Shown here piece by piece: positions 1-64,000 of a stretch of DNA of 64,000 nucleotides. A program made the translations under genes and the position numbers. The notes under the pieces were generated by a model. The model was not told the origin of the DNA, did not search any database, and saw nothing but the letters and a program-made list of their open reading frames with translations. Every line of letters starts with the position of its first letter. The first letter of the stretch is position 1. This DNA comes from Geminicoccaceae bacterium (GTDB lineage Bacteria; Pseudomonadota; Alphaproteobacteria; Geminicoccales; Geminicoccaceae), in the NCBI GenBank assembly GCA_025062095.1, contig JANXAZ010000012.1, forward strand, positions 1 through 64,000. Direction: 5' to 3'.

Positions 1-1247
1 CTGTGGCGGGTGACGAGGCCGGCGGCCTCGCCGCTGCGCAACGTGCGCAAGCAGGCCAGAAGCGTCTGCGCCGTGACCGGCTTTTCGAGATAGGCGGCGA
101 AGCCGGCCGCCTCCGCCCGCCGCGCGTCGCCCCGGAAGCCGGCCGGAGCCGAGAGCACGAGCCGGATCCCCGAAAGCCTCGGATCGGAGGCGATGCGCCG
201 GGCCAGCTCTTCCGCTCCCGGATCGGCGAGTTGGGCGTCGAGGAGCGCGAAATCGAAAGGAGCGCCGCGATCGGCGGCTTCCGAGAGGAGCGCGAGCGCC
301 TCGCGGCCGTCGCGGGCGGTGCGCACGAGCATGCCCCACGAAGAGGCGAGCGCACAGGTAACCGAGCGCGTCCGCTCTACCGGATCGGCGATCAACAGCT
401 GCGCCCCGGCGAGCGCCGGGGCACGGGCGGACGCGCGCCGTGCCGGGCCGCGGGCGATCGCGAGCGGCAGCTCGACGGTGAAGGTCGTGCCTTCCCCCGG
501 CCGGCTCGTGCAGGCGATGCGGCCGCCCATCGCCTCGACGATCCGCCGGGCGAGCGCGAGCCCGAGCCCGCTGCCCCCGTACAGCCGACCGCTCCCCGCC
601 CCGACCTGGGTCCAGGGACGGAAGAGGCGAGCGAGCTCGTCGGCCGTCATGCCGATCCCGCTGTCGGCGACCTCGAGCCGCAGGAGCACGCCATGCGCCT
701 GCGGCTCGGCCGAGGCCGCGAGCGCGATGCGCCCTTGCATCGTGAACTTGAGAGCGTTGCCGAGCAAATTGAGGAGTACCTGGCGCAACCGCCCGGGATC
801 GAAGAGCAGGGTCTCGGGTACCGAGGGTGCGACCGCGAGCTCGAGCGCCAGCCCCTTGGCGGCGGCGCGCCCGCGCGAAAGCGCCAGCACCCGCTCGAGG
901 AAGGGGCGGATCGCCACGGGCTCGGGTGCGAGCTCGAGCCGGCCGGCGTCGATGCGCGAGAGATCGAGCAGGTCGTTGACGAGCGTCAGGAGCGCCTCGC
1001 CCGCCTCGATCACCGCCTCGACGCAGCGCGTCTGTTCGGCGTCGAGCGGCGTCTCGCGCAACAGCCGCGCCATGCCGAGCAGGCTGTTGAGGGGCTCGCG
1101 CATGTCGTGGCTCACCGCGGCGAGTGCGGCCGCGCGCGCTTCCGCCGCCGCCTGTGCGCGCCGCAGCGCCCGGCGCAGGCCGGCGCGCCTGCGCCAGCAC
1201 GCGCTCGCTCCTGCTCTCCGCGCGATCGCCCGGGGGCCCGCGTGCAT
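1..1247 (-). CDS. Hybrid sensor histidine kinase, partial (C-terminus beyond left edge)
   Basis: Two-component hybrid kinase reading leftward off the window; 415 residues are visible. After about 40 residues of Arg/Ala-rich helix comes the HisKA H-box SHDMREPLN (phospho-acceptor His about residue 47), then the HATPase_c N-box LLNLLGNALKFT, the G1 box DSGIGM and the G2 box GGSGLGLALARRI. A receiver domain follows (about residues 285-415) with the candidate phospho-Asp in LLDAQLADPG and the conserved Lys in YLEKP. A second receiver or HPt domain may lie outside the window. I chose the ATG at 1247 because GGAGG sits about 8 bases upstream. No transmembrane segment or PAS domain precedes the kinase core, so it looks cytosolic and its signal is unknown. 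It is transcribed in the same direction as the permease genes upstream but separated by 134 bp with a hairpin, so probably a separate unit. Confidence 0.88.
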   Translation of the reverse strand, partial: MHAGPRAIARRAGASACWRRRAGLRRALRRAQAAAEARAAALAAVSHDMREPLNSLLGMARLLRETPLDAEQTRCVEAVIEAGEALLTLVNDLLDLSRIDAGRLELAPEPVAIRPFLERVLALSRGRAAAKGLALELAVAPSVPETLLFDPGRLRQVLLNLLGNALKFTMQGRIALAASAEPQAHGVLLRLEVADSGIGMTADELARLFRPWTQVGAGSGRLYGGSGLGLALARRIVEAMGGRIACTSRPGEGTTFTVELPLAIARGPARRASARAPALAGAQLLIADPVERTRSVTCALASSWGMLVRTARDGREALALLSEAADRGAPFDFALLDAQLADPGAEELARRIASDPRLSGIRLVLSAPAGFRGDARRAEAAGFAAYLEKPVTAQTLLACLRTLRSGEAAGLVTRH

Positions 1248-1336
1248 CTCCGCGCCTCCGCCGTCCGGGCCTCGGTCGCCCGTCAGAGGTGAAAGTGATG
1301 CGGTCGACCCCGGAAATCAACCTCTACGCGAAACCG

Positions 1337-1356
1337 CCGCCGCGGTTCCGCGGCGG
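1337..1356. terminator. GC hairpin between permease operon and kinase gene
   Basis: A perfect inverted repeat, CCGCCGCG-GTTC-CGCGGCGG, lies between the stop of the MalG-type permease gene (1382) and the kinase start (1247). No T-run follows on the minus strand, so it is not a textbook intrinsic terminator. It could end the permease transcript, or be a chance palindrome in very GC-rich DNA. Confidence 0.3.
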
Positions 1357-1381
1357 GATCGCTCCGCGGCGGCGAGGGGCC

Positions 1382-2284
1382 TCATTCTTTGATCGCGCCG
1401 GTGAGGCTCGAGACGTAGTATTCGACGAAGAACGAATAGAACAGTGCTACGGGAATCGAGCCCAGGAGCGCTCCGGCCATGAGCGATCCCCAATGGTACA
1501 CGTCGCCTTCGACCAGTTGCGTGAGCACACCGACCGGCACCGTCTTCTTCTCGGCCGACTGGATGAAGGCGAGAGCGTAGATGAACTCGTTCCAAGAGAG
1601 CGTGAAGGCGAAGATACCGGCGGAGATCAGGCCGGGAACGGCGAGAGGCAGCGTGATCTTCCACAAAATCTGAAGCCGCGTCGCGCCGTCGATGAGTGCG
1701 CACTCCTCGAGCTCGTAAGGGATCGACTTGAAATATCCGATCAAGAGCCAGGTACAGAACGGGACGAGGAAGGTGGGGTAGGTGAGGATGAGCGCGAGCG
1801 GGCTGTCGAACAGTCCGAGCTGGTAGACCATGGTCGCGAGCGGGATGAAGAGGATCGAAGGCGGCACGAGATAGGCGAGATAGATCGCCAGCCCCACCCA
1901 CTGCGAGCCCTTGAAGCGCAACCGTTGGATGGCGTAGGCGGCGAGAACGCTCGCGAAGAGCGAGAGGAAAGTGGAGACGACCGCCACCGTCATGGTGGTC
2001 GTGAGCCAGCTCGGATAATCGGTCTCGAACAGGAGCTTCCTGATGTTCGCGAGCGTGGGCGAACTCACCCAGAAGGGATTGAAGTTCTCGTAGTCGTAGA
2101 GCTCCTCGTTGGATTTGAAGGTCGTCACCGTCATCCAATAGAATGGGAAAAGGAGGACGACGACGAAGCAGGCCAGGGGCAGATAGATCGTCACCACGCG
2201 CCGCGGCACGCTCGTCCATTCGATCACCCCGGACCGCTCGGCGAAGCGCGCGGGTCCGGGCGCGGTCGCCGCCGCCTCACTCAT
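1382..2284 (-). CDS. Carbohydrate ABC transporter permease (MalG type)
   Basis: Inner-membrane permease subunit of a binding-protein-dependent ABC importer of the sugar (CUT1/MalG) type, 300 residues, about the usual length. Six hydrophobic segments are visible. The cytoplasmic EAA loop that contacts the ATPase is ECALIDGATRLQILWKITLP near residue 195-215. The start overlaps the end of the upstream MalF-type permease gene by 8 bp, so the two are co-translated and should form the heterodimeric channel. No solute-binding protein or ATPase gene accompanies the pair within the window, so the substrate cannot be assigned; a sugar or polyol is the family default. The ATPase may be supplied by a shared subunit encoded elsewhere. 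Confidence 0.92.
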   Translation of the reverse strand: MSEAAATAPGPARFAERSGVIEWTSVPRRVVTIYLPLACFVVVLLFPFYWMTVTTFKSNEELYDYENFNPFWVSSPTLANIRKLLFETDYPSWLTTTMTVAVVSTFLSLFASVLAAYAIQRLRFKGSQWVGLAIYLAYLVPPSILFIPLATMVYQLGLFDSPLALILTYPTFLVPFCTWLLIGYFKSIPYELEECALIDGATRLQILWKITLPLAVPGLISAGIFAFTLSWNEFIYALAFIQSAEKKTVPVGVLTQLVEGDVYHWGSLMAGALLGSIPVALFYSFFVEYYVSSLTGAIKE

Positions 2285-3230
2285 CCTTGCCTCCCTGCTG
2301 CCATTTCCGGCGCGCCAGCGCGAAGTAGCTGAACACCGTGGCGAACACCAGGAACGGGATCATCGACACGGCGATCGCCGCCCCTTCTCCGAGCTGGCCT
2401 CCCGGGATCGCCCGCTGGAAGGCGAGGGTGGCCATGAGATGGGTCGAGTTCGCCGGACCGCCGCGGGTGATCGCGTAGACGAGCTGGAAATCGGTGAAGG
2501 TGAAGATCACCGAGAAGGTCAACACCACCGCCAGGATCGGCATGAGCATCGGCAGCGTGATGTGCCAGAAACGCTGCCAGGAGCTGGCCCCGTCGATCAT
2601 CGCCGCCTCGTAGAGCGAAGGCGAGATCGTCTGCAGCCCGGCGAGGAGGCAGATCGCGACGAAGGGAATGCCGCGCCAGATGTTGGCGGCGATGAGCGAC
2701 CAGCGGGCGTTCCAGGTATCACCCAAGAAATCGATATAGGTGTCGCGCCAGCCGAGCACGTCGACCAACACATAAGATATGATCGAAAATTGCGCATCGT
2801 AGATCCACCAGAAGGCGATCGCCGACAACACCGTCGGGACGATCCAGGGCACGAGAACGATCGCGCGCAAGAAGGACTTGAACGGCAGGTGGTGGTTGAG
2901 CAACAGCGCCAGCCACAATCCGAGCACGAATTTCCCGATCGTGGCCACGAAGGTGTAGAAGAACGTCCACCACACAGCCGTGAGATAGGTATCGTCGTAC
3001 AGAAGCGAAACATAGTTCTCGAGCCCGACCCATTCGCCGGGGCGGCCGATGCGCGTATCGGTGAAGCCCAGCCAGATCCCCAGCCCCAGAGGATAGGTGA
3101 GAAAGATCAACAACAGCGACGCGGCCGGCAGCATACAGACGAAGACGAGGAACGGCTTCCAGTCGAACAGGCGGACGATCCAGCTCCGCTCGATCGGCGG
3201 AAGAGCCACCCGTTCCGTTCGCGCAGCCAC
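2277..3230 (-). CDS. Carbohydrate ABC transporter permease (MalF/UgpA type)
   Basis: First permease of the orphan pair, 317 residues. After an N-terminal cytoplasmic stretch there are six membrane segments and the EAA loop YEAAMIDGASSWQRFWHITL near residue 205-225, the ATPase-docking site. The partner MalG-type gene starts 8 bp inside its 3' end. It is the first gene of the transcript, with a 410 bp GC-rich gap upstream toward the divergent rtcA fusion gene. In most sugar ABC operons the periplasmic binding-protein gene precedes the permeases; here it is absent. Family assignment is firm; substrate is unknown. Confidence 0.92.
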   Translation of the reverse strand: MAARTERVALPPIERSWIVRLFDWKPFLVFVCMLPAASLLLIFLTYPLGLGIWLGFTDTRIGRPGEWVGLENYVSLLYDDTYLTAVWWTFFYTFVATIGKFVLGLWLALLLNHHLPFKSFLRAIVLVPWIVPTVLSAIAFWWIYDAQFSIISYVLVDVLGWRDTYIDFLGDTWNARWSLIAANIWRGIPFVAICLLAGLQTISPSLYEAAMIDGASSWQRFWHITLPMLMPILAVVLTFSVIFTFTDFQLVYAITRGGPANSTHLMATLAFQRAIPGGQLGEGAAIAVSMIPFLVFATVFSYFALARRKWQQGGKDE

Positions 3231-3640
3231 CGTGCCCCTCCCTCGCGCCGCTTCCGCTCCGAACTAGCGCAGCCCGACCCCGGCGGGTAGCCCGCCGCGC
3301 GCCTGCGGTCGAGAGGCAGCGCGATTTCCGATCCCGTCGATTTCGCAAGGCCCGCGCGCGGGCGCACCATCCCCCTCGCGCGCCCTCGCCGCGGCGCTCC
3401 TCCTCCGCGCTCTCCTTCTGCGCTCCGGGCCGCGGCGCGCGCGGGTGAAGCCCGCGCGGCAGCGCTCTCCCACCGGAGCGAAAAGGAACTCCGCGCGCTC
3501 CGCGGCGTGTCGCGCGCCGCGGGCTCTCCCCGGTTCTTCCGAGTGTTCGCGCCGAGCCGCGCGGCTGCCGTCCCCTCGCTCCTTTCGCCGAGCGGGCCGG
3601 CCGTGGCAGGATGAGCGGTGCAGCGCGAGGGGCGGAAGCC
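3231..3640. other. Divergent intergenic region, no gene seen
   Basis: This 410 bp gap separates the leftward permease pair from the rightward RtcA-THUMP gene and must hold both promoters. I see no convincing reading frame and no clear -35/-10 pair. It contains one perfect 14-nt palindrome, GCCCGCGCGCGGGC, at 3350-3363, unremarkable at this GC content. Just before the RtcA start is the purine-rich stretch GAGGGGCGGAAG, a plausible ribosome-binding site for the ATG at 3641. Confidence 0.5.
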
Positions 3641-5386
3641 ATGACCGAGGAGGCGATGCGGATCGACGGCTCGATCGGCGAGGGCGGCGGGCAGATCCTG
3701 CGCACCGCGCTCGCCGTCGCCGCGCTCACCGGGCGCCCGCTCGAGATCGTCAAGATCCGCGAGAAGCGGCCGATCCCCGGCCTCGCCGCCCAGCACCTCA
3801 CGGCCGTGCGGGCGCTCGCGGCCCTGTGCGACGCCCGCCTCGAAGGCGCCGAGCTCGGCTCGCGCGAGCTCCGCTTCGCCCCGAGCGGACCGGTGCGCGC
3901 CGGAAGCTACGCGATCGACGTGGGGGCGGCGCGCGCGGGCGGAAGCGCCGGTGCGGTGAGCCTGGTGCTCCAGGCGGTGGCCGTGCCCTTGGCCCTCGCC
4001 CGCGGCCCTTCCGAGCTCCGCCTCACGGGCGGAACGCACGTCCCCTGGAGCCCGCCTTTCGACTACCTGGCCGAAGTGTGGGCCCCGATGCTCGCCCGGC
4101 TCGGTCTCGCGATCGGCCTCGAGCTCGAGGTCTCGGGCTGGTTCCCGGTCGGCAAGGGTTGCGTGCGGGCGCGCATCGAGGGGCGCGGGGGTCGCCCGCT
4201 CGAACCGCTCGAGGCCTCGCTGCGACCGGCGCTCCTGCGCATCGAGGGGCGTGCGCTCGCCGCCAATCTCCCGGCCGAGATCCCCCAGAGGATCAGCGAT
4301 CGCGCGCGCAAGCTCCTCGAGCCGCTCGGCGTGCCGCTCGTCATCCGTCCCGAGCGGGTGCGGGCCGCCTCGCCCGGGGCCGCCTTGTGCCTGGTCGCCC
4401 ATCACGACGGATGGCGCGCGGGCTTCGACTCCCTGGGCGCACCGGGCAAGGCTTCCGAGGTCGTGGCCGAAGAGGCGGCGCAGGCGCTTCTCGCCTTCGA
4501 GCGGGGCTCGGCCGTCGTCGATCGCCATCTGGCCGACCAGTTGCTCCTGCCCCTCGCCTTCGCTTCGGGGCCCTCGACCTTCTCGGCCGAAGCCGTCACC
4601 GGCCATCTCGAGACCTGTGCGTGGCTTCTGGACGCGCTCGGTGTCGCGCGCATCGCTCTCGAACGCCGGGAGGACGGAAGTGCGCTCGTGCGGGTCGAGC
4701 CCGCCGGGGTTCCCGTCCCGCTCGCCGAGCCGCGCGCCGAGCCGCTCTCCCTCCCCCCTTCCGAGCCCGCAGCGGCGGAGGAGGAACGCGCGCGGGCGCG
4801 CAGGCCGAGCGGGGAGCGTTTCCGCGCGCCCGGCCGGATGCCCGAAACCGTCCCCTGGAACCTCGTCGCCACGGTCCACGCCGAAGGCTGGCGCGAGGCT
4901 CTCGGCATCCTGGGGCGCTACGGGAAGGTCCACAAAACGCCTTATTACAACGTGCTCGTGATGGCGGTCGACGATCCCCGCGCCGTGGCCGAAGACCTCG
5001 CCGCGCGCATCGCGGCCGAACCCGGCATCCTCAACTTCCTCTCGCGCCTCGTTCCGCTCGAAGACGCATTCGAGCTCGGTCCCTTGGAAGGTGCCGCGGA
5101 TCGATTGTTCGCCGCTCTGGCACCGATGGTCCCGCGTCTGGCCGGAAGAAGCTTTCACGTCCGTGTGCACAAGCGCGGCCCCGGCAAGGCGCTTTCCGGG
5201 CACGAGCTCGAACGGCGGCTCGACGAGCGGCTCTTGGCGGAGCTCGAGGCGCGCGGCACGCCGGGTCGGATCGCCTTCGACGACGTCGACGTCGTCCTGG
5301 TGGTCGAAATCGTCGACGAGCGCGCCGGTGTCGCCGCCTTCGACCGCGGGGAGCGCGAGCGCTTTCCCTTCCTGCGCCTCGACTGA
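3641..5386 (+). CDS. rtcA: RNA 3'-terminal phosphate cyclase (RtcA) fused to a C-terminal THUMP-type domain
   Basis: A 581-residue protein, against about 340 for ordinary RtcA. Residues about 1-345 are a complete cyclase, which converts RNA 3'-phosphates to 2',3'-cyclic phosphates through a histidine-AMP intermediate. Visible motifs are DGSIGEGGGQILRTALA at the start, EKRPIPGLAAQHL, the glycine-rich GGTHVPWSPPFDYL, and the catalytic histidine in DRHLADQLLLPLA (about residue 296). A Pro/Ala/Glu/Arg-rich linker (about 350-400) leads to a 180-residue module (about 400-581) resembling archaeal/eukaryotic Tan1-THUMPD1 proteins: an N-terminal alpha/beta part (WNLVATVHAEGWREALGILG) and a THUMP-like core, FHVRVHKRGPGKALSGHELE through DVVLVVEIVDERAGV. 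THUMP domains bind tRNA acceptor ends. The ATG at 3611 is also in frame but lacks a spaced ribosome-binding site; 3641 has one. No rtcB or rtcR lies nearby. The cyclase call is firm; the THUMP call rests on motif resemblance. Confidence 0.9.
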   Translation: MTEEAMRIDGSIGEGGGQILRTALAVAALTGRPLEIVKIREKRPIPGLAAQHLTAVRALAALCDARLEGAELGSRELRFAPSGPVRAGSYAIDVGAARAGGSAGAVSLVLQAVAVPLALARGPSELRLTGGTHVPWSPPFDYLAEVWAPMLARLGLAIGLELEVSGWFPVGKGCVRARIEGRGGRPLEPLEASLRPALLRIEGRALAANLPAEIPQRISDRARKLLEPLGVPLVIRPERVRAASPGAALCLVAHHDGWRAGFDSLGAPGKASEVVAEEAAQALLAFERGSAVVDRHLADQLLLPLAFASGPSTFSAEAVTGHLETCAWLLDALGVARIALERREDGSALVRVEPAGVPVPLAEPRAEPLSLPPSEPAAAEEERARARRPSGERFRAPGRMPETVPWNLVATVHAEGWREALGILGRYGKVHKTPYYNVLVMAVDDPRAVAEDLAARIAAEPGILNFLSRLVPLEDAFELGPLEGAADRLFAALAPMVPRLAGRSFHVRVHKRGPGKALSGHELERRLDERLLAELEARGTPGRIAFDDVDVVLVVEIVDERAGVAAFDRGERERFPFLRLD

Positions 5387-5512
5387 GGCTCCGGACCACG
5401 GACGAAAAAGCGTTCGGCCCGCGCACACGCGCCCGGCAGTCCGAGCCAACGAGCGCTAGGCGAGGAAGAGGTCGGTGCGCGGCGCGCGCGGCCGAGCGGC
5501 TGTCCAGCGCGC

Positions 5513-6367
5513 TCAGCCCAGAGCCACGGTTCCGAGCATGGCGAGCTCGCCCCTCGGACCGGCGACCCAGAGCCGAACCGTGCCGTTCGCGGTTTCCGGA
5601 TCGCCGTGCACAGTGAGCTCCTCGTCCGCGAAGAGCGGCGCGGTGGCGCGGAAATCGAAGCGGCGGACGAAAGCCTCCGGGCGCTCGCGGCGCAAAAGGT
5701 CGAGCATGAGGGTGGCGAGGAGCGGTCCGTGCACGATGAGTCCGCGATAGCCCTCGACCCGGGTCGCATAAGGATGGTCGTAGTGGATGCGATGGCCGTT
5801 GTAGGTGAGGGCGCTGTAGCGGAAGAGCAGCACCGGGTCGGGGCGCCAGCGGCGCTGCCAGGGCCCGGGCGTCGGAGCGAGCGGGGGCTCGAAAGCCTCC
5901 TCGGGGCGCGGGGGCTCGCGATAAACGATGTCCTGCTCTTCGACGAGCACGGGCCGCCCCGCGGCGAAGAAGCGGTGCTCCACGGTGACGAACACGAGCG
6001 GCCCGCTGCGGCCGTGCTTGAGGTCGACCGCGCGCACGGTCGAGACCCGCTCGAGCTCCTCCCCGATCCGGAGCGAGCGTTCCCAATGCAGCCGACCGCC
6101 CGCCCACATCCGCCGCGGCAAGGGCACGGGCGGCAGGAAATCGCCCCGGCGCGGATGGCCGTCGGGTCCGGTACGGGCCGCCGCGACCACGGGCAGGAAG
6201 TAGAGATGGTGCCAAAAGGGGGGCAGAGGATCGCCGGGCCCGGGCGGATCCTCCCGATCCAGAGCGGCGGTCAGGGCGGCCGCCGGCCAGGGGCGGAGCA
6301 CATCGCTTCGGCGCTCCTCGCGCCCCACCCAGCTCCGCAGATGCTCGAGAGGGATCGGTTCGCTCAC
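5513..6367 (-). CDS. MaoC/HTD2-like hydratase (mesaconyl-C4-CoA hydratase family)
   Basis: Double hot-dog hydratase of 284 residues, in the family containing mesaconyl-C4-CoA/3-methylfumaryl-CoA hydratase and the mitochondrial HTD2 dehydratase. The N-terminal half is the FAS1-like dehydratase part; the C-terminal half carries RYSALTYNGHRIHYDHPYA followed by VEGYRGLIVHGPL, the hydratase signature with its catalytic His/Asp region. The start is a GTG at 6367 that overlaps the metZ stop as GTGA, so it is translationally coupled to metZ. Likely substrate is an enoyl- or beta-hydroxyacyl-CoA, but no CoA-ligase, transferase or lyase is adjacent and the metabolic partner is not clear. The methionine-gene context gives no functional clue. 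Confidence 0.85.
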   Translation of the reverse strand: MSEPIPLEHLRSWVGREERRSDVLRPWPAAALTAALDREDPPGPGDPLPPFWHHLYFLPVVAAARTGPDGHPRRGDFLPPVPLPRRMWAGGRLHWERSLRIGEELERVSTVRAVDLKHGRSGPLVFVTVEHRFFAAGRPVLVEEQDIVYREPPRPEEAFEPPLAPTPGPWQRRWRPDPVLLFRYSALTYNGHRIHYDHPYATRVEGYRGLIVHGPLLATLMLDLLRRERPEAFVRRFDFRATAPLFADEELTVHGDPETANGTVRLWVAGPRGELAMLGTVALG

Positions 6368-7539
6368 GGCCGCAGCGCCCGATCGAGATCGGCCACGAGA
6401 TCCTCCGCGTCTTCGAGACCGACCGAGATCCGGAGGAGGTCTTCCGTGATCCCGAACCGGGCGCGCATCGCCTCCGGCACTTTCGCGTGCGTCGTGGTCG
6501 CGGGATGCGTGGCGAGCGAGCGCACGTCGCCCAGGTTGTTCGAGATCTTGATGAGCCGCAACCGGTCGAGAACGGCGAAGGCGCGTTCGCGGCCTCCGCC
6601 CACCCGGATCGCGATCATCGTTCCGGGACCCAGCATCTGCCGCTCGGCGAGATCGGCCTGCGGGTGCGACGGCAGGCCCGGATAGCGCACCTCGACCACC
6701 GCCGGATGACCCTCGAGCCAGCTCGCGAGCGCGCGCGCCGTCTTCTGTTGGGCCTCGATCCGGATGCTCAGCGTCTCGAGCCCTTTGAGGAGGACCCAGG
6801 CGTTGAAGGGCGAAAGCGCGGGCCCGGTGTTGCGCAAGTACGGGCGCAGCGTCTCGCCGATGAAACGCGCCGAGCCGGCGATCAGGCCCCCGAGACAGCG
6901 GCCCTGACCGTCGATCAACTTGGTCGCCGAATAGACGGAGAGGTCGGCGCCGAGCGCGAGCGGACGCTGCAGGAACGGCGTGGCGAAGGCGTTGTCGACG
7001 ACGAGTGCGGCGCCCGCGGCCTTCGCGAGCCGCGCGACGCGCTCGACGTCGACGAGCTCGAGGGTGGGATTGGCCGGCGTCTCGACGAGCACGACCGCCG
7101 CCGGCCGAGAGAGCGCCCGCTCCCAAGCTTCGCCGTCCGAGGCCGGTACGAGCTCGCTTTCCACTCCGAAGCGCGGCAGGAGATCGGTGAGGATCCACTG
7201 GCAGGCCCCGAACAGCGGCGCGGAAGCGACGACCCGCGCACCGGCCCGCAATTGGCAGAAGAGGGCGGCGTGCACCGCAGCCATGCCGGTGGCCACCGCC
7301 GCGCAGTCCTCCGCCCCTTCGAGCAGGGCGAAGCGCTCCTCGAGCATGCGCACGGTGGGATTGGCGATGCGGCTGTACTGATAACCGGGAGCCCGCTCGG
7401 CGACGCGGTCTTCGGCTTCTCGGGCGCTCGCGTAGACGAAGCCGGAGGTGAGGAAGATCGCTTCCGACGTCTCGCCGAAGGCGGAACGCGCCGCTCCCCC
7501 GTGCACGAGGCGGGTGCGCAGCCCCCAGCTCCGGCTCAT
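6364..7539 (-). CDS. metZ: O-succinylhomoserine sulfhydrylase
   Basis: PLP-dependent enzyme of the Cys/Met metabolism family, 391 residues, making homocysteine from O-succinylhomoserine and sulfide in methionine synthesis. Visible features are YQYSRIANPTVRMLEERFALLEG (substrate/phosphate region; split here only by reading), the PLP-binding Lys in SVYSATKLIDGQGR, and SNNLGDVRSLATHPATTTH near the C-terminus. The MetZ-type GQGRCLGG after the lysine favours sulfhydrylase over cystathionine gamma-synthase. The ATG at 7539 is preceded by GGAGGGAGA at good spacing; an upstream in-frame start lies in low-quality Arg-rich sequence and was rejected. The following hydratase gene is coupled by GTGA. I searched the 135 bp leader for an alphaproteobacterial SAM-II riboswitch and saw none. 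Confidence 0.93.
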   Translation of the reverse strand: MSRSWGLRTRLVHGGAARSAFGETSEAIFLTSGFVYASAREAEDRVAERAPGYQYSRIANPTVRMLEERFALLEGAEDCAAVATGMAAVHAALFCQLRAGARVVASAPLFGACQWILTDLLPRFGVESELVPASDGEAWERALSRPAAVVLVETPANPTLELVDVERVARLAKAAGAALVVDNAFATPFLQRPLALGADLSVYSATKLIDGQGRCLGGLIAGSARFIGETLRPYLRNTGPALSPFNAWVLLKGLETLSIRIEAQQKTARALASWLEGHPAVVEVRYPGLPSHPQADLAERQMLGPGTMIAIRVGGGRERAFAVLDRLRLIKISNNLGDVRSLATHPATTTHAKVPEAMRARFGITEDLLRISVGLEDAEDLVADLDRALRP

Positions 7540-7674
7540 CGTTCTCCCTCCGCGACCCCCGACGGCCGGGCGGGGCTCGGTGTTCCGCCCCGACCGAGCC
7601 TGTTCGCCCCGGCCCGCGCGCCGGCCGTCCCGGACCGCCACACCGGCCCCGCTTGCGCCCTCCGATCTCGGCTG

Positions 7675-8724
7675 TCAACCGGCCCGCGCCTCGAGGTCGA
7701 GGCCGATCGCCTGGTCGAGCCTGTCCAGCCGATCGCGGTCCAACAGCCGCTCGAGCCCGTCGAGGATCCGGCGCAAGAGCCCCGGTCCCTCGTAGACGAG
7801 ACCGGTGTAGAGCTGCACCGCGCAGGCGCCGGCGCGGATCTTGGCGTACGCCCGCTCGGGCGAATCGATCCCTCCCACGCCCACGAGCGCGAGCCGCCCC
7901 CGCGCCCGACGGGCGATCCGACGCAAGAGCTCGGTGGACGGCGCGAAGAGCGGATCGCCGCTCAAGCCGCCGGGCTCCTCGCGCCAGGGCGAACGCAGAG
8001 ACGGTGGACGGGCGATCGTCGTGTTGGCGACGACGAGCCCGTCGATCCCGGCGTCGAGAGCGAGGGTCACGATCGCCTCCTCCCCGGCGGGATCGAGATC
8101 GGGAGCGATCTTGAGGAAAAGAGGCGGTCGCCGGCCGGTTTCGCGTTCGCCCAGCCGCCGCACGAGGGCGGACAAGAGCGGAGCGAGCCGCTCCGGTCGC
8201 TGCCAGTCGCGCAGCCCCGGCGTGTTCGGCGAGGAAACGTTGACCACGAGATAATCGACGAGCGGCCCCAGGCGCTCGATCCCGGTCAGATAATCGGAGA
8301 TCGGATCGGGGCTGTCGCGGTTGACGCCGATGTTCGCGCCCACGACTCCGGCCGCGCGGTCGCGGCGGGCCAGCCGCGCCGCCACCGCCTCGATGCCGTC
8401 GTTGTTGAAGCCCATGCGGTTGACGAGGGCGCGGTCCTCGACCAGCCGGAACAGGCGCGGGGGCGGGTTGCCGGGCTGGGGGCGCGGGGTGACGGTGCCG
8501 ACCTCGACGAAGGCGAAGCCGAAGTTGAGAAGGCCCCGGAACGCCACGGCGTTCTTGTCGAAGCCGGCGGCGAGGCCCACGGGATGGGGAAGCGGGAGCC
8601 CGGCCAAGGCCGTGGCGAGCCTGGGACGCGGGCGCCGGGGCAGCGGCGGGATCGCGCGAGCGCACCAAAGGGCCAGTCCGTGCGCCGTCTCCGGCGGCAG
8701 ACGGTGCGCGAGCGCCGCGAACAC
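7675..8724 (-). CDS. pyrD: Dihydroorotate dehydrogenase (quinone), class 2
   Basis: Flavoprotein of de novo pyrimidine synthesis oxidising dihydroorotate with quinone at the inner membrane face, 349 residues. Class 2 is indicated by the short N-terminal helix pair (FAALAHRLPPETAHGLALW) that forms the quinone tunnel. Core motifs: PVGLAAGFDKNA, GFAFVEVGTVTPRPQPGNP, NRMGFNNDG, NVSSPNTPGLR with the catalytic Ser region, and GLVVANTT plus VGVGGIDS in the FMN-phosphate region. It follows cysQ with a 6 bp gap in the same direction, an arrangement suggesting co-transcription. Confidence 0.95.
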   Translation of the reverse strand: MFAALAHRLPPETAHGLALWCARAIPPLPRRPRPRLATALAGLPLPHPVGLAAGFDKNAVAFRGLLNFGFAFVEVGTVTPRPQPGNPPPRLFRLVEDRALVNRMGFNNDGIEAVAARLARRDRAAGVVGANIGVNRDSPDPISDYLTGIERLGPLVDYLVVNVSSPNTPGLRDWQRPERLAPLLSALVRRLGERETGRRPPLFLKIAPDLDPAGEEAIVTLALDAGIDGLVVANTTIARPPSLRSPWREEPGGLSGDPLFAPSTELLRRIARRARGRLALVGVGGIDSPERAYAKIRAGACAVQLYTGLVYEGPGLLRRILDGLERLLDRDRLDRLDQAIGLDLEARAG

Positions 8725-8730
8725 CGCCGC

Positions 8731-9495
8731 TCACGCGCCCCAGGCGACGAACCCGGGGTTGGCGAAGCCCGGCTTGCCGTAGCGCAACGGCCCGCCTTCC
8801 ACCGTCTCGACGCGGCCGCCCGCAGCCTCGAGTATCGCCTGGCCGGCGGCCGTGTCCCACTCCATGGTGCGCCCGAAGCGCGGATAGACGTCTGCCCTTC
8901 CCTCCGCGACCAGGCAGAACTTGAGAGCGCTGCCGGCCGAGACCGTCGCGCGTACGGGATGGCGCGCGAGCCAGGCGTCGGTCTCGGGGTCGCGGTGCGA
9001 GCGGCTCGCGACGGCCACGAGCCCTTCGGGCGGCGGGTGGCGCGTGCGGATCGCGACGTCGCTTCCCCCCTCGCGCCGGAACGCGCCTCTGCCCGCGATC
9101 GCCCACCACAGCCGATCGAGAGCCGGTGCGGCGACGACGCCCAGGATCGGCACGCCCGCGCGCACCAGGCCGACGTTGATCGTGAACTCCCCGTTGCGGG
9201 AGAGGAACTCGCGCGTCCCGTCGAGCGGATCGACGAGCCAGAACGTGTCCGGGGGCTCGATTCTCGGGACGCGTCCCGCCGCGACGGCTTCCTCGGCGAC
9301 GATCGGCAGCCCGGGCGCGAGAAGGCTCAAACCTTCTTCGAGAAACCGTTCGGCCGCGCGATCGGCGGCGGTGACCGGCGAGGCGTCGGCTTTGAGCTCG
9401 GCGGATCCCGCTTGCCCGTAATGTTCGAGGACGATCGCACCCGCCCGCGCGACGAGTGCGAGCAGGGACGGAAGCAAAATGGAGGGATCGACCAT
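8731..9495 (-). CDS. cysQ: 3'(2'),5'-bisphosphate nucleotidase
   Basis: Li-sensitive inositol-monophosphatase superfamily phosphatase, 254 residues, hydrolysing PAP to AMP to relieve sulfate-assimilation and RNA-decay inhibition. The metal-binding signature WLVDPLDGTREF (residues about 80-92), the upstream EEA/E motif (IVAEEAVAA) and the C-terminal WDTAAGQAILEAAGG are intact. The TREF variant after LDG is the CysQ rather than SuhB form. It heads a leftward group with pyrD and faces the EAL-like gene across a 128 bp divergent region holding an inverted repeat. Assignment to PAP rather than inositol or histidinol phosphate is likely but not proven. Confidence 0.88.
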   Translation of the reverse strand: MVDPSILLPSLLALVARAGAIVLEHYGQAGSAELKADASPVTAADRAAERFLEEGLSLLAPGLPIVAEEAVAAGRVPRIEPPDTFWLVDPLDGTREFLSRNGEFTINVGLVRAGVPILGVVAAPALDRLWWAIAGRGAFRREGGSDVAIRTRHPPPEGLVAVASRSHRDPETDAWLARHPVRATVSAGSALKFCLVAEGRADVYPRFGRTMEWDTAAGQAILEAAGGRVETVEGGPLRYGKPGFANPGFVAWGA

Positions 9496-9521
9496 CGGCT
9501 CCCCGGAGCTGCGCTCGGCCG

Positions 9522-9566
9522 GCGCACTCTTTAAGGCTTTCTCAACAATCCGGACACAGAGTGCGC
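9522..9566. promoter_or_regulatory. Spaced inverted repeat in cysQ / EAL-like divergent intergenic region
   Basis: A perfect 9-bp inverted repeat, GCGCACTCT (9522-9530) and AGAGTGCGC (9558-9566), separated by 27 bp of locally AT-richer DNA. It lies between the divergent starts at 9495 and 9624, where both promoters should be. It could be a split operator or a stem in a leader RNA. No regulator gene is adjacent to suggest an owner. Confidence 0.4.
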
Positions 9567-9623
9567 GCGGATGTCGCGGCGCCTCGAGACGGCCCGTGGC
9601 GCCGAATGGGTCGGAGGAAGTTC

Positions 9624-10895
9624 GTGGCGTTTTCCGCGGTCGGCGCGATCCGGGGCGACGACGAGCTCTACCCGCCGCGCGCGCGGGGCGGGTTGGATCC
9701 TCGGCGGCCGGGCGCGTTCGCGGAAGAGCTCGCCCGCTTCCGTCGCGCCTTCCTCGCCAAGCCGCCCCCCCGCGCGGGCTTCTTGCCCATCCTCGAGCTC
9801 GACCGACTCAAGGAGCATCTGGGTCGACGCTGGCCGGAGCTGCGCGGCAAGGTGTTCGCCAACGTCGAGGGCTGCATCGCCCGCCGGCTCGAGCCCGAGG
9901 AACACTATCTTCTCGTCGACGAGACGACGGTGTGGGTGCTGCCGCTCGCCGCCGACCGCGGCGAGGTCGCGCGGCGTGCCGAGCTCGTGGCGGCCGAGAT
10001 CACCGAACGGCTGCTCGGCCTGACGCCCGGCGGGCGTTTCGTGCGCCTGCGCCTGCTCCCGTTCGATTTCGGCAGGGGCCTGCGGAACGTCGCGGGCTTC
10101 TTGAGCCTGCGCGAGCGGGTGGAAGAGGCGCGGCGGAGCTGCGCTTCGTGCGAGGCGCGTGCTTTCCGCGAGCACGCCGATCGACTCCTCGCGCTCTGGC
10201 GCCCGGTACTCGCCATCCGGCTCGGGCGCGTCGTGGGTTATCAGGGGTTCGCCCGCCTGATCGCGCCCGACGGCTCGGCTCGCGCACCCACCGACATCTG
10301 CCCCGATTGCGTGACCGGAGCCTTCGAGGCCGAGCTCGACCGCTGGTTCCTCGAGCAGGCGACGTCCCATCTCCTGAAGCCTTCGCCACCGAACGCCGAT
10401 CCTCCGGTGCTGGCCATTCCGGTGCACGGCTCCACCCTCGCCACACCCGGCTTCCGGACGTCCTGGCGGGACCGGCTCTTCGCTCTTCCGCCGCGGCTCG
10501 CTCGGCACCTCTTCCTCGAGATCGTCGATCCCGATCTCGACCTCTCCCCTTCTCGTCTCGCCGCGATGCTCGAACCGCTCGAAGGCCGCATCGGCCTCGT
10601 GCTCGTGCGCGTGCCCCCCGATCCCGCGGCCGTGCGGCCGCTCGCCGGCACGGCCGCGCGCGTCGCGGCGATCGACGCCTCCGAGCTGCGGCCGGAAGAC
10701 GCGGACCTGCACTCGCGCCTGGCCGAACTCGCGCGGGCCTGCCGCGAGGCGGGACTGCGCAGTTTCCTCTTCTCGGCGAACGACGAGATCCTCGCGCGGG
10801 AGGCCTGCGCCGCGGGCGTCGATTACATCGCCGGCGACGTCTTCCTCCCCGCCCTCCGCGTTCCGGCACTCGTCCCCGCGAACCGGTCGGCCTGA
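9624..10895 (+). CDS. Degenerate EAL-domain protein
   Basis: A 423-residue protein whose C-terminal half aligns by pattern with EAL cyclic-di-GMP phosphodiesterase domains but is stripped of catalytic residues. VVGYQGFARLIAPDG stands where active enzymes have VxGxEALxR, so the catalytic Glu is Gln. LEIVDPDLD replaces LEITE, and the DDFG metal motif has no counterpart in RIGLVLVRVPPDPA. The closing AGVDYIAGDVFLP matches the normal GxDxxQGxxFxxP end. The N-terminal 180 residues may be a similarly eroded GGDEF-like or sensory domain; I cannot name it. A GTG at 9624 is preceded by GGAGGAAG with 6-nt spacing and is a better start than the ATG at 9606. Likely role: a c-di-GMP-binding or purely protein-interacting regulator, not an enzyme. 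Confidence 0.75.
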   Translation: MAFSAVGAIRGDDELYPPRARGGLDPRRPGAFAEELARFRRAFLAKPPPRAGFLPILELDRLKEHLGRRWPELRGKVFANVEGCIARRLEPEEHYLLVDETTVWVLPLAADRGEVARRAELVAAEITERLLGLTPGGRFVRLRLLPFDFGRGLRNVAGFLSLRERVEEARRSCASCEARAFREHADRLLALWRPVLAIRLGRVVGYQGFARLIAPDGSARAPTDICPDCVTGAFEAELDRWFLEQATSHLLKPSPPNADPPVLAIPVHGSTLATPGFRTSWRDRLFALPPRLARHLFLEIVDPDLDLSPSRLAAMLEPLEGRIGLVLVRVPPDPAAVRPLAGTAARVAAIDASELRPEDADLHSRLAELARACREAGLRSFLFSANDEILAREACAAGVDYIAGDVFLPALRVPALVPANRSA

Positions 10896-11007
10896 GCCCC
10901 GCTTCCTTTTCGCGCCGTCGCGGAGGCGGTACCGGCGTAGGTGTCGTCCGCGAAACTCTGCCCGCGGGCTCCCCCGATGATTACCTTTTCGATCGGGGGA
11001 AACGCTC

Positions 11008-11508
11008 GTGGTCGGATTCGCTTTCCGCCGGCCGGCTCGTGCGGTTCGGCGCCTTCTTTCGCTCGGGCTTCTGCTCGGTTTCCTCGGGCTGGGCTGGTCC
11101 GTGCTCGGCGCGTCGCGGTCCTCCCCCGCTCTGCGCGGCCCGGTCGAAACGGTCCTCGACGGCGATACGCTCGTGCTCGCCGGCGAGACGATCCGCTTGC
11201 AGGGCATCGCCGCGCCCGAGCTGAACGAGCCCTTGGGCCCGGAAGCGCGGGAGGCCGTGCGCCGGATGGTCGCGGGGCGGACCGTGGAATGCGTCCCCGA
11301 CGGCACGCGCAGCCGCGGCCGGATCGTGGCTCTGTGCCGGGTCGGCGGGGAGGACATCGGCGCCCGTCTGGTCGCCTCGGGCCTGGCCCGCGACTGCCCG
11401 CGCTACTCGAACGGTCGGTACGGTGCCCTCGAGCGCGAGGCCGAGCGCCGGGGTGCCGCCATCCGTCGCCGCTACGATCTTCCCGCCTATTGCCTGCCGC
11501 GACGGTAG
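11008..11508 (+). CDS. Thermonuclease-family (SNase-like) protein, exported or membrane-anchored
   Basis: Protein of 166 residues with an N-terminal signal/anchor helix (LLSLGLLLGFLGLGWSVLGA, about 15-35) and a staphylococcal-nuclease domain. The OB-fold core reads VETVLDGDTLVLAGETIRLQ then GIAAPELNEP. The Arg and the Glu of the SNase active site are kept, but the usual Asp in GIDAPE is Ala, removing one calcium ligand. The second Arg is in SRGRIVALC. Cysteines near the end may form a disulfide in the periplasm. Start is GTG at 11008 with GGGGGA upstream. Nuclease activity is plausible but the missing ligand leaves it uncertain. Confidence 0.85.
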   Translation: MVGFAFRRPARAVRRLLSLGLLLGFLGLGWSVLGASRSSPALRGPVETVLDGDTLVLAGETIRLQGIAAPELNEPLGPEAREAVRRMVAGRTVECVPDGTRSRGRIVALCRVGGEDIGARLVASGLARDCPRYSNGRYGALEREAERRGAAIRRRYDLPAYCLPRR

Positions 11509-11546
11509 CCGGCGCGGCCGTCCGCCCGCGGTCCGCGCGCGCCGCC

Positions 11547-11930
11547 TCAGGAGGCGGCCAACATCTCGACCTCGAGCCGGGCCTCGGGACGGACGAGCTC
11601 TTTGACCACGACCAGGGTCGAAGCGGGCGGAGGGTCCTCGACCCAGGCGTCGCGCACCGCCATGAAGGCCGGCCGATCGGCGAGATCGACGAGATAGGTG
11701 TTGAGCCGCAGCACGTGCCGCCGGCCCATACCGGCCTCCGCCAGGCACCGGTCGAGGGCGGCGAAGATCAGCTTCGCTTGCGCCTCGCAGCCCTCGGGAA
11801 TGGTCCCGTCCGGAGCGATGCCGAGCTGACCCGAGACCACGAGGAGCCGATCGAAGCCCCGGACGAGCACGGCGTGGCTGTATTTGGCCACGGGCGGAGC
11901 GATGCCTGACGGGTTGATGTGACGGCGCAC
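11547..11930 (-). CDS. RidA/YjgF/YER057c family protein, non-canonical
   Basis: A 127-residue trimeric Rid-fold protein. Family features are the N-terminal AKYSHAVLVRGFDRLLVVSG, GQLGIAPDG, and the closing LEVEMLA. Canonical RidA deaminates reactive 2-aminoacrylate using an Arg in PxRSxVxV; here the segment is PPASTLVVVKEL with Ser or Ala at that place. The enzyme should therefore not have classic enamine deaminase activity, placing it with the Rid subfamilies of unknown role. It lies downstream of the metallophosphoesterase gene in the same direction with a 21 bp gap. Confidence 0.85.
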   Translation of the reverse strand: MRRHINPSGIAPPVAKYSHAVLVRGFDRLLVVSGQLGIAPDGTIPEGCEAQAKLIFAALDRCLAEAGMGRRHVLRLNTYLVDLADRPAFMAVRDAWVEDPPPASTLVVVKELVRPEARLEVEMLAAS

Positions 11931-11951
11931 GGGACCCTCTCCTCCCTCGCT

Positions 11952-12839
11952 TCACGCCTCCGCTCCGACCGCCGCGCGCGCCTGCGCCGAGCCCGCACCG
12001 GTCGGCTCGGCGGCGGCCCGGACGGTGGCGACGACGAATTCCGGAGGCACGCCCAGGCGGATCGGCAAGACGCTCGTCCCCACGCCCGAGGTGACGAGGA
12101 GATGCCGCTTGCCGATGCGGTGCAGGCCGCGCGCGAAGCGCCGCGGCAGCGTGCTCATCGTCACCAGGGGACCGATGCCGGGCAGGCGCACCTGACCGCC
12201 GTGGGTGTGTCCGGCGACCACGAGCAGCACTTCCTCGGGCAGATAGGCGACCGCATCCGGCACGTGGCTCAGAACGATGGCGGGACGCGCGGGGTCGAGG
12301 CGCTCGAGCACCGCCAAAAGATCGGTGCGGCGGCTGATCGCGCAGCCCAACCCCGCGACCTGAAGCGCGGTTCCGGCGAAGGCGAGCTCGACGACCTCGT
12401 TCTCGAGCACGGCGATCCCCGCCCCTTCGAGGGCGGCGCGCAAGCCGTGACCGGCACCGCGGTGCCAGTCGTGGTTGCCGAGCACGGCCAGGGTGGGGGC
12501 GGCGCGCGCGAGCGGCGCGAGCGCCGCGGCGATCGTCGCGCTCGGAAGCGGGCGCACGAAAGCGGTGCGGTTGGCCAGGAAATCGCCGGGCATGAGCACG
12601 AGATCGGGGCGCTCGGCGATCACCCGCGCGACCACGCGCGCGAGCCGACGCTCGCCCAGATGCGGCCGCGCCGCGTGCAGATCGCCCAGGATCGCGAGGC
12701 GCAGCGGCCGAGCGCGGGCCGGCCAGCGCGGCGACGCGACCTCGTAGCGAGCGACGCGGAGCCGGCGCGGCTCGACGAGCCCGGCCCAAGCCGAGACCGC
12801 GGCGGCGCCCGCGGCACCGAGCCAGAACAACTCGACCAT
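11952..12839 (-). CDS. Membrane-anchored metallophosphoesterase (YkuE/YaeI-like)
   Basis: Calcineurin-like phosphoesterase of 295 residues with a hydrophobic N-terminal anchor (VELFWLGAAGAAAVSAWAGL). The five metal-binding blocks are present in order: ILGDLHAARPHLG, MPGDFLAN, LGNHDWHRG, LSHVPD and GHTHGGQVRLPG, as in YkuE/YaeI-type enzymes implicated in envelope lipid pyrophosphate hydrolysis. The ATG at 12839 was chosen because the longer frame upstream lacks family similarity. The substrate is not determinable from sequence. Confidence 0.88.
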   Translation of the reverse strand: MVELFWLGAAGAAAVSAWAGLVEPRRLRVARYEVASPRWPARARPLRLAILGDLHAARPHLGERRLARVVARVIAERPDLVLMPGDFLANRTAFVRPLPSATIAAALAPLARAAPTLAVLGNHDWHRGAGHGLRAALEGAGIAVLENEVVELAFAGTALQVAGLGCAISRRTDLLAVLERLDPARPAIVLSHVPDAVAYLPEEVLLVVAGHTHGGQVRLPGIGPLVTMSTLPRRFARGLHRIGKRHLLVTSGVGTSVLPIRLGVPPEFVVATVRAAAEPTGAGSAQARAAVGAEA

Positions 12840-12979
12840 GTGCCCGAACCTTTTCGGAGCGAGCGCCTCATAGCACGCTGGCCGCCCCTTGGGGAGGAAC
12901 GATGTCGCACCCTCGGGTACGGCCCGGGGAAAAGCCCCGATGCCCGCGGCCGATCCGGGACCTTCGCTCGGCTCCGCCC

Positions 12980-13945
12980 TCAGATCGCGGGGCAGGGCTC
13001 GCCCCCCGCGCCGTTCGCGCGTTCCCGCTCCGCGCGCAGCGCGCCGTTGAGCTGCGCACCCAGGATGAAGATCGCGGCGGAGATGTAGAAGAAGAAGAGC
13101 GTGACGATGATCCCGGCGAGACTGCCGTAGGTGACCGAGTAGGACGCGGGAAGCGACGCGAGATAAGCCGAATAGAGCTCGGCGGCGAGCGCCCACGAGG
13201 CCACCGAGAGCAAGGTCCCGGGCAAGACGTCCCGCAAGCGCAAGGGCACGGTCGGCAGCACGAGGTGAAGCGTCACGGTGAGCGCGAACAACATCCCCAG
13301 GCCCAAACCGTAGCGGGCCCAGAACCACAGATCGCGCGCGAACAGCTCGTGCTCGCCGAGCCAGGCCGCGATCCGGCCGACGAGCGGAAGGCCCACGAGC
13401 GCGAACATGGCGATCAGGATCGCGAGGGCCACGAGCACGACCAAGACGAGGCTCTGCAGCCGCGCCCAGAGAAAATGAGTCGGCTCGGGACAGCGATAAG
13501 CGCGATCGAGGACGTGGCGGATCGCTTCCAGGCCCGAAGAGGCGAACCACAGGGAAACGACGATGCCGAGGCCGAGAAGCCCGCGCGGAGCGCCCCCCAG
13601 GATCTCGGCGATGACGGGTCGCAACACGGCGGCGACCTCGGGCGGGACGAGCTCGAGGCCGAGCTCGATCGAAGCCCGGGCGGCCTCGCTCTGACCCAAC
13701 ATCCCGGCGATCGACAAGAGCACGATCAAGAAAGGAAAGAGCGCGAAGAGCGCGGCGAAGGCGACGTAGCCCGCGACCACGAGACCGTCCTCGAAGAACA
13801 GATGATGGAGCGCGCGCCCGAACGCGCGGCCCAGTCGACGCAACGGCTCGAGCCCGCGCAACTGACGCAGCGACGCCGGATACGGCGCGGCGGGTCCGGG
13901 CTCAGCCGGAGCCGGCTCGGGCAGCGAGGGCGAGGCGTCGAGCAT
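12980..13945 (-). CDS. YihY/BrkB-family inner-membrane protein
   Basis: Six-helix membrane protein of 321 residues of the YihY family (formerly mislabelled RNase BN). Diagnostic segments are the amphipathic start GLVVAGYVAFAALFALFPFL, SGLEAIRHVLDRAYRCPEP, and the C-terminal YGSLAGIIVTLFFFYISA followed by the GAQLNGAL motif. The likely start is the ATG at 13945; its first 43 bases overlap the 3' end of the upstream cation-transporter gene, so the two are coupled. Function of the family is unresolved; envelope transport or an accessory role is proposed. Confidence 0.9.
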   Translation of the reverse strand: MLDASPSLPEPAPAEPGPAAPYPASLRQLRGLEPLRRLGRAFGRALHHLFFEDGLVVAGYVAFAALFALFPFLIVLLSIAGMLGQSEAARASIELGLELVPPEVAAVLRPVIAEILGGAPRGLLGLGIVVSLWFASSGLEAIRHVLDRAYRCPEPTHFLWARLQSLVLVVLVALAILIAMFALVGLPLVGRIAAWLGEHELFARDLWFWARYGLGLGMLFALTVTLHLVLPTVPLRLRDVLPGTLLSVASWALAAELYSAYLASLPASYSVTYGSLAGIIVTLFFFYISAAIFILGAQLNGALRAERERANGAGGEPCPAI

Positions 13946-14675
13946 CGCGGAGTTCGGTGCGGGCCTGCAGCCCGATGCGCATCGAGCCGTGGAGGAACAG
14001 GGCCGCCATGGCGAAGGCGACCAAAAGGTCGGGCCAGGGGCTGCCGGTGAGCGCGACCATCCCGCCCGCACCGACCACGGCGAGATTGCCGATCGCGTCG
14101 TTGCGCGAGCACAGCCACACCGAGCGGACGTTGGCGTCGCCCTCGCGCCAGCGCATCAAGAGCACCACCGAGACCAGATTGGCGACCAGCGCGAGCAGGC
14201 CCACCCCGCCCATGACCTCGGCGCGGGGCGTACCGAGCACGAAGAGGCTCCACAGCGTCGATCCCAGCACCCACATCGCCATGAGCGACAGGCTCGCGCC
14301 TTTGATCAGCGCCGCCAGTGCGCGCGTGCGCGGCTCGCGCCCCACGGCCCAGAGGGTGAGGCCGTACGTGAGACTGTCGCCCAAGAAGTCGAGCGCATCC
14401 GCCTCGAGCGCACGCGACCCGGCGAGACGCCCGGCGAGCGTTTCGACGAGGAACATCGAGGCGTTGATCGCCACGACCGCGACCAGCGCCGCACGGTAGC
14501 GCGGATCCTGCCCGGTGAAGGTCGCGGCGGCCTCGGCGCAGCCGCAGCCCTGCGCGACCCGCGGCTGCGGTGCCGCGCAGGTGCTCGCATCCGCCCGCCC
14601 GGCCGTGCACTGGTCAGCCTCCGAGCGCGCGGCTAAGGTCCGCGCCGCCGCGCGGTCTCGGGAGGATCCGTCCAT
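13902..14675 (-). CDS. CDF-type cation transporter
   Basis: Cation diffusion facilitator-like membrane protein of about 257 residues with six hydrophobic segments. The N-terminal tail is Cys-rich ([20 protein letters not shown]), a possible metal-sensing segment. TM2 carries [11 protein letters not shown], an Asp-x3-Asp pair where Zn transporters have His-x3-Asp; TM5 carries [10 protein letters not shown]. This pattern matches the widespread alphaproteobacterial family annotated simply as cation transporter. The only reasonable ATG (14675) overlaps the ilvD start on the opposite strand, an unusual head-to-head arrangement with no room for a leader, so the true start or promoter may lie inside ilvD. 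The downstream YihY gene is coupled. Confidence 0.8.
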
Positions 14676-16398
14676 GGCGATCACCCTTTTCGACAAGTCC
14701 AAGCTGCCGAGCCGACACAGCACGCTCGGTCCGGAGCGCGCACCCCACCGCTCCTATTACTACGCCATGGGCCTCGGCAAAGAGGACATCCTGCGCCCCT
14801 TCGTGGGCGTGGTGACCACCTGGAACGAGGCCGCTCCGTGCAACATCGCGCTCCATCGCCAGGCCCAGGCGGCGAAGATCGGGGTGAGCCGAGCCGGCGG
14901 CACGCCGCGCGAGTTCACCACGATCACCGTGACCGACGGCATCGCCATGGGCCACCAGGGCATGAAGGCCTCGCTGGTGTCGCGCGAGGTGATCGCGGAT
15001 TCGGTCGAGCTCACCGTGCGCGGGCACGGCTACGATGCCCTCGTGGGCTTCGCCGGATGCGACAAGAGCCTGCCCGGGCTCATGATGGCGATGGTGCGCC
15101 TGAACGTGCCCTCGGTGTTCATGTACGGAGGATCGATCCTTCCCGGTAGGTACAGAGGCCGCGACGTCACCGTGGTCGACGTGTTCGAGGCCGTCGGCCG
15201 CTACGCCGTCGGCGAGATCTCCGAAGAAGAGCTCGAGGAACTCGAGCGCGTGGCCTGTCCTTCGGCCGGATCCTGCGGTGGTCAGTTCACCGCCAACACC
15301 ATGGCCTGCGTCTCGGAAGCGATCGGCCTCGCCCTTCCCTATTCGGCGGGTCTTCCCGCTCCTTTCGAAGCGCGCGACCGCTACGCCGAACTCTCCGGCG
15401 AGGCGGTCATGCGCTGTCTCGAGCTCGGCATCCGCCCGCGCGACATCGTCACGCGCAAGAGCCTGGAGAACGCCGCGCGCGTGGTCGCCGCCTCGGGCGG
15501 CTCGACCAACGCCGCTTTGCACCTACCGGCGATCGCGCACGAAGCGGGGATCGACTTCGACCTGTTCGACGTCGCCGAGATCTTCCGCTCGACCCCCTAT
15601 ATCGCCGACCTCAAGCCGGGCGGCCGCTACGTGATGGCCGATCTGGCGCAAGCGGGTGGCGTACCCCTTCTCATGAAGGCGCTTTTGGATGGCGGCTATT
15701 TGCACGGCGATTGCATCACGGTCACCGGCAAGACGGTGGCCGAGAACCTCGCCGAGGTCCGCTGGAACCCCCATCAGGACGTGGTCCGACCGGTCTCCGA
15801 TCCGATCACACCTTATGGCGGTGTGGTGGGTCTGAAGGGCTCGCTCGCCCCCGACGGGGCCATCGTCAAGATCGCGGGGCTCAAGAAGCTCGCCTTCCGC
15901 GGCCCGGCCCGGGTCTTCGATTGCGAAGAGGACTGCATGAAAGTCGTGCAGGCCCGCGCCTATCGCGAAGGCGAGGTGCTCGTGATCCGCTACGAAGGCC
16001 CCAAGGGCGGACCGGGCATGCGCGAAATGCTCTCGGTCACCTCCGCGCTCTACGGCCAGGGCGCGGGCGAGAAAGTCGCGCTCGTCACCGACGGCCGCTT
16101 TTCGGGCGGCACGCGCGGCTTCTGCATCGGCCACGTGGGACCCGAGGCGGCGGTGGGCGGTCCCATCGCCCTCGTGCGCGACGGCGACATCATCGCCATC
16201 GACGCCGAGAAAGGCACGCTCGAGCTCGAAGTGCCGGAAGAGGAGCTCGCCCGACGCCGGGCGGAATGGAAGGCTCCGCCCACCATCTACACGAGCGGTG
16301 CGCTCTACAAATACGCCCAGCTCGTGGGCCCGGCCCGCTACGGCGCCGTCACCCATCCCGGAGCCAAAGCGGAAGTCGTCGCCTACGTCGACCTCTGA
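14674..16398 (+). CDS. ilvD: Dihydroxy-acid dehydratase
   Basis: Fe-S dehydratase of branched-chain amino acid (and pantothenate) synthesis, 574 residues, full length. Fe-S cysteines are visible in [27 protein letters not shown] and an N-terminal NEAAPCNIA; the C-terminal catalytic Ser region is [17 protein letters not shown]. It is a housekeeping enzyme of the IlvD type rather than the sugar-acid dehydratase branch, judging by the short N-terminus and these motifs, although the separation is not absolute. GGAGG lies 8 bases before the ATG at 14674. It converges with miaA 12 bp downstream. Confidence 0.95.
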
Positions 16399-16410
16399 GC
16401 CGCGCACCGG

Positions 16411-17445
16411 TCAGCGCGCGCGCAGGCGTTCGTCCCAAGCGCGCGCGAGCCTTTCCGCGAGCCCTTCGGTTTCGCCCGGCGCCGGGACCGGGGCGAGCTC
16501 GGGCAGTTGCGTGCGCAAGAAGGTCCGCTGCCGCTTGGCGTAGGAGCGCACCTGGCGCGCGATCTCGGCGCCCGCCGCCTCGAGGACGGCGCGGCCGTCG
16601 AGCACCGCGAGGAGCTCGCGGCAGCCGTGCACCTTGAGGATCGGGAAGAGATCGGTGCGGCCCGCGCGCGCCGCGTCGGCGAGCTCCGGCTCGCGGTGCG
16701 CGAGCTCCGCGACTTCGTCGAGCGCGCCTTCGGCGAGCTGCCGCGTCAATCGCTGCGCGATCCGCGGCCCCGTGACGTCGGCCGGCGGGACGAGCGCCAC
16801 GCCCAGGAGGGCGCGCGGCCGCACGAGAGGCCGGCGCGGCGCCGCCTGGAAGAGCGCGAGGGGCCGACCCGTGGCCTCCAGGACCTCGAACGCGCGCAAG
16901 ATCCGCTGCCGGTCGGTGGGGCGCAGCTTGGCGGCCGTCGCGGGATCGCGCCGCGCCAGGCGGAGGTGGAGCTCCGCGGTCGGGATCGCGCGCGTCTCCT
17001 CGAGGAGCCGGGCGCGCAGCGCGGCCGGGACTTCGGGGATCGGCGAGAGCCCGCGCAGGAGCGCGAAGAGGTAGAGCCCGGTGCCGCCGACGAGGATCAC
17101 CGGCCGCTCTTCGGCCGCGCACGCGCGCAGGACCGGGACGACGAGCGCGAGCCAGCGACCCACCGAGGGCTGCGCGCGCGGACCCAGAACGCCGTAGAGC
17201 CGGTGCGGCACCCGCGCCTCCTCCGCCGCCGTCGGCCGCGCGGTCAGAATCGGGAGATCGGCGAACAGCTGTTGGCTGTCGGCGTTGACCACGACCCCTC
17301 CGAGTCGTTCGGCGAGGGCGAGAGCCAGGGCCGATTTGCCGCTCGCCGTGGTCCCCCCGATCATGCACAGAGGTCCGACGTCGACCGGCGTGTCGGGCTC
17401 GCCTCCGATCGCGTTTTCTCCCGCTGTGGGATCGGTCACAGCCAA
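16411..17445 (-). CDS. miaA: tRNA dimethylallyltransferase
   Basis: Transfers a dimethylallyl group to A37 of tRNAs reading UNN codons, 344 residues. P-loop GGTTASGKSALALALAERL near residue 32, then NADSQQLFADLPILTARPT (substrate-contacting Asp/Gln), LVGGTGLYLFALLRGL, and KLRPTDRQRILRAFEV. The C-terminal QVRSYAKRQRTFLR is the usual tRNA-binding segment. The gene is divergent from the dehydrogenase and serB genes; miaA and serB are neighbours in many alphaproteobacteria, here with the dehydrogenase inserted between them. Confidence 0.95.
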   Translation of the reverse strand: MAVTDPTAGENAIGGEPDTPVDVGPLCMIGGTTASGKSALALALAERLGGVVVNADSQQLFADLPILTARPTAAEEARVPHRLYGVLGPRAQPSVGRWLALVVPVLRACAAEERPVILVGGTGLYLFALLRGLSPIPEVPAALRARLLEETRAIPTAELHLRLARRDPATAAKLRPTDRQRILRAFEVLEATGRPLALFQAAPRRPLVRPRALLGVALVPPADVTGPRIAQRLTRQLAEGALDEVAELAHREPELADAARAGRTDLFPILKVHGCRELLAVLDGRAVLEAAGAEIARQVRSYAKRQRTFLRTQLPELAPVPAPGETEGLAERLARAWDERLRAR

Positions 17446-17498
17446 CGAACCTCGCTTTTTGGTAGCGACAATCGCGCAGCCGCGGCGGGGAGAACGCG

Positions 17499-18614
17499 AT
17501 GGAGCGGGTCGAGCACCAGGCGGGGCCCGAAGGCGAAAGCGGCGAGCTCCATCGGGTGCGCGCGCCGGACGGGCGGACGCTCGCGGTCATCGCGCTCGAC
17601 GCGCCCGAGCTCGGGCCGGGCATCGGTGGCTGTCGCATGCGCCCTTATCCGGATCTCGCCGCGGCGGTCGCGGATGCGCGCGCGCTCGCGCGGGCGATGA
17701 CGACGAAGGTTCTGCTCGCCGGGCTGCCCTTTTCGGGCGCCAAGGCGGTCGTCCCGGGCGATCCGCGCACGGACAAGTCGCCCGCTCTCTGGGAAGCGCT
17801 CGGCGCGGCGATCGAGCGGCTCGGCGGGCGCTATTGGACGGGCGAGGACAGCGGCACCACGCCCGCGGACATGGACCTGCTCGCGCGGTCCTGTCGCTTC
17901 GTGCTCGGCTGCTCGCGCGGTGCCGGCGATCTGGGACCGATGACCGCGGAGGGCGTGTTCCGGGCGATCCGGGCGGCCGCACGGGCGCGTTTCGGTACCG
18001 GCGATCTCGCCGGGCTCACGGTCGCGATCCAGGGCCTGGGGGCGGTGGGCATGCCGCTCGCCGAGCGGCTCGCCGCGGCCGGGGCGCGGCTTCTCGTGGC
18101 CGATCTCGATCCCGACAAGCTCGCCCGCGCCGTCGCGCGGCTCGGGGCGCGGCCGGTCGCGCCCGCGCGTCTGCTCGAGACCCCGGCCGAGGTCGTCGCG
18201 CCTTGCGCCTTCGGACCGGTGCTCGATGCCGCGGTCGCCGAGCGGCTGCGCTGCGCGGTGATCGCCGGTGCCGCCAACAATCAGCTCGCCGCGGCCGAGA
18301 TCGCCCTTCGCCTGCACGCGCGTGGTATCCTCTATCTGCCCGACTATCTCGTGAACGCGGGCGGGGTGATCGCCGCCGCGGCCGAACTCGAGCCCGGCGG
18401 CTATCGGCAGGAGCGCGTGGACGCCCGCCTCGGCCTGCTCGAAGCCCGGGTCGAGCGGGTCCTCGCCGAAGCGGCGGCCACCGGGCGCCCACCGCTTCTC
18501 GTCACCGAGGCGCTCGCGGCGCAACTGCGGGCGCATCGGCTCGCCGCGACCGGCCGCCGCGCCCGAGCGAAAGCCCGGTACCCGACGGAAGCGGAGCCTG
18601 CTAGCCTGAGCTGA
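17499..18614 (+). CDS. Leu/Glu/Phe/Val-type amino acid dehydrogenase
   Basis: NAD-dependent amino acid dehydrogenase family protein, 371 residues, resembling leucine dehydrogenase. N-terminal catalytic domain: GIGGCRMRPYPDLAAAVADA, LARAMTTKVLLAGLPFSGAK with the two catalytic Lys positions, and the Asp-containing GEDSGTTPADM. C-terminal Rossmann domain: VAIQGLGAVGMPLAERLAAA with an acidic residue (VADLD) after strand 2, favouring NAD. IAGAANNQLA and LPDYLVNAGGVI are the conserved closing motifs. It oxidatively deaminates a hydrophobic amino acid or aminates its keto acid. Its stop is 6 bp before the serB start, so the pair is probably one transcript. Substrate is not resolvable. Confidence 0.85.
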   Translation: MERVEHQAGPEGESGELHRVRAPDGRTLAVIALDAPELGPGIGGCRMRPYPDLAAAVADARALARAMTTKVLLAGLPFSGAKAVVPGDPRTDKSPALWEALGAAIERLGGRYWTGEDSGTTPADMDLLARSCRFVLGCSRGAGDLGPMTAEGVFRAIRAAARARFGTGDLAGLTVAIQGLGAVGMPLAERLAAAGARLLVADLDPDKLARAVARLGARPVAPARLLETPAEVVAPCAFGPVLDAAVAERLRCAVIAGAANNQLAAAEIALRLHARGILYLPDYLVNAGGVIAAAAELEPGGYRQERVDARLGLLEARVERVLAEAAATGRPPLLVTEALAAQLRAHRLAATGRRARAKARYPTEAEPASLS

Positions 18615-18620
18615 GCCTCG

Positions 18621-19517
18621 GTGCGACCGGCGTCCGTGTCCCACGTCCTCGTCCTCATCGCCGATCCCGACCGCGCCCCGCTTTCCGAAGAGCTCGTGCG
18701 CGCGCTCGCGCGCGCGCTCGAAGGCCGCGCGCACTGGCTCGCGCCGGCGCGCGCGGTCGAGGTCGAAAGCGAGCTCGTTCCCGAGGAGATCCGCGCGCGC
18801 GCGGCTCCGATCCTCGAGGGCCGGCCCCTCGATCGAGCCGTGCTGCCGGCCCGAGGACGGCGCAAGCGCCTGCTCGTGGCCGACATGGACAGCACGATGA
18901 TCACCGTCGAATGTCTCGACGAGCTCGCCGATTTCGTCGGCTGCAAGGCCGAGGTGGCGGAGATCACCCGCGCGGCGATGAACGGCGAGATCGAGTACCG
19001 GGAATCCCTGCGCCGGCGCGTCGCGCTCCTCGAAGGGCTGCCCGAGCGGGTGATCGCGGAGGTGATCGCCGAGCGCATCCGTCTCACGCCCGGCGCGCGC
19101 ACGCTCGTCGCCACCATGCGCGCGCAAGGGGCCAAGACCGCCCTCGTGTCCTCGGGCTTTCGCCAGTTCACCCGCCACGTGGCCGAACTCCTGGGCTTCG
19201 ACGAGGAACGCGGCAACGAGCTCCTCGTCCGCGACGGCCGGCTCACGGGCCGGGTGGTCGAGCCCGTCCTCGACGCCTCCGCCAAGCTCGCCACGCTCGA
19301 GGAGCTCTTGACGCGCGAGGGCTTGCCGGCCGAGGCCGCGCTCGCCGTGGGCGACGGAGCCAACGATCTGCCGATGCTCTTGCGCGCCGGCCTCGGGGTC
19401 GCCTTCCGGGCGCATCCGCGCGTGCGCGCGCGGGCGCCGGTGAACATCGTGCACGGCGATCTGAGCGCCCTGCTCTATCTGCAGGGCATCCCCGAAACCG
19501 AGCACCGGCGCGGCTGA
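18621..19517 (+). CDS. serB: Phosphoserine phosphatase
   Basis: HAD-superfamily phosphatase that makes serine from phosphoserine, 298 residues, with an N-terminal ACT-like regulatory half (about 1-80). Catalytic motif I LLVADMDSTMITVECLDELA has the nucleophile and general-acid Asp pair. Motif II is LVSSGFRQF, and motif III GDGANDLPMLLRAGLGVAF. The cap domain lies between. Start is GTG at 18621, with another in-frame GTG at 18636. CTAGCCT at about 18600 resembles the -10-like element also found before tolC. It converges with the Do protease gene 10 bp downstream. Confidence 0.95.
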   Translation: MRPASVSHVLVLIADPDRAPLSEELVRALARALEGRAHWLAPARAVEVESELVPEEIRARAAPILEGRPLDRAVLPARGRRKRLLVADMDSTMITVECLDELADFVGCKAEVAEITRAAMNGEIEYRESLRRRVALLEGLPERVIAEVIAERIRLTPGARTLVATMRAQGAKTALVSSGFRQFTRHVAELLGFDEERGNELLVRDGRLTGRVVEPVLDASAKLATLEELLTREGLPAEAALAVGDGANDLPMLLRAGLGVAFRAHPRVRARAPVNIVHGDLSALLYLQGIPETEHRRG

Positions 19518-19527
19518 GGCCGCCCGC

Positions 19528-21027
19528 TCACTCCTTGTACCGGGGTGCCACGAAGCGCTTTTCGCCTTGGCGCTCGACGAGCAGGAGGGCGGCTTTGCGC
19601 CCGGCGCGCTTGCTCGCTTCGATCTTGGCGAGGAGATCGCCCGGTGTCTTGATCTCGTCCTGCATCGCCTCGACGATGAGATCGCCCGGCCGGACGCCCT
19701 CTTGCGCCATGGGGCCGTCCGGATCGACCTCCACCACGACCACGCCCTTGGCCTGATCGGGCAAAGAGAAGCGGCTCTTGAGCTCGGGCGTGATCGGGCT
19801 CACGACGAGGCCGAGCTCGGGCACGCGGCTGCCGGTCGCGGGGCCGGGCCTGGGGGGTTCGCGCGGCTTGCCGAGCTCGGAGAGCTGGTCTTCGTCCGGC
19901 AACTCGCCGAGCTTGACGCGCACGGTCTTCTTCTCGCCCTTGCGCCAGATCGTGACCTCGACCTCGCGCCCGACCGGGGTCTCGGCGACGATCCGGGGCA
20001 GAGTGCGCATCTTGTCGATCTTCTTGCCGTCGAACTCGAGGATCACGTCGCCCTGCTCGATCGCCGAAGCGGCGGCCGGCCCCCCGGGGGTGACGCTCGC
20101 CACGAGCGCGCCCACCGGCTCCTTGAGGCCGATGCTCTCGGCGATCTCCTCGGTGACGGTCTGGATCCGCACGCCGAGCCAACCGCGCGCGACGCGCCCG
20201 GTGCGCTTGAGGCTGTCGATCACCGGCCGGGCGAGGTTGGAGGGAATGGCGAAGCCGATGCCGATGTTCCCGCCCGAGGGCGAGAAGATCGCGGTGTTCA
20301 CGCCGAACACCTTGCCCTCGAGGGTGAAAGACGGGCCGCCCGAATTGCCGCGGTTGATCGCCGCATCGACCTGGAAATAATCGTCGTAAGGACCGCTGCG
20401 GATGTCGCGACCGCGCGCCGAGACGATCCCGGCCGTCACCGAGAACCCGAGACCGAAGGGATTGCCGATGGCCAGCATCCAGTCGCCGACCCGCACCTGA
20501 TCGCTGTCGGCCCACTCGACGTAGGGGAAGGGCTTGTCGCCTTCGATCTTGAGAAGCGCGAGATCGGTCTTGGGATCGCGTCCGACGACCTTGGCCGGGA
20601 CTTCTTTCTCGTCGTGCAAGACGACCGAGATCTCGTCGGCGTCGGCGATCACGTGGTTGTTCGTGACGACGTAGCCTTCGGGATCGATGATGAACCCGGA
20701 GCCCAAAGAGATGCTCCGCCGCGGCGGCGGGGGCTCGCGCTGCGGCTCGCGCTCGAAGAACTCCCGGAAGAACTCGTCGAACGGCGAGCCCGGGGGAACC
20801 TGCGGCGCAGGCGGGGATTCCGCGCGCGCCGAACCGAGCTTGCGGGTGGTGATGTTGACGACGGCGGGCGCCACCTGTGCGACGAGGTCGGCGAAGGTCG
20901 GCGGCCCCGCCGGGGGCGTTCGTCCCTGCGCGGCCGTCGTGGCGAAGGCCAGCCACACCACCGGCAGCGCGAGGCCTATGCCGCGCAGCCAGTCGAGCCG
21001 CGAGCCGCGGCCGTTCACCCTCGACAT
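19528..21027 (-). CDS. Do-family (DegP/HtrA) periplasmic serine protease
   Basis: Envelope quality-control protease/chaperone, 499 residues. Signal segment GLALPVVWLAFATTAAQG (about 18-35). Catalytic triad: His about 125 in VTNNHVIADA, Asp about 155 in DPKTDLALLK, Ser about 229 in NRGNSGGPSF. Two PDZ domains follow (about 290-380 and 410-495), the second beginning with LGLVVSPITPELKSRFSL. The start region between the signal and the protease core is a disordered Pro/Glu/Arg loop containing FFREFFERE, like the LA loop of DegP. It lies downstream of hflK-hflC-DUF2065 in the same direction, the arrangement common in alphaproteobacteria. Confidence 0.94.
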   Translation of the reverse strand: MSRVNGRGSRLDWLRGIGLALPVVWLAFATTAAQGRTPPAGPPTFADLVAQVAPAVVNITTRKLGSARAESPPAPQVPPGSPFDEFFREFFEREPQREPPPPRRSISLGSGFIIDPEGYVVTNNHVIADADEISVVLHDEKEVPAKVVGRDPKTDLALLKIEGDKPFPYVEWADSDQVRVGDWMLAIGNPFGLGFSVTAGIVSARGRDIRSGPYDDYFQVDAAINRGNSGGPSFTLEGKVFGVNTAIFSPSGGNIGIGFAIPSNLARPVIDSLKRTGRVARGWLGVRIQTVTEEIAESIGLKEPVGALVASVTPGGPAAASAIEQGDVILEFDGKKIDKMRTLPRIVAETPVGREVEVTIWRKGEKKTVRVKLGELPDEDQLSELGKPREPPRPGPATGSRVPELGLVVSPITPELKSRFSLPDQAKGVVVVEVDPDGPMAQEGVRPGDLIVEAMQDEIKTPGDLLAKIEASKRAGRKAALLLVERQGEKRFVAPRYKE

Positions 21028-21148
21028 CCTCTTCCTCCATCGCGCCCGCCGGCCGTCTCCGGAGCCACCGCCTCGTCCCGCCGTCCGGCCGGCATCCGCC
21101 TTTTTTCGGATGATGTCACCGCCCGCCGCGCTCGGGCAAGCCCGCCCC

Positions 21149-21334
21149 TCATCCGCGCACCAGCCACACGGCGAGGACCCCGAGACCGGCCGCGGCGAGC
21201 CCGGCGATGCGCAGACTGGTGTCGTCCATCCGCTGCAAGCGCTCGGTGATGCGGCGCAGCGCGCGCGGCGCCGCCGCCCAGGCCAGCCCCTCGACCACGA
21301 GCACGAGGGCGAGACCCGTCCAGAGATCGCGCAT
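21149..21334 (-). CDS. DUF2065 family small membrane protein
   Basis: 61-residue two-helix membrane protein: LWTGLALVLVVEGLAWAAAP, a charged middle RITERLQRMDDTSLR, and GLAAAGLGVLAVWLVRG. This matches DUF2065, which almost always follows hflC and precedes the Do protease gene in alphaproteobacteria, exactly as here. A role as a small accessory of the HflKC/FtsH quality-control system is suggested by synteny only. Confidence 0.88.
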   Translation of the reverse strand: MRDLWTGLALVLVVEGLAWAAAPRALRRITERLQRMDDTSLRIAGLAAAGLGVLAVWLVRG

Positions 21335-21387
21335 CGGTCCGAGCGAGATCGCCCGCGCCGCCGGGTCCTCGCCTGGGCGCCGCGCGA

Positions 21388-22377
21388 TCAGCGCGCCGCC
21401 GCCGGTGTCCCGTCCTCGAGCAGGGGTCGCGCCACGGCCGCAGCGGGCGCCGCGGGTCCGCCGCCGCGGGCGAGATCGGCCGGCGCCGGCGCGCGCCCCG
21501 GCGCACCGTCGACCAGGCCCGGGCTCGCGAAGAAGCGGAAGAACTCGCTCTGCGGCGACATGACGATGCTCGTGTTGCCGTCGGCCAGGGCCTGACGGTA
21601 GGCCTGCATGGTGCGGTAGAACTTGAAGAAGTCGACGTCCTGGCCGAAGGCTTCGGCGAAGATCCGGATCGCCTCGGCGTCGCCTTCGCCGCGGATGATC
21701 TCGGCCCGCTTCTGCGCTTCCGCGATCAGGACCCGTCGCTCGCGGTCGGCGCGCGCCCGGATCCGCTGCGCGAGCTCCGCGCCCTGCGCCCGTAGCTCCT
21801 TGGCCTCGCGCTCGCGTTCGGTCTGCATCCGGCGGAAGATCGCCTGGGTGTTCTCCACCGGCAGGTCGGCCCGCTTGATGCGCACGTCCACGATCTCCAC
21901 GCCGAAGCGCTGCAGGGCCTTGTTCGCTTCGTCGCGGATGCGGTTCATGAGCATCGCCCGGTCTTTGCTCAAGACCTCCATGAGCGAGGTCTCGCCGAGG
22001 ACGCTGCGCAGGGCCGCGAAGACCGTCGGCTCCAGCCGTTGGCGGAACAGCGCCTCGTTGCCCGCCGCCTGCCGGAAGCGCAACGGATCGACGATGCGGT
22101 ACCGCGTGAAGGCGTCGACGACGAGCCGACGCTGATCGCCCAGGATCAACTCGACCGAGGGCGCATCGTAGTCGAGTACCCGCTTTTCGAAATACTCGAC
22201 TTGCTGGATGAAGGGCAATTTGAAGCTCAGACCCGGCTCTTTGACCACCCGCACCGGATTGCCGAACTGCAAGACGAGCGCTTGGCGACTCTGGTGCACG
22301 GTGAAGACCGAGCCCGCGAGCAGGACCAGCGCCGCGGCGAGGACCACGCCCGCGATCAGGATCACGCGCTGGTTCAT
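21388..22377 (-). CDS. hflC: HflC, modulator of FtsH protease
   Basis: SPFH/prohibitin membrane protein, 329 residues, subunit of the HflKC cage that surrounds FtsH. N-terminal anchor VILIAGVVLAAALVLLAGS, then the SPFH domain (VHQSRQALVLQFGNPVRVV, EPGLSFKLPFIQQVEYFEKR) and a coiled coil (about 200-260: ENTQAIFRRMQTEREREAKE). The C-terminal extension is Ala/Pro-rich. The ATG overlaps the hflK stop as ATGA. Confidence 0.95.
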   Translation of the reverse strand: MNQRVILIAGVVLAAALVLLAGSVFTVHQSRQALVLQFGNPVRVVKEPGLSFKLPFIQQVEYFEKRVLDYDAPSVELILGDQRRLVVDAFTRYRIVDPLRFRQAAGNEALFRQRLEPTVFAALRSVLGETSLMEVLSKDRAMLMNRIRDEANKALQRFGVEIVDVRIKRADLPVENTQAIFRRMQTEREREAKELRAQGAELAQRIRARADRERRVLIAEAQKRAEIIRGEGDAEAIRIFAEAFGQDVDFFKFYRTMQAYRQALADGNTSIVMSPQSEFFRFFASPGLVDGAPGRAPAPADLARGGGPAAPAAAVARPLLEDGTPAAAR

Positions 22378-23489
22378 TGGCTGGCTCCCTGAGTCTGAGG
22401 CGAAGGTGTCGGGCGTCGCTGCTGGAGTTCGGGCAAGGGCAGATAGGGCACGACCGAACCGACCCCGGCCTGCGCCTCGACGATGAGCTTGCTCATCCCC
22501 TTGAGGACGTCTTCCATCGTCTCGAGGTACAGCCGCTGCAACGTGACGTCCTGGGCCTTCTGGTATTCGGCGAGGATCGCCTTGAAGCGCTGCGCCTCGC
22601 CCGTGGCCCGCGCCACCACCTCTTGGCGATAGGCCTCGGCGTCCTGCAACAGCCGTTCGGCTTCGCCGCGCGCCCGCGGGATGATGTCGTTGGCGAAGGC
22701 CTCGGCGATGTTCTGCTCGCGCTCGCGGTCGGCCTGGGCGCGTTGCACGTCGCGGAAGGCGTCGATGACCTCGGCCGGCGGGTCGGCCTTCTGCAGCTGG
22801 ACTTCCTGGATCTCGATCCCGGCCCCGTACTCGGTCATGAGCTGCTGGAGCATCTCGCGCGCCCGCGCCTCGATCGCCCGCCGGCCTTCGGTCGTCGCCT
22901 GCACGATCGGGGTCTGGCCGATGATCTCGCGCATCACGCTCTCGGCCGCGGCTTTCACCGTGACCTCGGGATCGCGGATGTTGAACAGATACTGGGCGGC
23001 GTCGGCGATCTTCCAGAGGACGACGAAGTTGATGTCGACGATGTTCTCGTCGCCGGTGAGCATGAGCGCCTCTTCCGGCAGCTCGCGCCGCCCGCCGCGC
23101 ACGCCCGGGCCGCCGCTCGTGAAGCCGACCTCGATGCGGTTGACGCGCGCGACCTCGGGGGTGAGCACCTCCTCGATCGGCCACGGCAGACGGTAGTTGA
23201 GGCCGGGACCGGTGAGCCGATCGAGCTTGCCGAACCGCAGCACCACGCCCTGCTGCTCCGGGCCCACGCGATAGAAGCCCGACGCGAGCCACAGGGCCAG
23301 CGCGGCCAAGGCGACGATCGCGATCCCCCGCCCCGAATGCCTACCGCCCGGGGGGAACAAGCGTCTCAGGCGCTCCTGACCGCGCCGCAGCACTTCCTCG
23401 AGATCCGGCGGCTGCGGCCCCCCGCTCGGTCGACCACCCCACGGGCCCTGACCGCCCCATCCGCCGCCACCTTGTGTGTTCCAGGGCAT
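22374..23489 (-). CDS. hflK: HflK, modulator of FtsH protease
   Basis: SPFH-domain partner of HflC, 371 residues. A Gly/Trp/Pro-rich cytoplasmic N-terminus (GGGGWGGQGPWGGRPSGGPQ), typical of HflK, precedes the membrane helix IAIVALAALALWLASGFYRV (about 58-78). The SPFH core includes GVVLRFGKLDRLTGPGLNYR and the coiled-coil helix FRDVQRAQADREREQNIAEA. It is first in the hflK-hflC-DUF2065-protease group and diverges from mrp over 95 bp. Confidence 0.95.
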   Translation of the reverse strand: MPWNTQGGGGWGGQGPWGGRPSGGPQPPDLEEVLRRGQERLRRLFPPGGRHSGRGIAIVALAALALWLASGFYRVGPEQQGVVLRFGKLDRLTGPGLNYRLPWPIEEVLTPEVARVNRIEVGFTSGGPGVRGGRRELPEEALMLTGDENIVDINFVVLWKIADAAQYLFNIRDPEVTVKAAAESVMREIIGQTPIVQATTEGRRAIEARAREMLQQLMTEYGAGIEIQEVQLQKADPPAEVIDAFRDVQRAQADREREQNIAEAFANDIIPRARGEAERLLQDAEAYRQEVVARATGEAQRFKAILAEYQKAQDVTLQRLYLETMEDVLKGMSKLIVEAQAGVGSVVPYLPLPELQQRRPTPSPQTQGASQ

Positions 23490-23584
23490 CGCGGCTCCCT
23501 GCCGTTTCGTGCACCGCGGGCGCGCCGCTCTGGCGCGGCGCGCGCGCGCTTCCTATATCGCGTCCTCGGGCGAGGGGATCAACC

Positions 23585-24700
23585 ATGGCCGGATTAACAA
23601 AAGAACAGGTTCTCGACGCTTTGCGGAAAGTTCGCCATCCGCATCGCCCCGGGGACGTCGTCAGCTTGGGCATGATCTCCGGCGTCGTCGTCAAAGGCGG
23701 CAACGTCGGGCTTTCGATCGAAGTCGATCCGGCCGAAGCGCGGGCGCTCGAGCCGCTGCGCCGGGCTTGCGAAGACGCGGTCAAGCGCCTGCCCGGAGTC
23801 ACCTCCGCCACCGCCGTGCTCACCGCCGAGCGCGCCGCGGGTTCCGCTTCTGCCGCGCCCGCGAGCCTCGCCCGCCCGGAAGCGCCCGCCCGTCCGGCCG
23901 TTCCCGGCGTGAAGGCGATCATCGCCGTCGCCTCCGGCAAGGGCGGGGTGGGCAAATCGACCACCGCCGTCAACCTCGCCATGGGCCTCGCCGTGCTCGG
24001 CGAGCGCGTGGGCCTGTTGGACGCCGACATCTACGGACCGTCGCTGCCGCGCATGACCGGGGCCGCGGGTCGCCCCTCGGCGCGCGGTGCCAAGCTGCAG
24101 CCGATGGAGAGCTACGGGGTCAAGGTCATGTCGATGGGCTTCCTCGTCGAGGAAGACACGCCCATGATCTGGCGCGGTCCCATGGTCCAGAGCGCGATCC
24201 AACAGATGCTCGCGGACGTCGACTGGGGCGAACTCGACGTCATGGTCGTCGATCTCCCTCCCGGCACCGGCGACGCCCAGCTGACCATGGCCCAGCGCGT
24301 GCCGCTCGCGGGCGCGGTGATCGTCTCCACTCCCCAGGACATCGCGCTCCTCGACGCGCGCAAGGCGATCAACATGTTCCGCAAAGTCGACGTGCCCATC
24401 CTCGGCATCGTCGAGAACATGTCCTATTATTGTTGCCCGAAATGCGGGCACCGGGCGGAAATCTTCGCGCACGGCGGAGCGCGGCGGTGCGCCGAGCGCT
24501 TCGGGGTCGACTTCCTCGCCGAGATCCCGCTCGATCCCGAGATCCGCGAGCTCTCGGACGCCGGCCGGCCCATCGTCCTCGCCCGACCCGACAGCCCGCA
24601 AGCGCAGGCCTATCTCGGCCTCGCCGCGAGCGTCCGCGACAAGCTCGCCGAGCTCGCCGGCGGCAAGGTCCGTCGCTTCCCGCGCATCCTTTGGCTCTGA
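23585..24700 (+). CDS. mrp: Mrp/ApbC-family Fe-S cluster carrier ATPase
   Basis: Fe-S cluster scaffold/carrier, 371 residues. N-terminal MIP18/DUF59 domain (about 1-85: LRKVRHPHRPGDVVSLGMIS), a Pro/Ala linker, then the ParA/MinD-like NTPase with the deviant Walker A VASGKGGVGKSTTAVNLAMG near residue 118, VDLPPGTGDAQLTM, and the cluster-binding CPKCG preceded by MSYYC. The start ATG is followed by MAGLTKEQVLDALR, typical of the family. No gene follows for more than 1 kb. Confidence 0.95.
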   Translation: MAGLTKEQVLDALRKVRHPHRPGDVVSLGMISGVVVKGGNVGLSIEVDPAEARALEPLRRACEDAVKRLPGVTSATAVLTAERAAGSASAAPASLARPEAPARPAVPGVKAIIAVASGKGGVGKSTTAVNLAMGLAVLGERVGLLDADIYGPSLPRMTGAAGRPSARGAKLQPMESYGVKVMSMGFLVEEDTPMIWRGPMVQSAIQQMLADVDWGELDVMVVDLPPGTGDAQLTMAQRVPLAGAVIVSTPQDIALLDARKAINMFRKVDVPILGIVENMSYYCCPKCGHRAEIFAHGGARRCAERFGVDFLAEIPLDPEIRELSDAGRPIVLARPDSPQAQAYLGLAASVRDKLAELAGGKVRRFPRILWL

Positions 24701-24817
24701 GGATCGAAAGCGGACCCTCGTCGCGTCCGCGGGCCCGCGACGCCGCCCCGGATCCCCGCTCTCGATCCGCACCCGCCACCGAGCCCGAAACTCCGATGGA
24801 TCGCGCTCGCGCGGGGC

Positions 24818-24846
24818 GAGCCCGCGCGCAATTGCGCCGCGGGCTC
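24818..24846. terminator. Strong hairpin downstream of mrp
   Basis: 29-nt near-perfect inverted repeat 118 bp after the mrp stop: GAGCCCGC, GCGC, loop AATT, GCGC, one bulged C, GCGGGCTC. The 12-bp stem with an AATT loop is stable. No T-run follows, so if it terminates mrp transcription it is atypical; it may instead protect the mRNA 3' end or belong to an unknown RNA. Confidence 0.35.
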
Positions 24847-24963
24847 GATGCGCTCCGCGACGCCGAACACGCCTTTCCGGCCCGAGAGAGCACGGCGGGC
24901 GATCCTCGCACTCTCGGGCACGGGCCGGGCGGTGCCACCGCACGACCCCGACGCCCGCCCTCG

Positions 24964-24984
24964 CCCCGCCCGATCGGGGCGGGG
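24964..24984. repeat. Second GC hairpin in the mrp downstream gap
   Basis: Inverted repeat CCCCGCCC / GGGCGGGG with a 5-nt GATCG loop. It lies 117 bp beyond the first hairpin in the same gene-free stretch. Function unknown. Confidence 0.35.
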
Positions 24985-25761
24985 ACCGGCGCGCCGTCCT
25001 CTTCGCGGAGCCGCGAGGTGCCGCGGCATGGCGTGCGGGACCGTCGATGTCCGGCCCGCCGCGCCGGCTCTCGGATGCGTCGGTGCGCGGACGCTTCGCG
25101 CTCGGGGCGCGGCCCGGGGTCGCGGCCGTCCGCGACGGCGCGCATCCGCCCTCGCACCGAAGGCCGCGAGTGCCCGGGCGCCGAGCGCGCGGCAGACACC
25201 GCCCCCGGCGCCCGAGAACACCGCCGTCGCGCCCGTTCGCGCACCCGCGTCCTCGCCGCGCCCGCGGCGGAGGCGGTGCGTTCCGCCCCGGGCGGGTGAT
25301 CCTCGCACGGAAGCGACCGGCCTCGCGCGCCGAGCGAGGCCCGGGTCCCGATCGCGCTCTCCGCGCCCCCGAGCGCCGCGGACACGGCCGCTCTGAGAGC
25401 GGGCGCCTCCCCTTTTTCCCGCGCGCCGGCGCGATCGCATCGCGGCGTTGGCCGGGCGCTTCGAAGCGGGAGCACGCCCCGCGTCCGGTCCGCGACGATC
25501 GGGCCGGTGCGCGTACGCCCGTACGGCCGTCTCGCGCGTGCGCGCCGCATCGCGGCCGACGCCCTTCGCCGCGTTCCGTTTCCGCTTCTTCCGAGTACCG
25601 CGGCGTGCACCGCGCAGCGAACCGGCTCGGCGCCTTCGTCCGTTTCCTGCGCCGGCCCCGGAACGGGAGCCGAGGCCGGACACGCGGAGGGTGCACGAGT
25701 CGCGAGCAGGCCCCTCGCCTGCGCATGCCCCTTGACCGCGAGGCGCGTCGGGTCCATCGTG

Positions 25762-26373
25762 ATGCTGCGGCGCAGCATCGATTCTGCGCCGCACAAGGTC
25801 GGACCTGCGCTCGTGTGCCCGCCTCGGGCCGTCACGGTCCGGTTCCGTCGCCTGGACGCGCGGGACCGGACCGCTCGGCTCGCCCTTTTCGCCCGGCTGG
25901 AGCCGGAGGCCCGCCGCGCCCGCTGGCTCGCGGCGAGCGATGCCGCCGCGCCGCCCGAGCCGGCCCTCGCGCTCGGCGCCTTCTGCGGCCCCCGGCTCGT
26001 CGGCGTGGGCGAGCTCTATCCGTGGACAGAAGCGGCGGCGGGCGAGCTCGCGCTCGCCGTGGACCCCGTCTTCCGCCGCCGCGGCATCGGCCGCGCGCTC
26101 CTCGAACGGGCCGCCGCGCTCGCGCGCAATCGCTTCTGGCGCGCGCTCTTCGCTTTCTGTGCGGCCGACAACGCCGCCGTGCTCGCGCTCGTGCGCCGCT
26201 GCGGTGCCCGCCTTCGCCTCGAGCCGCCGGAAGCGTACGCGATCGTGCCGCTCTTGTCGCCCACGCCGGCGACCTTCGCCCTCGAGTTTCTCGACCTCGC
26301 CGAGCTCTGGCGCGAGCGGCTGCGCCCGCCGGCCGCGACCGCCCCTTTTCCCGGCATCGCTCGCCCGCGCTAG
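25762..26373 (+). CDS. GNAT-family N-acetyltransferase
   Basis: Acetyl-CoA-dependent acyltransferase fold, about 203 residues. Motif A (acetyl-CoA pyrophosphate loop) is VDPVFRRRGIGRALLERAAA, preceded by the beta-strand GELALAVD and followed by ADNAAVLALVRRCGARL, the usual C-terminal helix-strand. The start is uncertain: ATG 25762 is taken, but a GTG about 50 bases downstream would remove an unstructured lead-in and begin near the domain. The stop overlaps the atpC stop on the other strand by two bases (25762-26373 versus 26370). Substrate unknown. Confidence 0.8.
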   Translation: MLRRSIDSAPHKVGPALVCPPRAVTVRFRRLDARDRTARLALFARLEPEARRARWLAASDAAAPPEPALALGAFCGPRLVGVGELYPWTEAAAGELALAVDPVFRRRGIGRALLERAAALARNRFWRALFAFCAADNAAVLALVRRCGARLRLEPPEAYAIVPLLSPTPATFALEFLDLAELWRERLRPPAATAPFPGIARPR

Positions 26374-26789
26374 CTCGTCGCTTGGCTCACCGCCTCGAGC
26401 CGGGCGCGGGCGATCGCCACCGCGCGCTCGAGCCGGGCCCGTTCTTCTTCGCTCGGCGCTTTCGCATCGGCGAGATCTTCTTCGGCGTCCTTGAGCGCCT
26501 GCTCGGCCGCCGCGCGGCTGATCTCTTCGAGCGGCTCGACGCCTTCGGCGAGCACCGTGCAGCCCTGCTCGTTCACTTCGACGAAGCCGCCGGCGACGAA
26601 GAAGCGCCGGGAGGGGCGCCCGTTCTCGAACAGGCTCACCACGCCCGGACGCAACAGCGAGACCAGAGGCGCGTGCAGCGGCAGCACGCCGAAGTCGCCC
26701 TCGGCGCCGGGGAGCACGACCATCTCCACGGTCGCGCTCGTGATCACCCGTTCGGGATCGACCACCTCGACGTTCAACCGCTCGGCCAT
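26370..26789 (-). CDS. atpC: ATP synthase F1 epsilon subunit
   Basis: Central-stalk subunit of F1, 139 residues: beta-sandwich N-terminal domain (LNVEVVDPERVITSATVEMV, GAEGDFGVLPLHAPLVSLLR, FVAGGFVEVNEQGCTVLAEG) and a C-terminal two-helix hairpin (about 90-139). It is the last gene of the leftward atpHAGDC operon, 4 bp after atpD, with its stop overlapping the convergent GNAT stop. Confidence 0.95.
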   Translation of the reverse strand: MAERLNVEVVDPERVITSATVEMVVLPGAEGDFGVLPLHAPLVSLLRPGVVSLFENGRPSRRFFVAGGFVEVNEQGCTVLAEGVEPLEEISRAAAEQALKDAEEDLADAKAPSEEERARLERAVAIARARLEAVSQATS

Positions 26790-26793
26790 GGCC

Positions 26794-28260
<1,467 letters not shown>

Positions 28261-29145
28261 TCACAGGGCCTCGGCGCCCGAGACGATCTCGATCAACTCC
28301 TTGGTGATGTTGGCCTGCCGCTGGCGATTGTAGCGGAGCGTGAGCTTGTCGATCATCTCGCCGGCGTTGCGGGTGGCGTTGTCCATGGCCACCATTCGCG
28401 CGCCCTGCTCGCTCGCCGCGTTCTCGAGCAGCGCCCCGTAGATCTGCACCGCGAGATTGCGCGGCAGGAGTTCGGAGAGGATCCGCTCCTCGTCGGGCTC
28501 GAACTCGTAGATCGCGCGCGGCCCCTCGCCTCCGCGTTCGGCCTCGGGCGCTTCCACCGGGATCAGCTGCTTGAAGGTCACGATCTGGACCATCGCGCTC
28601 TTGAAGCGGTTGAAGACGATGGTCGCGACGTCGAAGGCCCGGGCCTCGTAGAGCTCGAGCAGCTTGGCCGCCACCCGCTCGGCGTCCGCGAAAGCGATGC
28701 GCCGCTTGCCGGCGATCCCGTCCACGAACTCGACGATGAGATCGCCGTACTCGCGTCGGAGCATGTCGCGGCCCTTGCGACCGACGCAGACGAGCTTGAC
28801 CGTCTTGCCCTGCTCCTTGAGCTCCTGAATGCGCCGCCGCGTGGCGCGCACGATCGAGCTGTTGAAGGCGCCGCACAGGCCGCGGTCGGCGGTGGCGACG
28901 ACGATGAGGTGCGTGTCGTCCTTGCCGGTGCCGGCCAGAAGCGGCGGTGCTTCCCCCTGCTCGCGCACCGCCGCCGCGAGATTGGCGAGCATCGCCGCCA
29001 TCTTGGCGGCATAGGGGCGCGCGGCCTCCGCGTATTCTTGGGCTCGGCGCAGCTTGGAGCCGGCGACGAGCTTCATCGCGCTCGTGATCTTGCGCGTGGC
29101 CCGGACCGAGTTGATCCGGTTGCGCATGTCCTTGAGGCTGGGCAC
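28261..29145 (-). CDS. atpG: ATP synthase F1 gamma subunit
   Basis: Rotor shaft of F1, 294 residues. N-terminal helix [20 protein letters not shown] followed by [16 protein letters not shown], a central alpha/beta domain including [12 protein letters not shown], and the C-terminal helix [20 protein letters not shown] then [19 protein letters not shown]. Both long coiled-coil helices are intact. Gap to atpA is 16 bp and to atpD 36 bp. Confidence 0.97.
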
Positions 29146-29161
29146 GGCGGAGAGCCCCGCT

Positions 29162-30697
29162 TCAGGCGAACTTCTTGGTGAAGTCGTCCAAGAACGCCCT
29201 GAGCTTCTTCTCGGTCTCGGCGTCGAGATCGCCGGTATCGCGGATGCGCGCCAGGATGTCTGCTCCTTTCTCGCGCAGCTCGTCCAAGAATTCGCGCTCG
29301 AAGCGCTGCACGTCCGAGACCTTGATCCCGTCGAGATAGCCGCTCACCCCGGCGAAGATCGAGCAGACCTGCTCTTCCATGGGCATCGGCGAGAGCTGGG
29401 GCTGCTTGAGGAGTTCGGTGAGGCGAGCGCCGCGGTTGAGGAGCCGCTGGGTGGCGAGATCGAGGTCGGCCGCGAACTGGGCGAAGGCCGCCATCTCGCG
29501 GTATTGCGCGAGCTCCAGCTTGATCCGCCCGGCGACCTTCTTCATCGCCTTGGTCTGGGCCGCCGAGCCCACCCGCGACACCGACAGCCCGACGTTCACC
29601 GCCGGACGGATGCCCTGGTAGAACAAGCCGGTCTCGAGGAAGATCTGCCCGTCCGTGATCGAGATCACGTTGGTGGGAATATAGGCAGAGACGTCGTTGG
29701 CCTGGGTCTCGACGATGGGCAGCGCGGTGAGCGAACCGCTGCCGTAGTCCTTGTTGAGCTTGGCCGCGCGCTCGAGCAGGCGCGAGTGCAGATAGAAAAC
29801 GTCGCCGGGATAGGCCTCGCGGCCGGGCGGCCGGCGCAAGAGGAGCGACATCTGCCGATAGGCCACGGCCTGCTTGGACAGATCGTCGTAGACGATCAGC
29901 GCGTGCATGCCGTTGTCGCGGAAGTACTCGCCCATCGCGCAGCCGGCATAAGGCGCGAGGAACTGCATCGGCGCCGGATCGGAGGCGGTCGCCGCCACCA
30001 CGATCGTATAGTCCATGGCGCCGTGGTCTTGGAGCGTCTTGACGAGCTTGGCGACCGAAGAGCGCTTCTGGCCGATCGCTACGTAGATGCAGTAGAGCTT
30101 CTTCGATTCGTCGTCGCCGGCGGCCTCGTTGTACCGCTTCTGATTGATGAAGGTGTCGATGGCGATCTGAGTCTTGCCGGTCTGCCGGTCGCCGATGATG
30201 AGCTCGCGCTGACCGCGACCGATCGGGATGAGGCCGTCGATCGCCTTGAGCCCCGTCATCATCGGCTCGTGCACCGAGCGCCGGGGGATGATTCCCGGCG
30301 CCTTGACCTCGACCAGACGGCGCTCGGAGGCCGGGATCGGCCCCTTGCCGTCGAGCGGATTGCCGAGGGCGTCGACGACCCGCCCGAGCAGCGCCTTGCC
30401 CACGGGCACGTCGACGATCGCCTTGGTGCGTCGGCAGAGGCTGCCCTCGCGGATGTTGCGGTCGTCGCCGAAGATCACCACGCCGACGTTGTCGACCTCG
30501 AGGTTCAAGGCCATCCCGCGGGTGCCGTCTTCGAACTCGACCATCTCGCCCGCTTGGACCTCGTCGAGGCCGTACACGCGCGCGATGCCGTCGCCGACCG
30601 AGAGCACGCGGCCGACCTCGGCCATCTCGACCTCGGCACCGAAGCTCGCGATCTGCTCTTTGAGGATCGCCGAGATCTCGGCGGCACGGATGTCCAT
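29162..30697 (-). CDS. atpA: ATP synthase F1 alpha subunit
   Basis: Non-catalytic nucleotide-binding subunit, 511 residues. [16 protein letters not shown] is the standard start, P-loop [19 protein letters not shown] near residue 170, and the arginine-finger region includes [20 protein letters not shown] and [13 protein letters not shown]. The ATG at 30697 overlaps the atpH stop by one base (TGATG). A longer frame upstream is only the read-through of atpH sequence in another frame. Confidence 0.98.
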
Positions 30698-31257
30698 CAC
30701 CCGACCCCTTTCATGACCATTTCGAGCTGCCTGAGCCGACGGCGGAGCGACGCGTCCACCATCTTCGATCCGATGCGAACCGTGAGCCCGGCCAAGAGCT
30801 CCGGATCGACCCTCGTCGCGAGCCGGACCTTCTTGCCCGCGAAGCGCGCGATCGCCTCGCGCAGCCGCTCGAGATCCTCTTCCGGAAGCGGCGCCGCCGA
30901 GACGATCTCGGCCGTGGCCTCGCCGCGCAGCTCCGCGAGCCGCTCGCGGAACTGTGCGATCGTCTGGGGAAGAAGCCCGAGCCGGCGATGTTGGGCGAGG
31001 ACGCCCAAGGCGTTTCGGACCAGCGGATCCAGACCGACGCGCTCGGCCAGGCCGGTCACCGTCCGCTCGAGCTCGTCGCGGGCGAGAAGCGGATTGTCGA
31101 GCGTGCGCCGCAGGTCCGGGCTCTCCGCGAGCATCGCCTCGAGCCGATCGAGGTCGCGGGCGACGGCGTCGAGCGCCTCCCGCTCCCGTGCGAGCTCGAA
31201 CAGAGCCGCAGCGTAGCGCTGCGCCACACTCGACGAAGCGGCCGATCTCGCTGCCAC
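30697..31257 (-). CDS. atpH: ATP synthase F1 delta subunit
   Basis: Peripheral stator subunit (OSCP), 186 residues. N-terminal helical domain [20 protein letters not shown] and [21 protein letters not shown]-terminal [20 protein letters not shown]. First gene of the atpHAGDC operon, as usual in alphaproteobacteria where F0 genes are elsewhere. A candidate promoter is about 85 bp upstream. Confidence 0.95.
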
Positions 31258-31341
31258 CCGGGGCGTCCTCGCGTTGTTGCCTGGAAAAGCCGCAGCCGGC
31301 GGACCCCCGTCGCGAAGAGGGACCCGCCCAGAAGCGGCGGC

Positions 31342-31370
31342 CGCTTAACACGCTTCCGTAAGCCCGGCAA
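31342..31370 (-). promoter_or_regulatory. Candidate promoter for atpHAGDC
   Basis: On the minus strand TTGCCG (31370-31365) is followed after exactly 17 bases by TAAGCG (31347-31342), a moderate match to a housekeeping -35/-10 pair, 85 bp before the atpH start. The region is less GC-rich than its surroundings. Motif matching only. Confidence 0.3.
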
Positions 31371-31423
31371 GCGAGCCGCCGAGCCGAGCCTTCGGCGCTT
31401 TGCCGCAGCCGCGAAGGAACGGC

Positions 31424-32128
31424 TCAGCTGCGGGCGAGGAGCTCGTCTACCCAAGCCGGGACGACCCGGCTCGCCGGTCCGAAGCGATGCTCGGCGAAAA
31501 GACGGCTCGTGCGCGAGGGCTCGAGGTTGAGCTCGACCGTGTGCGCCCCCGCCGCGCGCGCCTCCTCCACGAAGCCCGCCGCCGGATAGACTTCGCCCGA
31601 GGTCCCGATCGCCGCGAACAGCGCGCAGCGCTCGAGCGCCGCGCGGATCTCCTCGAGCCCGTGAGGAATCTCCCCGAACCAGACGACGTCCGGCCGCAGG
31701 CCCGGGCGCGCCCGACAGTTCGGGCACGGCCGGCCCGAGAGATCGCCCGGAAGCCGCGCGCGGAAGCCACAGCGCACGCAGCGCACGAGCAGGAGCTCGC
31801 CGTGCATGTGGAGCAGTTTTTTCGAGCCCGCGCGCTCGTGGAGATCGTCGACGTTCTGGGTGACGAGGAGAAACGGCCCTTCCCAGGCGGCTTCGAGACG
31901 GGCGAGGGCCGCGTGCGCGGGGTTCGGCGCGACGCGCGCGAGGGCGCGCCGCCGGGCGTCGTAAAAGCGCAACACGAGATCGGGATCGCGCGCGAAGGCT
32001 TCCGGTGTGGCCACGTCCTCCACGCGATGGCCCTCCCACAGACCTCCGGCGCCGCGGAACGTGGGAAGACCGGATTCGGCCGAGATCCCGGCACCGGTGA
32101 GGATGACGAGGGGAAAGCGGCGCGCCAC
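31424..32128 (-). CDS. cobB: NAD-dependent protein deacylase (sirtuin, CobB type)
   Basis: Class III sirtuin of 234 residues. NAD-binding [20 protein letters not shown] at the N-terminus, catalytic His in HMHGELL after [12 protein letters not shown], and four Zn-binding cysteines (CVRCG ... CPNC). The acyl-pocket RFYDARRR has the Tyr-x-x-Arg pair that selects succinyl/malonyl-lysine in SIRT5 and CobB, so desuccinylase activity is likely alongside deacetylation. It lies between the ATP synthase operon and the tRNA pair, reading leftward; distance to atpH is 166 bp, so co-transcription is possible but not shown. Confidence 0.94.
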
Positions 32129-32152
32129 GAGGATGCGGTCCGGTGGACGGGC

Positions 32153-32228
32153 TGGCTCCGGCGGTAGGACTCGAACCTACGACCCAGCGGTTAACAGCCG
32201 CTTGCTCTACCGACTGAGCTACGCCGGA
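32153..32228 (-). tRNA. tRNA-Asn (GTT)
   Basis: Cloverleaf on the minus strand, 76 nt with encoded CCA. Acceptor TCCGGCG pairs with CGCCGGA, discriminator G, T-loop GGTTCGAGTCC, anticodon loop CTGTTAA giving anticodon GTT. Confidence 0.97.
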
Positions 32229-32282
32229 ACGCGGACGGCCTCATAGCAGCGCCCGGGCGCGCGCGCCAGGGGTTCGCGGCCG

Positions 32283-32356
32283 TGGAGGCCCGGGCCGGAA
32301 TCGAACCGACGTACGCGGATTTGCAGTCCGCTGCATGGCCACTCTGCCACCGGGCC
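32283..32356 (-). tRNA. tRNA-Cys (GCA)
   Basis: Cloverleaf on the minus strand, 74 nt with encoded CCA. Acceptor GGCCCGG pairs with CCGGGCC, discriminator T as expected for Cys, anticodon loop CTGCAAA giving GCA. It lies 54 bp from tRNA-Asn; both read in the same direction. Confidence 0.97.
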
Positions 32357-32494
32357 GGCTCGCCCTCACTTAGGATCGGCGCCGGCGCGGGTCAACCGAG
32401 CGGTCCCTCGGACGCTCGGGCGCACGCCGCGCGCCTTGCCGCTCGACGTCCCCCGGCTTTATGAGCGCCGCGGTTCGAGTTCCGGGAAGCCGCG

Positions 32495-33148
32495 ATGGAA
32501 GACCACGCCGAAGCCCGCCGCCGGATGGTCGAGAACCAGCTCAAGCCGAACCGCATCACCGATCGCCGGGTGCTCGCGGCGATGGGCGCGGTGCCGCGCG
32601 AGCTCTTCGTGCCTCCCGCCCTGCGCGGGGCCGCCTATGTCGACGAGGACCTGCCTCTGGGCGACGGTCGCTTCCTCGTCGAACCCCTGGCGTTCGCCAA
32701 GCTCCTCCAAGCCGCGCGCATCGGCCCCCAGGACGTCGTGCTCCTCGTCGGAGACGAAACCGGCTACGCGGCCGCGGTCGTGGCTCGGCTCGCGGCCACC
32801 GTCATCGTGCTGGTCGCGAGCGGCGAGCTCGCCGCCGAACTCGACGGACGCCTGGGCGAGCTCGGCGCCGCCAACGCCGTCGTCCAGACCGGCGATCCGC
32901 GCGAGGGCCTGCCGAGCCAGGCTCCTTTCGACGTCGTTCTCCTCGTGGGCTCGGTGCGCGAGGTGCCCCGTCCGCTCCTCGAGCAGCTCGGCGAAGGCGG
33001 CCGCCTGGTCGCGGTGGTCAGCGACGGACGGCCGGGCGAGGTCACCGTCTTCACCCGCATCGGCGACAGCTGGGGGCGCGTCGCGGTCGACGACGCCCAG
33101 ATCCCCGAGCTCGTCGCGTTGCGCCCGCCGCCGCGCTTCACTTTCTAG
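32495..33148 (+). CDS. Protein-L-isoaspartate O-methyltransferase-like protein, eroded SAM site
   Basis: PIMT-family protein, 217 residues, in the usual alphaproteobacterial position before tolC. N-terminal RRRMVENQLKPNRITDRRVL and VPRELFVPP are family-typical. The SAM motif I, normally VLEIGTGSGYQAA, is VLLVGDETGYAAAV, and the acidic residue that binds the SAM ribose is missing (VIVLVASGELAAE). DVVLLVGSVREVPRPLLEQL is the motif II region. Methyltransferase activity is therefore doubtful. Expression with the downstream tolC is likely but there is a 118 bp gap with its own promoter-like repeats. Confidence 0.85.
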   Translation: MEDHAEARRRMVENQLKPNRITDRRVLAAMGAVPRELFVPPALRGAAYVDEDLPLGDGRFLVEPLAFAKLLQAARIGPQDVVLLVGDETGYAAAVVARLAATVIVLVASGELAAELDGRLGELGAANAVVQTGDPREGLPSQAPFDVVLLVGSVREVPRPLLEQLGEGGRLVAVVSDGRPGEVTVFTRIGDSWGRVAVDDAQIPELVALRPPPRFTF

Positions 33149-33217
33149 CGCGAGGCCCGCGACGGCGGAGGCCGGCCCGCCGACGGGAGGGGCCGACCAC
33201 TCTCCTTTTGATTGAGT

Positions 33218-33259
33218 GAATCCGTGCGCGCTAGCCAGATGGGCGAATCCGTGCTAGCC
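33218..33259 (+). promoter_or_regulatory. Imperfect direct repeats upstream of tolC
   Basis: GAATCCGTGCGCGCTAGCC (33218-33236) is followed by GAATCCGTGCTAGCC (33245-33259), differing by a 4-base insert. TTGATT at 33208-33213 stands 17 bases before the first CTAGCC, a possible -35/-10 pair. The second copy ends 7 bases before the tolC ATG. It could be a duplicated promoter or operator; no regulator is known. Confidence 0.35.
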
Positions 33260-33266
33260 CTGCCCC

Positions 33267-34622
33267 ATGCAGCGCGCGCTCGCCTGTGCCCTCGCCGGCC
33301 TTTTCCTCGGCGCCAGTCCGGCCCGTGCGGCGTCGCTTCCCGAGATCCTGGCCAAGGTCTACGAGACCAATCCGCGCATCGCCGCCGCGCGCGCCCGCCT
33401 CGCGGCGGCCGACGAGCGCGTGGCGCAGGCGCTCGGCAGCGGACGGCCGCGCCTTCTCGCCTATTCGAGCGCGGCCGCGAGCCGCCTCGCCGGCGACCGC
33501 GGGCCGCGCGAGATTCTCGGTTTCCGCCAGGTCCTCGCCCTCGAGCAGAAGTTGTACGCGGGCGGCGAGACGCGCGCGCTCGTGAGCGCCGCCGAGAACG
33601 CGGTCCTCGCCGAGCGGGCGCGGCTCGCGGCGGTCGAACAGGACGTGTTGCTCGAAACGGTGGCGACCTGTGCCGCCGTGCTGCGCGATCGCGCGCTGTT
33701 CGCGCTCGCCCGGGACAACGAGCGCAGCCTCGAGCGCCAGCTCGCCGCCACCCGCGACCGCTACCGCTTCGGCGAGGTCACGCGCACCGACGTCGCCCAG
33801 GCCGAGACCCGTCTGTCCCGCGCGATCGCCGATCGCCTCGCCGCCGAAGGCGCGCTCGCCGCCACCGGAGCCGATTTCCTGCGCCTGGTCGGCGAACCGC
33901 CGCCCGAGCGGCTCGAACCCGTGGGCCTGCCCGCTGCCCTTCCGAGCTCGCTCGAAGAGGCGCTCGAGGCGGTGGAGGTGCACCCGGTCGTGCGCGCGGC
34001 GCGCTTCGCCCTCGCCGGCGCCGAAGACGAGATCGGGGTCGCGCTCGCCGCGCTCTTGCCCAAGCTCACCTTGCGCGGAGAAACCGCCTTCGGTCGCGAT
34101 CCCGAGCTCCTCGAGAGGCGGACCAGCGAGATCGCGGTGGTCGCCACGTTGACGGTGCCCCTGTACCAGGGCGGGGGCGAGCACGCGCGGGTGCGGGAGA
34201 CGCGCAAGCTCGCACTGCAGCGTCGCTACGACCTCGAGGATGCACGCCGCGCCGTCGCCCGCGACATCGCCGCCGCTTGGCACCAGCTCGCGACGGCGCG
34301 CGCGCGGGCGGCGGCGATCGCGAGCCAGATCCGCGCCGCCGAGCTCGCCCTCGAAGGCGTGCGCACGGAGGCGCTCGCCGGGGCGCGCAGCGTCATCGAC
34401 GTGCTCGACGCCGAACAAGAACTCTTCGCCGCCCGCGTCGACGAGAAAAAGGCGGTCTACGAGGAGCTCGTCGCGGCGCACGCCCTCTTGGCCGCCACCG
34501 GGCTGCTGACGGTGGAGCGGCTCGCGCTGCCGACCACGACGTACGACCCGCAGGCGCACTATCGTAAGGTGCGCGGGAAATGGTTCGGCCTCGGCACCGA
34601 AGAGACGGGCGGACGACCTTGA
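33267..34622 (+). CDS. tolC: TolC-family outer membrane efflux/secretion channel
   Basis: Outer-membrane channel for type I secretion and drug efflux, 451 residues. Signal peptide QRALACALAGLFLGASPARA ends near residue 21. Two tandem OEP halves follow: ILAKVYETNPRIAAARARLA, RDRYRFGEVTRTDVAQAETR, then a second copy (LEEALEAVEVHPVVRAARFA, VRTEALAGARSVIDVLDAEQ). The C-terminus ends with a TYDPQAHYRKVRGKWFG tail as in alphaproteobacterial BepC/TolC. Located between PIMT and popZ, the conserved arrangement. No inner-membrane pump or adaptor gene is adjacent. Confidence 0.93.
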   Translation: MQRALACALAGLFLGASPARAASLPEILAKVYETNPRIAAARARLAAADERVAQALGSGRPRLLAYSSAAASRLAGDRGPREILGFRQVLALEQKLYAGGETRALVSAAENAVLAERARLAAVEQDVLLETVATCAAVLRDRALFALARDNERSLERQLAATRDRYRFGEVTRTDVAQAETRLSRAIADRLAAEGALAATGADFLRLVGEPPPERLEPVGLPAALPSSLEEALEAVEVHPVVRAARFALAGAEDEIGVALAALLPKLTLRGETAFGRDPELLERRTSEIAVVATLTVPLYQGGGEHARVRETRKLALQRRYDLEDARRAVARDIAAAWHQLATARARAAAIASQIRAAELALEGVRTEALAGARSVIDVLDAEQELFAARVDEKKAVYEELVAAHALLAATGLLTVERLALPTTTYDPQAHYRKVRGKWFGLGTEETGGRP

Positions 34623-34700
34623 TCGGCGCCCCCCGCTCGGCGAGAAGCGGAGCGAACGGCGGGCGGACGGTCGCGAACTCCGAGCAGGGAGATGACCGGG

Positions 34701-35219
34701 ATGTCGGAGCGCAAGGACCCCCAAGAGCCCTCGATGGAGGAGATCCTCGGCTCGATCCGGCGGATCATCGCCGAGGAGGAGCCCCCGCGCACGGCCGCCC
34801 GCGGGCCCGCGCCCGCGCCGGCGGCCGAGGAGGACGAAGAAGAGCTCGAGCTCACCGACATGGTGACCCGACCCGCCGCGTCTTCCGCCCCCCTCGCCGT
34901 CGCGGCCGCGCCGGCGGCCGCCCCGTCCCAGGTCCAACCAGCGGAGCGCCCGAGCATGGCCGCCCCCGAAGACAGCACGCTTCTGTCCCGCGCGACCGCC
35001 GAAGCCACCACCGCCGCCCTCGCGCGCCTGGCGAAAGCGGCGGCGGGCGCGGAGGAACGCCCCGCGCTCCCCGGCGGCGGTCGCACGGTCGAAGAGCTCG
35101 TGATCGAGCTCTTGCGCCCGCAGCTCAAGGAATGGCTGGATCGGAACCTCCCCGCCATCGTCGAGCGCGTGGTCGAGCAGGAGGTCAAGAAACTCGCCCG
35201 CCGCGCCGAGCTCTTGTGA
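34701..35219 (+). CDS. popZ: PopZ polar organizing protein (DUF2497)
   Basis: Polar scaffold that forms a condensate anchoring parS/ParB, about 172 residues. Architecture is standard: N-terminal binding helix EPSMEEILGSIRRIIAEEEP, a disordered acidic Pro/Ala/Glu region, and the C-terminal oligomerization helices RTVEELVIELLRPQLKEWLD and LPAIVERVVEQEVKKLAR. ATG 34692 abuts a purine tract AGGGAG, so ATG 34701 with 9-nt spacing is the better start. PopZ before valS is characteristic of alphaproteobacteria. Confidence 0.92.
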   Translation: MSERKDPQEPSMEEILGSIRRIIAEEEPPRTAARGPAPAPAAEEDEEELELTDMVTRPAASSAPLAVAAAPAAAPSQVQPAERPSMAAPEDSTLLSRATAEATTAALARLAKAAAGAEERPALPGGGRTVEELVIELLRPQLKEWLDRNLPAIVERVVEQEVKKLARRAELL

Positions 35220-35246
35220 GCGGCCGCGGCTTCAGCTTTTTTTTAA
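35220..35246 (+). terminator. Possible terminator after popZ
   Basis: Directly after the popZ stop is GC-rich dyad sequence (GCGGCCGC at 35220-35227 and overlapping CCGCGG) followed nine bases later by a run of eight T at 35237-35244, the longest T-run nearby. The stem is not ideal and the gap to the T-run is long, so it is a weak call. Confidence 0.3.
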
Positions 35247-35297
35247 GAGAACGCGCGGCACTCTTCGCGCGGTCGCTCCTCCCCGGGAGAGCCGCGC

Positions 35298-36872
35298 ATG
35301 GCGCCGCCGACCCCGCTCGGTCTCGTCCTCGCCGTGAAGGGCTCGGCTCTCGTGGTCGAGCTCGAGCCTGTCGCCTTCGCCGGCCACGCCCCCTTGCTCT
35401 TGGGCGAGCTCGTCGCCGCCCCGGCCGGCCCCAATCTCGCGATCGGCGTCGTCCACGGGCTGCGCAGGGGCCGCCGCGGCGAGGACCACGCCGTCGCTGA
35501 CGTCCAGCTCCTGGGCGAAATCATCGAGCCCGAGCGCCGCCCCCGCTTCCGCCGCGGCGTCTCGATGTCCCCTGTGCTCGGCGCTCCGGTCTGCCGCGCC
35601 GGCTCGGAGCTCGGCGCCGTCGTCTACGCTCCGCCGAGCGCCGCTTCGGTGCGCATCGGCGTGCTCTCCAACGCCCCCGGCGTGCCCGCGCATCTGATCC
35701 TCGACGCCTTTCTGGGCAAGCATTTCGCCGTCCTCGGCAGCACCGGCTCCGGCAAGTCCTGGACGGTGGCCCGGATCTTGCGCGCCGTGCTCGACATCTG
35801 CCCGGCCGCGCACGTCCTCCTCCTCGATCCGCACGGGGAATACGCCCCCGCCTTCGGCGCGCGCGCCGAAGCCCTGGATCTCGCCCGGCTCGAGCTGCCC
35901 TATTGGCTCATGAACTTCGAGGAGACGGCGGCGATGTTCGCGCCCCAGCGCGACGGCCGCGGCTACGCCGAAGCCTCGATCCTCAAAGAAGCGTTGCTTT
36001 CCGCGCGCCTCGCCTGGGCCCAGACGAACGGGGGCGTCGCCGGCCCGGTCACGGTCGATTCCCCGATCCCTTATCGGCTGGCCGATCTCGTGCGGATCGT
36101 CGACGAAGCGATGGGCGCGCTCAACAAGCCGGAAAGCGTCGCCCCGTACCGGCATCTGTTGAGCCGCATCGAGAGCCTCCGCAACGACCGCCGCTACGCC
36201 TTCTTGTTCCAATCGCTCTACATGCGCGACAACATGGATCAAGTCCTGGGACGGTTGTTGCGCTTCCCGGTCGAGGACCGGCCGATCACGGTGATCGATC
36301 TTTCGGGCGTACCCAGCGAGATCGTCGACGTTCTCGTCTCGCTGTTGTGCCGGATGCTCTTCGAGTTCGGCTTGTGGAGCGAGCGCGGTCGCGCCACCCC
36401 GCTTCTGCTGGTCTGCGAAGAGGCGCACCGCTACGTCCCCAACGCCCGCGAAGCCGGTTTCGAGCCCAGCCGGCGGGCGATCGACCGCATCGCCAAGGAG
36501 GGCCGCAAATACGGCATCGCGCTCGGGCTCGTCACCCAGCGACCGGCCGAGCTCTCGCCCTCGGCGCTGTCCCAGTGCGGCACGGTGGTCGCCTTGCGCA
36601 TGAGCAACGAGCACGACCAGGCCTTCGTCCGCGCCGCCCTTCCCGAGGGCTCGGAATGGCTGCTCGCCGCGCTGCCCGCCCTCGGCACGGGGGAGGCCAT
36701 CGTCGTGGGCGAAGGCGTGACGTTGCCCATGCGCGTGCGGATCGATCCCCTCCCGGAGGGGGCGCAGCCGGCCAGCCACACGCCGGCCTTCTCGCAGGCC
36801 TGGAAGGAGGACCGGGACGGGCTCGCCTTCGTACGCGAGACCGTCCGACGGTGGCGCGAGCAACGGCGCTGA
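35298..36872 (+). CDS. HerA-like DUF87 ATPase with HAS-barrel N-terminus
   Basis: FtsK/HerA-superfamily ATPase, 524 residues. An N-terminal beta-rich (HAS-barrel-like) region about 1-125 is followed by Walker A LGSTGSGKSWTVARILRAVL (about 150) and Walker B LLLVCEEAHRYVPNAREAGF with the EEAHRY signature of HerA-like proteins. A sensor-type VTQRPAELSPSALSQCGTVV follows. Such ATPases form hexameric DNA-translocating rings, paired with NurA-type nucleases in archaea or with SIR2/nuclease partners in defence systems. No partner is next to it; it sits alone between popZ and valS, 78 bp after popZ. A role in DNA processing is inferred from the family. Confidence 0.88.
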   Translation: MAPPTPLGLVLAVKGSALVVELEPVAFAGHAPLLLGELVAAPAGPNLAIGVVHGLRRGRRGEDHAVADVQLLGEIIEPERRPRFRRGVSMSPVLGAPVCRAGSELGAVVYAPPSAASVRIGVLSNAPGVPAHLILDAFLGKHFAVLGSTGSGKSWTVARILRAVLDICPAAHVLLLDPHGEYAPAFGARAEALDLARLELPYWLMNFEETAAMFAPQRDGRGYAEASILKEALLSARLAWAQTNGGVAGPVTVDSPIPYRLADLVRIVDEAMGALNKPESVAPYRHLLSRIESLRNDRRYAFLFQSLYMRDNMDQVLGRLLRFPVEDRPITVIDLSGVPSEIVDVLVSLLCRMLFEFGLWSERGRATPLLLVCEEAHRYVPNAREAGFEPSRRAIDRIAKEGRKYGIALGLVTQRPAELSPSALSQCGTVVALRMSNEHDQAFVRAALPEGSEWLLAALPALGTGEAIVVGEGVTLPMRVRIDPLPEGAQPASHTPAFSQAWKEDRDGLAFVRETVRRWREQRR

Positions 36873-36965
36873 GGGCGGCGCGTCCTTGCCGCGCCCCGCC
36901 CCGTCGCGTTAAGGGCAGCGCGCGACCGTCTCCGTGCGGCCGCGAAGCGTTCGGATCGTCCTTCG

Positions 36966-39605
36966 ATGCTCGACAAGACCTATCGACCGGCGGAGGTCGA
37001 GCCCCGCATCTACGCCGCTTGGGAAGCGGCCGGTGCCTTCCGGCCGCGGCCCGGGGGCGCGCCATTTTGCATCATGCTGCCGCCCCCGAACGTGACCGGC
37101 AGCTTGCACATGGGCCACGCCCTCGACCAGACGATCCAGGACGTCCTCGTCCGCTTCCAACGCATGCGCGGCCGCGAGGTACTCTGGCAGCCGGGCACCG
37201 ACCACGCCGGGATCGCCACCCAGATGGTGGTCGAGCGCAAGCTCGCCGCCGAAGGCAAGGACCGCCGAACTCTCGGTCGCGAGGCGTTCTTGCGCGAGGT
37301 GTGGGCGTGGAAGGAGCAATCGGGCGGCACCATCGTCCGCCAGATGCGCCGCCTCGGTGCGTCGTGCGACTGGTCGCGCGAGCGCTTCACCATGGACGAG
37401 GGGCTCTCGCGCGCCGTCCGACGGGCCTTCGTGCTCCTCTACCGCGCCGGCCTCGTCTACCGCGACAAGCGCCTGGTGAACTGGGATTGCGCGCTCGAGA
37501 CGGCGGTATCCGACCTGGAGGTGCAGAACCGCGAGGTCGACGGCAAGCTCTGGTACATCCGCTACCCGATCGAAGGCGAACCCGGGCGCGCGATCGTCGT
37601 CGCCACCACGCGCCCCGAGACCATGCTCGGGGACACCGGCGTCGCCGTTCATCCCGACGATCCCCGCTACCGCGATCTCGTCGGCCGCTTCGCGGTCCTG
37701 CCGCTCGTCGGACGGCGCCTGCCGATCGTCGCCGATCCGGCGACCGACCCCGAAAAGGGCACGGGGGCGGTCAAGGTCACCCCCGCCCACGATTTCGCCG
37801 ACTTCGCGATCGGCCGCCGTCACGGGCTCGAGGCGATCGCGATCCTCGACAGCCGGGGTCGGCTCAACGACGCCGTTCCCGAGCCCTATCGCGGCCTCGA
37901 CCGCTTCGAGGCGCGCGCGCGCGTCGTCGCCGATCTCGAGGCGCAGGGCTTTCTCGTCAAGGTCGAGCCCTGGCGGCACGTCGTGCCCTACGGCGACCGC
38001 TCCGGCACCCCGCTCGAACCGTTCTTGACCGATCAGTGGTTCTGCGAGGTCAAGGGGCTCGCCGAACGCGCGATCGCCGCCGTGCGCGAAGGCCGCACCC
38101 GCTTCGTCCCCAAGGCGTGGGAGACGACCTTCTTCAACTGGCTCGAGGCGATCCAGCCCTGGTGCATCTCCCGCCAACTCTGGTGGGGTCATCAGATCCC
38201 CGCTTGGTACGGCCCCGACGGGCGGATCTTCGTCGCCGAGGAAGAAGAGGAAGCGTTCCGGCTCGCGCGCGCGCACTACGGTGCGGACGTACCGCTCGTC
38301 CGCGATCCCGACGTCCTCGATACCTGGTTCTCTTCCGCGCTTTGGCCTTTTTCGACCCTGGGCTGGCCGGAGCGCACCCCCGAGCTCGAGAAGTTCTATC
38401 CCACCGATGTACTGGTGACGGGCTTCGACATCATCTTTTTCTGGGTCGCCCGGATGATGATGCTCGGGCTCTTCTGCATGAACGAGGTGCCCTTCCGCGA
38501 CGTCTACATCCACGGTCTCGTGCGCGACGAGCGCGGCAAGAAGATGTCCAAGACCCTGGGCAACGTGGTCGATCCGCTCGAGCTCGTCGACAAGTACGGA
38601 GCGGATGCGCTGCGCCTCGCGCTCCTCGCCGCGACCGAACAGGGCCGCGACGTGCGCTTCGGCGAAAGCCGCGTGGAAGGATGGCGCAACTTCGTGACCA
38701 AGCTCTGGAACGCCGCCCGCTTCGCCGAGCTCAACGGCGCGCGCTGGCAGCCGGACTTCGCCCCGCACGCCTGCCGCCTGCCCCTCAACCGCTGGATCGC
38801 GGGCGAAATCTCGGCGCTCGCGCGCCGGGTCACCGAGGCTTTGCTCGACTATCGGTTGAGCGAAGCCACCATGGCTCTCTATCACTTCGTCTGGGACGAT
38901 TTCTGCGATTGGTGGATCGAGCTCGCCAAGCCGCTCCTCGCCGGCGACGACCCCGAGGCGCGGGCCGAAACGCAGGCCACGGGCGGCTTCGTGCTCGCCC
39001 GCGTCCTGCACCTGTTGCATCCCTTCGCGCCCTTCGTGACGGAGGAGCTGTGGAGAACGCTCTTCGGCGCTCCGGGCGGCCTGCTCGTGCTCGCCCCCTG
39101 GCCCGAGGAGCGGGAGCCCTTCTTCGACGCTTCCGCCGCGGAAGAACTCGGCTGGCTCGTGCGCGCGATCGGCGCCATCCGCGCCGCCCGCACCGAGCTC
39201 AACGTCCCCCCGTCCGCCCGCCTCGCCTTGCTGCAACAGGGCGCCTCGCCCGTCACCCGCGCCCGGCTCGAACGGTATCGCGAGGCCTTCGAGCGGCTCG
39301 CCCGCATCGGTGCGATCGAGCTCGAGGAGCGACCGGTGCCGCGGCACGCGATCGTGGTCGTGGTCGACGAGACCACTTTCGCGCTGCCCGTGGGCGAGGT
39401 CGTCGACCTCGAGCGCGAGCGCGAGCGGCTCGCGCGCGAGATCGCGAAGACCCGCGCCGAGCTCGATCGCCTCGAGCGGCGCTTGGCGGATTCCGCCTTC
39501 CTCGCCCGCGCGCCCGCGGAGGTCGTCGAAGAGAGCCGCGAGCGGCTGAGCGAGCTCGCCCGCAACCGCGCTCGCCTCGAAGCCGCGCTCGCCCGCATCG
39601 CCTGA
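36966..39605 (+). CDS. valS: Valyl-tRNA synthetase
   Basis: Class I synthetase, 879 residues. HIGH motif in PPPNVTGSLHMGHALDQ (about 40), KMSKS as GKKMSKTLGNVVDPLELVDK (about 525), CP1 editing domain between (ATTRPETMLGDTGVAVHPDD), anticodon-binding domain, and the Val-type C-terminal coiled coil (LERERERLAREIAKTRAELD, about 815-875). Complete and unremarkable. The upstream gap is 93 bp. Confidence 0.98.
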   Translation: MLDKTYRPAEVEPRIYAAWEAAGAFRPRPGGAPFCIMLPPPNVTGSLHMGHALDQTIQDVLVRFQRMRGREVLWQPGTDHAGIATQMVVERKLAAEGKDRRTLGREAFLREVWAWKEQSGGTIVRQMRRLGASCDWSRERFTMDEGLSRAVRRAFVLLYRAGLVYRDKRLVNWDCALETAVSDLEVQNREVDGKLWYIRYPIEGEPGRAIVVATTRPETMLGDTGVAVHPDDPRYRDLVGRFAVLPLVGRRLPIVADPATDPEKGTGAVKVTPAHDFADFAIGRRHGLEAIAILDSRGRLNDAVPEPYRGLDRFEARARVVADLEAQGFLVKVEPWRHVVPYGDRSGTPLEPFLTDQWFCEVKGLAERAIAAVREGRTRFVPKAWETTFFNWLEAIQPWCISRQLWWGHQIPAWYGPDGRIFVAEEEEEAFRLARAHYGADVPLVRDPDVLDTWFSSALWPFSTLGWPERTPELEKFYPTDVLVTGFDIIFFWVARMMMLGLFCMNEVPFRDVYIHGLVRDERGKKMSKTLGNVVDPLELVDKYGADALRLALLAATEQGRDVRFGESRVEGWRNFVTKLWNAARFAELNGARWQPDFAPHACRLPLNRWIAGEISALARRVTEALLDYRLSEATMALYHFVWDDFCDWWIELAKPLLAGDDPEARAETQATGGFVLARVLHLLHPFAPFVTEELWRTLFGAPGGLLVLAPWPEEREPFFDASAAEELGWLVRAIGAIRAARTELNVPPSARLALLQQGASPVTRARLERYREAFERLARIGAIELEERPVPRHAIVVVVDETTFALPVGEVVDLERERERLAREIAKTRAELDRLERRLADSAFLARAPAEVVEESRERLSELARNRARLEAALARIA

Positions 39606-39623
39606 ACACCGGAAAACCCGCCC

Positions 39624-41033
39624 GTGACCGCGCTCCTCCTCGCCGACCCCCACGGCAGCCGGCCGATCCATCTCGTCCCGTGCTCGCGCTGGTCGGCCTG
39701 GCTGTCGGAACAGCCTGCCAACCGCCGCGCCTGGATCGCCTCGACGGGCTTCGCCCCCGAGGCCGGCAAGACCCTGCTCCTGCCCGGCCCCGACGGCGCG
39801 CTCGCCGCCGCCGTCGCCGTCGTGCACGAACCCGCGACCCTGTGGGACGCGGCCGCTGTCGCCGCCGCTCTGCCCCGCGGCGGCTGGCGGCTCGAGGATC
39901 CCCGGGGAGTCCTCGATCCCGCCGAGGCGGCCCTGGGCTGGCTCCTCGCTCTGTACCGCTTCGAGCGCTACCGCAAACCGGGGGAGGAGCCGCCCGCGCT
40001 CGTCGTGCCCGATGCCGCCGCGCGCACGCGGGCCGAAACCGTCGCCCGGGCGGTGCGCCTGGCCCGCGATCTCGTGAACACCCCGGCCAACGATCTCGGC
40101 CCGGCCGAGCTCGAGGCGGCGGCGGCCGAGCTCGCCCTCGAAACCGGCGCGCGCTTTTCGAGCATCGTCGGAGAGGCCCTGCTCGAAGCCGGCTATCCGC
40201 TCGTCTACGCCGTGGGTGCGGCGAGCCCGCGGCCGCCGCGGCTGATCGAGCTCGTCTGGGGAGAGCCGGACGCCCCCAAGGTGACGCTCGTCGGCAAGGG
40301 CGTGTGCTTCGATACCGGCGGGCTCGACATCAAGCCGTCTTCCGCCATGCTCCTCATGAAAAAGGACATGGGCGGGGCGGCGGTGATGCTCGGTCTGCTG
40401 CGCGCGGTGGCCGGGCTCGGCCTGCCGTTGCGCCTGCGGGTCCTCGTCCCCGCGGTCGAGAACGCGATCGGCGGTCGCGCCTTCCGTCCCGGCGACGTCT
40501 TGCGCTCGCGCAAAGGGATCACGGTGGAGATCGCCAACACCGACGCCGAAGGGCGCCTGATCCTGGCCGATGCGCTCTTCGAGGCCGACCGCGAGGACCC
40601 CGATCTGTTGCTCGATGCCGCCACGCTCACCGGAGCCGCGCGCGTCGCCCTGGGGCCCGAGCTCCCGGCGCTGTTCACCCCCGACGAGGCGCTCGCGGGA
40701 GAACTCCTGGCGGCGGGCGAGCGCGTGGGCGAACCTTTGTGGCGACTGCCGCTGCACGCCCCTTACCGCAAATATCTCGAAAGCCGCATCGCGGACATCG
40801 CGAACGCGAGCCAGAAGAACTTCGCCGGAGCGATCACCGCGGCTCTGTTCCTGCAGGAGTTCGTGAGCCCCGGACGCGCCTGGGCGCATCTCGACGTCTT
40901 CGCCTGGAACGACGAGAGCCGCCCCGGCCGGCCCAAGGGCGGGGAGGCCACGGGGCTGCGCCCCCTGCTCGAGCTGCTCGAGCACCGCTTCGCCCACGAC
41001 CGGGAGCGGCGGAGCGGAGGAGCGCGGCGATGA
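39624..41033 (+). CDS. pepA: M17 leucyl aminopeptidase
   Basis: Cytosolic dinuclear-zinc aminopeptidase, 469 residues. Metal/catalytic motifs: LVGKGVCFDTGGLDIKPSSA (Lys and Asp), MKKDMGGAAVMLGL (Asp), and NTDAEGRLILADAL (the Asp/Glu ligands and Arg). The N-terminal domain is divergent, as usual. Start is GTG at 39624, 18 bp after valS. The next gene starts inside its stop (ATGA), so they are coupled. Confidence 0.94.
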   Translation: MTALLLADPHGSRPIHLVPCSRWSAWLSEQPANRRAWIASTGFAPEAGKTLLLPGPDGALAAAVAVVHEPATLWDAAAVAAALPRGGWRLEDPRGVLDPAEAALGWLLALYRFERYRKPGEEPPALVVPDAAARTRAETVARAVRLARDLVNTPANDLGPAELEAAAAELALETGARFSSIVGEALLEAGYPLVYAVGAASPRPPRLIELVWGEPDAPKVTLVGKGVCFDTGGLDIKPSSAMLLMKKDMGGAAVMLGLLRAVAGLGLPLRLRVLVPAVENAIGGRAFRPGDVLRSRKGITVEIANTDAEGRLILADALFEADREDPDLLLDAATLTGAARVALGPELPALFTPDEALAGELLAAGERVGEPLWRLPLHAPYRKYLESRIADIANASQKNFAGAITAALFLQEFVSPGRAWAHLDVFAWNDESRPGRPKGGEATGLRPLLELLEHRFAHDRERRSGGARR

Positions 41034-41479
41034 GCCGCCGACCGCCCGCCGCTCGCGCCGATTATCGCTTCTGGGTGCCGCTCGAGACGCGTTGGCTCGA
41101 CATGGACATTTACGGCCACGTCAACAACGTCGTCTATTACAGCTATTTCGATACGGCGATCGCCCATTATCTCATGCGCGAAGGCGGCCTCGACCCCTGG
41201 AAGAGCCCGGTGGTCGGTTTCGCCGTCGATTCGGGCTGCCGCTTCCACGCTCCGCTCGTCTTCCCCGACCGCATCGAGGCCGGGATCCGGGTGGCGCGCC
41301 TCGGCAATTCGTCGTGCCGCTACGAGATCGGGATTTTCAAACGCGGCGAAGAAACGGCCTCCGCCGACGGGCATTTCGTCCACGTCTTCGTCGATCGCGC
41401 GAGCCAGCGCCCGGTCCCCATCCCGCAGCCGATTCGCGCGGCACTGTCCCGCCTGCTCGTGCCCGGATCCGAGGCTTGA
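41030..41479 (+). CDS. 4HBT-family acyl-CoA thioesterase
   Basis: Hot-dog fold thioesterase of 149 residues. Active-site region VPLETRWLDMDIYGHVNNVV matches the 4-hydroxybenzoyl-CoA thioesterase/YbgC signature (Asp in the DxxGHxNN motif). VVGFAVDSGCRFHAPLVFPD and FIHVFVDR-like FVHVFVDRASQRPVPIP complete the fold. The ATG overlaps the pepA stop. Substrate likely a short or aromatic acyl-CoA. Confidence 0.9.
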   Translation: MSRRPPAARADYRFWVPLETRWLDMDIYGHVNNVVYYSYFDTAIAHYLMREGGLDPWKSPVVGFAVDSGCRFHAPLVFPDRIEAGIRVARLGNSSCRYEIGIFKRGEETASADGHFVHVFVDRASQRPVPIPQPIRAALSRLLVPGSEA

Positions 41480-41538
41480 GACTTGTTGATCCCGGCTCCG
41501 TGCTCCATCTCTAGCCGAAGCAGCGCGGAGATCGGGCC

Positions 41539-42000
41539 TTGGAAGAGCGGGCGCGTGTTCGTATCAATCTGGCTCAACGAGAGTTCGAGATCGAGGGGCC
41601 GCTCGCTTTCGTCGAGAGCCAGCTCGCGCGGCTCGAGCAGCTCCTGAACGGGGCGCGGGCGGCCCCGGATACCCCCGACGGAGCGGCGAACGCGAGTCAG
41701 GATCCGGCTCCGACCTTCGGGGCTTTCATCCAGCACCTGCCCAACAACGCCACCGACGTCGATCGCATGCTCGCGGCCGGTTTCTGGGTGCAGAAGCACA
41801 ATCCGGACGAGAGCTTCGCCACCGCCGAGGCGAGCCGCCGCTTGGTCGAGCACGGCTACAAGATCGGCAATCCCTCCCAATGCGTGAAGCAAGCGCAGCT
41901 CGCCAAGAAGGTCTTCGTCGTCACGCGCGGCCGTTATCGCGTCTCGCAGACCGGGCGCGCCTATCTGCGCCAGATCATGGGCCCGGTCGTCGACGGCTGA
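41539..42000 (+). CDS. Uncharacterised small protein with winged-helix-like C-terminus
   Basis: 153 residues, no family name known to me. The N-terminus (about 1-40: VRINLAQREFEIEGPLAFVE) reads like a short alpha/beta module ending in a helix; a disordered Ala/Pro/Asp linker follows. The C-terminal 85 residues (MLAAGFWVQKHNPDESFATA, LVEHGYKIGNPSQCVKQAQL, KKVFVVTRGRYRVSQTGRAYL) have the helix-helix-wing pattern of a DNA-binding winged helix. The predicted start is TTG at 41539 with GGAG about 8 bases upstream. It converges with yacG. The sequence organisation is that of a real gene: clear residue conservation-like pattern and codon structure unlike the flanking shadows. Confidence 0.7.
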   Translation: MEERARVRINLAQREFEIEGPLAFVESQLARLEQLLNGARAAPDTPDGAANASQDPAPTFGAFIQHLPNNATDVDRMLAAGFWVQKHNPDESFATAEASRRLVEHGYKIGNPSQCVKQAQLAKKVFVVTRGRYRVSQTGRAYLRQIMGPVVDG

Positions 42001-42039
42001 GCCCTCTCGCGGTTTCGCGCCGGGAGCGCCCCGGTGACC

Positions 42040-42258
42040 TCAATCCTCCTTCTCGCGCCGCTCGCGGGAAGCCTCCGCGGGTTTGCTCGCCGCCGCTTCG
42101 TCCGCGAGCGCCGGGACGGCGTAGCGCTCCTCGAGCCAGGCGAGGAGATCGCGGTCGCGGCAAAGCGCCGAGCAGAAGGGGCGGTAACGCGGATCGGTGG
42201 GCTTGCCGCAGAGAGGACAGAGCCGGGGCTTGCGCGCCCGCTCGGGTTCATCCGCCAT
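42040..42258 (-). CDS. yacG: DNA gyrase inhibitor YacG
   Basis: 72-residue zinc protein that inhibits gyrase. Zn site CPLCGKPTDPRYRPFCSALC (Cys-x2-Cys-x15-Cys-x3-Cys when extended) followed by RDRDLLAWLEERYAVPA. Start ATG at 42258 overlaps the end of the RNase gene by 11 bp, the standard rng-yacG coupling. Confidence 0.93.
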   Translation of the reverse strand: MADEPERARKPRLCPLCGKPTDPRYRPFCSALCRDRDLLAWLEERYAVPALADEAAASKPAEASRERREKED

Positions 42259-43645
42259 GGAGCGGCTCCGTGCGGAACTCTCCGGGCGCGAGCGCGGGGT
42301 CGGCCAGAAGGCGCGTACGCTCGGCGAACGACGCCCAGACCGCACCGGCCTCGGTCTGCAGATACCGCGCGAGGTCCGGGGCCGCCCGCACGCGCGCCGC
42401 CCCTTCCCGCATGAGCACGCCGAACAGGGCTTCCGCCCGCGCCCGCAAGGAGGGCACCCGCCCGCTTCCCGCGCAAGCGGGACAGGCCCGCCGCAACAGC
42501 TGGTCGAGGGAGCGGCCGCGCCGCGACCGTCCGATCTCGACGAGCCCCGTGGCCGTCATGGGATGGATCTGGACGGGTGCAGGATCGTCGCGGAAGGCCT
42601 TGGCGAGGGCCTGTTCGAGCCGCACCCGCTCGTTGCGGGTGGGCAGATCGACGAAATCGACCACGATCGTCCCGCCGAGGTTCCGCAGGCGCAGGATGCG
42701 CGCGATCTCGCGCGCGGCGGCGAGATCGACCTCGAGCGCCGCGCGGTTGCCCCCGTCCACGTCGATGGCGACGAGGGCCGAGGTGGGCTCGACGATCAGA
42801 CGGCCGCCCCCGGGGATCGCGATCTCGCGCGCGAGCGCCTGCTCGAGCTGCTCCGCCACCCCCGTCTGCTCGAAGGCGGAGCGCGCGGGATCGAGCCGCT
42901 CGAGGGCGATGCCGTGCGGGGCGAGCGGTCCTTCGAGCAGCGCCCGAGCGCGGGCGACGAGCTCCGGATCGGCGACGGCGACGCCGGCGAGCTCCGGTGT
43001 CAGGGCGTCGCGCAAAAGGACCTCGAGCGGATGCTCGCCGCCCGAAAGCGGGCCGGGTCGCCGCTTGGCCTCCGCCTCGGCCCGGACCTGGCGCCAGCGG
43101 GCCTCGAGCCGCGCCAGTTCGGCCCGCAAGACGTCGTCTCCGACCCGCGCGGCGTGCCGGCGCAAGCTCACCGCACGGCCGGGGAACAGCTGCTCGCCGC
43201 GGATCCTCAAGGCTTCGCGCTCGGCACCGCGGGCCGGACCGGTCTCCGGGCCCACCTCCGACGGTCGCCACAGGAGATGGAAGCCCATGAGCCGGATGTC
43301 GGTGGTGACGCGACCGCCCTTGTCCTCGACCGGCTCGCGCAGGCCTTGGACGAGGAGATATTCGCCTTCGCGCACGAGCTTGCCGATCGGCTGGCGCTCG
43401 CGCAGGCCTTTGGCGAAGCGGGCGTCCTTGGCGGCGAGGAGAGCCGGTTGCGCGAGCCCGATGTCGACGAAGGCGGCGTTGAGCGTGCGGTCGACCGCGC
43501 TCACCCGTCCCAGGAAGAGCCGATCGAGGATCTGGTCGCCGTGGGCGTCGACGTCGAGGACCTCGATCAGCCGGTCGTCCTCGAGCAGCGCGCCCCGTAC
43601 CCCGAAGCCGGTGGCCTCGACCACGAGCCGTCTCAGCGCGGCCAT
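42248..43645 (-). CDS. rng: Ribonuclease E/G family protein (RNase G type)
   Basis: Endoribonuclease of 465 residues, lacking the long C-terminal scaffold of RNase E. N-terminal S1-like part includes GRVSAVDRTLNAAFVDIGLA, the DNase I-like catalytic core has VAIDVDGGNRAALEVDLAAA and GGTIVVDFVDLP with the Mg-binding Asp pair, and the Zn-link is CPACAGSGRV. Candidate starts are ATG 43645 or 43651, both inside the maf 3' end. Order infA-maf-rng-yacG is conserved in alphaproteobacteria. Confidence 0.92.
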   Translation of the reverse strand: MAALRRLVVEATGFGVRGALLEDDRLIEVLDVDAHGDQILDRLFLGRVSAVDRTLNAAFVDIGLAQPALLAAKDARFAKGLRERQPIGKLVREGEYLLVQGLREPVEDKGGRVTTDIRLMGFHLLWRPSEVGPETGPARGAEREALRIRGEQLFPGRAVSLRRHAARVGDDVLRAELARLEARWRQVRAEAEAKRRPGPLSGGEHPLEVLLRDALTPELAGVAVADPELVARARALLEGPLAPHGIALERLDPARSAFEQTGVAEQLEQALAREIAIPGGGRLIVEPTSALVAIDVDGGNRAALEVDLAAAREIARILRLRNLGGTIVVDFVDLPTRNERVRLEQALAKAFRDDPAPVQIHPMTATGLVEIGRSRRGRSLDQLLRRACPACAGSGRVPSLRARAEALFGVLMREGAARVRAAPDLARYLQTEAGAVWASFAERTRLLADPALAPGEFRTEPLHGG

Positions 43646-44211
43646 CGCCATCCCAATCCCTGGAGCAGGGCCACCGCTTCGCACACGGGCAGGCCCACGA
43701 CGTTGGCATAAGAGCCGTTGATCGCCGGCACGAACAGCGCCGCCCGGCCCTGGATGGCGTAGCCACCGGCCTTGCCGTGCCATTCCTCGCTGTCGAGGTA
43801 GCGCGCCCGCTCCTCGGCCGACAGTCGTTTCATCTTGACGATGGTGGTGACGAGCCGTTCGCCGCTGCGCCCGTCGGGGGCGAGCACGCACACGCCGCCG
43901 AGGACCCGGTGGCGCCGGCCGGACAAGAGATCGAGGCAGGCCGCGGCGGTCTCGCGGTCCAGCGCCTTGGGCAGAATGCGCCGGCCGCAGGCGACCACCG
44001 TGTCGGCGGCCAGGATCCAGGCCGGTCGACCGGCCAGGCGTTCGCGCACCGCGAGCGCCTTGGCGCGGGCGAGCCGGCGCGCGTAGGCGCGGGGGAGCTC
44101 GCGCGGCGACGGAGTTTCGTCGACCTCGGGCGGCTCGACGACGTCGGGCTCGATCCCGACCTGGCGCAAGAGCGCGAGGCGACGGGGGGAGGAGGAAGCG
44201 AGGACGAGCGG
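43633..44211 (-). CDS. maf: Maf-family nucleotide pyrophosphatase, start codon unclear (possible frameshift)
   Basis: House-cleaning dTTP/UTP-type pyrophosphatase, about 190 residues of homology. N-terminal PLVLASSSPRRLALLRQVGI carries the essential Ser/Arg triphosphate-binding motif; other motifs are PRAYARRLARAKALA, ILAADTVVACGRRILPKAL, and WHGKAGGYAIQGRAA. The problem is the start. The frame of this homology has no ATG, GTG or TTG upstream of SSSPRR before a stop near 44286; the first TTG (44169) would cut the motif off. A GTG at 44240 overlaps the infA stop as GTGA, exactly where a coupled start is expected, but it is in a different frame. A one-base frameshift between 44240 and 44211, real or from sequencing, would explain this. 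Coordinates mark the homology extent. Confidence 0.75.
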   Translation of the reverse strand, partial: PLVLASSSPRRLALLRQVGIEPDVVEPPEVDETPSPRELPRAYARRLARAKALAVRERLAGRPAWILAADTVVACGRRILPKALDRETAAACLDLLSGRRHRVLGGVCVLAPDGRSGERLVTTIVKMKRLSAEERARYLDSEEWHGKAGGYAIQGRAALFVPAINGSYANVVGLPVCEAVALLQGLGWRWPR

Positions 44212-44236
44212 CGCGCGGCCGCCCTCGCTCCGGGGC

Positions 44237-44455
44237 TCACTTGAAACGATAGGTGATCCGTCCGCGGGTGAGATCGTAAGGCGTCATCTCGACCGTGACC
44301 TTGTCTCCGGCTAGAACGCGGATACGATTCTTCCGCATTCTACCAGAGGTATGAGCCAGGATCTCGTGATCGTTGTCGAGCTTGACGCGGAACATCGCGT
44401 TCGGCAGGACCTCGGTTACGGTGCCGTTGAATTCGATAAGATCCTCTTTCGCCAT
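44237..44455 (-). CDS. infA: Translation initiation factor IF-1
   Basis: 72-residue S1/OB-fold protein: [40 protein letters not shown], ending [15 protein letters not shown]. Standard start and end. It precedes maf with a GTGA overlap at its stop. Confidence 0.98.
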
Positions 44456-44471
44456 TCGTGCTCCCGCTGAG

Positions 44472-45131
44472 ATGGTACCGCGCGTGGTGGCGGCGTTCTT
44501 GTCATGGGGTGCGCGAGCCTCGCGGTCAAGGTACGCGCCCGAAAGCTTCGCGCATCTCGCCGATCCGGTCCGCCGCGGGCTCCTCGCCCTCGCCCCGCTC
44601 GTCCTCGTCGCGTGCGCGTCCGCGCCCGATCCGCACCGGCCGCCGAGCCCGGGAGATCGCTTCCGCCGCGTCCGTCTCGGCCGGCTCGACGCGCGGGCCC
44701 GCCATCTCGGCCCCATCGTGCCCATCTTCCGGGCGGCGCTGCTCGAGGCGCTCGCGCGCACGCGCGGGGTGATCGAGGCGCGCGACGAGAACGGCGGGCT
44801 CCGTCCCGAGGACGCGGTGCTCTTGCGCGGCGAGCTCGCCGACGATGCGCGCCCGTTCGTGGCCGTGGCGCTGTTCGCCCAGTCCCGCGCCCTCGCCGGC
44901 CGGTTCGAGCTCCTCGACGCGCAGGATCGGGTCGTCCAGCGCTTCGTCGCGCTGCAGCGCTACGCCCCCGGCTCGGGGCCGGTTTTCGGTGCCCGGGGTC
45001 TTTTCGATCTCGCCGTCGAGTTGGCGGCGACCGTGGCCGCCGCGGTGGGTCGCTGGCTCGAAGGCGGCGCGGCGGCGCTGCCCGCGGACACGCGCGGACG
45101 CAACAGCGAGGCCCTGACCCGGGCTTCATGA
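44472..45131 (+). CDS. Putative lipoprotein of unknown function
   Basis: About 219 residues. A hydrophobic stretch ending in a lipobox ([18 protein letters not shown], Cys about residue 48) suggests an outer-membrane lipoprotein, but from the first usable start (ATG 44472) the positively charged lead is unusually long; no nearer ATG, GTG or TTG exists in frame. The body ([60 protein letters not shown]) looks like a soluble periplasmic alpha/beta protein. It is oriented against the surrounding infA and phosphatase genes, which are adjacent in related genomes, so it is an insertion into a conserved block. No family recognised. Confidence 0.6.
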
Positions 45132-45569
45132 CGCGGGGACGGGTGCGGGCGGGAAGCGCTCGCGGATCCGGCGCAGCAAGAGATCGCGCACCGCCCGGTA
45201 GGCCGCGAGCCGCTGCTCGCGGCTGCCCTCGACGAGGCTGGGATCGGGTATCCGCCAGAACTCGACCTCGCAGGCGCTCTCGCGGGTCATCTCGAGCGCG
45301 CGGTGATGCGCCTCGGGGGAGAGCGTGACGACGAGATCGAAAAAGCCGTCTTCGAGCTCTTCCAGGGTCTTGGGCCGATGGCGCGCGAGATCGAGCCCGA
45401 GCTCGTCCATGACTTCGACCGCGAGGGGATCGAGCTCCCCCCGTCGCACGCCCGCGCTCTGCACGAAGATGCGCCGCCCGTGCAGGGATTTGAGGATCGC
45501 CTCCGCCATCGGCGAGCGAATGCTGTTGAGCGAACAGACGAAGAGCACGCTCGCCGGCAGGTCGGACAT
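45126..45569 (-). CDS. Low-molecular-weight protein tyrosine phosphatase family
   Basis: 147-residue LMW-PTP/arsenate-reductase fold. P-loop Cys-x5-Arg is VCSLNSIRSPMAEA at residue 12, and the general-acid loop is WRIPDPSLVEGS near residue 110. Located next to the UPF0262 gene as in other alphaproteobacteria. Its 3' end overlaps the convergent lipoprotein gene by 6 bp. Phosphatase versus arsenate reductase cannot be separated from sequence. Confidence 0.9.
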   Translation of the reverse strand: MSDLPASVLFVCSLNSIRSPMAEAILKSLHGRRIFVQSAGVRRGELDPLAVEVMDELGLDLARHRPKTLEELEDGFFDLVVTLSPEAHHRALEMTRESACEVEFWRIPDPSLVEGSREQRLAAYRAVRDLLLRRIRERFPPAPVPAS

Positions 45570-45584
45570 CGGGACGGGCCGCGC

Positions 45585-46058
45585 TCAGCCACGGATGTGC
45601 AACACGCACAAGAGGGTGAAGAGCCGGCGCGCGGTGTCGCGATCGAGTTCGACCTTGTCCTCGAGCGCCTCGCGCAGCAGGTCCGCTCCCTCGTCGTGGA
45701 TGCCGCGCCGGGCCATGTCGATGGTCTCGATCCGCGAGGGCGTGGCCCCTTTGATGGCCTGGAAATAGCTCTCGCAGATCAAGAAATAGTCTTTGATCAC
45801 GCGCCGCAAAGGACGCACGGAGAGCTCGATCTCGAACCGTTCGCCGCCCGAGGTCGGCTCCAGATCGAAGACGAGCGTGCTTTCGCGCAGCGAGAGCTTG
45901 AGCCGATAGGGTCCGCAAGGGCCGGCGCGCGGGCGGAAGCGGTTGGCCTCGAGCAGGTCGAACACTGCCACCGCGCGCTCGTGCTCGACCTCCGGCGACC
46001 AGCGGACGATGCTCTTGGCGTCGAGTTCGATCGCGACGATGTCGCGCGGGCCTTTCAC
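45585..46058 (-). CDS. UPF0262 family protein
   Basis: 157-residue conserved alphaproteobacterial protein of unknown function. Recognised from [57 protein letters not shown] and [20 protein letters not shown]. It overlaps the hisD stop as ATGA and is followed by the phosphatase gene with a 15 bp gap. Confidence 0.9.
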
Positions 46059-47353
46059 ACCCGCGCTCCCAGCCGCAGCGCCACGGCACGGGCGTGGGCG
46101 GGGAGCCCTTCGGCGCGCGCGAGGGCGATCGCGGAAGGGGCGAGCGCGCGCAGCGCTTCCTCGGAACAGCCCAAAAGCGTCGTGCGGGTGAGGAAGTCGA
46201 ACACCGAGAGGCCGGAGGCGAAGCGCGCGCTGCGCCCGGTGGGCAGGACGTGGTTGGGCCCGCCCACGTAATCGCCGATCACTTCGGGCGTGTGATGGCC
46301 GAGGAAGATCGCCCCGGCGCGGCGGACGCGCGCCGCCAGGGCGGCGGGCTCGCGCACGCAGAGCTGCAGATGCTCGGGGGCCAGCCGGTCGACGAGGGCC
46401 GGCGCCTCCTCGAGCGTGCGCAAGAGCAGGATCGCCCCGTGCGCCTGCCAGGAGGCGCGGGCGATCGCCGCGCGATCGAGGCGAGCGAGCTGCCGTTCGA
46501 CCTCCGCCGCCACCGCCTCGGCCAGATGCGCGTCGTCGGTGAGGAGGACGGCTTGCGCGCGTTCGTCGTGCTCGGCCTGCGCCAAGAGGTCGGCCGCGAC
46601 CCAGGCGGGATCGGCGCTGTCGTCGGCGACGACGACCACTTCCGAGGGGCCGGCGAGGGCATCGATGCCGACTCGGCCGAAGACCTGGCGCTTGGCCTCG
46701 GCGACCCAGAGATTGCCGGGGCCTACGATCTTGTCGACCGGTGCGATCGTCTCGGTGCCGAAGGCGAGCGCGGCGATCGCCTGTGCTCCCCCCACCCGGT
46801 AGACCTCGTCGACTCCGGCGATGGCGGCGGCGGCGAGCACCGCCTCGTTCACCTTCCCTTCCGGGGTCGGCACGGTCACCACGAGCCGCCGGCAGCCCGC
46901 CACGCGGGCGGGGATCGCGTTCATGAGCACGGAGGAGGGATAGGCCGCGGTCCCCCCGGGGACGTAGAGACCCACCGCCTCGATCGGCTGCCAGCGCAGG
47001 CCCAGCTGGACCCCGAGCTCGTCGCGCCAGTCGAGATCGGCGGGCAGCTGGCGTTCGTGGTAGGCGCGGATGCGCGCGGCGGCGAGCTCGAGCGCGGCGC
47101 GCAGCTCGGGATCGAGGCGGTCGCGCGCTTCCGCCAAGCGTCGCGGCGGGATGCGCAGCTCGGAGGGAGAAAGCGCGAGTCGGTCGAAGCGGCGGGTGAA
47201 TTCGAGGAGCGCCGCGTCGCCCTCGTCGCGAACGCGGGCGAGGATCGCCGCGACCTCCTCGCGAACCTCTCCCCGTTCCTCGCGTCGGCTCTCGACGAGA
47301 CGGTCGAAAGCGGCGGCGAAGCCGGGATCGCGGGTGTCGAGCCTAAGTGGCAT
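46055..47353 (-). CDS. hisD: Histidinol dehydrogenase
   Basis: Last two steps of histidine synthesis, 432 residues, zinc- and NAD-dependent. Motifs: [66 protein letters not shown], and the zinc/catalytic His region AEHDERAQ, with [20 protein letters not shown] near the end. Its start overlaps the upstream DUF2948 gene by 11 bp. Confidence 0.97.
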
Positions 47354-47822
47354 CGCCCGCCATCTCGGCGTAGGTGAGTTGTGCGAAGTGATCGCAGGGC
47401 GTCTTCGTACAGGGTACCGGATCGCCGAAATCGTCGAGCCGGCAGCGGATCGAGTCGGTGCGCAATTGAATCCACACGTCGCCTTCGAAGACGAGATCGA
47501 TGTGGATGAGATGCTCCTTGCCCGGCTCGGTGGCGATGGTGAGCAGGACGAGCTCGCGATCGAGATCGTCCGGATCGAGCCCGCGGTACTTCACCTCGGC
47601 CACGTCCTCGAAGACGAGGGCGGAAAGGCACTCCGTGAGCCCCTCGCAGGAGGTCGGATCGGGCAGGCATTCGCGCCGGTAGCGCGTGAAGGCGGCGGCG
47701 AAGCGGCGCTCCTGGGCCAGATACGCCATTTCGCGCAGCGGGATGCGGGCGTCTTGCAAGCAGGCGGAGATCACCGCGAGGTCTTCGGGATCCGCCGCTT
47801 TGAGTTTGAGCTTGGTCGCCAT
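47343..47822 (-). CDS. DUF2948 family protein
   Basis: 159-residue conserved protein typical of the murA-hisD interval in alphaproteobacteria. Signature sequences: LKLKAADPEDLAVISACLQD, FTRYRRECLPDPTSCEGLTE-like region near residue 50, LVFEDVAEVKYRGLD, and GDVWIQLRTDSIRCRLDDFG. Function unknown. It sits between murA (21 bp gap) and hisD (overlap). Confidence 0.9.
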   Translation of the reverse strand: MATKLKLKAADPEDLAVISACLQDARIPLREMAYLAQERRFAAAFTRYRRECLPDPTSCEGLTECLSALVFEDVAEVKYRGLDPDDLDRELVLLTIATEPGKEHLIHIDLVFEGDVWIQLRTDSIRCRLDDFGDPVPCTKTPCDHFAQLTYAEMAGDAT

Positions 47823-47843
47823 GATCGTTCCCTCGGCTCGGCC

Positions 47844-49109
47844 TCAGGGGACCCGTTCGATCCGGGCTCCGACCGCGGCCAGCTTTCTCTCCAGAGATTC
47901 GTAGCCGCGATCGAGATGGTAGATGCGGTTGATCTCGGTGCGACCTTCCGCGGCGAGCGCCGCGAGGACGAGCGAGACCGAGGCCCTGAGATCGGTGGCC
48001 ATCACCGGCGCTCCCTTGAGCCGCTCGACCCCGCGCACGAGCGCCGAGCCGCCGTGGACGGTGATCCGCGCCCCCATGCGCATGAGTTCGGGGACGTGCA
48101 TGAAGCGGTTCTCGAAGATCGTCTCGGTGATCATCGCCGCCCCGCGGGCGATGCACATGAGGGCCATGAACTGGGCCTGCAGATCGGTCGCGAAGCCCGG
48201 ATAGGGCCTAGTCACGACGTCGACCCCTTCGAGAACGCCGTTGGCGCGCGCGGCTTCGAAGCCGTTTTCGGCCTCGCGGAGCTCCACCCCGGCCTCGACC
48301 AGCTTCTCGCGCGCCGCCCCCAACAGCTCGAGCGGGGCGTTCTCGATCTTGAGCCGGCCGCCGGTGATCGCCGCCGCGATCGCGTAGGTGCCGGCCTCGA
48401 TACGGTCGGGAAGGATGGCGTGGCGGGCCCCGGCCAGCCGCTCCACCCCTTCGACCGTCACCACGTCCGTCCCCGCCCCTTCGATCTTCGCCCCCATGGC
48501 CAGGAGGAGTCGGGCGAGATCGACGATTTCGGGCTCGCGCGCGGCGTTGACGATCCGCGTCGTGCCGCGGGCGAGCGTCGCCGCCATCACCAGGTTCTCG
48601 GTGGCCCCCACCGAGGGCTGGGGGAACTCGATCTCGGCGCCGCGCAGACCGCGCGGGGCGGTCGCCTCGATGTAGCCGTCCACGAGGTCGATCGTCGCCC
48701 CCATCCGCTCGAGCCCCTTGAGGTGCAGATCGACCGGCCGGGGGCCGATGGCGCAACCGCCCGGCAGGGACACTCGCGCCCGGCCCGCGCGGGCGAGCAA
48801 AGGGCCGAGGACGAGGACCGAGGCGCGCATGCGCCGGACGAGATCGTAAGGCGCCTCGACGGACACGAGCTCGGGCGTGAACAGGCGGATGCGGCCGGGT
48901 GCGCCGCCCACGTGCGTCGCCGACGTGCCCAGCCGCTGCACCAGACGCAGCATCGAGCCGACGTCCACGACATCGGGGACGTTCTCGAGCTCGACCGGCT
49001 CGTCGGTCAGGAGCGCGGCGGCGATGGCGGGCAGCGCGGCGTTCTTGGCGCCGCTGATGCGGACCGTGCCGTGGAGCGGGACGCCGCCGGTGACCACCAG
49101 TCGGTCCAT
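47844..49109 (-). CDS. murA: UDP-N-acetylglucosamine 1-carboxyvinyltransferase
   Basis: First committed peptidoglycan step, 421 residues. N-terminal [20 protein letters not shown] with the catalytic Lys, the PEP-binding Cys loop [20 protein letters not shown] (fosfomycin-sensitive Cys present), and [17 protein letters not shown]-like [20 protein letters not shown] with the general-base Asp. Ends [20 protein letters not shown]. Full length. Confidence 0.97.
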
Positions 49110-49118
49110 GGCGGCCCT

Positions 49119-49673
49119 TCACAGCCGCGGCAGGGTGACGCCGCGTTGGCGCATGTATTTGCCGCCGCGGTCTTTGTAGGAGATCTCGGGCGGGCTCTCG
49201 CCCTTCAAGAACAAGAACTGGCAGATCCCTTCTTCGGCGTAGATCCGCGCCGGAAGCGGCGTGGTGTTGGAGATTTCGAGCGTGACGTGCCCTTCCCATT
49301 CGGGCTCGAGCGGCGTGACGTTGACGATGATCCCGCAGCGGGCATAAGTACTCTTGCCCAGGCAGATGACGAGCACGTCGCGCGGGATGCGGAAATACTC
49401 GATGGTGCGGGCGAGGGCGAAGCTGTTGGGCGGCACCACGCAAGAAGGGCCCTCGCGCTCGACGAAGCTCTGCGCCGAGAAGTTCTTGGGATCGACGATG
49501 GCGTTGTCGACGTTGGTGAAGATCTTGAACTCGGGGGCGAGGCGCGCGTCGTAGCCGTACGAGGAGAGCCCGTAGCTGATGCACCCCTCGCGCTGCTGGC
49601 GATCGACGAACGGCTCGATCATGCCGTGCTCGAGCGCCATCTTGCGGATCCAGTGATCGGGCATGATCGGCAT
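49119..49673 (-). CDS. dcd: dCTP deaminase
   Basis: Trimeric dCTP deaminase giving dUTP, 184 residues. Motifs: [60 protein letters not shown], and [20 protein letters not shown] with the catalytic Glu. Starts at ATG 49673 or 49664. It lies 9 bp upstream of murA in the same direction, so co-transcription is likely. Confidence 0.95.
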
Positions 49674-49723
49674 GCGCGGCCCTCGCTCGGACGGCCTGGA
49701 TGTAAGCGGTCGGCGATACCACC

Positions 49724-49909
49724 TCAACGGTGCTCGGGCTCGCCTCCTTTGCCCCGGGCGGCGCGGGCGCGCGCCTGCTCCTTGCGGCGACGGAGGTTGG
49801 CGCGCAGGGCCTGGGCGAGCTTGTGGGCGCGGTCGGGATCGCGCCGGCTGCCGGGAGGCGGCTTCGGGCGCTCCTCGCGGTCGGGGGCGGACGGTTCGCG
49901 ATCGCGCAT
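49724..49909 (-). CDS. Small conserved basic protein (61 residues)
   Basis: A short highly charged protein ending in a helix [20 protein letters not shown]. Similar small proteins with the KLxxALRxNLxRRKxQxRAR motif occur near dcd or tRNA-Thr in other alphaproteobacteria as far as I recall. The start is ATG 49909. Function unknown; nucleic-acid binding is plausible from charge alone. Confidence 0.65.
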
Positions 49910-50002
49910 GGGTACGAGCAGGCTTGCCGAAGGCGGCCGGCGGCTTGCGGCCACGCTTCGAGTATGGCATGGCTCGCCGCACCGCAAGCACCGCGCGAGG
50001 GC

Positions 50003-50078
50003 GCTGCCGTAGCTCAGTCGGTAGAGCACGTCCTTGGTAAGGACGGGGTCGCTGGTTCGATTCCAGTCGGCAGCACCA
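50003..50078 (+). tRNA. tRNA-Thr (GGT)
   Basis: Cloverleaf on the plus strand, 76 nt with encoded CCA. Acceptor GCTGCCG pairs with CGGCAGC, discriminator A, D-arm AGCTCAGTCGGTAGAGC, anticodon loop TTGGTAA giving GGT, T-loop GGTTCGATTCC. Confidence 0.97.
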
Positions 50079-50296
50079 TCCCGCGATCGTCGCTCCCGCC
50101 ATCCTCCTCGAACCGCCCTCGGGGCCTCGTTTCCGGTACCGTCGTCGCCCGGCACGATCGTTGCTTCGCGCGCCGTGCGGGCGTGCGGGTCCGAGCGCGG
50201 CCGCGGCCACGGCGGCCTTCCCGGCGCCCGCCCACGAACGCGGACCCGAACCGCGCGGCGGCGGAGCCCCCTCCCCTCCCGGGGGCGCGGCCCGGC

Positions 50297-51082
50297 TCAG
50301 CCGGCGCCCGCGGCCGTGGCGAGCTTGCTCGCGGCTTCCCGGAGGCCCTCGCGCAACACCGCCACGTCCGGCCCGAAGCCGAGCATGCGGAACCCCCGGG
50401 CGCGCAGTTTCTCGAGATAGCCGAGGTTCGCGTCCGCCGCGGCGAGAGCTTTCCCGTGCGCTTTCGCGGCCGCGACCAGACGATCGACCGCGGCCCAGAA
50501 ATCCGGGTGCTCGAATTGCGCGGTGATCCCCATGTCGTCGGTGAGATCGAAATGGCCGAGCCAGAGCACGTCGAGGCCCGCCGTGGCGGCGATCGCCTCC
50601 ACGTTCTCGATCCCCTTGCGGGTCTCGATCAGCCCCATCACGAGATTGCGGCGGTTGGCCTCGGCCATGTAGGCGCGGACGTCGCGGGCGCGATAGTCGT
50701 CGTGCGCCATCCCGAAGGCGCAGCCGCGCCGGCCCTCGGGCCGGTAGCGCGCCCATGCGACGAGCGCGCGGGCTTCCTCGGGGGTCTCGAGCATGGGCAC
50801 GAGGATCCCTCTGGCCCCGGCGTCGAGGACGGTGGCGACGGCGGCGTAGGATTTCTCGGGCACCCGGACGTAGAGCTCGATCGGCAGCCCGCGCCCGCAG
50901 GCGAGCACGGTCTTGAGCGTGTCGATGCCCACCCCGCTGTGCTCGGTGTCGAGCACCGCGAAATCGAGCCCCGCGGCGGCCAGGATCGCCGGCAGACCGG
51001 GGGTGAAGAACTCGAAGACCATGGTCCCGATCACCGCTTCCCCGCGCGCGAGCCGCGCGCGCACGCATTCCCGTTCGCTCAT
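50297..51082 (-). CDS. HpcH/HpaI-family aldolase
   Basis: Class II (metal-dependent) pyruvate aldolase family, 261 residues. [20 protein letters not shown] and ELYVRVPEK carry the conserved acidic/His and substrate Arg; the metal site is in [20 protein letters not shown] and [13 protein letters not shown]. In this family, 2-keto-3-deoxy acids are cleaved to pyruvate plus an aldehyde. It is the last gene of the long leftward operon, 41 bp after the SMP-30 fusion gene. Which keto-acid it cleaves is unknown; rhamnonate- and galactarate-type substrates are common in relatives. Confidence 0.9.
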
Positions 51083-51123
51083 CTCCGCCCTCCCCGCACG
51101 CGCGCTCCGGATCCGCGCGGCGC

Positions 51124-52719
51124 TCAGCCGCCCAGGGCCCGGATCACGGCCTCGGTCGTGGTCACCGCGGCGACGTTCTTCATCGCGTAGTCGATCGAGG
51201 CCCGGTGCCAATCGGCGTTCATCGTCGCACAGGCGTCTTCGGGCACGATCACGACGTAACCCTTGTCCGCCCCGGTGCGCGCCGTGTGCTCGATCGACAT
51301 GTTCGTCCACGCCCCGGTGTCGATGAGGATGTCGCGCCCGAGGGCTTTGAGGATCGTCTCGAGCTTGGTGCCCTCCCAGGCGCTCATGCGCATCTTCTCG
51401 ACCACGAAATCGCCCGGCCGGGGCTCGAGCCCGGGGACCGGTGCGGCTCCCCAGGTCCCGCGCACGAGACCGCGCGCCTCCACGACCCCCTCGAAGAGGG
51501 GACAGTTGAGGGTGAGGCCGGGGGCGCCGGGTTCGACGACGAACCAGACGTGGATGACCGGCACCCCGATCTTCCGGCAGTGATCGGCGAGCCGGACGAT
51601 GTTGGCGATCGCGTTCTGCTCGCGGCAGTGCTGCGGCGCCCCCGAGGCGGCGAAGGCCCCGCCCTCCATGACCACGTCGTTCTGCATGTCCTGGATCAGG
51701 AGCGCGCAGCGCGCGGGATCGAGGCGGAAGCCGTTTTCCGTACGGATCGCCCGGGCGGGAGCGCGTCCGCTCGTCGCGGACGGCGTCCGCGCCGAGGCCT
51801 TGGTGCGGGCCGCGGCGCGCATGAACGGCTCGAGCCGCGGTCCCACCTTGGTGCGCACGGCGTAGAGCGAGCGGCTCGCGGTCAAGAACAGGGTGTGCCA
51901 GTCGGGACCGCCCCAGGCGAGGTTGGCGGTGAGCTCCGGGACGCGCAGGACGCCGATGTGCCGCCCCTCGGGGTCGAACACCCACACGCCTCCCGGACCC
52001 GTGCACCACAGGTTGCCGCGCTCGTCGCACTTCATGCCGTCGGGGACGCCGGGCTCGAGCTCCGAGCGGATGCCCGAGGCGAAGATGCGCCCGGGGCTCA
52101 GCGTGCCGTCGCTTCTGACCTCGAAGACGCGGATCAGCGCCTGGACCGTGTCGTTGACGTAGAGCCGTCGCTCGTCCGGGGAGAAGCAGAGGCCGTTGGG
52201 TTGGTCGAAGAGATAGCGTTCGACGAGAAGGCGCGGCGGTTCGCCCGGAACGACCCGGTACACGCCCTGAAAGCCGAGCTCGCGCGGCCGCTCCACGCCG
52301 TAAACCGGCATCCGGCCGTAAAACGGATCGGTGAAGTAGATCGAGCCGTCCGAGCGGACGCAGACGTCGTTGGGGCTGTTGAGCTCCTTGCCCTCGAAGT
52401 GCGAGGCGAGGACCTCGCGTCGGCCGTCGCGGCGGATGCGCACGAGCGAGCTCGTCGCGTGTTCGCACACGAGGAGGTTGAGCTCGGCGTCGAAGGTGAG
52501 CCCGTTGCTCTTGTTCGAGGGACGGGCGACCTCGACCACGCCGCCCTCCGGGCTCCAGCGCCGGCGCACGTCCGCCGGCATGTCGGAGAAGAGCAGACAG
52601 CCTTCGATCGGGTGCCACACCGGCCCTTCCGTGAAGTCGAAGCCGGTGGCGAGCTGCTCGACCGGCTCGGAAAGGTCGATCAGCTCGCGGAAGGCGGGGC
52701 TGCGCGCTTCGTGGGCCAT
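51124..52719 (-). CDS. SMP-30/gluconolactonase-type beta-propeller fused to isochorismatase-fold domain
   Basis: A 531-residue two-domain protein. Residues about 20-300 form an SMP-30/LRE beta propeller: [100 protein letters not shown], with the usual metal-binding Glu, Asn and Asp positions. A Ser/Thr/Arg linker (about 300-330) joins an isochorismatase-fold hydrolase (about 335-525): catalytic Asp344 in [11 protein letters not shown] and Lys442 in [12 protein letters not shown] are kept. The nucleophilic Cys (normally TNVCV) is Ser475 in [14 protein letters not shown]. Possible lactone hydrolysis plus a hydrolase-like or non-catalytic domain. It sits between the MBL-fold and aldolase genes. 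The ATG at 52719 follows family start; a longer frame upstream is not homologous. Confidence 0.88.
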
Positions 52720-52729
52720 CGCCGCGCTC

Positions 52730-53578
52730 TCAGGCCGGGAACCAGGGGCGGGAGGGGAGCGAGGAGACGACCGGCCCCGGCACCTGGTCGTGCAGGCGAC
52801 CGACGACCCGGCCGCCTTCGATCTTCGCCGGCCGGTCGTGCACCGGCAACAAATAACGGGCATTCGCCAAGAGCTTCTTGATCGCGGCTTTTTCTTGGCG
52901 CTTCGTGGTCCCGTGGTTGCCGGTGACCTGGGGTTCCATCTCCTGGGTGATGCGGAAGGGTTCGATGATCTGATCGTTGAAATCGTAGATCACGTCGCCG
53001 CAGATCGTGGCCACGCCGTCCGCGGTATGGACGTGGACGTTCATCGATCCTTCGGTGTGCGCACCCGCCGCCTCGCAATACAGGCCCGGGAAGATCTCGA
53101 TGGGCCCGCTCAGCTCGAGGTCCAACAGCCTGAGCGCGTTCTTGGTGTGCAGCCGGTCGATCAGGTGCTTGATGTCCGGTGCGGGATATTGCGGATGCAT
53201 GAGGCCCGAGACCGAATATTCGAGCTCGCGGCGGTTGACCACGACCGTGGTCGACATGGGGAAGAGATCGTCCTTGCCGGCGTGGTCGATGTGCAGATGG
53301 GTGTGCAGCACGTAACGGATGTCGGAGAGCTTGAGCCCGTGGCGCGCGAGCTGGTTCTCGATCAGGTTCTCGTGGAACTGCAGCCCGCGCATGCCCAGGG
53401 TCTCCATGATCGCGTTCGAGCGATAGCCCGTGTCCACGAGCACGGGCCAAGGCCCGCCCAAGATCAGAAAGCCGAGTGTCGGCACGCGGCGGGTGCGGCC
53501 GCAGTCGCGCCCGAGCACGAGAAAGCTCGATTCGAGTTCGATGTCGCCGTAATCCAGGATCTTGATCTCGAGCGGCAC
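52730..53578 (-). CDS. MBL-fold metallohydrolase (lactonase-like)
   Basis: Metallo-beta-lactamase superfamily hydrolase, 282 residues. Metal motif HTHLHIDHAGKDD (His-x-His-x-Asp-His) about residue 110; further ligands are in CEAAGAHTEGSMNVHV and the C-terminal LPVHDRP. The layout resembles N-acyl-homoserine-lactone lactonases (AttM/AiiB type). Start is GTG at 53578 with GAGGGAGG at good spacing. In the operon it precedes the SMP-30 fusion by 10 bp. Lactone is a plausible substrate; the exact one is unknown. Confidence 0.88.
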   Translation of the reverse strand: MPLEIKILDYGDIELESSFLVLGRDCGRTRRVPTLGFLILGGPWPVLVDTGYRSNAIMETLGMRGLQFHENLIENQLARHGLKLSDIRYVLHTHLHIDHAGKDDLFPMSTTVVVNRRELEYSVSGLMHPQYPAPDIKHLIDRLHTKNALRLLDLELSGPIEIFPGLYCEAAGAHTEGSMNVHVHTADGVATICGDVIYDFNDQIIEPFRITQEMEPQVTGNHGTTKRQEKAAIKKLLANARYLLPVHDRPAKIEGGRVVGRLHDQVPGPVVSSLPSRPWFPA

Positions 53579-53595
53579 GTCAGCCTCCCTCGGGT

Positions 53596-54483
53596 TCAGT
53601 CGAGCCGGTAGATCCGGCGAGCGGTTTCGCGCAGCACGGCTGCGCGCGCGGGCTCGGGAAGTCCGTCGAGCGCGGCGCGGTGGGCCGCGAGGAGCGCGGG
53701 ATAGTCGGTCCACAGCTTCTCGATCGGAAAGTTCGAGCCCCAAAGACAACGATCGGGGCCGAAAAGAGCGATCGCCTCGCGCACGATCTCCGCCACGAGC
53801 GCGGGATCGAGCCGGCGCACGAAGGTCCCGAGGCCCGACAGCTTGACCACCACGTTGGGCTCGCGGGCGAAGGCGGCGAGCGCCCGCTTCCACCGCGCCA
53901 CACCCTCGGCGGTCTCCTCCTCGCGCATGAGGGCGTGGACGAGCACGAAGGTCACCTCGGGGCAATCGCGCACGAGAACGAGCGCGCTTTCCGCCTGGGC
54001 GGCGAAGATCTGGAGCTCGAAGGCGAAGCCGAAGCGCGCGAGCTCGGCCGTGTTCGCGCGCAAGACGGGATCGGCGGCGAGATCCGGTCGCGGCGCGAAG
54101 CGCCAGTCCGGGTTGGCGTGCCAATGGAGCTGTCGGCGGATCGCACGGACCTCGGGATGACGGGCGAGCGCCTCGAGGGCGGGACGCGCATCGGGCAGCG
54201 CGAGATCGGCGAAGGCGGTGATCGCGATCGGAAAGCCCGTCCGCCGCGCCTCGCCCGCGACGAAGGCGACCTCTTCGAGCGCGCGCTCGGGCGCCCAGTT
54301 CGCCTGGACGTAGACCGCGCTTTCGACCCCGCTGCCCCGGATGTCGGCGAGATATTCCTCGATCGGATAATCTCGCCGCAAAGGCTCGTACGGGCCGAAG
54401 ATCCGGGGCTGCATCGGGCCCGACAGCCACGGCAGATCGGCTTTGCGCCAGATGTGCATGTGGGCGTCGACGATGCCGCTCAT
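53596..54483 (-). CDS. Amidohydrolase-2 family TIM-barrel lactonase
   Basis: 295-residue metal-dependent hydrolase of the amidohydrolase_2 type. VDAHMHIWRKADLPWLSG at the start (His-x-His metal site) resembles L-fuconolactonase/2-pyrone-4,6-dicarboxylate hydrolase proteins; LHWHANPDW, FVLVHALM and a C-terminal WGSNFPIEK give the other conserved His and Asp/Asn positions. It is coupled to the CoxE-like gene by an ATGA overlap. Hydrolysis of a cyclic ester or amide in the operon pathway is the likely role. Confidence 0.87.
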   Translation of the reverse strand: MSGIVDAHMHIWRKADLPWLSGPMQPRIFGPYEPLRRDYPIEEYLADIRGSGVESAVYVQANWAPERALEEVAFVAGEARRTGFPIAITAFADLALPDARPALEALARHPEVRAIRRQLHWHANPDWRFAPRPDLAADPVLRANTAELARFGFAFELQIFAAQAESALVLVRDCPEVTFVLVHALMREEETAEGVARWKRALAAFAREPNVVVKLSGLGTFVRRLDPALVAEIVREAIALFGPDRCLWGSNFPIEKLWTDYPALLAAHRAALDGLPEPARAAVLRETARRIYRLD

Positions 54484-55622
54484 GCGCGGAGCTCCCGGGC
54501 CGAGCGGAGGACCTCCCGGCACAGCCGAGCGAGCGAGCCCGCGGGGAGCAGGGCGTCGAGTGCGGGTCGGATCGCCTTCATGGCAGCGGTCTCCGGGACG
54601 TAGCCGGGGGTGGCGGCGAGCGGGGAAAGCCAGACGAGCTTCCAGGAAAGCCGCGCGAGGCGGCGCACCGCGGCGACGAGGAGGTCGGGATCGCCCCGCT
54701 CGAGCCCGTCCGAGATCACGAGCACGAGGGCACCGCGGCAGAAGCCGGCGAGCCTGGGCACGCGCAGCAGGGCCGAAAGCGCCTCCCCGATGCGTGTCCC
54801 CCCGTCCCAGTCGCGCACGGTGCACGCCGCCCGATCGAGGGCCTGTTCGAGCCGGGGCCGGCGCATGGCGGGGGTGATGCGGGTGAGCCGGGTGCCGAAG
54901 GTGAGCACCTCGATTCGCTCGGCGACGCGGGCGAGCGCGTGGGCGAAGCGCAGGTTGGTCTCGGTGTGCTCTTTCATCGAGCCGGAGACGTCGACGAGGA
55001 GCACGATCCGTCGCTGCCGCGTCCGCCGCGTCCGGCGGAAGAGCTCGACCGGTTCGCCTTCGCGCGCGAGCGCGCGTCGAAGCGTGCGCGCGAGATCGAG
55101 CAGGCGACCGCGCTTGGCGCGCACGCGCCAGGCCGTGCGCCGCCGCGGCAGCCGGCCGGGAGCCTCGCGCCGGAAGCGGGCGAGCGCGCGCTCTTCCGGC
55201 CGTGGCCCGAACCGGCGCGAAGCCGCCGCTTCGGCCGGGCTCGCGGCTCGTCCTCGGGTCCTTCCTTCGACCTCGAGGAGCTCGGGCCCTTCGCCGCCCG
55301 CTTCTTCCTGCACGCGCAGCGGTTCGGACTCCGCGCGCGTCGCCGCGGGCGCGGGAGGTGCCCCGCGACCGAGGAAATGGGCGTCGAAGAGCGCGTGGAA
55401 CTCGGCGATGCGCTCGCGCGGAGGGGCGAAGGTGGCGACCGCGGCGGCGCGGATGTCCGCCATGTGGCGCGGGCCCAACAGGGCCAGCGCCTCGAGAAAG
55501 CTCACGAGCTGATCGGAGGCGGCGGAAAAACCGTGCGCGCGCAACAGCTGGGCGAAGCCCACGAAGGGTGCGACCTCGCGCGGAAGCGGCGGCCACGCCG
55601 TCTCCGCTCCGCCCCGGTTCAT
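54480..55622 (-). CDS. VWA-domain protein, CoxE-like
   Basis: 380 residues. N-terminal helical region (EVAPFVGFAQLLRAHGFSAA), an Arg-rich middle, and a C-terminal von Willebrand A domain with the MIDAS motif LLVDVSGSMKEHTETNLRFA near residue 205, DWDGGTRIGEALSALL and LVISDGLERGDPD. This is the CoxE family, which works with a MoxR ATPase (CoxD) in maturing the metal site of molybdenum hydroxylases. It overlaps the AAA gene by ATGA. Confidence 0.9.
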   Translation of the reverse strand: MNRGGAETAWPPLPREVAPFVGFAQLLRAHGFSAASDQLVSFLEALALLGPRHMADIRAAAVATFAPPRERIAEFHALFDAHFLGRGAPPAPAATRAESEPLRVQEEAGGEGPELLEVEGRTRGRAASPAEAAASRRFGPRPEERALARFRREAPGRLPRRRTAWRVRAKRGRLLDLARTLRRALAREGEPVELFRRTRRTRQRRIVLLVDVSGSMKEHTETNLRFAHALARVAERIEVLTFGTRLTRITPAMRRPRLEQALDRAACTVRDWDGGTRIGEALSALLRVPRLAGFCRGALVLVISDGLERGDPDLLVAAVRRLARLSWKLVWLSPLAATPGYVPETAAMKAIRPALDALLPAGSLARLCREVLRSARELRA

Positions 55623-56500
55623 CGCTCGGCCTCCGCGAGCAGGCGATCGAGGCGCTCGCGCACGTAAGGAAGATCTTCTTCGTCTTTGATCGCCACCCCG
55701 AGCGCGCGGCGGAAGGCCTCCGGCCAGGGCGCACCGGTCGCGGCGAGGAGATCGATCGCCTCCGCCCATTCCACCGCTTCGGCGATGCCCGGGGGCTTGA
55801 CGAGCGGTTCCTGGCGCAGCCGGGCGACCGCCCGGGCCACCGCGCGCGCGGTGCGTTCGGCCACGCCCGAGGCGCGAAGCATGATGATCCGGGCCTCTCG
55901 CTCGGGCGCGGGATAGTCGATCCAGTGGTACACGCACCGCCGGCGCAAGGCTTCGTGCAGTTCGCGCGTGCGGTTCGAGGTCAGGATCACCACCGGCCGT
56001 TCGGAGGCCCTGAGCGTCCCGCGCTCGGGGATCGAGATCGTGAAGTCGGAGAGGAACTCGAGGAGCAGCGCCTCGAACTCCTGATCCGAGCGGTCGACCT
56101 CGTCGACGAGAAGGAGGACTTCGCGCGGATGCCGAAGGGCGGCGAGCAGCGGCCGCTCGATCAAGAATTCTTCGCTCCAGATGTCGATCGGACGATCGCC
56201 CGCGCGCCGCAGTTCCAGAAGCTGACGCGGATGGTTCCACTCGTACAGAGCGTGGGCGGCATCGATGCCCTCGTAGCACTGCAGCCGCACGAGCCGCCGC
56301 CCGAGCACGCCCGAAAGCGCCTTGGCGGCTTCGGTCTTGCCCACCCCCGGGGCGCCCTCGAGCAGAAGCGGCTTGCCGAGGGCGAGGGCGAGCCAGGCGG
56401 CGGTCGCGAGCTCGTCTTCGGCCAAATAGAAGGCGTCTCTGAGCGCCTTCGCGAGCGCTTGGGGGCTCTCGAGGCCGAAGATCGCCGGTGCGCGGGCCAT
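55619..56500 (-). CDS. MoxR-family AAA ATPase (CoxD-like)
   Basis: 293 residues. Walker A LLLEGAPGVGKTEAAKALSG near residue 47, Walker B VLLLVDEVDRSDQEFEALLL, sensor 1 VILTSNRTRELHEALRRRC. MoxR ATPases act as chaperones of metal-cofactor insertion with VWA partners; here the partner is the next gene. Its ATG overlaps the stop of the C-terminal Mo-subunit gene by one base (TGATG). Confidence 0.93.
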   Translation of the reverse strand: MARAPAIFGLESPQALAKALRDAFYLAEDELATAAWLALALGKPLLLEGAPGVGKTEAAKALSGVLGRRLVRLQCYEGIDAAHALYEWNHPRQLLELRRAGDRPIDIWSEEFLIERPLLAALRHPREVLLLVDEVDRSDQEFEALLLEFLSDFTISIPERGTLRASERPVVILTSNRTRELHEALRRRCVYHWIDYPAPEREARIIMLRASGVAERTARAVARAVARLRQEPLVKPPGIAEAVEWAEAIDLLAATGAPWPEAFRRALGVAIKDEEDLPYVRERLDRLLAEAER

Positions 56501-57507
56501 CACCGCCCCGCCCGCTTGGCATCGAGCGCGCGCAGGATCTTTTCGGGGGTGAAGGGCATCTCCGTGATCCGCACCCCGATCGCGTCCTCGATCGCGTTGG
56601 CGATGGCGGGAATGGGCGGGGTCGCGCACATCTCCCCGATGCCCTTGGCCCCGTACGGTCCGTCGAGAGCCGGCCGCTCGATGATCTCGATCTCGACCGG
56701 GCACATGTCGCCGGGACCCGGCATGAGATAGCCGTTGAAGTCCGTGGGCCCGTGCGCGCGGTCGGGGTAATAGGGCTCCACCGTCTCGAAGAGGGCGTGC
56801 GAGATCCCCATCCACGCTCCGCCCACGAGCTGTTGTTCGACGAGGCCGATGTTCAGGGCGCGGCCGATCTCGTAAGCGGCTTTGATGGACAGAACGCGGA
56901 CCTCGCCGGTCTCGTCGTCGACCTCGACGTCGACGATCATGCAGGCGTGGGCATAGGTCGTCACGGGGCGCATCGCGCCCGTATCGGGATCGACGTCCGA
57001 GGGCGGGACGAGGAACATGCCGCGTCCGGAGATCGACTTGCCGCGCTTGAAATGCGCCGCCTGGGCGACGTCGCGCACGCTGAGCGCGCGCGCGGGCGCC
57101 CCTTTGACGCGCACGTTGCCGCGTCCGTCGAGCTCGAGATCGCGCGGATCGACCTCGAGCTCTTCGGCCGCCACCTCGAGCAGCACCTCCTTCGCCTCGC
57201 GCGCCGCGGCGACGACCGCGTTCCCGGCGCGGTGCGTGCCGCGCGAGGCGAAGCTGCCCATGCAGTGCGGGCCGGTGTCGGAATCGCCCGTATCGACGTG
57301 CACGTCCTCGATCGGCACGCCCAAGGTCTCGGCCGCGAGCTGGCGGGTCACGGATTTCATCCCCTGCCCGAGATCGATCGAGGAGAGGGTGACGACGAAC
57401 TTGCCGGTGGGCGTCGCGTGCACGAGGGCCTGGCTCGGATCTCCGCCGAGGTTCATCCCGATGGGGTAGTTCACCGAGGCGACGCCGCGACCGCGGTGTT
57501 TGGCCAT
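56500..57507 (-). CDS. Molybdenum hydroxylase large subunit, C-terminal half (split)
   Basis: 335 residues equal to the second Mo-cofactor-binding domain of xanthine dehydrogenase/aldehyde oxidoreductase large subunits. GRGVASVNYPIGMNLGG, TLSSIDLGQGMKSVTRQLAA, CMGSFASRGTHRAGNAVVAA, and GPYGAKGIGEMCATPPIPAI, which contains the catalytic Glu that activates the metal-bound water. The start has its own ribosome-binding site GGGAGAGGAGCC after the N-terminal half's stop; both halves are in the same frame 12 nt apart. It must associate with the upstream half to work. Confidence 0.9.
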   Translation of the reverse strand: MAKHRGRGVASVNYPIGMNLGGDPSQALVHATPTGKFVVTLSSIDLGQGMKSVTRQLAAETLGVPIEDVHVDTGDSDTGPHCMGSFASRGTHRAGNAVVAAAREAKEVLLEVAAEELEVDPRDLELDGRGNVRVKGAPARALSVRDVAQAAHFKRGKSISGRGMFLVPPSDVDPDTGAMRPVTTYAHACMIVDVEVDDETGEVRVLSIKAAYEIGRALNIGLVEQQLVGGAWMGISHALFETVEPYYPDRAHGPTDFNGYLMPGPGDMCPVEIEIIERPALDGPYGAKGIGEMCATPPIPAIANAIEDAIGVRITEMPFTPEKILRALDAKRAGR

Positions 57508-57519
57508 GGCTCCTCTCCC

Positions 57520-59208
57520 TCAGCGCCGCCGGCTGCCGAAGACCGAGGAGAAGCGCAGCGCCCCGTGGCCGCTCGCGGGCCGCGGCGGCTCGGGCGGCTC
57601 CTGCTCCTCTCGGCGCCGGCCCTCCCCGCCCTCCGCGGCGCGTCGGGCTCCGTCCTCGACCGCCCTCGCCTCCACCGCGCGCGCCTCCGAGCGGAGCCAG
57701 GAGGGCGGCGGGGTCGTCGCGCGCGCCGAGGGACGCTCCGCGGCGTCGATCCGGCTCGTCTCGCGCCCACGCTCGCCCTCCCCGCGATCGGAAAGGCGCG
57801 TGCGCGCGGGCGGGGTGGGCGGGACGCGGCCCCGATCTCCGCCGCCCCCGATGCGCGAGGAGGCGCTTCGCGCCTCTTCCGAGAGCGGCCAGCGGGCGAG
57901 CTCCGCCGCCACCTGGATGCACTCGATGAGCGCCGCTCCTTCGGTGAGCTTGCGGTGCGCTTTCATGTCGCCGTCGCGGTAGGCGTTCTTGATGCGCAGC
58001 TCGAGCGGATCCATCCCGATCGCCCGGGCCACCGCGTCCATCTGCGATTCGAGGGCGAAATCCCCGCCCGTGACCCCGAAGCCGCGCATGGCCGAAGACG
58101 GCGTGCGGTTCGTGAAGACGCAGAAGCTGTCCACCCAGACGTTGGGGATCCAGTACGGTCCGGGATGGTGCGCGGCGGATTTGATCGTCCCGTAAGTGGA
58201 AAGCCGCGAATAGGCGCCCGCGTCGTGATAATGGACGATCTTGCGGGCGAGGATGCGGCCGTCGCGCGTCACCCCGTCGGTGATGTACACGCGCTCCGCC
58301 CCGCGCGGGCTCGAGACCTGCATCTCTTCCGCCCGAGTGAACACGTAGCGCACGGGCCGGCCGGTGAGCATGGCGGCGAGTACGGCCAGGGGTTCCACCA
58401 CCGTGTCGACCTTGCCGCCGAAGCCGCCGCCCACCGTGCCGCCGATGAAGTGCAAGCGGTTCGTGTCGAGCCGGAGTTGGGCGGCGGTGTTGTCGAGCGA
58501 GAAATGCAGGCCCTGGGTGCAGGTGTAGACCGTGAAGCGGCCGTCCTCGCCCGGGACCACGATGCACCCCTGGGTCTCGAGCGGGGCGTGCTCGATCGGC
58601 GACATCTGGTAGCGGCCTTCGACGATCACGTCGGCCTGACGGAAGGCCGCCTCGACGTCGCCGAAACGGATCTGCTGGCAGTCGTAATCGCCCCAGTAGC
58701 GGAACCAGTTGCGACCGATGTATTCGTTGACCAGAGGCGCGTCGGGCTTCAAGGCTTCTTCGACGTCGAACACGGCCGGCAAAGGATCGTAGTCCACGCG
58801 CACCTTGGCCACCGCTTCGTCGGCCGCGCGCAGCGACTCGGCGACGATCGCCACGATCGGCTCGCCCCGATAGCGCACCTTGCCGTCGGCGAGGGCCGGC
58901 TCGTCGTCGATGCCGAAGTTGAAGATCGTGAGAATGTTGTGGGCCTTCTTGGGCAGGTCGGCCCAGCGCAGGATCCGCCGCACCCCCGGCACCCGCTCGG
59001 CTTCGCGCGTATCGATCGCGCGGATGCGGGCGTGGTCGTGGGTGCTGCGCACGCAGCGGATGTGCAGAAGGCCCGGGACGAGGCGGTCGTCGAAGAAGGT
59101 CGTGCGCCCGGTGACGTGTCCCTCGATGTCCTGCCGGCGGACGGGCTTGCCGACGATCGCGAGATCGTCGTCGCGCTCGTCGGCGAAGAGTTCCTTGCGG
59201 ATGCGCAC
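57520..59208 (-). CDS. Molybdenum hydroxylase large subunit, N-terminal half (split), with low-complexity tail
   Basis: 562 residues. The first 430 are the a/b-hammerhead (VGKPVRRQDIEGHVTGRTTF, LVPGLLHIRCVRSTHDHARI) and first Mo-binding domain of the xanthine dehydrogenase family (EHAPLETQGCIVVPGEDGRF, GGTVGGGFGGKVDTVVEPLA, NRTPSSAMRGFGVTGGDFAL). The Cu-ligand motif of CO dehydrogenase (AYxCSFR) is absent; SAMRGFG is the form found in aldehyde/heterocycle hydroxylases. After about residue 430 comes a roughly 130-residue Arg/Ser/Glu/Pro-rich tail with no fold, ending just before the C-terminal-half gene. GTG at 59208 with GGGAGG upstream is the start; a GTG at 59229 overlaps the 2Fe-2S subunit stop. 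Confidence 0.88.
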   Translation of the reverse strand: MRIRKELFADERDDDLAIVGKPVRRQDIEGHVTGRTTFFDDRLVPGLLHIRCVRSTHDHARIRAIDTREAERVPGVRRILRWADLPKKAHNILTIFNFGIDDEPALADGKVRYRGEPIVAIVAESLRAADEAVAKVRVDYDPLPAVFDVEEALKPDAPLVNEYIGRNWFRYWGDYDCQQIRFGDVEAAFRQADVIVEGRYQMSPIEHAPLETQGCIVVPGEDGRFTVYTCTQGLHFSLDNTAAQLRLDTNRLHFIGGTVGGGFGGKVDTVVEPLAVLAAMLTGRPVRYVFTRAEEMQVSSPRGAERVYITDGVTRDGRILARKIVHYHDAGAYSRLSTYGTIKSAAHHPGPYWIPNVWVDSFCVFTNRTPSSAMRGFGVTGGDFALESQMDAVARAIGMDPLELRIKNAYRDGDMKAHRKLTEGAALIECIQVAAELARWPLSEEARSASSRIGGGGDRGRVPPTPPARTRLSDRGEGERGRETSRIDAAERPSARATTPPPSWLRSEARAVEARAVEDGARRAAEGGEGRRREEQEPPEPPRPASGHGALRFSSVFGSRRR

Positions 59209-59225
59209 GCTCGCCTCCCTTCCGC

Positions 59226-59702
59226 TCACCGCCGCGCCGCCAGACGCCGCGCCGCCTCCAGGATCGCCTCGATGATCGGCAGATATCCGGTGCAGCGGCA
59301 GACGTTGCCGGAGATCGCCTCGATCACCTCCTCGCGCGTCGGGTTCGGGTTGCGATCGAGCAGCGCTTTGGCGGCCATGATCATCCCCGGCGTGCAGAAG
59401 CCGCACTGGGCCGCGAAGCGGTCCATGAAGGCCTCCTGCAGGGGGTGGAGAGTCGGTCCGTCGGCGAGCCCGCGCACCGTTTCCACCCGGCGGCCCTCCG
59501 CGGCGTCGGCGAGGAGAAGACAGGAGAGCACCGGCTCGCCGTCGAGGAGCACGGTGCACGCCCCGCAGGTGCCCTGAAGACATCCCGCCTTGGGCGAGGT
59601 GTCGCCGAGCCGGTGGCGCAGCACCGACAAGAGCGTCTCCGCGGGCTCGGCAACCGCCGCCACCGCGGTACCGTTCAAGGTGAAGGAAACGGCCGTGACC
59701 AT
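59226..59702 (-). CDS. 2Fe-2S subunit of molybdenum hydroxylase
   Basis: Small iron-sulfur subunit, 158 residues, of the CoxS/XdhA-small type. Plant-ferredoxin cluster AGCLQGTCGACTVLLDG then SCLLLADAAEG; second cluster AAQCGFCTPGMIMAAKALL and GNVCRCTGYLPIIEAILEA. It passes electrons from the Mo site to FAD. ATG 59702 has GGGAGG 6 bases upstream; an upstream ATG at 59717 is less well placed. Confidence 0.95.
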   Translation of the reverse strand: MVTAVSFTLNGTAVAAVAEPAETLLSVLRHRLGDTSPKAGCLQGTCGACTVLLDGEPVLSCLLLADAAEGRRVETVRGLADGPTLHPLQEAFMDRFAAQCGFCTPGMIMAAKALLDRNPNPTREEVIEAISGNVCRCTGYLPIIEAILEAARRLAARR

Positions 59703-59713
59703 GCGCGCCTCCC

Positions 59714-60532
59714 TCATCCTTCGCCGAGCAAGAGCCGGCGCAGCACGACCCCGATCACCCGCCGCCGGTACCAGGCAGAGGCGAGCGAGTCGGTGGGCGG
59801 ATCGGTGCCTTCGGCCGCCACCGCCACCGCGGGGGCGATTCCCTCGGGAGAAAGCGGCCGCCCCTCGAGCGCGCGCTCGACCGCGCGGGCGCGGATCGGG
59901 GTCTTCCCCATCGCGCCGTAGGCCACCCGCGCGCCCGTGATCCTCCCCCCGGAAAGCGGCAGATGGGCGGCGATCGAGAGCACCGCCGCGCCTTTGGGGC
60001 GGGTACGGGTCATCTTGTGGAAGCGAAAGGCCGCGGGATCGCTCGGACGCTCGAACACGACCGCGCTCACGAGCGCGCGCGGATGCCGATCGCGACCGCG
60101 CAGGAACTCCTCGAGCGGGATCTCCCTCGGGCCGAAGCCGGTCGCGAGTTGCACCCGGGCGTCGAGCGCGAGCAGCGCGGCCGCGAAGTCGCCGTACGGG
60201 TGTTCGGCGAAGAGATTGCCGCCCACGGTGGCCATGGAGCGCACCGCCGGACCGCCGATCGCGCGCGCCGGCGCGTGCAGGAAGGCGAGCTCGCGCGCGG
60301 CGAGGATCCGGGCCATGGTCACCCCGGCCCCGAGCTCGATCCGGCCGCCCGCCGTGCGCATGCGCACGAAGTTCGGATCGCGGGTGCGCACGAGAAGCGA
60401 AAAAGAGACGTCGCCTTCGTTGACCGCGCGCATGAGCAGGGTGCCGCCGGCGAGAAAGCGCGCCGCGCGCTCGGTAGCGAGGAGCGCCGCGGCCTCGGCG
60501 AGCGTCTCGGTGGTCCGCACGGACAAGGGCAC
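59714..60532 (-). CDS. FAD-binding medium subunit of molybdenum hydroxylase
   Basis: 272-residue CoxM-type subunit. FAD-binding motifs ARFLAGGTLLMRAVNEG and SMATVGGNLFAEHPYGDFAA, with the CO_deh_flav_C domain at the end (RIT GARVAYGAMGKTPIRARA). Start is GTG at 60532. It is preceded by the second SRPBCC gene with 3 bp between them, and followed closely by the 2Fe-2S subunit. It reoxidises by passing electrons to quinone or NAD in relatives. Confidence 0.92.
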   Translation of the reverse strand: MPLSVRTTETLAEAAALLATERAARFLAGGTLLMRAVNEGDVSFSLLVRTRDPNFVRMRTAGGRIELGAGVTMARILAARELAFLHAPARAIGGPAVRSMATVGGNLFAEHPYGDFAAALLALDARVQLATGFGPREIPLEEFLRGRDRHPRALVSAVVFERPSDPAAFRFHKMTRTRPKGAAVLSIAAHLPLSGGRITGARVAYGAMGKTPIRARAVERALEGRPLSPEGIAPAVAVAAEGTDPPTDSLASAWYRRRVIGVVLRRLLLGEG

Positions 60533-60535
60533 GAC

Positions 60536-60982
60536 CTAGCCCTCCCGGGTCGCGAGGAGGCGGCGGATCGCCTCCATACCCGCCGCCTGCACCTCTTCCT
60601 TGACGAGCCGGATCATCGCCGCCTCTTCTCCCGGCCTCGTGGTGAAGCGCGCACGCCACGACCAGAAGGTCCGATCGCCGTCGGTCACCGGCAGGAGGCG
60701 CACGGTGGCGACGTAATTGAAAAGCGGCACCGGCGTATCGAGAAGACAATAAGTGAAGCTCTGCTCGAGATCGGAAAGCGCGAGGAGCTGCTCGCGCAGC
60801 TCCGCGCCGTCGGCGAGCCGGAAGCGGCGCACGCATCCCACCCGGTCGGCGGGTTCCCCGCGCTCGATGCGGCTTTCCGCGACCGCGGGGTGCCAGCGGT
60901 CGTGGCCGTTGAAGTCGCGCAGGATCGCCCACACCCGATCCGAGGGCGCGTCCAGGATCGTGCTCGAGGCGACCTCGATCAT
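60536..60982 (-). CDS. SRPBCC/CoxG-like protein, second tandem copy
   Basis: 148-residue START/SRPBCC fold: VWAILRDFNGHDRWHPAVAE, RIERGEPADRVGCVRRFRLA, PVTDGDRTFWSWRARF. It is a paralogue of the next gene upstream, about 40-50% alike by eye, with the same landmarks in order. CoxG-type SRPBCC proteins recruit CO dehydrogenase to the membrane or carry a hydrophobic ligand. The ATG overlaps the upstream stop (TGATG). Confidence 0.87.
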   Translation of the reverse strand: MIEVASSTILDAPSDRVWAILRDFNGHDRWHPAVAESRIERGEPADRVGCVRRFRLADGAELREQLLALSDLEQSFTYCLLDTPVPLFNYVATVRLLPVTDGDRTFWSWRARFTTRPGEEAAMIRLVKEEVQAAGMEAIRRLLATREG

Positions 60983-61422
60983 CAACCGGCTCCGAAGATG
61001 CGCTTCAAGGCATCGAAGCCGGCCTGGAACACGCGGTCGCCGATCGAACGCACGAGCTCGGCTTCGCGCGCCGGATCGCAGGCGAACTCGGCCGACCATT
61101 CGGCGAAGGTGCGATCGCCGTCGGTGACCGGGGTCAAGCGCAAGGTGGCGACGTAGTCCGAAAGTGGCATGGGACTCTCGAGGATCGAGTAGGTCACGAA
61201 ATATTCGTAGTCCGAAAGTCCCAAGAGCCGCTCGCGGATGCGATCGCCGTTTCTGAGCCGGAAATCGCGGACGCAGCCGACCCGGTCCGCCGGTTCCCCG
61301 TTCTCGATCCGGCTCTCGGCCACGGCCGGATGCCAAGAGGGCAGGCCGTTGAAGTCGCGGATGCGCGCCCAGACGCGCGCGACCGGCGCACCGATGACGC
61401 TCGAGACGTAGACGCGGGCCAC
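60982..61422 (-). CDS. SRPBCC/CoxG-like protein, first tandem copy
   Basis: 146-residue SRPBCC protein: VWARIRDFNGLPSWHPAVAE, RIENGEPADRVGCVRDFRLR, PVTDGDRTFAEWSAEF. Start is GTG at 61422, four bases after the flotillin-like gene's stop, linking them in one transcript. It is the tandem duplicate of the next gene. Confidence 0.87.
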   Translation of the reverse strand: MARVYVSSVIGAPVARVWARIRDFNGLPSWHPAVAESRIENGEPADRVGCVRDFRLRNGDRIRERLLGLSDYEYFVTYSILESPMPLSDYVATLRLTPVTDGDRTFAEWSAEFACDPAREAELVRSIGDRVFQAGFDALKRIFGAG

Positions 61423-61426
61423 GGCT

Positions 61427-64000
61427 TCAGGTCCCCTGCCCGCTGTCGGCGCCGGTCGCGCCGCGCTCCTGCGCCTCGCGGCGCGCCTTGTCCTTTTCCG
61501 CTTCGCGGCGGATGGCGTCGAGATCGCGGGCCTCGCGGATGAGCCCGCCCATGCGCGCGAGGCTGCCGCCTTCGATCCCGATGTCCTTGAGCAGCGCATC
61601 GATCATCGGCGCCTGCACGCGGTAGCGCAGGGCCGCCTCGATGACCTCGTCGGCGGTGTTGCGCCGCTCCCCGCCGTTGGTCGCGCCGAGTCCGTCGAGC
61701 TGGACGATCTTGATGCCCTCGATCTTCTCGAGCGGGCGCACGCTCTCGCGCACGATGCCCTCGATCCGTTCGAGCAGCCGGCGGCGGAAGATCGATTGCC
61801 GGGCGGCGTCGGTGAGCACGTTCTCGGCCTCGTTCATGAGCCGCTGCGCCTCCGCCTCCACGGCCGCCCGCACGCGCTCGGCATCGGCGGCGATCTTCTT
61901 CGCTTCCGCTTCGAGCTCGGCGATCAACAGCTCGACCGCGCGGCGGCGCTTGGCGGCCTCGGTCTCGCGCACGGTCTTGGTGCGCTCTTCCGCTTCCGCG
62001 GCGCGGGCGAGCGCGGCTTCGGCCTCGATCTTGGCCGCCATTTCCTCCACCGTCTTCATGAACAGGGCGATCGCGCGCTCCTTGGCGGCGATCTCGACCT
62101 CGCGCTCGCGCTCGATCTCGAGCTTCCGGAGGTCCCGCTCGCGGGCGATCCGCGCCTCGTCCAGCCCGCGCTCGGCGGCGATGCGCGCCCGCTCGACCTC
62201 CTCGCGCGCCGCGATCTCGGCTTCCTGCAGCGCCTGGGCGCGCGCGACTTCGAGCTGTTCGAGCGCGCGCTTGCGCTCGATGCGCGCCGCCTCCACCGCC
62301 TGTTCGACGTTGACCTCGAGCTTCTGGATCTCCCGGCGCACCGCGAGCTCCGCCTCTTTGACCTGGCGTTCGGCTTCCGCCCGCTCGATGCGCTTCGCCG
62401 CGAGCCGGACGACCTTGTGTTCCTGGGCTTCTTCGACCGCCCGGTCGCGCTCGATCTCGAGCACCCGCCGCGCGCGCTCGGAACCCAGACGCTCCTCTTC
62501 GAGGGCGAGCTCGACCGCGATGCGCTGCTGCTCGACCGCGTGCCGGCGGGCGAGATCCGCCGCCTCCAGGAACTTGGCGCGCTCGATCTCGCGCGCCCGC
62601 GTCTCCTGTTCGGCGGCGATGCGCTCGACCGCGAGCGCCTTTTCTTGTGCGATGCGCGCCTTTTCCACCGCCTCGCGCGCCGCCACTTCCGCCTCGTCGA
62701 GGGTGCGGTTGCGGGCGATCTCCAACAGCCGCACCTCTTCTTCGCGCGCCACCCGCTCGCGCGCGAGCACCCGCTCGGCGGCGATGCGCGCCGATTCGAT
62801 CTCCTTGCGCGTCTGCACTTCCGCCGTCTCGAGCCGCCCGAGCCGCTCGATCTCCTTGAGCCGGGTGGCGATTTCGGCGGCGACGCGCTCGAGCGACAGC
62901 CGCTGGACCTGGGCGATGCGCGCCGCTTCCACCGCCTCTTGCGCCGCGATCTCGGCCTCCTCGACCGCCGCCCGGCTCGCCGCGCGCTCCGCCGCGACCG
63001 CTTTCTCTTGGGCGATGCGCGCTTTCTCCGTCGCCTCGCGGGCCGCCACTTCGGCGAGATCGAGGGCCTCGTTGCGGGCGATCTCGAGCTTGCGCACCTT
63101 CTCTTCGAGGGCGATCCGCGCCGCTTCCACGACCTCGCGCGCCGCCAGCTGGGCGCGTTCGAGCTCGCGGCCGCGCGCGATCTCCCGCGTCCGCGTCTCC
63201 TGCTCGGCGGCGATGCGCTCGGCGGCGAGGAGCTTCTCGCGCGCGATGCGCGCCGCCTCCACCGCCTGCGAGGCCGCGATCTCCGCCTCTTCGATGGCCT
63301 TCTGGCGCGCGATCTCGAGTTCGCGCGTGCGCTGATCGGTGGCGATGCGCTCGGCCGCGACCCGTCCGGCCTCGAGGATGCGCAGCCGCTCGATCGCTTC
63401 CCGCGCCTCGATCTCGGCCGCCTCGATCGCCCTTTGGCGCGCGATCTCGCGCTGCCGGATCGCCTCTTCGGTGGCGATGCGCGCATCCGTGACTGCCATC
63501 TCCTGCGCGATGCGCGCTTTCTCGGTCGCCTCGCGGGCCGCGATCTCGGCCTCCTCGAGCGCCTTTTGCCGTTCGATCTCGCGCCGGCGGGTCTCTTCCT
63601 CGGAAGCGATGCGCGCCCGCTCGAGCTCGAGCTCCTGGGCGATGCGCGCCTTCTCGACCGCCTCTTTGGCCGCGATCGCCGCCGCTTCGAGCGCGCGCTC
63701 GCGCTCGATCTCGCGCCGGCGGGTGTCCTCTTCGGACGCGATGCGCGCCTCGGCGACCTCGCGCTCTTGCGCGATGCGCGCCTTCTCCACCGCCTCGCGG
63801 GCGGCGATCTCCGCCGCCTCGAGCGCCTTCTGCCGCTCGATCTCGCGCTCGCGCGTCGTGCGCTCGGCCTCGATCCGCGCTTCTTGCAGCGCCCGCTCTT
63901 GCGCGATGCGCGCCCGCTCGATCGCCTCTTTGGCCGCGATCGCCGCCTCTTCCGCTTCGGTGTCGCGCCGCGCCCGCTCGCGCGCGATCTCCGCCCGCTG
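61427..64000 (-). CDS. YqiK/flotillin-like protein with giant hendecad coiled coil, partial (N-terminus beyond right edge)
   Basis: 857 residues visible, reading leftward from beyond the window. The C-terminal 110 residues match the flotillin C-terminal domain of YqiK: GIVRESVRPLEKIEGIKIVQ, DEVIEAALRYRVQAPMIDAL, LLKDIGIEGG. Before that a 640-residue Glu/Ala/Arg-rich helix repeats every 11 residues in the pattern A-x-E-x-A-x-I-A-x-x-E, organised in the first part as 44-residue units (four hendecads), for example AVEKARIAQE. The SPFH head and transmembrane segment expected in YqiK should lie to the right of the window. E. coli YqiK is about 550 residues; this would be over twice that. Stop at 61427 is four bases before the SRPBCC start. 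Role: a long membrane-attached scaffold; inferred from family. Confidence 0.85.
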   Translation of the reverse strand, partial: QRAEIARERARRDTEAEEAAIAAKEAIERARIAQERALQEARIEAERTTREREIERQKALEAAEIAAREAVEKARIAQEREVAEARIASEEDTRRREIERERALEAAAIAAKEAVEKARIAQELELERARIASEEETRRREIERQKALEEAEIAAREATEKARIAQEMAVTDARIATEEAIRQREIARQRAIEAAEIEAREAIERLRILEAGRVAAERIATDQRTRELEIARQKAIEEAEIAASQAVEAARIAREKLLAAERIAAEQETRTREIARGRELERAQLAAREVVEAARIALEEKVRKLEIARNEALDLAEVAAREATEKARIAQEKAVAAERAASRAAVEEAEIAAQEAVEAARIAQVQRLSLERVAAEIATRLKEIERLGRLETAEVQTRKEIESARIAAERVLARERVAREEEVRLLEIARNRTLDEAEVAAREAVEKARIAQEKALAVERIAAEQETRAREIERAKFLEAADLARRHAVEQQRIAVELALEEERLGSERARRVLEIERDRAVEEAQEHKVVRLAAKRIERAEAERQVKEAELAVRREIQKLEVNVEQAVEAARIERKRALEQLEVARAQALQEAEIAAREEVERARIAAERGLDEARIARERDLRKLEIEREREVEIAAKERAIALFMKTVEEMAAKIEAEAALARAAEAEERTKTVRETEAAKRRRAVELLIAELEAEAKKIAADAERVRAAVEAEAQRLMNEAENVLTDAARQSIFRRRLLERIEGIVRESVRPLEKIEGIKIVQLDGLGATNGGERRNTADEVIEAALRYRVQAPMIDALLKDIGIEGGSLARMGGLIREARDLDAIRREAEKDKARREAQERGATGADSGQGT
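62077..64000. repeat. In-frame 33-bp/132-bp coding repeat (hendecads)
   Basis: Coding repeat inside the flotillin-like gene. Units of 132 bp (44 residues) begin at 63958 and are clearest through six units to 63167; thereafter 33-bp hendecads continue out of register to about 62077, with one three-residue phase slip near 62410. Typical unit sequence AAIAAKEA-x-ERARIAQE. The array continues past the window edge. Confidence 0.85.

Follow-up and report, generated by a model that had tools for sequence, protein, structure and literature searches.

The window, which is the whole 64,000-nucleotide stretch of DNA analysed here, carries a single stop-free frame of 581 codons on the forward strand (3641-5386, by translation of the window), which encodes an RNA 3'-terminal phosphate cyclase (RtcA) followed by a variable linker and by a C-terminal tail with the predicted fold of a ferredoxin-like domain (NFLD) and a THUMP domain. 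The features of this gene are:

3641..5386, forward strand: RtcA-NFLD-THUMP fusion gene, 581 codons plus stop, with orthologs in 6/6 genomes of the genus searched
3641..4705, forward strand: RtcA domain (RNA 3'-terminal phosphate cyclase), residues ~1-355 (Pfam RTC, TIGR03399, alignment with E. coli 1qmh)
4226..4495, forward strand: RTC insert domain, residues 196-285 (Pfam PF05189, 68.9 bits against a cut-off of 23)
4604..4606, forward strand: codon of His322, the counterpart of His309, the nucleophile that is adenylated in E. coli RtcA (alignment with 1qmh)
4706..4849, forward strand: variable linker, probably disordered, about residues 356-403 (low identity among orthologs, dN/dS, pLDDT)
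4850..5080, forward strand: predicted ferredoxin-like (NFLD) part of the tail (predicted strand and helix order, fold matches; boundary drawn by eye)
5081..5383, forward strand: predicted THUMP domain, residues ~481-581, bearing the motif SFHVRVHKRG....S..ELER (Pfam matches of the family, ThiI motif, Foldseek; boundary drawn by eye)

In-frame ATG codons occur at 3611, 3641 and 3656, and the GAGGGG that stands ahead of the ATG at 3641 is a plausible ribosome-binding site. An antisense gene of 780 codons that would span the whole fusion gene (3107-5449, reverse strand) was considered and rejected, such open frames being common in GC-rich coding DNA; the antisense frames of the orthologs match one another too, as expected for mirrored coding sequence.

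The presence of a full RtcA in this frame, proposed in the initial annotation, is borne out by profile searches. The window protein scores 233.8 bits against Pfam RTC (cut-off 27, residues 12-336) and 355.7 bits against TIGR03399 (cut-off 250.05, residues 7-337), in addition to the RTC insert match given above; against a further RtcA model, NF003246, it comes out slightly short of the cut-off (347.1 against 352). Among solved RtcAs, the highest score against the window protein is that of 4o89 (219.9 bits), followed by that of E. coli 1qmh (162.8 bits). When the window protein is aligned with 1qmh, His309 of the E. coli enzyme falls on H322, within TGHLETCAW, a position occupied by histidine in all 22 RtcAs aligned. 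The catalytic histidine had previously been placed in DRHLADQLLLP; that residue is H296, which is histidine in 15 of the 22 sequences and Tyr or Trp in the other seven, and the assignment has been moved to H322. Of the further active-site residues, E14, Q18, R21, R40 and R43 are invariant in 22/22 RtcAs, and Q51 is present in 21/22. In the RtcA reaction, as outlined in PMC6277466, His309 attacks ATP and becomes adenylated, and 3'-phosphate ends are converted to 2',3'-cyclic phosphates. Judged from its sequence, the RtcA part of the fusion is complete and active-looking, with ATP-dependent conversion of 3'-phosphate to 2',3'-cyclic phosphate as its predicted activity. The catalytic domain, the insert domain and the nucleophilic histidine are common to the fusion and to E. 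coli RtcA (1qmh, TIGR03399), from which the fusion differs by the C-terminal NFLD and THUMP domains, and by belonging to a clade for which the stretches examined show neither an intact rtcB nor an rtcR adjoining the gene.

The last ~180 residues of the window copy are matched by no Pfam or NCBIfam model. Within the family alignment of eight members (A6), Pfam THUMP (PF02926, cut-off 20.6 bits) matches five, at E values up to 1: the stand-alone protein P0004, at 22.2 bits, is the only one clearly over the cut-off, the ortholog in genome G005 is borderline (20.8 bits together with its neighbours in the frame, 19.0 when cut out), and L023, L024 and L017 lie under it (15.4, 17.2 and 14.1 bits). 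No Pfam THUMP match was obtained for L021, for P0003, or for the stand-alone protein of genome G799, which is outside A6. A profile built from the eight family members, run against 398 Pseudomonadota genomes, matched 33 at E<=0.001, comprising the source genome of the window and 32 others (best E among the latter 3.6e-9); an NCBIfam scan of seven such loci identified six as ThiI over the cut-off, and the seventh, a 131-residue piece, has no match. Two further THUMP-matching sequences (L025, L026) were discarded as relatives of the tail, their open reading frames looking ThiI-type by eye. Searching PDB sequences with the tail gave no match, and the two PDB matches of the tail profile (E 0.19 and 1) were not considered credible.

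Structure prediction points in the same direction. The predicted order of elements in the tail is strand-helix-strand-strand-helix-strand, then helix-strand-helix-strand, suggesting a ferredoxin-like domain followed by a THUMP domain. Confidence in the fold model of the tail, built on five sequences, is low, with a mean pLDDT of 64.4, and in a model of the full-length fusion the RtcA part is mostly confident and the tail less so. A comparison of this region with THUMP proteins had been put forward in the initial annotation as a check, and it agrees with the annotation as far as a low-confidence model allows: all nine Foldseek rows against the PDB at E<=0.001 are chains of Trm14, PH1313, TrmN or ThiI (E 6.1e-6 to 5.4e-4), and in VIA-align the THUMP domain of THUMPD1 (2dir) aligns with Z 7.0 and an rmsd of 3.0 over 76 residues. 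By the latter method, THUMP enzymes give Z 6.6-8.4, including Trm14 (Z 8.4, rmsd 9.7 over 147 residues) and PH1313 (Z 8.4, rmsd 7.7 over 133 residues); because unrelated ferredoxin-like chains reach Z 7-8 on the NFLD half, this method adds little for that half. A tail composed of two domains, NFLD and THUMP, in the order found in ThiI and Trm14, is therefore supported by the models, which upholds the THUMP assignment and refines the single THUMP-type domain of ~180 residues originally described into a predicted ferredoxin-like domain plus THUMP.

Among known proteins, the tail invites comparison with ThiI, the tRNA 4-thiouridine synthetase, whose NFLD and THUMP region has the same domain order and fold and shares with it the sequence motif F-x-V-R-x-(K/H)-(K/R)-x-G ... 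E-(R/K). In contrast to ThiI, the fusion shows no sulfurtransferase (PP-loop) domain among its Pfam and NCBIfam matches over the 581 residues, and its tail sits behind a cyclase. Most of the residues that contact ACCA in Thermotoga maritima ThiI also differ: the window copy retains only Val105 of those named, and Gly126 is present in 4/6 orthologs. These contact residues vary among ThiIs as well. With pI values of 5.2 and 6.4, the module is not basic.

The initial annotation had suggested searching other genomes for this domain order. The fusion is present in all six genomes of the genus that were searched, the source genome counted, and the tail is found in 0/25 other genomes of the order. 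Identity to the window copy is 73-80% among the orthologs, and the locus is the same in all six genomes, with a divergent ABC-transporter permease gene on one side and a convergent gene next to the fusion. The stretch between the two parts, which had been annotated as disordered, is indeed variable and poorly predicted, with 28-53% identity to the five orthologs and pLDDT below 50 at residues 376-385 and 387-400. In comparisons with these orthologs, the dN/dS ratio ranges over 0.17-0.32 in RtcA, 0.12-0.21 in the NFLD part and 0.07-0.23 in THUMP, and the linker has values of 0.38-0.97, indicating purifying selection on both RtcA and the tail and far less on the linker. RtcA without the module occurs in 5/11 RtcA genomes of the order, and in 12/14 of the non-fused RtcA genomes in a draw of 385 genomes of the class.

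Neither rtcB nor rtcR lies beside the fusion gene. The opening 15 kb of the window and the 20 kb surrounding the gene in genomes G002 and G005 showed no rtcR-like ORF, nor did the rtcA or rtcB locus of the source genome. RtcB matches were obtained in 16/16 genomes tested, the six fusion genomes among them, each of which has a single rtcB, located on another contig or, in G005, 1.6 Mb from the fusion. In the source genome, rtcB lies behind archease on contig C61, in a cluster of archease, rtcB and an S30AE/cold-shock domain (CSD) gene. The idea of a system operating without rtcB is thereby not supported. In a tree of 22 RtcAs (excluding G010 and G186, over the cut-off, and G164, under it), two clades are separated with 100/100 support. 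One comprises seven RtcAs, with an rtcR-like gene adjoining in 7/7 (three confirmed by Pfam) and rtcB in 6/7. The other comprises the six fusions, the RtcAs of G117 and G213, and seven more; around rtcA of its nine non-fused members, no intact rtcB was found within the fetched 3.5-20 kb. Whole-genome search, which covered eight of these nine (all but G156), places rtcB on another contig in seven; the eighth is G055, whose sole RtcB match is a fragment of 43 positions (L118:12419-12544, contig G055:C35) 3.4 kb from rtcA, perhaps a remnant. That the window gene has no rtcB or rtcR next to it, as correctly noted in the initial annotation, is therefore usual for the clade and not the anomaly it was taken for. 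The enterobacterial rtcBA-rtcR operon has the RtcA and RtcB enzymes in common with the present system and differs from it in that here rtcA and rtcB are unlinked, rtcB stands beside archease, and neither locus has an rtcR-like ORF.

Homologues of the tail also exist as separate proteins of ~180 residues in three other Alphaproteobacteria (G117, G213 and G799), with 36-44% identity to the tail of the window copy. When 385 genomes of the class were searched with a profile of the six fusion tails, eight matched at E<=0.01: the fusions of G000 and G005, the stand-alone proteins of G117 (158 bits) and G213 (130 bits), and four weak matches (G065, G410, G144 and G006, E 0.002-0.009), which were set aside; at G410 and G144 the locus itself was inspected and the match put down to chance. 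A second draw of 387 genomes, for which a completeness of at least 97% was asked, gave three matches at E<=1e-4, namely G005, G213 and G799, the last at 178.8 bits and alone in a frame of 180 residues. The two draws overlap, and at most eight candidates were scored per genome, so that some tail homologues may have been missed.

The distribution of the stand-alone proteins links them to the Rtc enzymes. RtcA is over the cut-off in 16 genomes of a class draw of 385, taken to be identical with the draw of 385 searched for the tail, and two of the 16 carry fusions; G117 and G213 both have RtcA, compared with 14 RtcA-positive genomes among the 383 non-fused (P=0.0012, treating genomes as independent, with few cases). 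G799, listed as 100% complete, has no RtcA, and over the three stand-alone cases the link is therefore 2/3 (P=0.004 at the same rate, genomes again treated as independent, on few cases). In three other genomes of the genus of G117, one of them 78% complete, neither tail nor RtcA was found. The stand-alone gene of G117 and G213 lies on a different contig from rtcA and rtcB. In G799, the THUMP gene (L121:9920-10456) ends 1,895 bases upstream of rtcB (12351-13781; Pfam RtcB 549 bits), which has archease immediately upstream; between the THUMP gene and archease lie a same-strand gene without assignment and an oppositely oriented hydrolase gene, making this a neighbourhood rather than one operon. 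A random gene would lie within 2 kb of a single rtcB in a 6.1 Mb genome with a chance of ~0.0009, a value uncorrected for rtcB having been picked after the fact.

Mobile elements were also considered. P0004 has no match in plasmid sequences at 1e-5, while P0001 matches 44 plasmid and 4 phage records; coverage stays below 80% in every case, and among the matches listed none extends past residue 354. Viral contigs were dismissed as a source of relatives (15 pattern matches, 0 relatives), and models of anti-phage defence did not match any of the three proteins compared with them.

From these observations a mechanism can be proposed. The NFLD and THUMP tail would hold on to structured RNA, in all likelihood a broken tRNA gripped by its acceptor arm, and the flexible linker of ~48 residues would bring the 3'- or 2'-phosphate of the broken end within reach of the cyclase; the RtcA part would turn this phosphate into a 2',3'-cyclic phosphate, and archease-RtcB, encoded elsewhere in the genome, would use the cyclic phosphate end for ligation. 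Such binding would be in keeping with ThiI, whose NFLD and THUMP hold the tRNA acceptor stem and the ACCA end according to PMC4041423. For Salmonella, PMC7790460 describes induction of the Rtc operon as needing tRNA fragments together with RtcA, and implicates the operon in tRNA repair. We consider it somewhat probable that the fusion is an RtcA directed by its tail to structured RNA, with the acceptor arm of broken tRNA as the likeliest target, and that it feeds archease-RtcB. Several observations weigh against this reading: most ACCA-contact residues of ThiI differ in the tail, although they vary among ThiIs too; the module is not basic; its fold model is weak; the window copy matches no THUMP model; many RtcAs lack the module; and in G799 the stand-alone gene occurs in a genome devoid of RtcA and outside any operon with archease-rtcB.

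The main rival to a tRNA target is rRNA: the tail may instead direct the cyclase to ribosomes, for the repair of cleaved rRNA in stressed or hibernating ribosomes. THUMP domains occur also in the RNA methyltransferases RlmKL and RlmM, as noted in PMC4041423, and among the fold matches of the tail these appear at E 0.002-0.012. S30AE/CSD genes follow rtcB in the source genome and in G005; in G799 one occurs close to the THUMP gene, and in G213 close to rtcA. PMC10901736 names RtcB as an rRNA repair factor and, like RaiA, as a neighbour of Balon genes. Set against this, the nine best fold matches are to the tRNA-acting Trm14, TrmN and ThiI, plus PH1313, and the profile matches scanned are ThiI in six of seven cases, which leaves the rRNA target an unlikely reading.

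Rather improbable, too, is that the fusion joins two functions that do not act on one RNA, the tail serving as a general RNA-affinity handle or as a binder of a protein partner, with the substrates of the cyclase unchanged. The long and poorly conserved linker, the lack of overall positive charge on the module and the close RtcA relatives that manage without it would all be accommodated by such an arrangement, which is harder to reconcile with the retention of the fusion in 6/6 genomes of the genus and with stand-alone homologues that accompany rtcA in two of three genomes and lie near rtcB in the third. Finally, a sequencing or assembly join of two separate genes, or separate production of the tail by internal initiation, can practically be dismissed: the window copy has an in-frame ATG at codon 400, but the five orthologs have no counterpart (Met only) at or next to that place, both ends of the protein are constrained, and an assembly error is refuted by the occurrence of the fusion in six genomes, at the same locus and in an uninterrupted frame, one of them the single-contig complete genome of Geminicoccaceae bacterium KatS3mg117.

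The proposal extends to the stand-alone proteins. The module would be the substrate-targeting part of the Rtc RNA-repair system, and in some other Alphaproteobacteria would work with RtcA or RtcB as a separate protein of ~180 residues. Tentatively, and with somewhat less than even confidence, we suggest that the NFLD-THUMP proteins free of a catalytic domain form a small family of RNA-recognition subunits of archease-dependent bacterial Rtc repair, which would act in trans with RtcA or RtcB, became fused to RtcA in one genus, and would be to RNA-end healing in bacteria what Tan1/THUMPD1 is to tRNA acetylation. Tan1 pairs with the RNA acetyltransferase Kre33. THUMPD1 is described in PMC5355103 as the adaptor of NAT10. 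The concept is alike, a THUMP protein serving a separate RNA enzyme, with the difference that the partner here would be the cyclase/ligase system; the likeness to Tan1 is conceptual only. Searches of the literature on RtcA with THUMP and on RtcA fusions retrieved no description of an RtcA-THUMP protein among the matches listed, in line with the initial annotation, which knew of none.

The significance of the fusion lies in the question of which RNAs RtcA serves. A cyclase with its own, predicted, RNA-gripping module is a natural experiment that offers a handle on this question: binding of broken tRNA by the tail would give direct support for RtcA in tRNA repair, and binding of rRNA would give direct support for ribosome repair. 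The stand-alone homologues carry the same question to a genome that has RtcB and no RtcA (G799).

Several neighbouring genes are recorded here as observations in their own right. A gene with an S30AE (hibernation-factor-like) domain and a cold-shock domain directly follows rtcB in the source genome (L112:11156-11722) and in G005 (L114:8958-9524), the G005 copy being assigned by similarity only. Further S30AE/CSD genes are found in G799 (L121:7477-8337), 1.6 kb from the THUMP gene on the side away from rtcB, and in G213 (L111:6915-7493), 2.3 kb from rtcA. A protein-L-isoaspartate methyltransferase gene adjoins rtcA in G213 (L111:9057-9791) and in G017 (L113:8960-9775), which belong to different families. 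Elsewhere in the window, positions 9621-10892 of the forward strand encode a protein of 424 residues whose EAL domain match slightly exceeds the threshold (34.8 bits against a cut-off of 31.3, residues 185-409).
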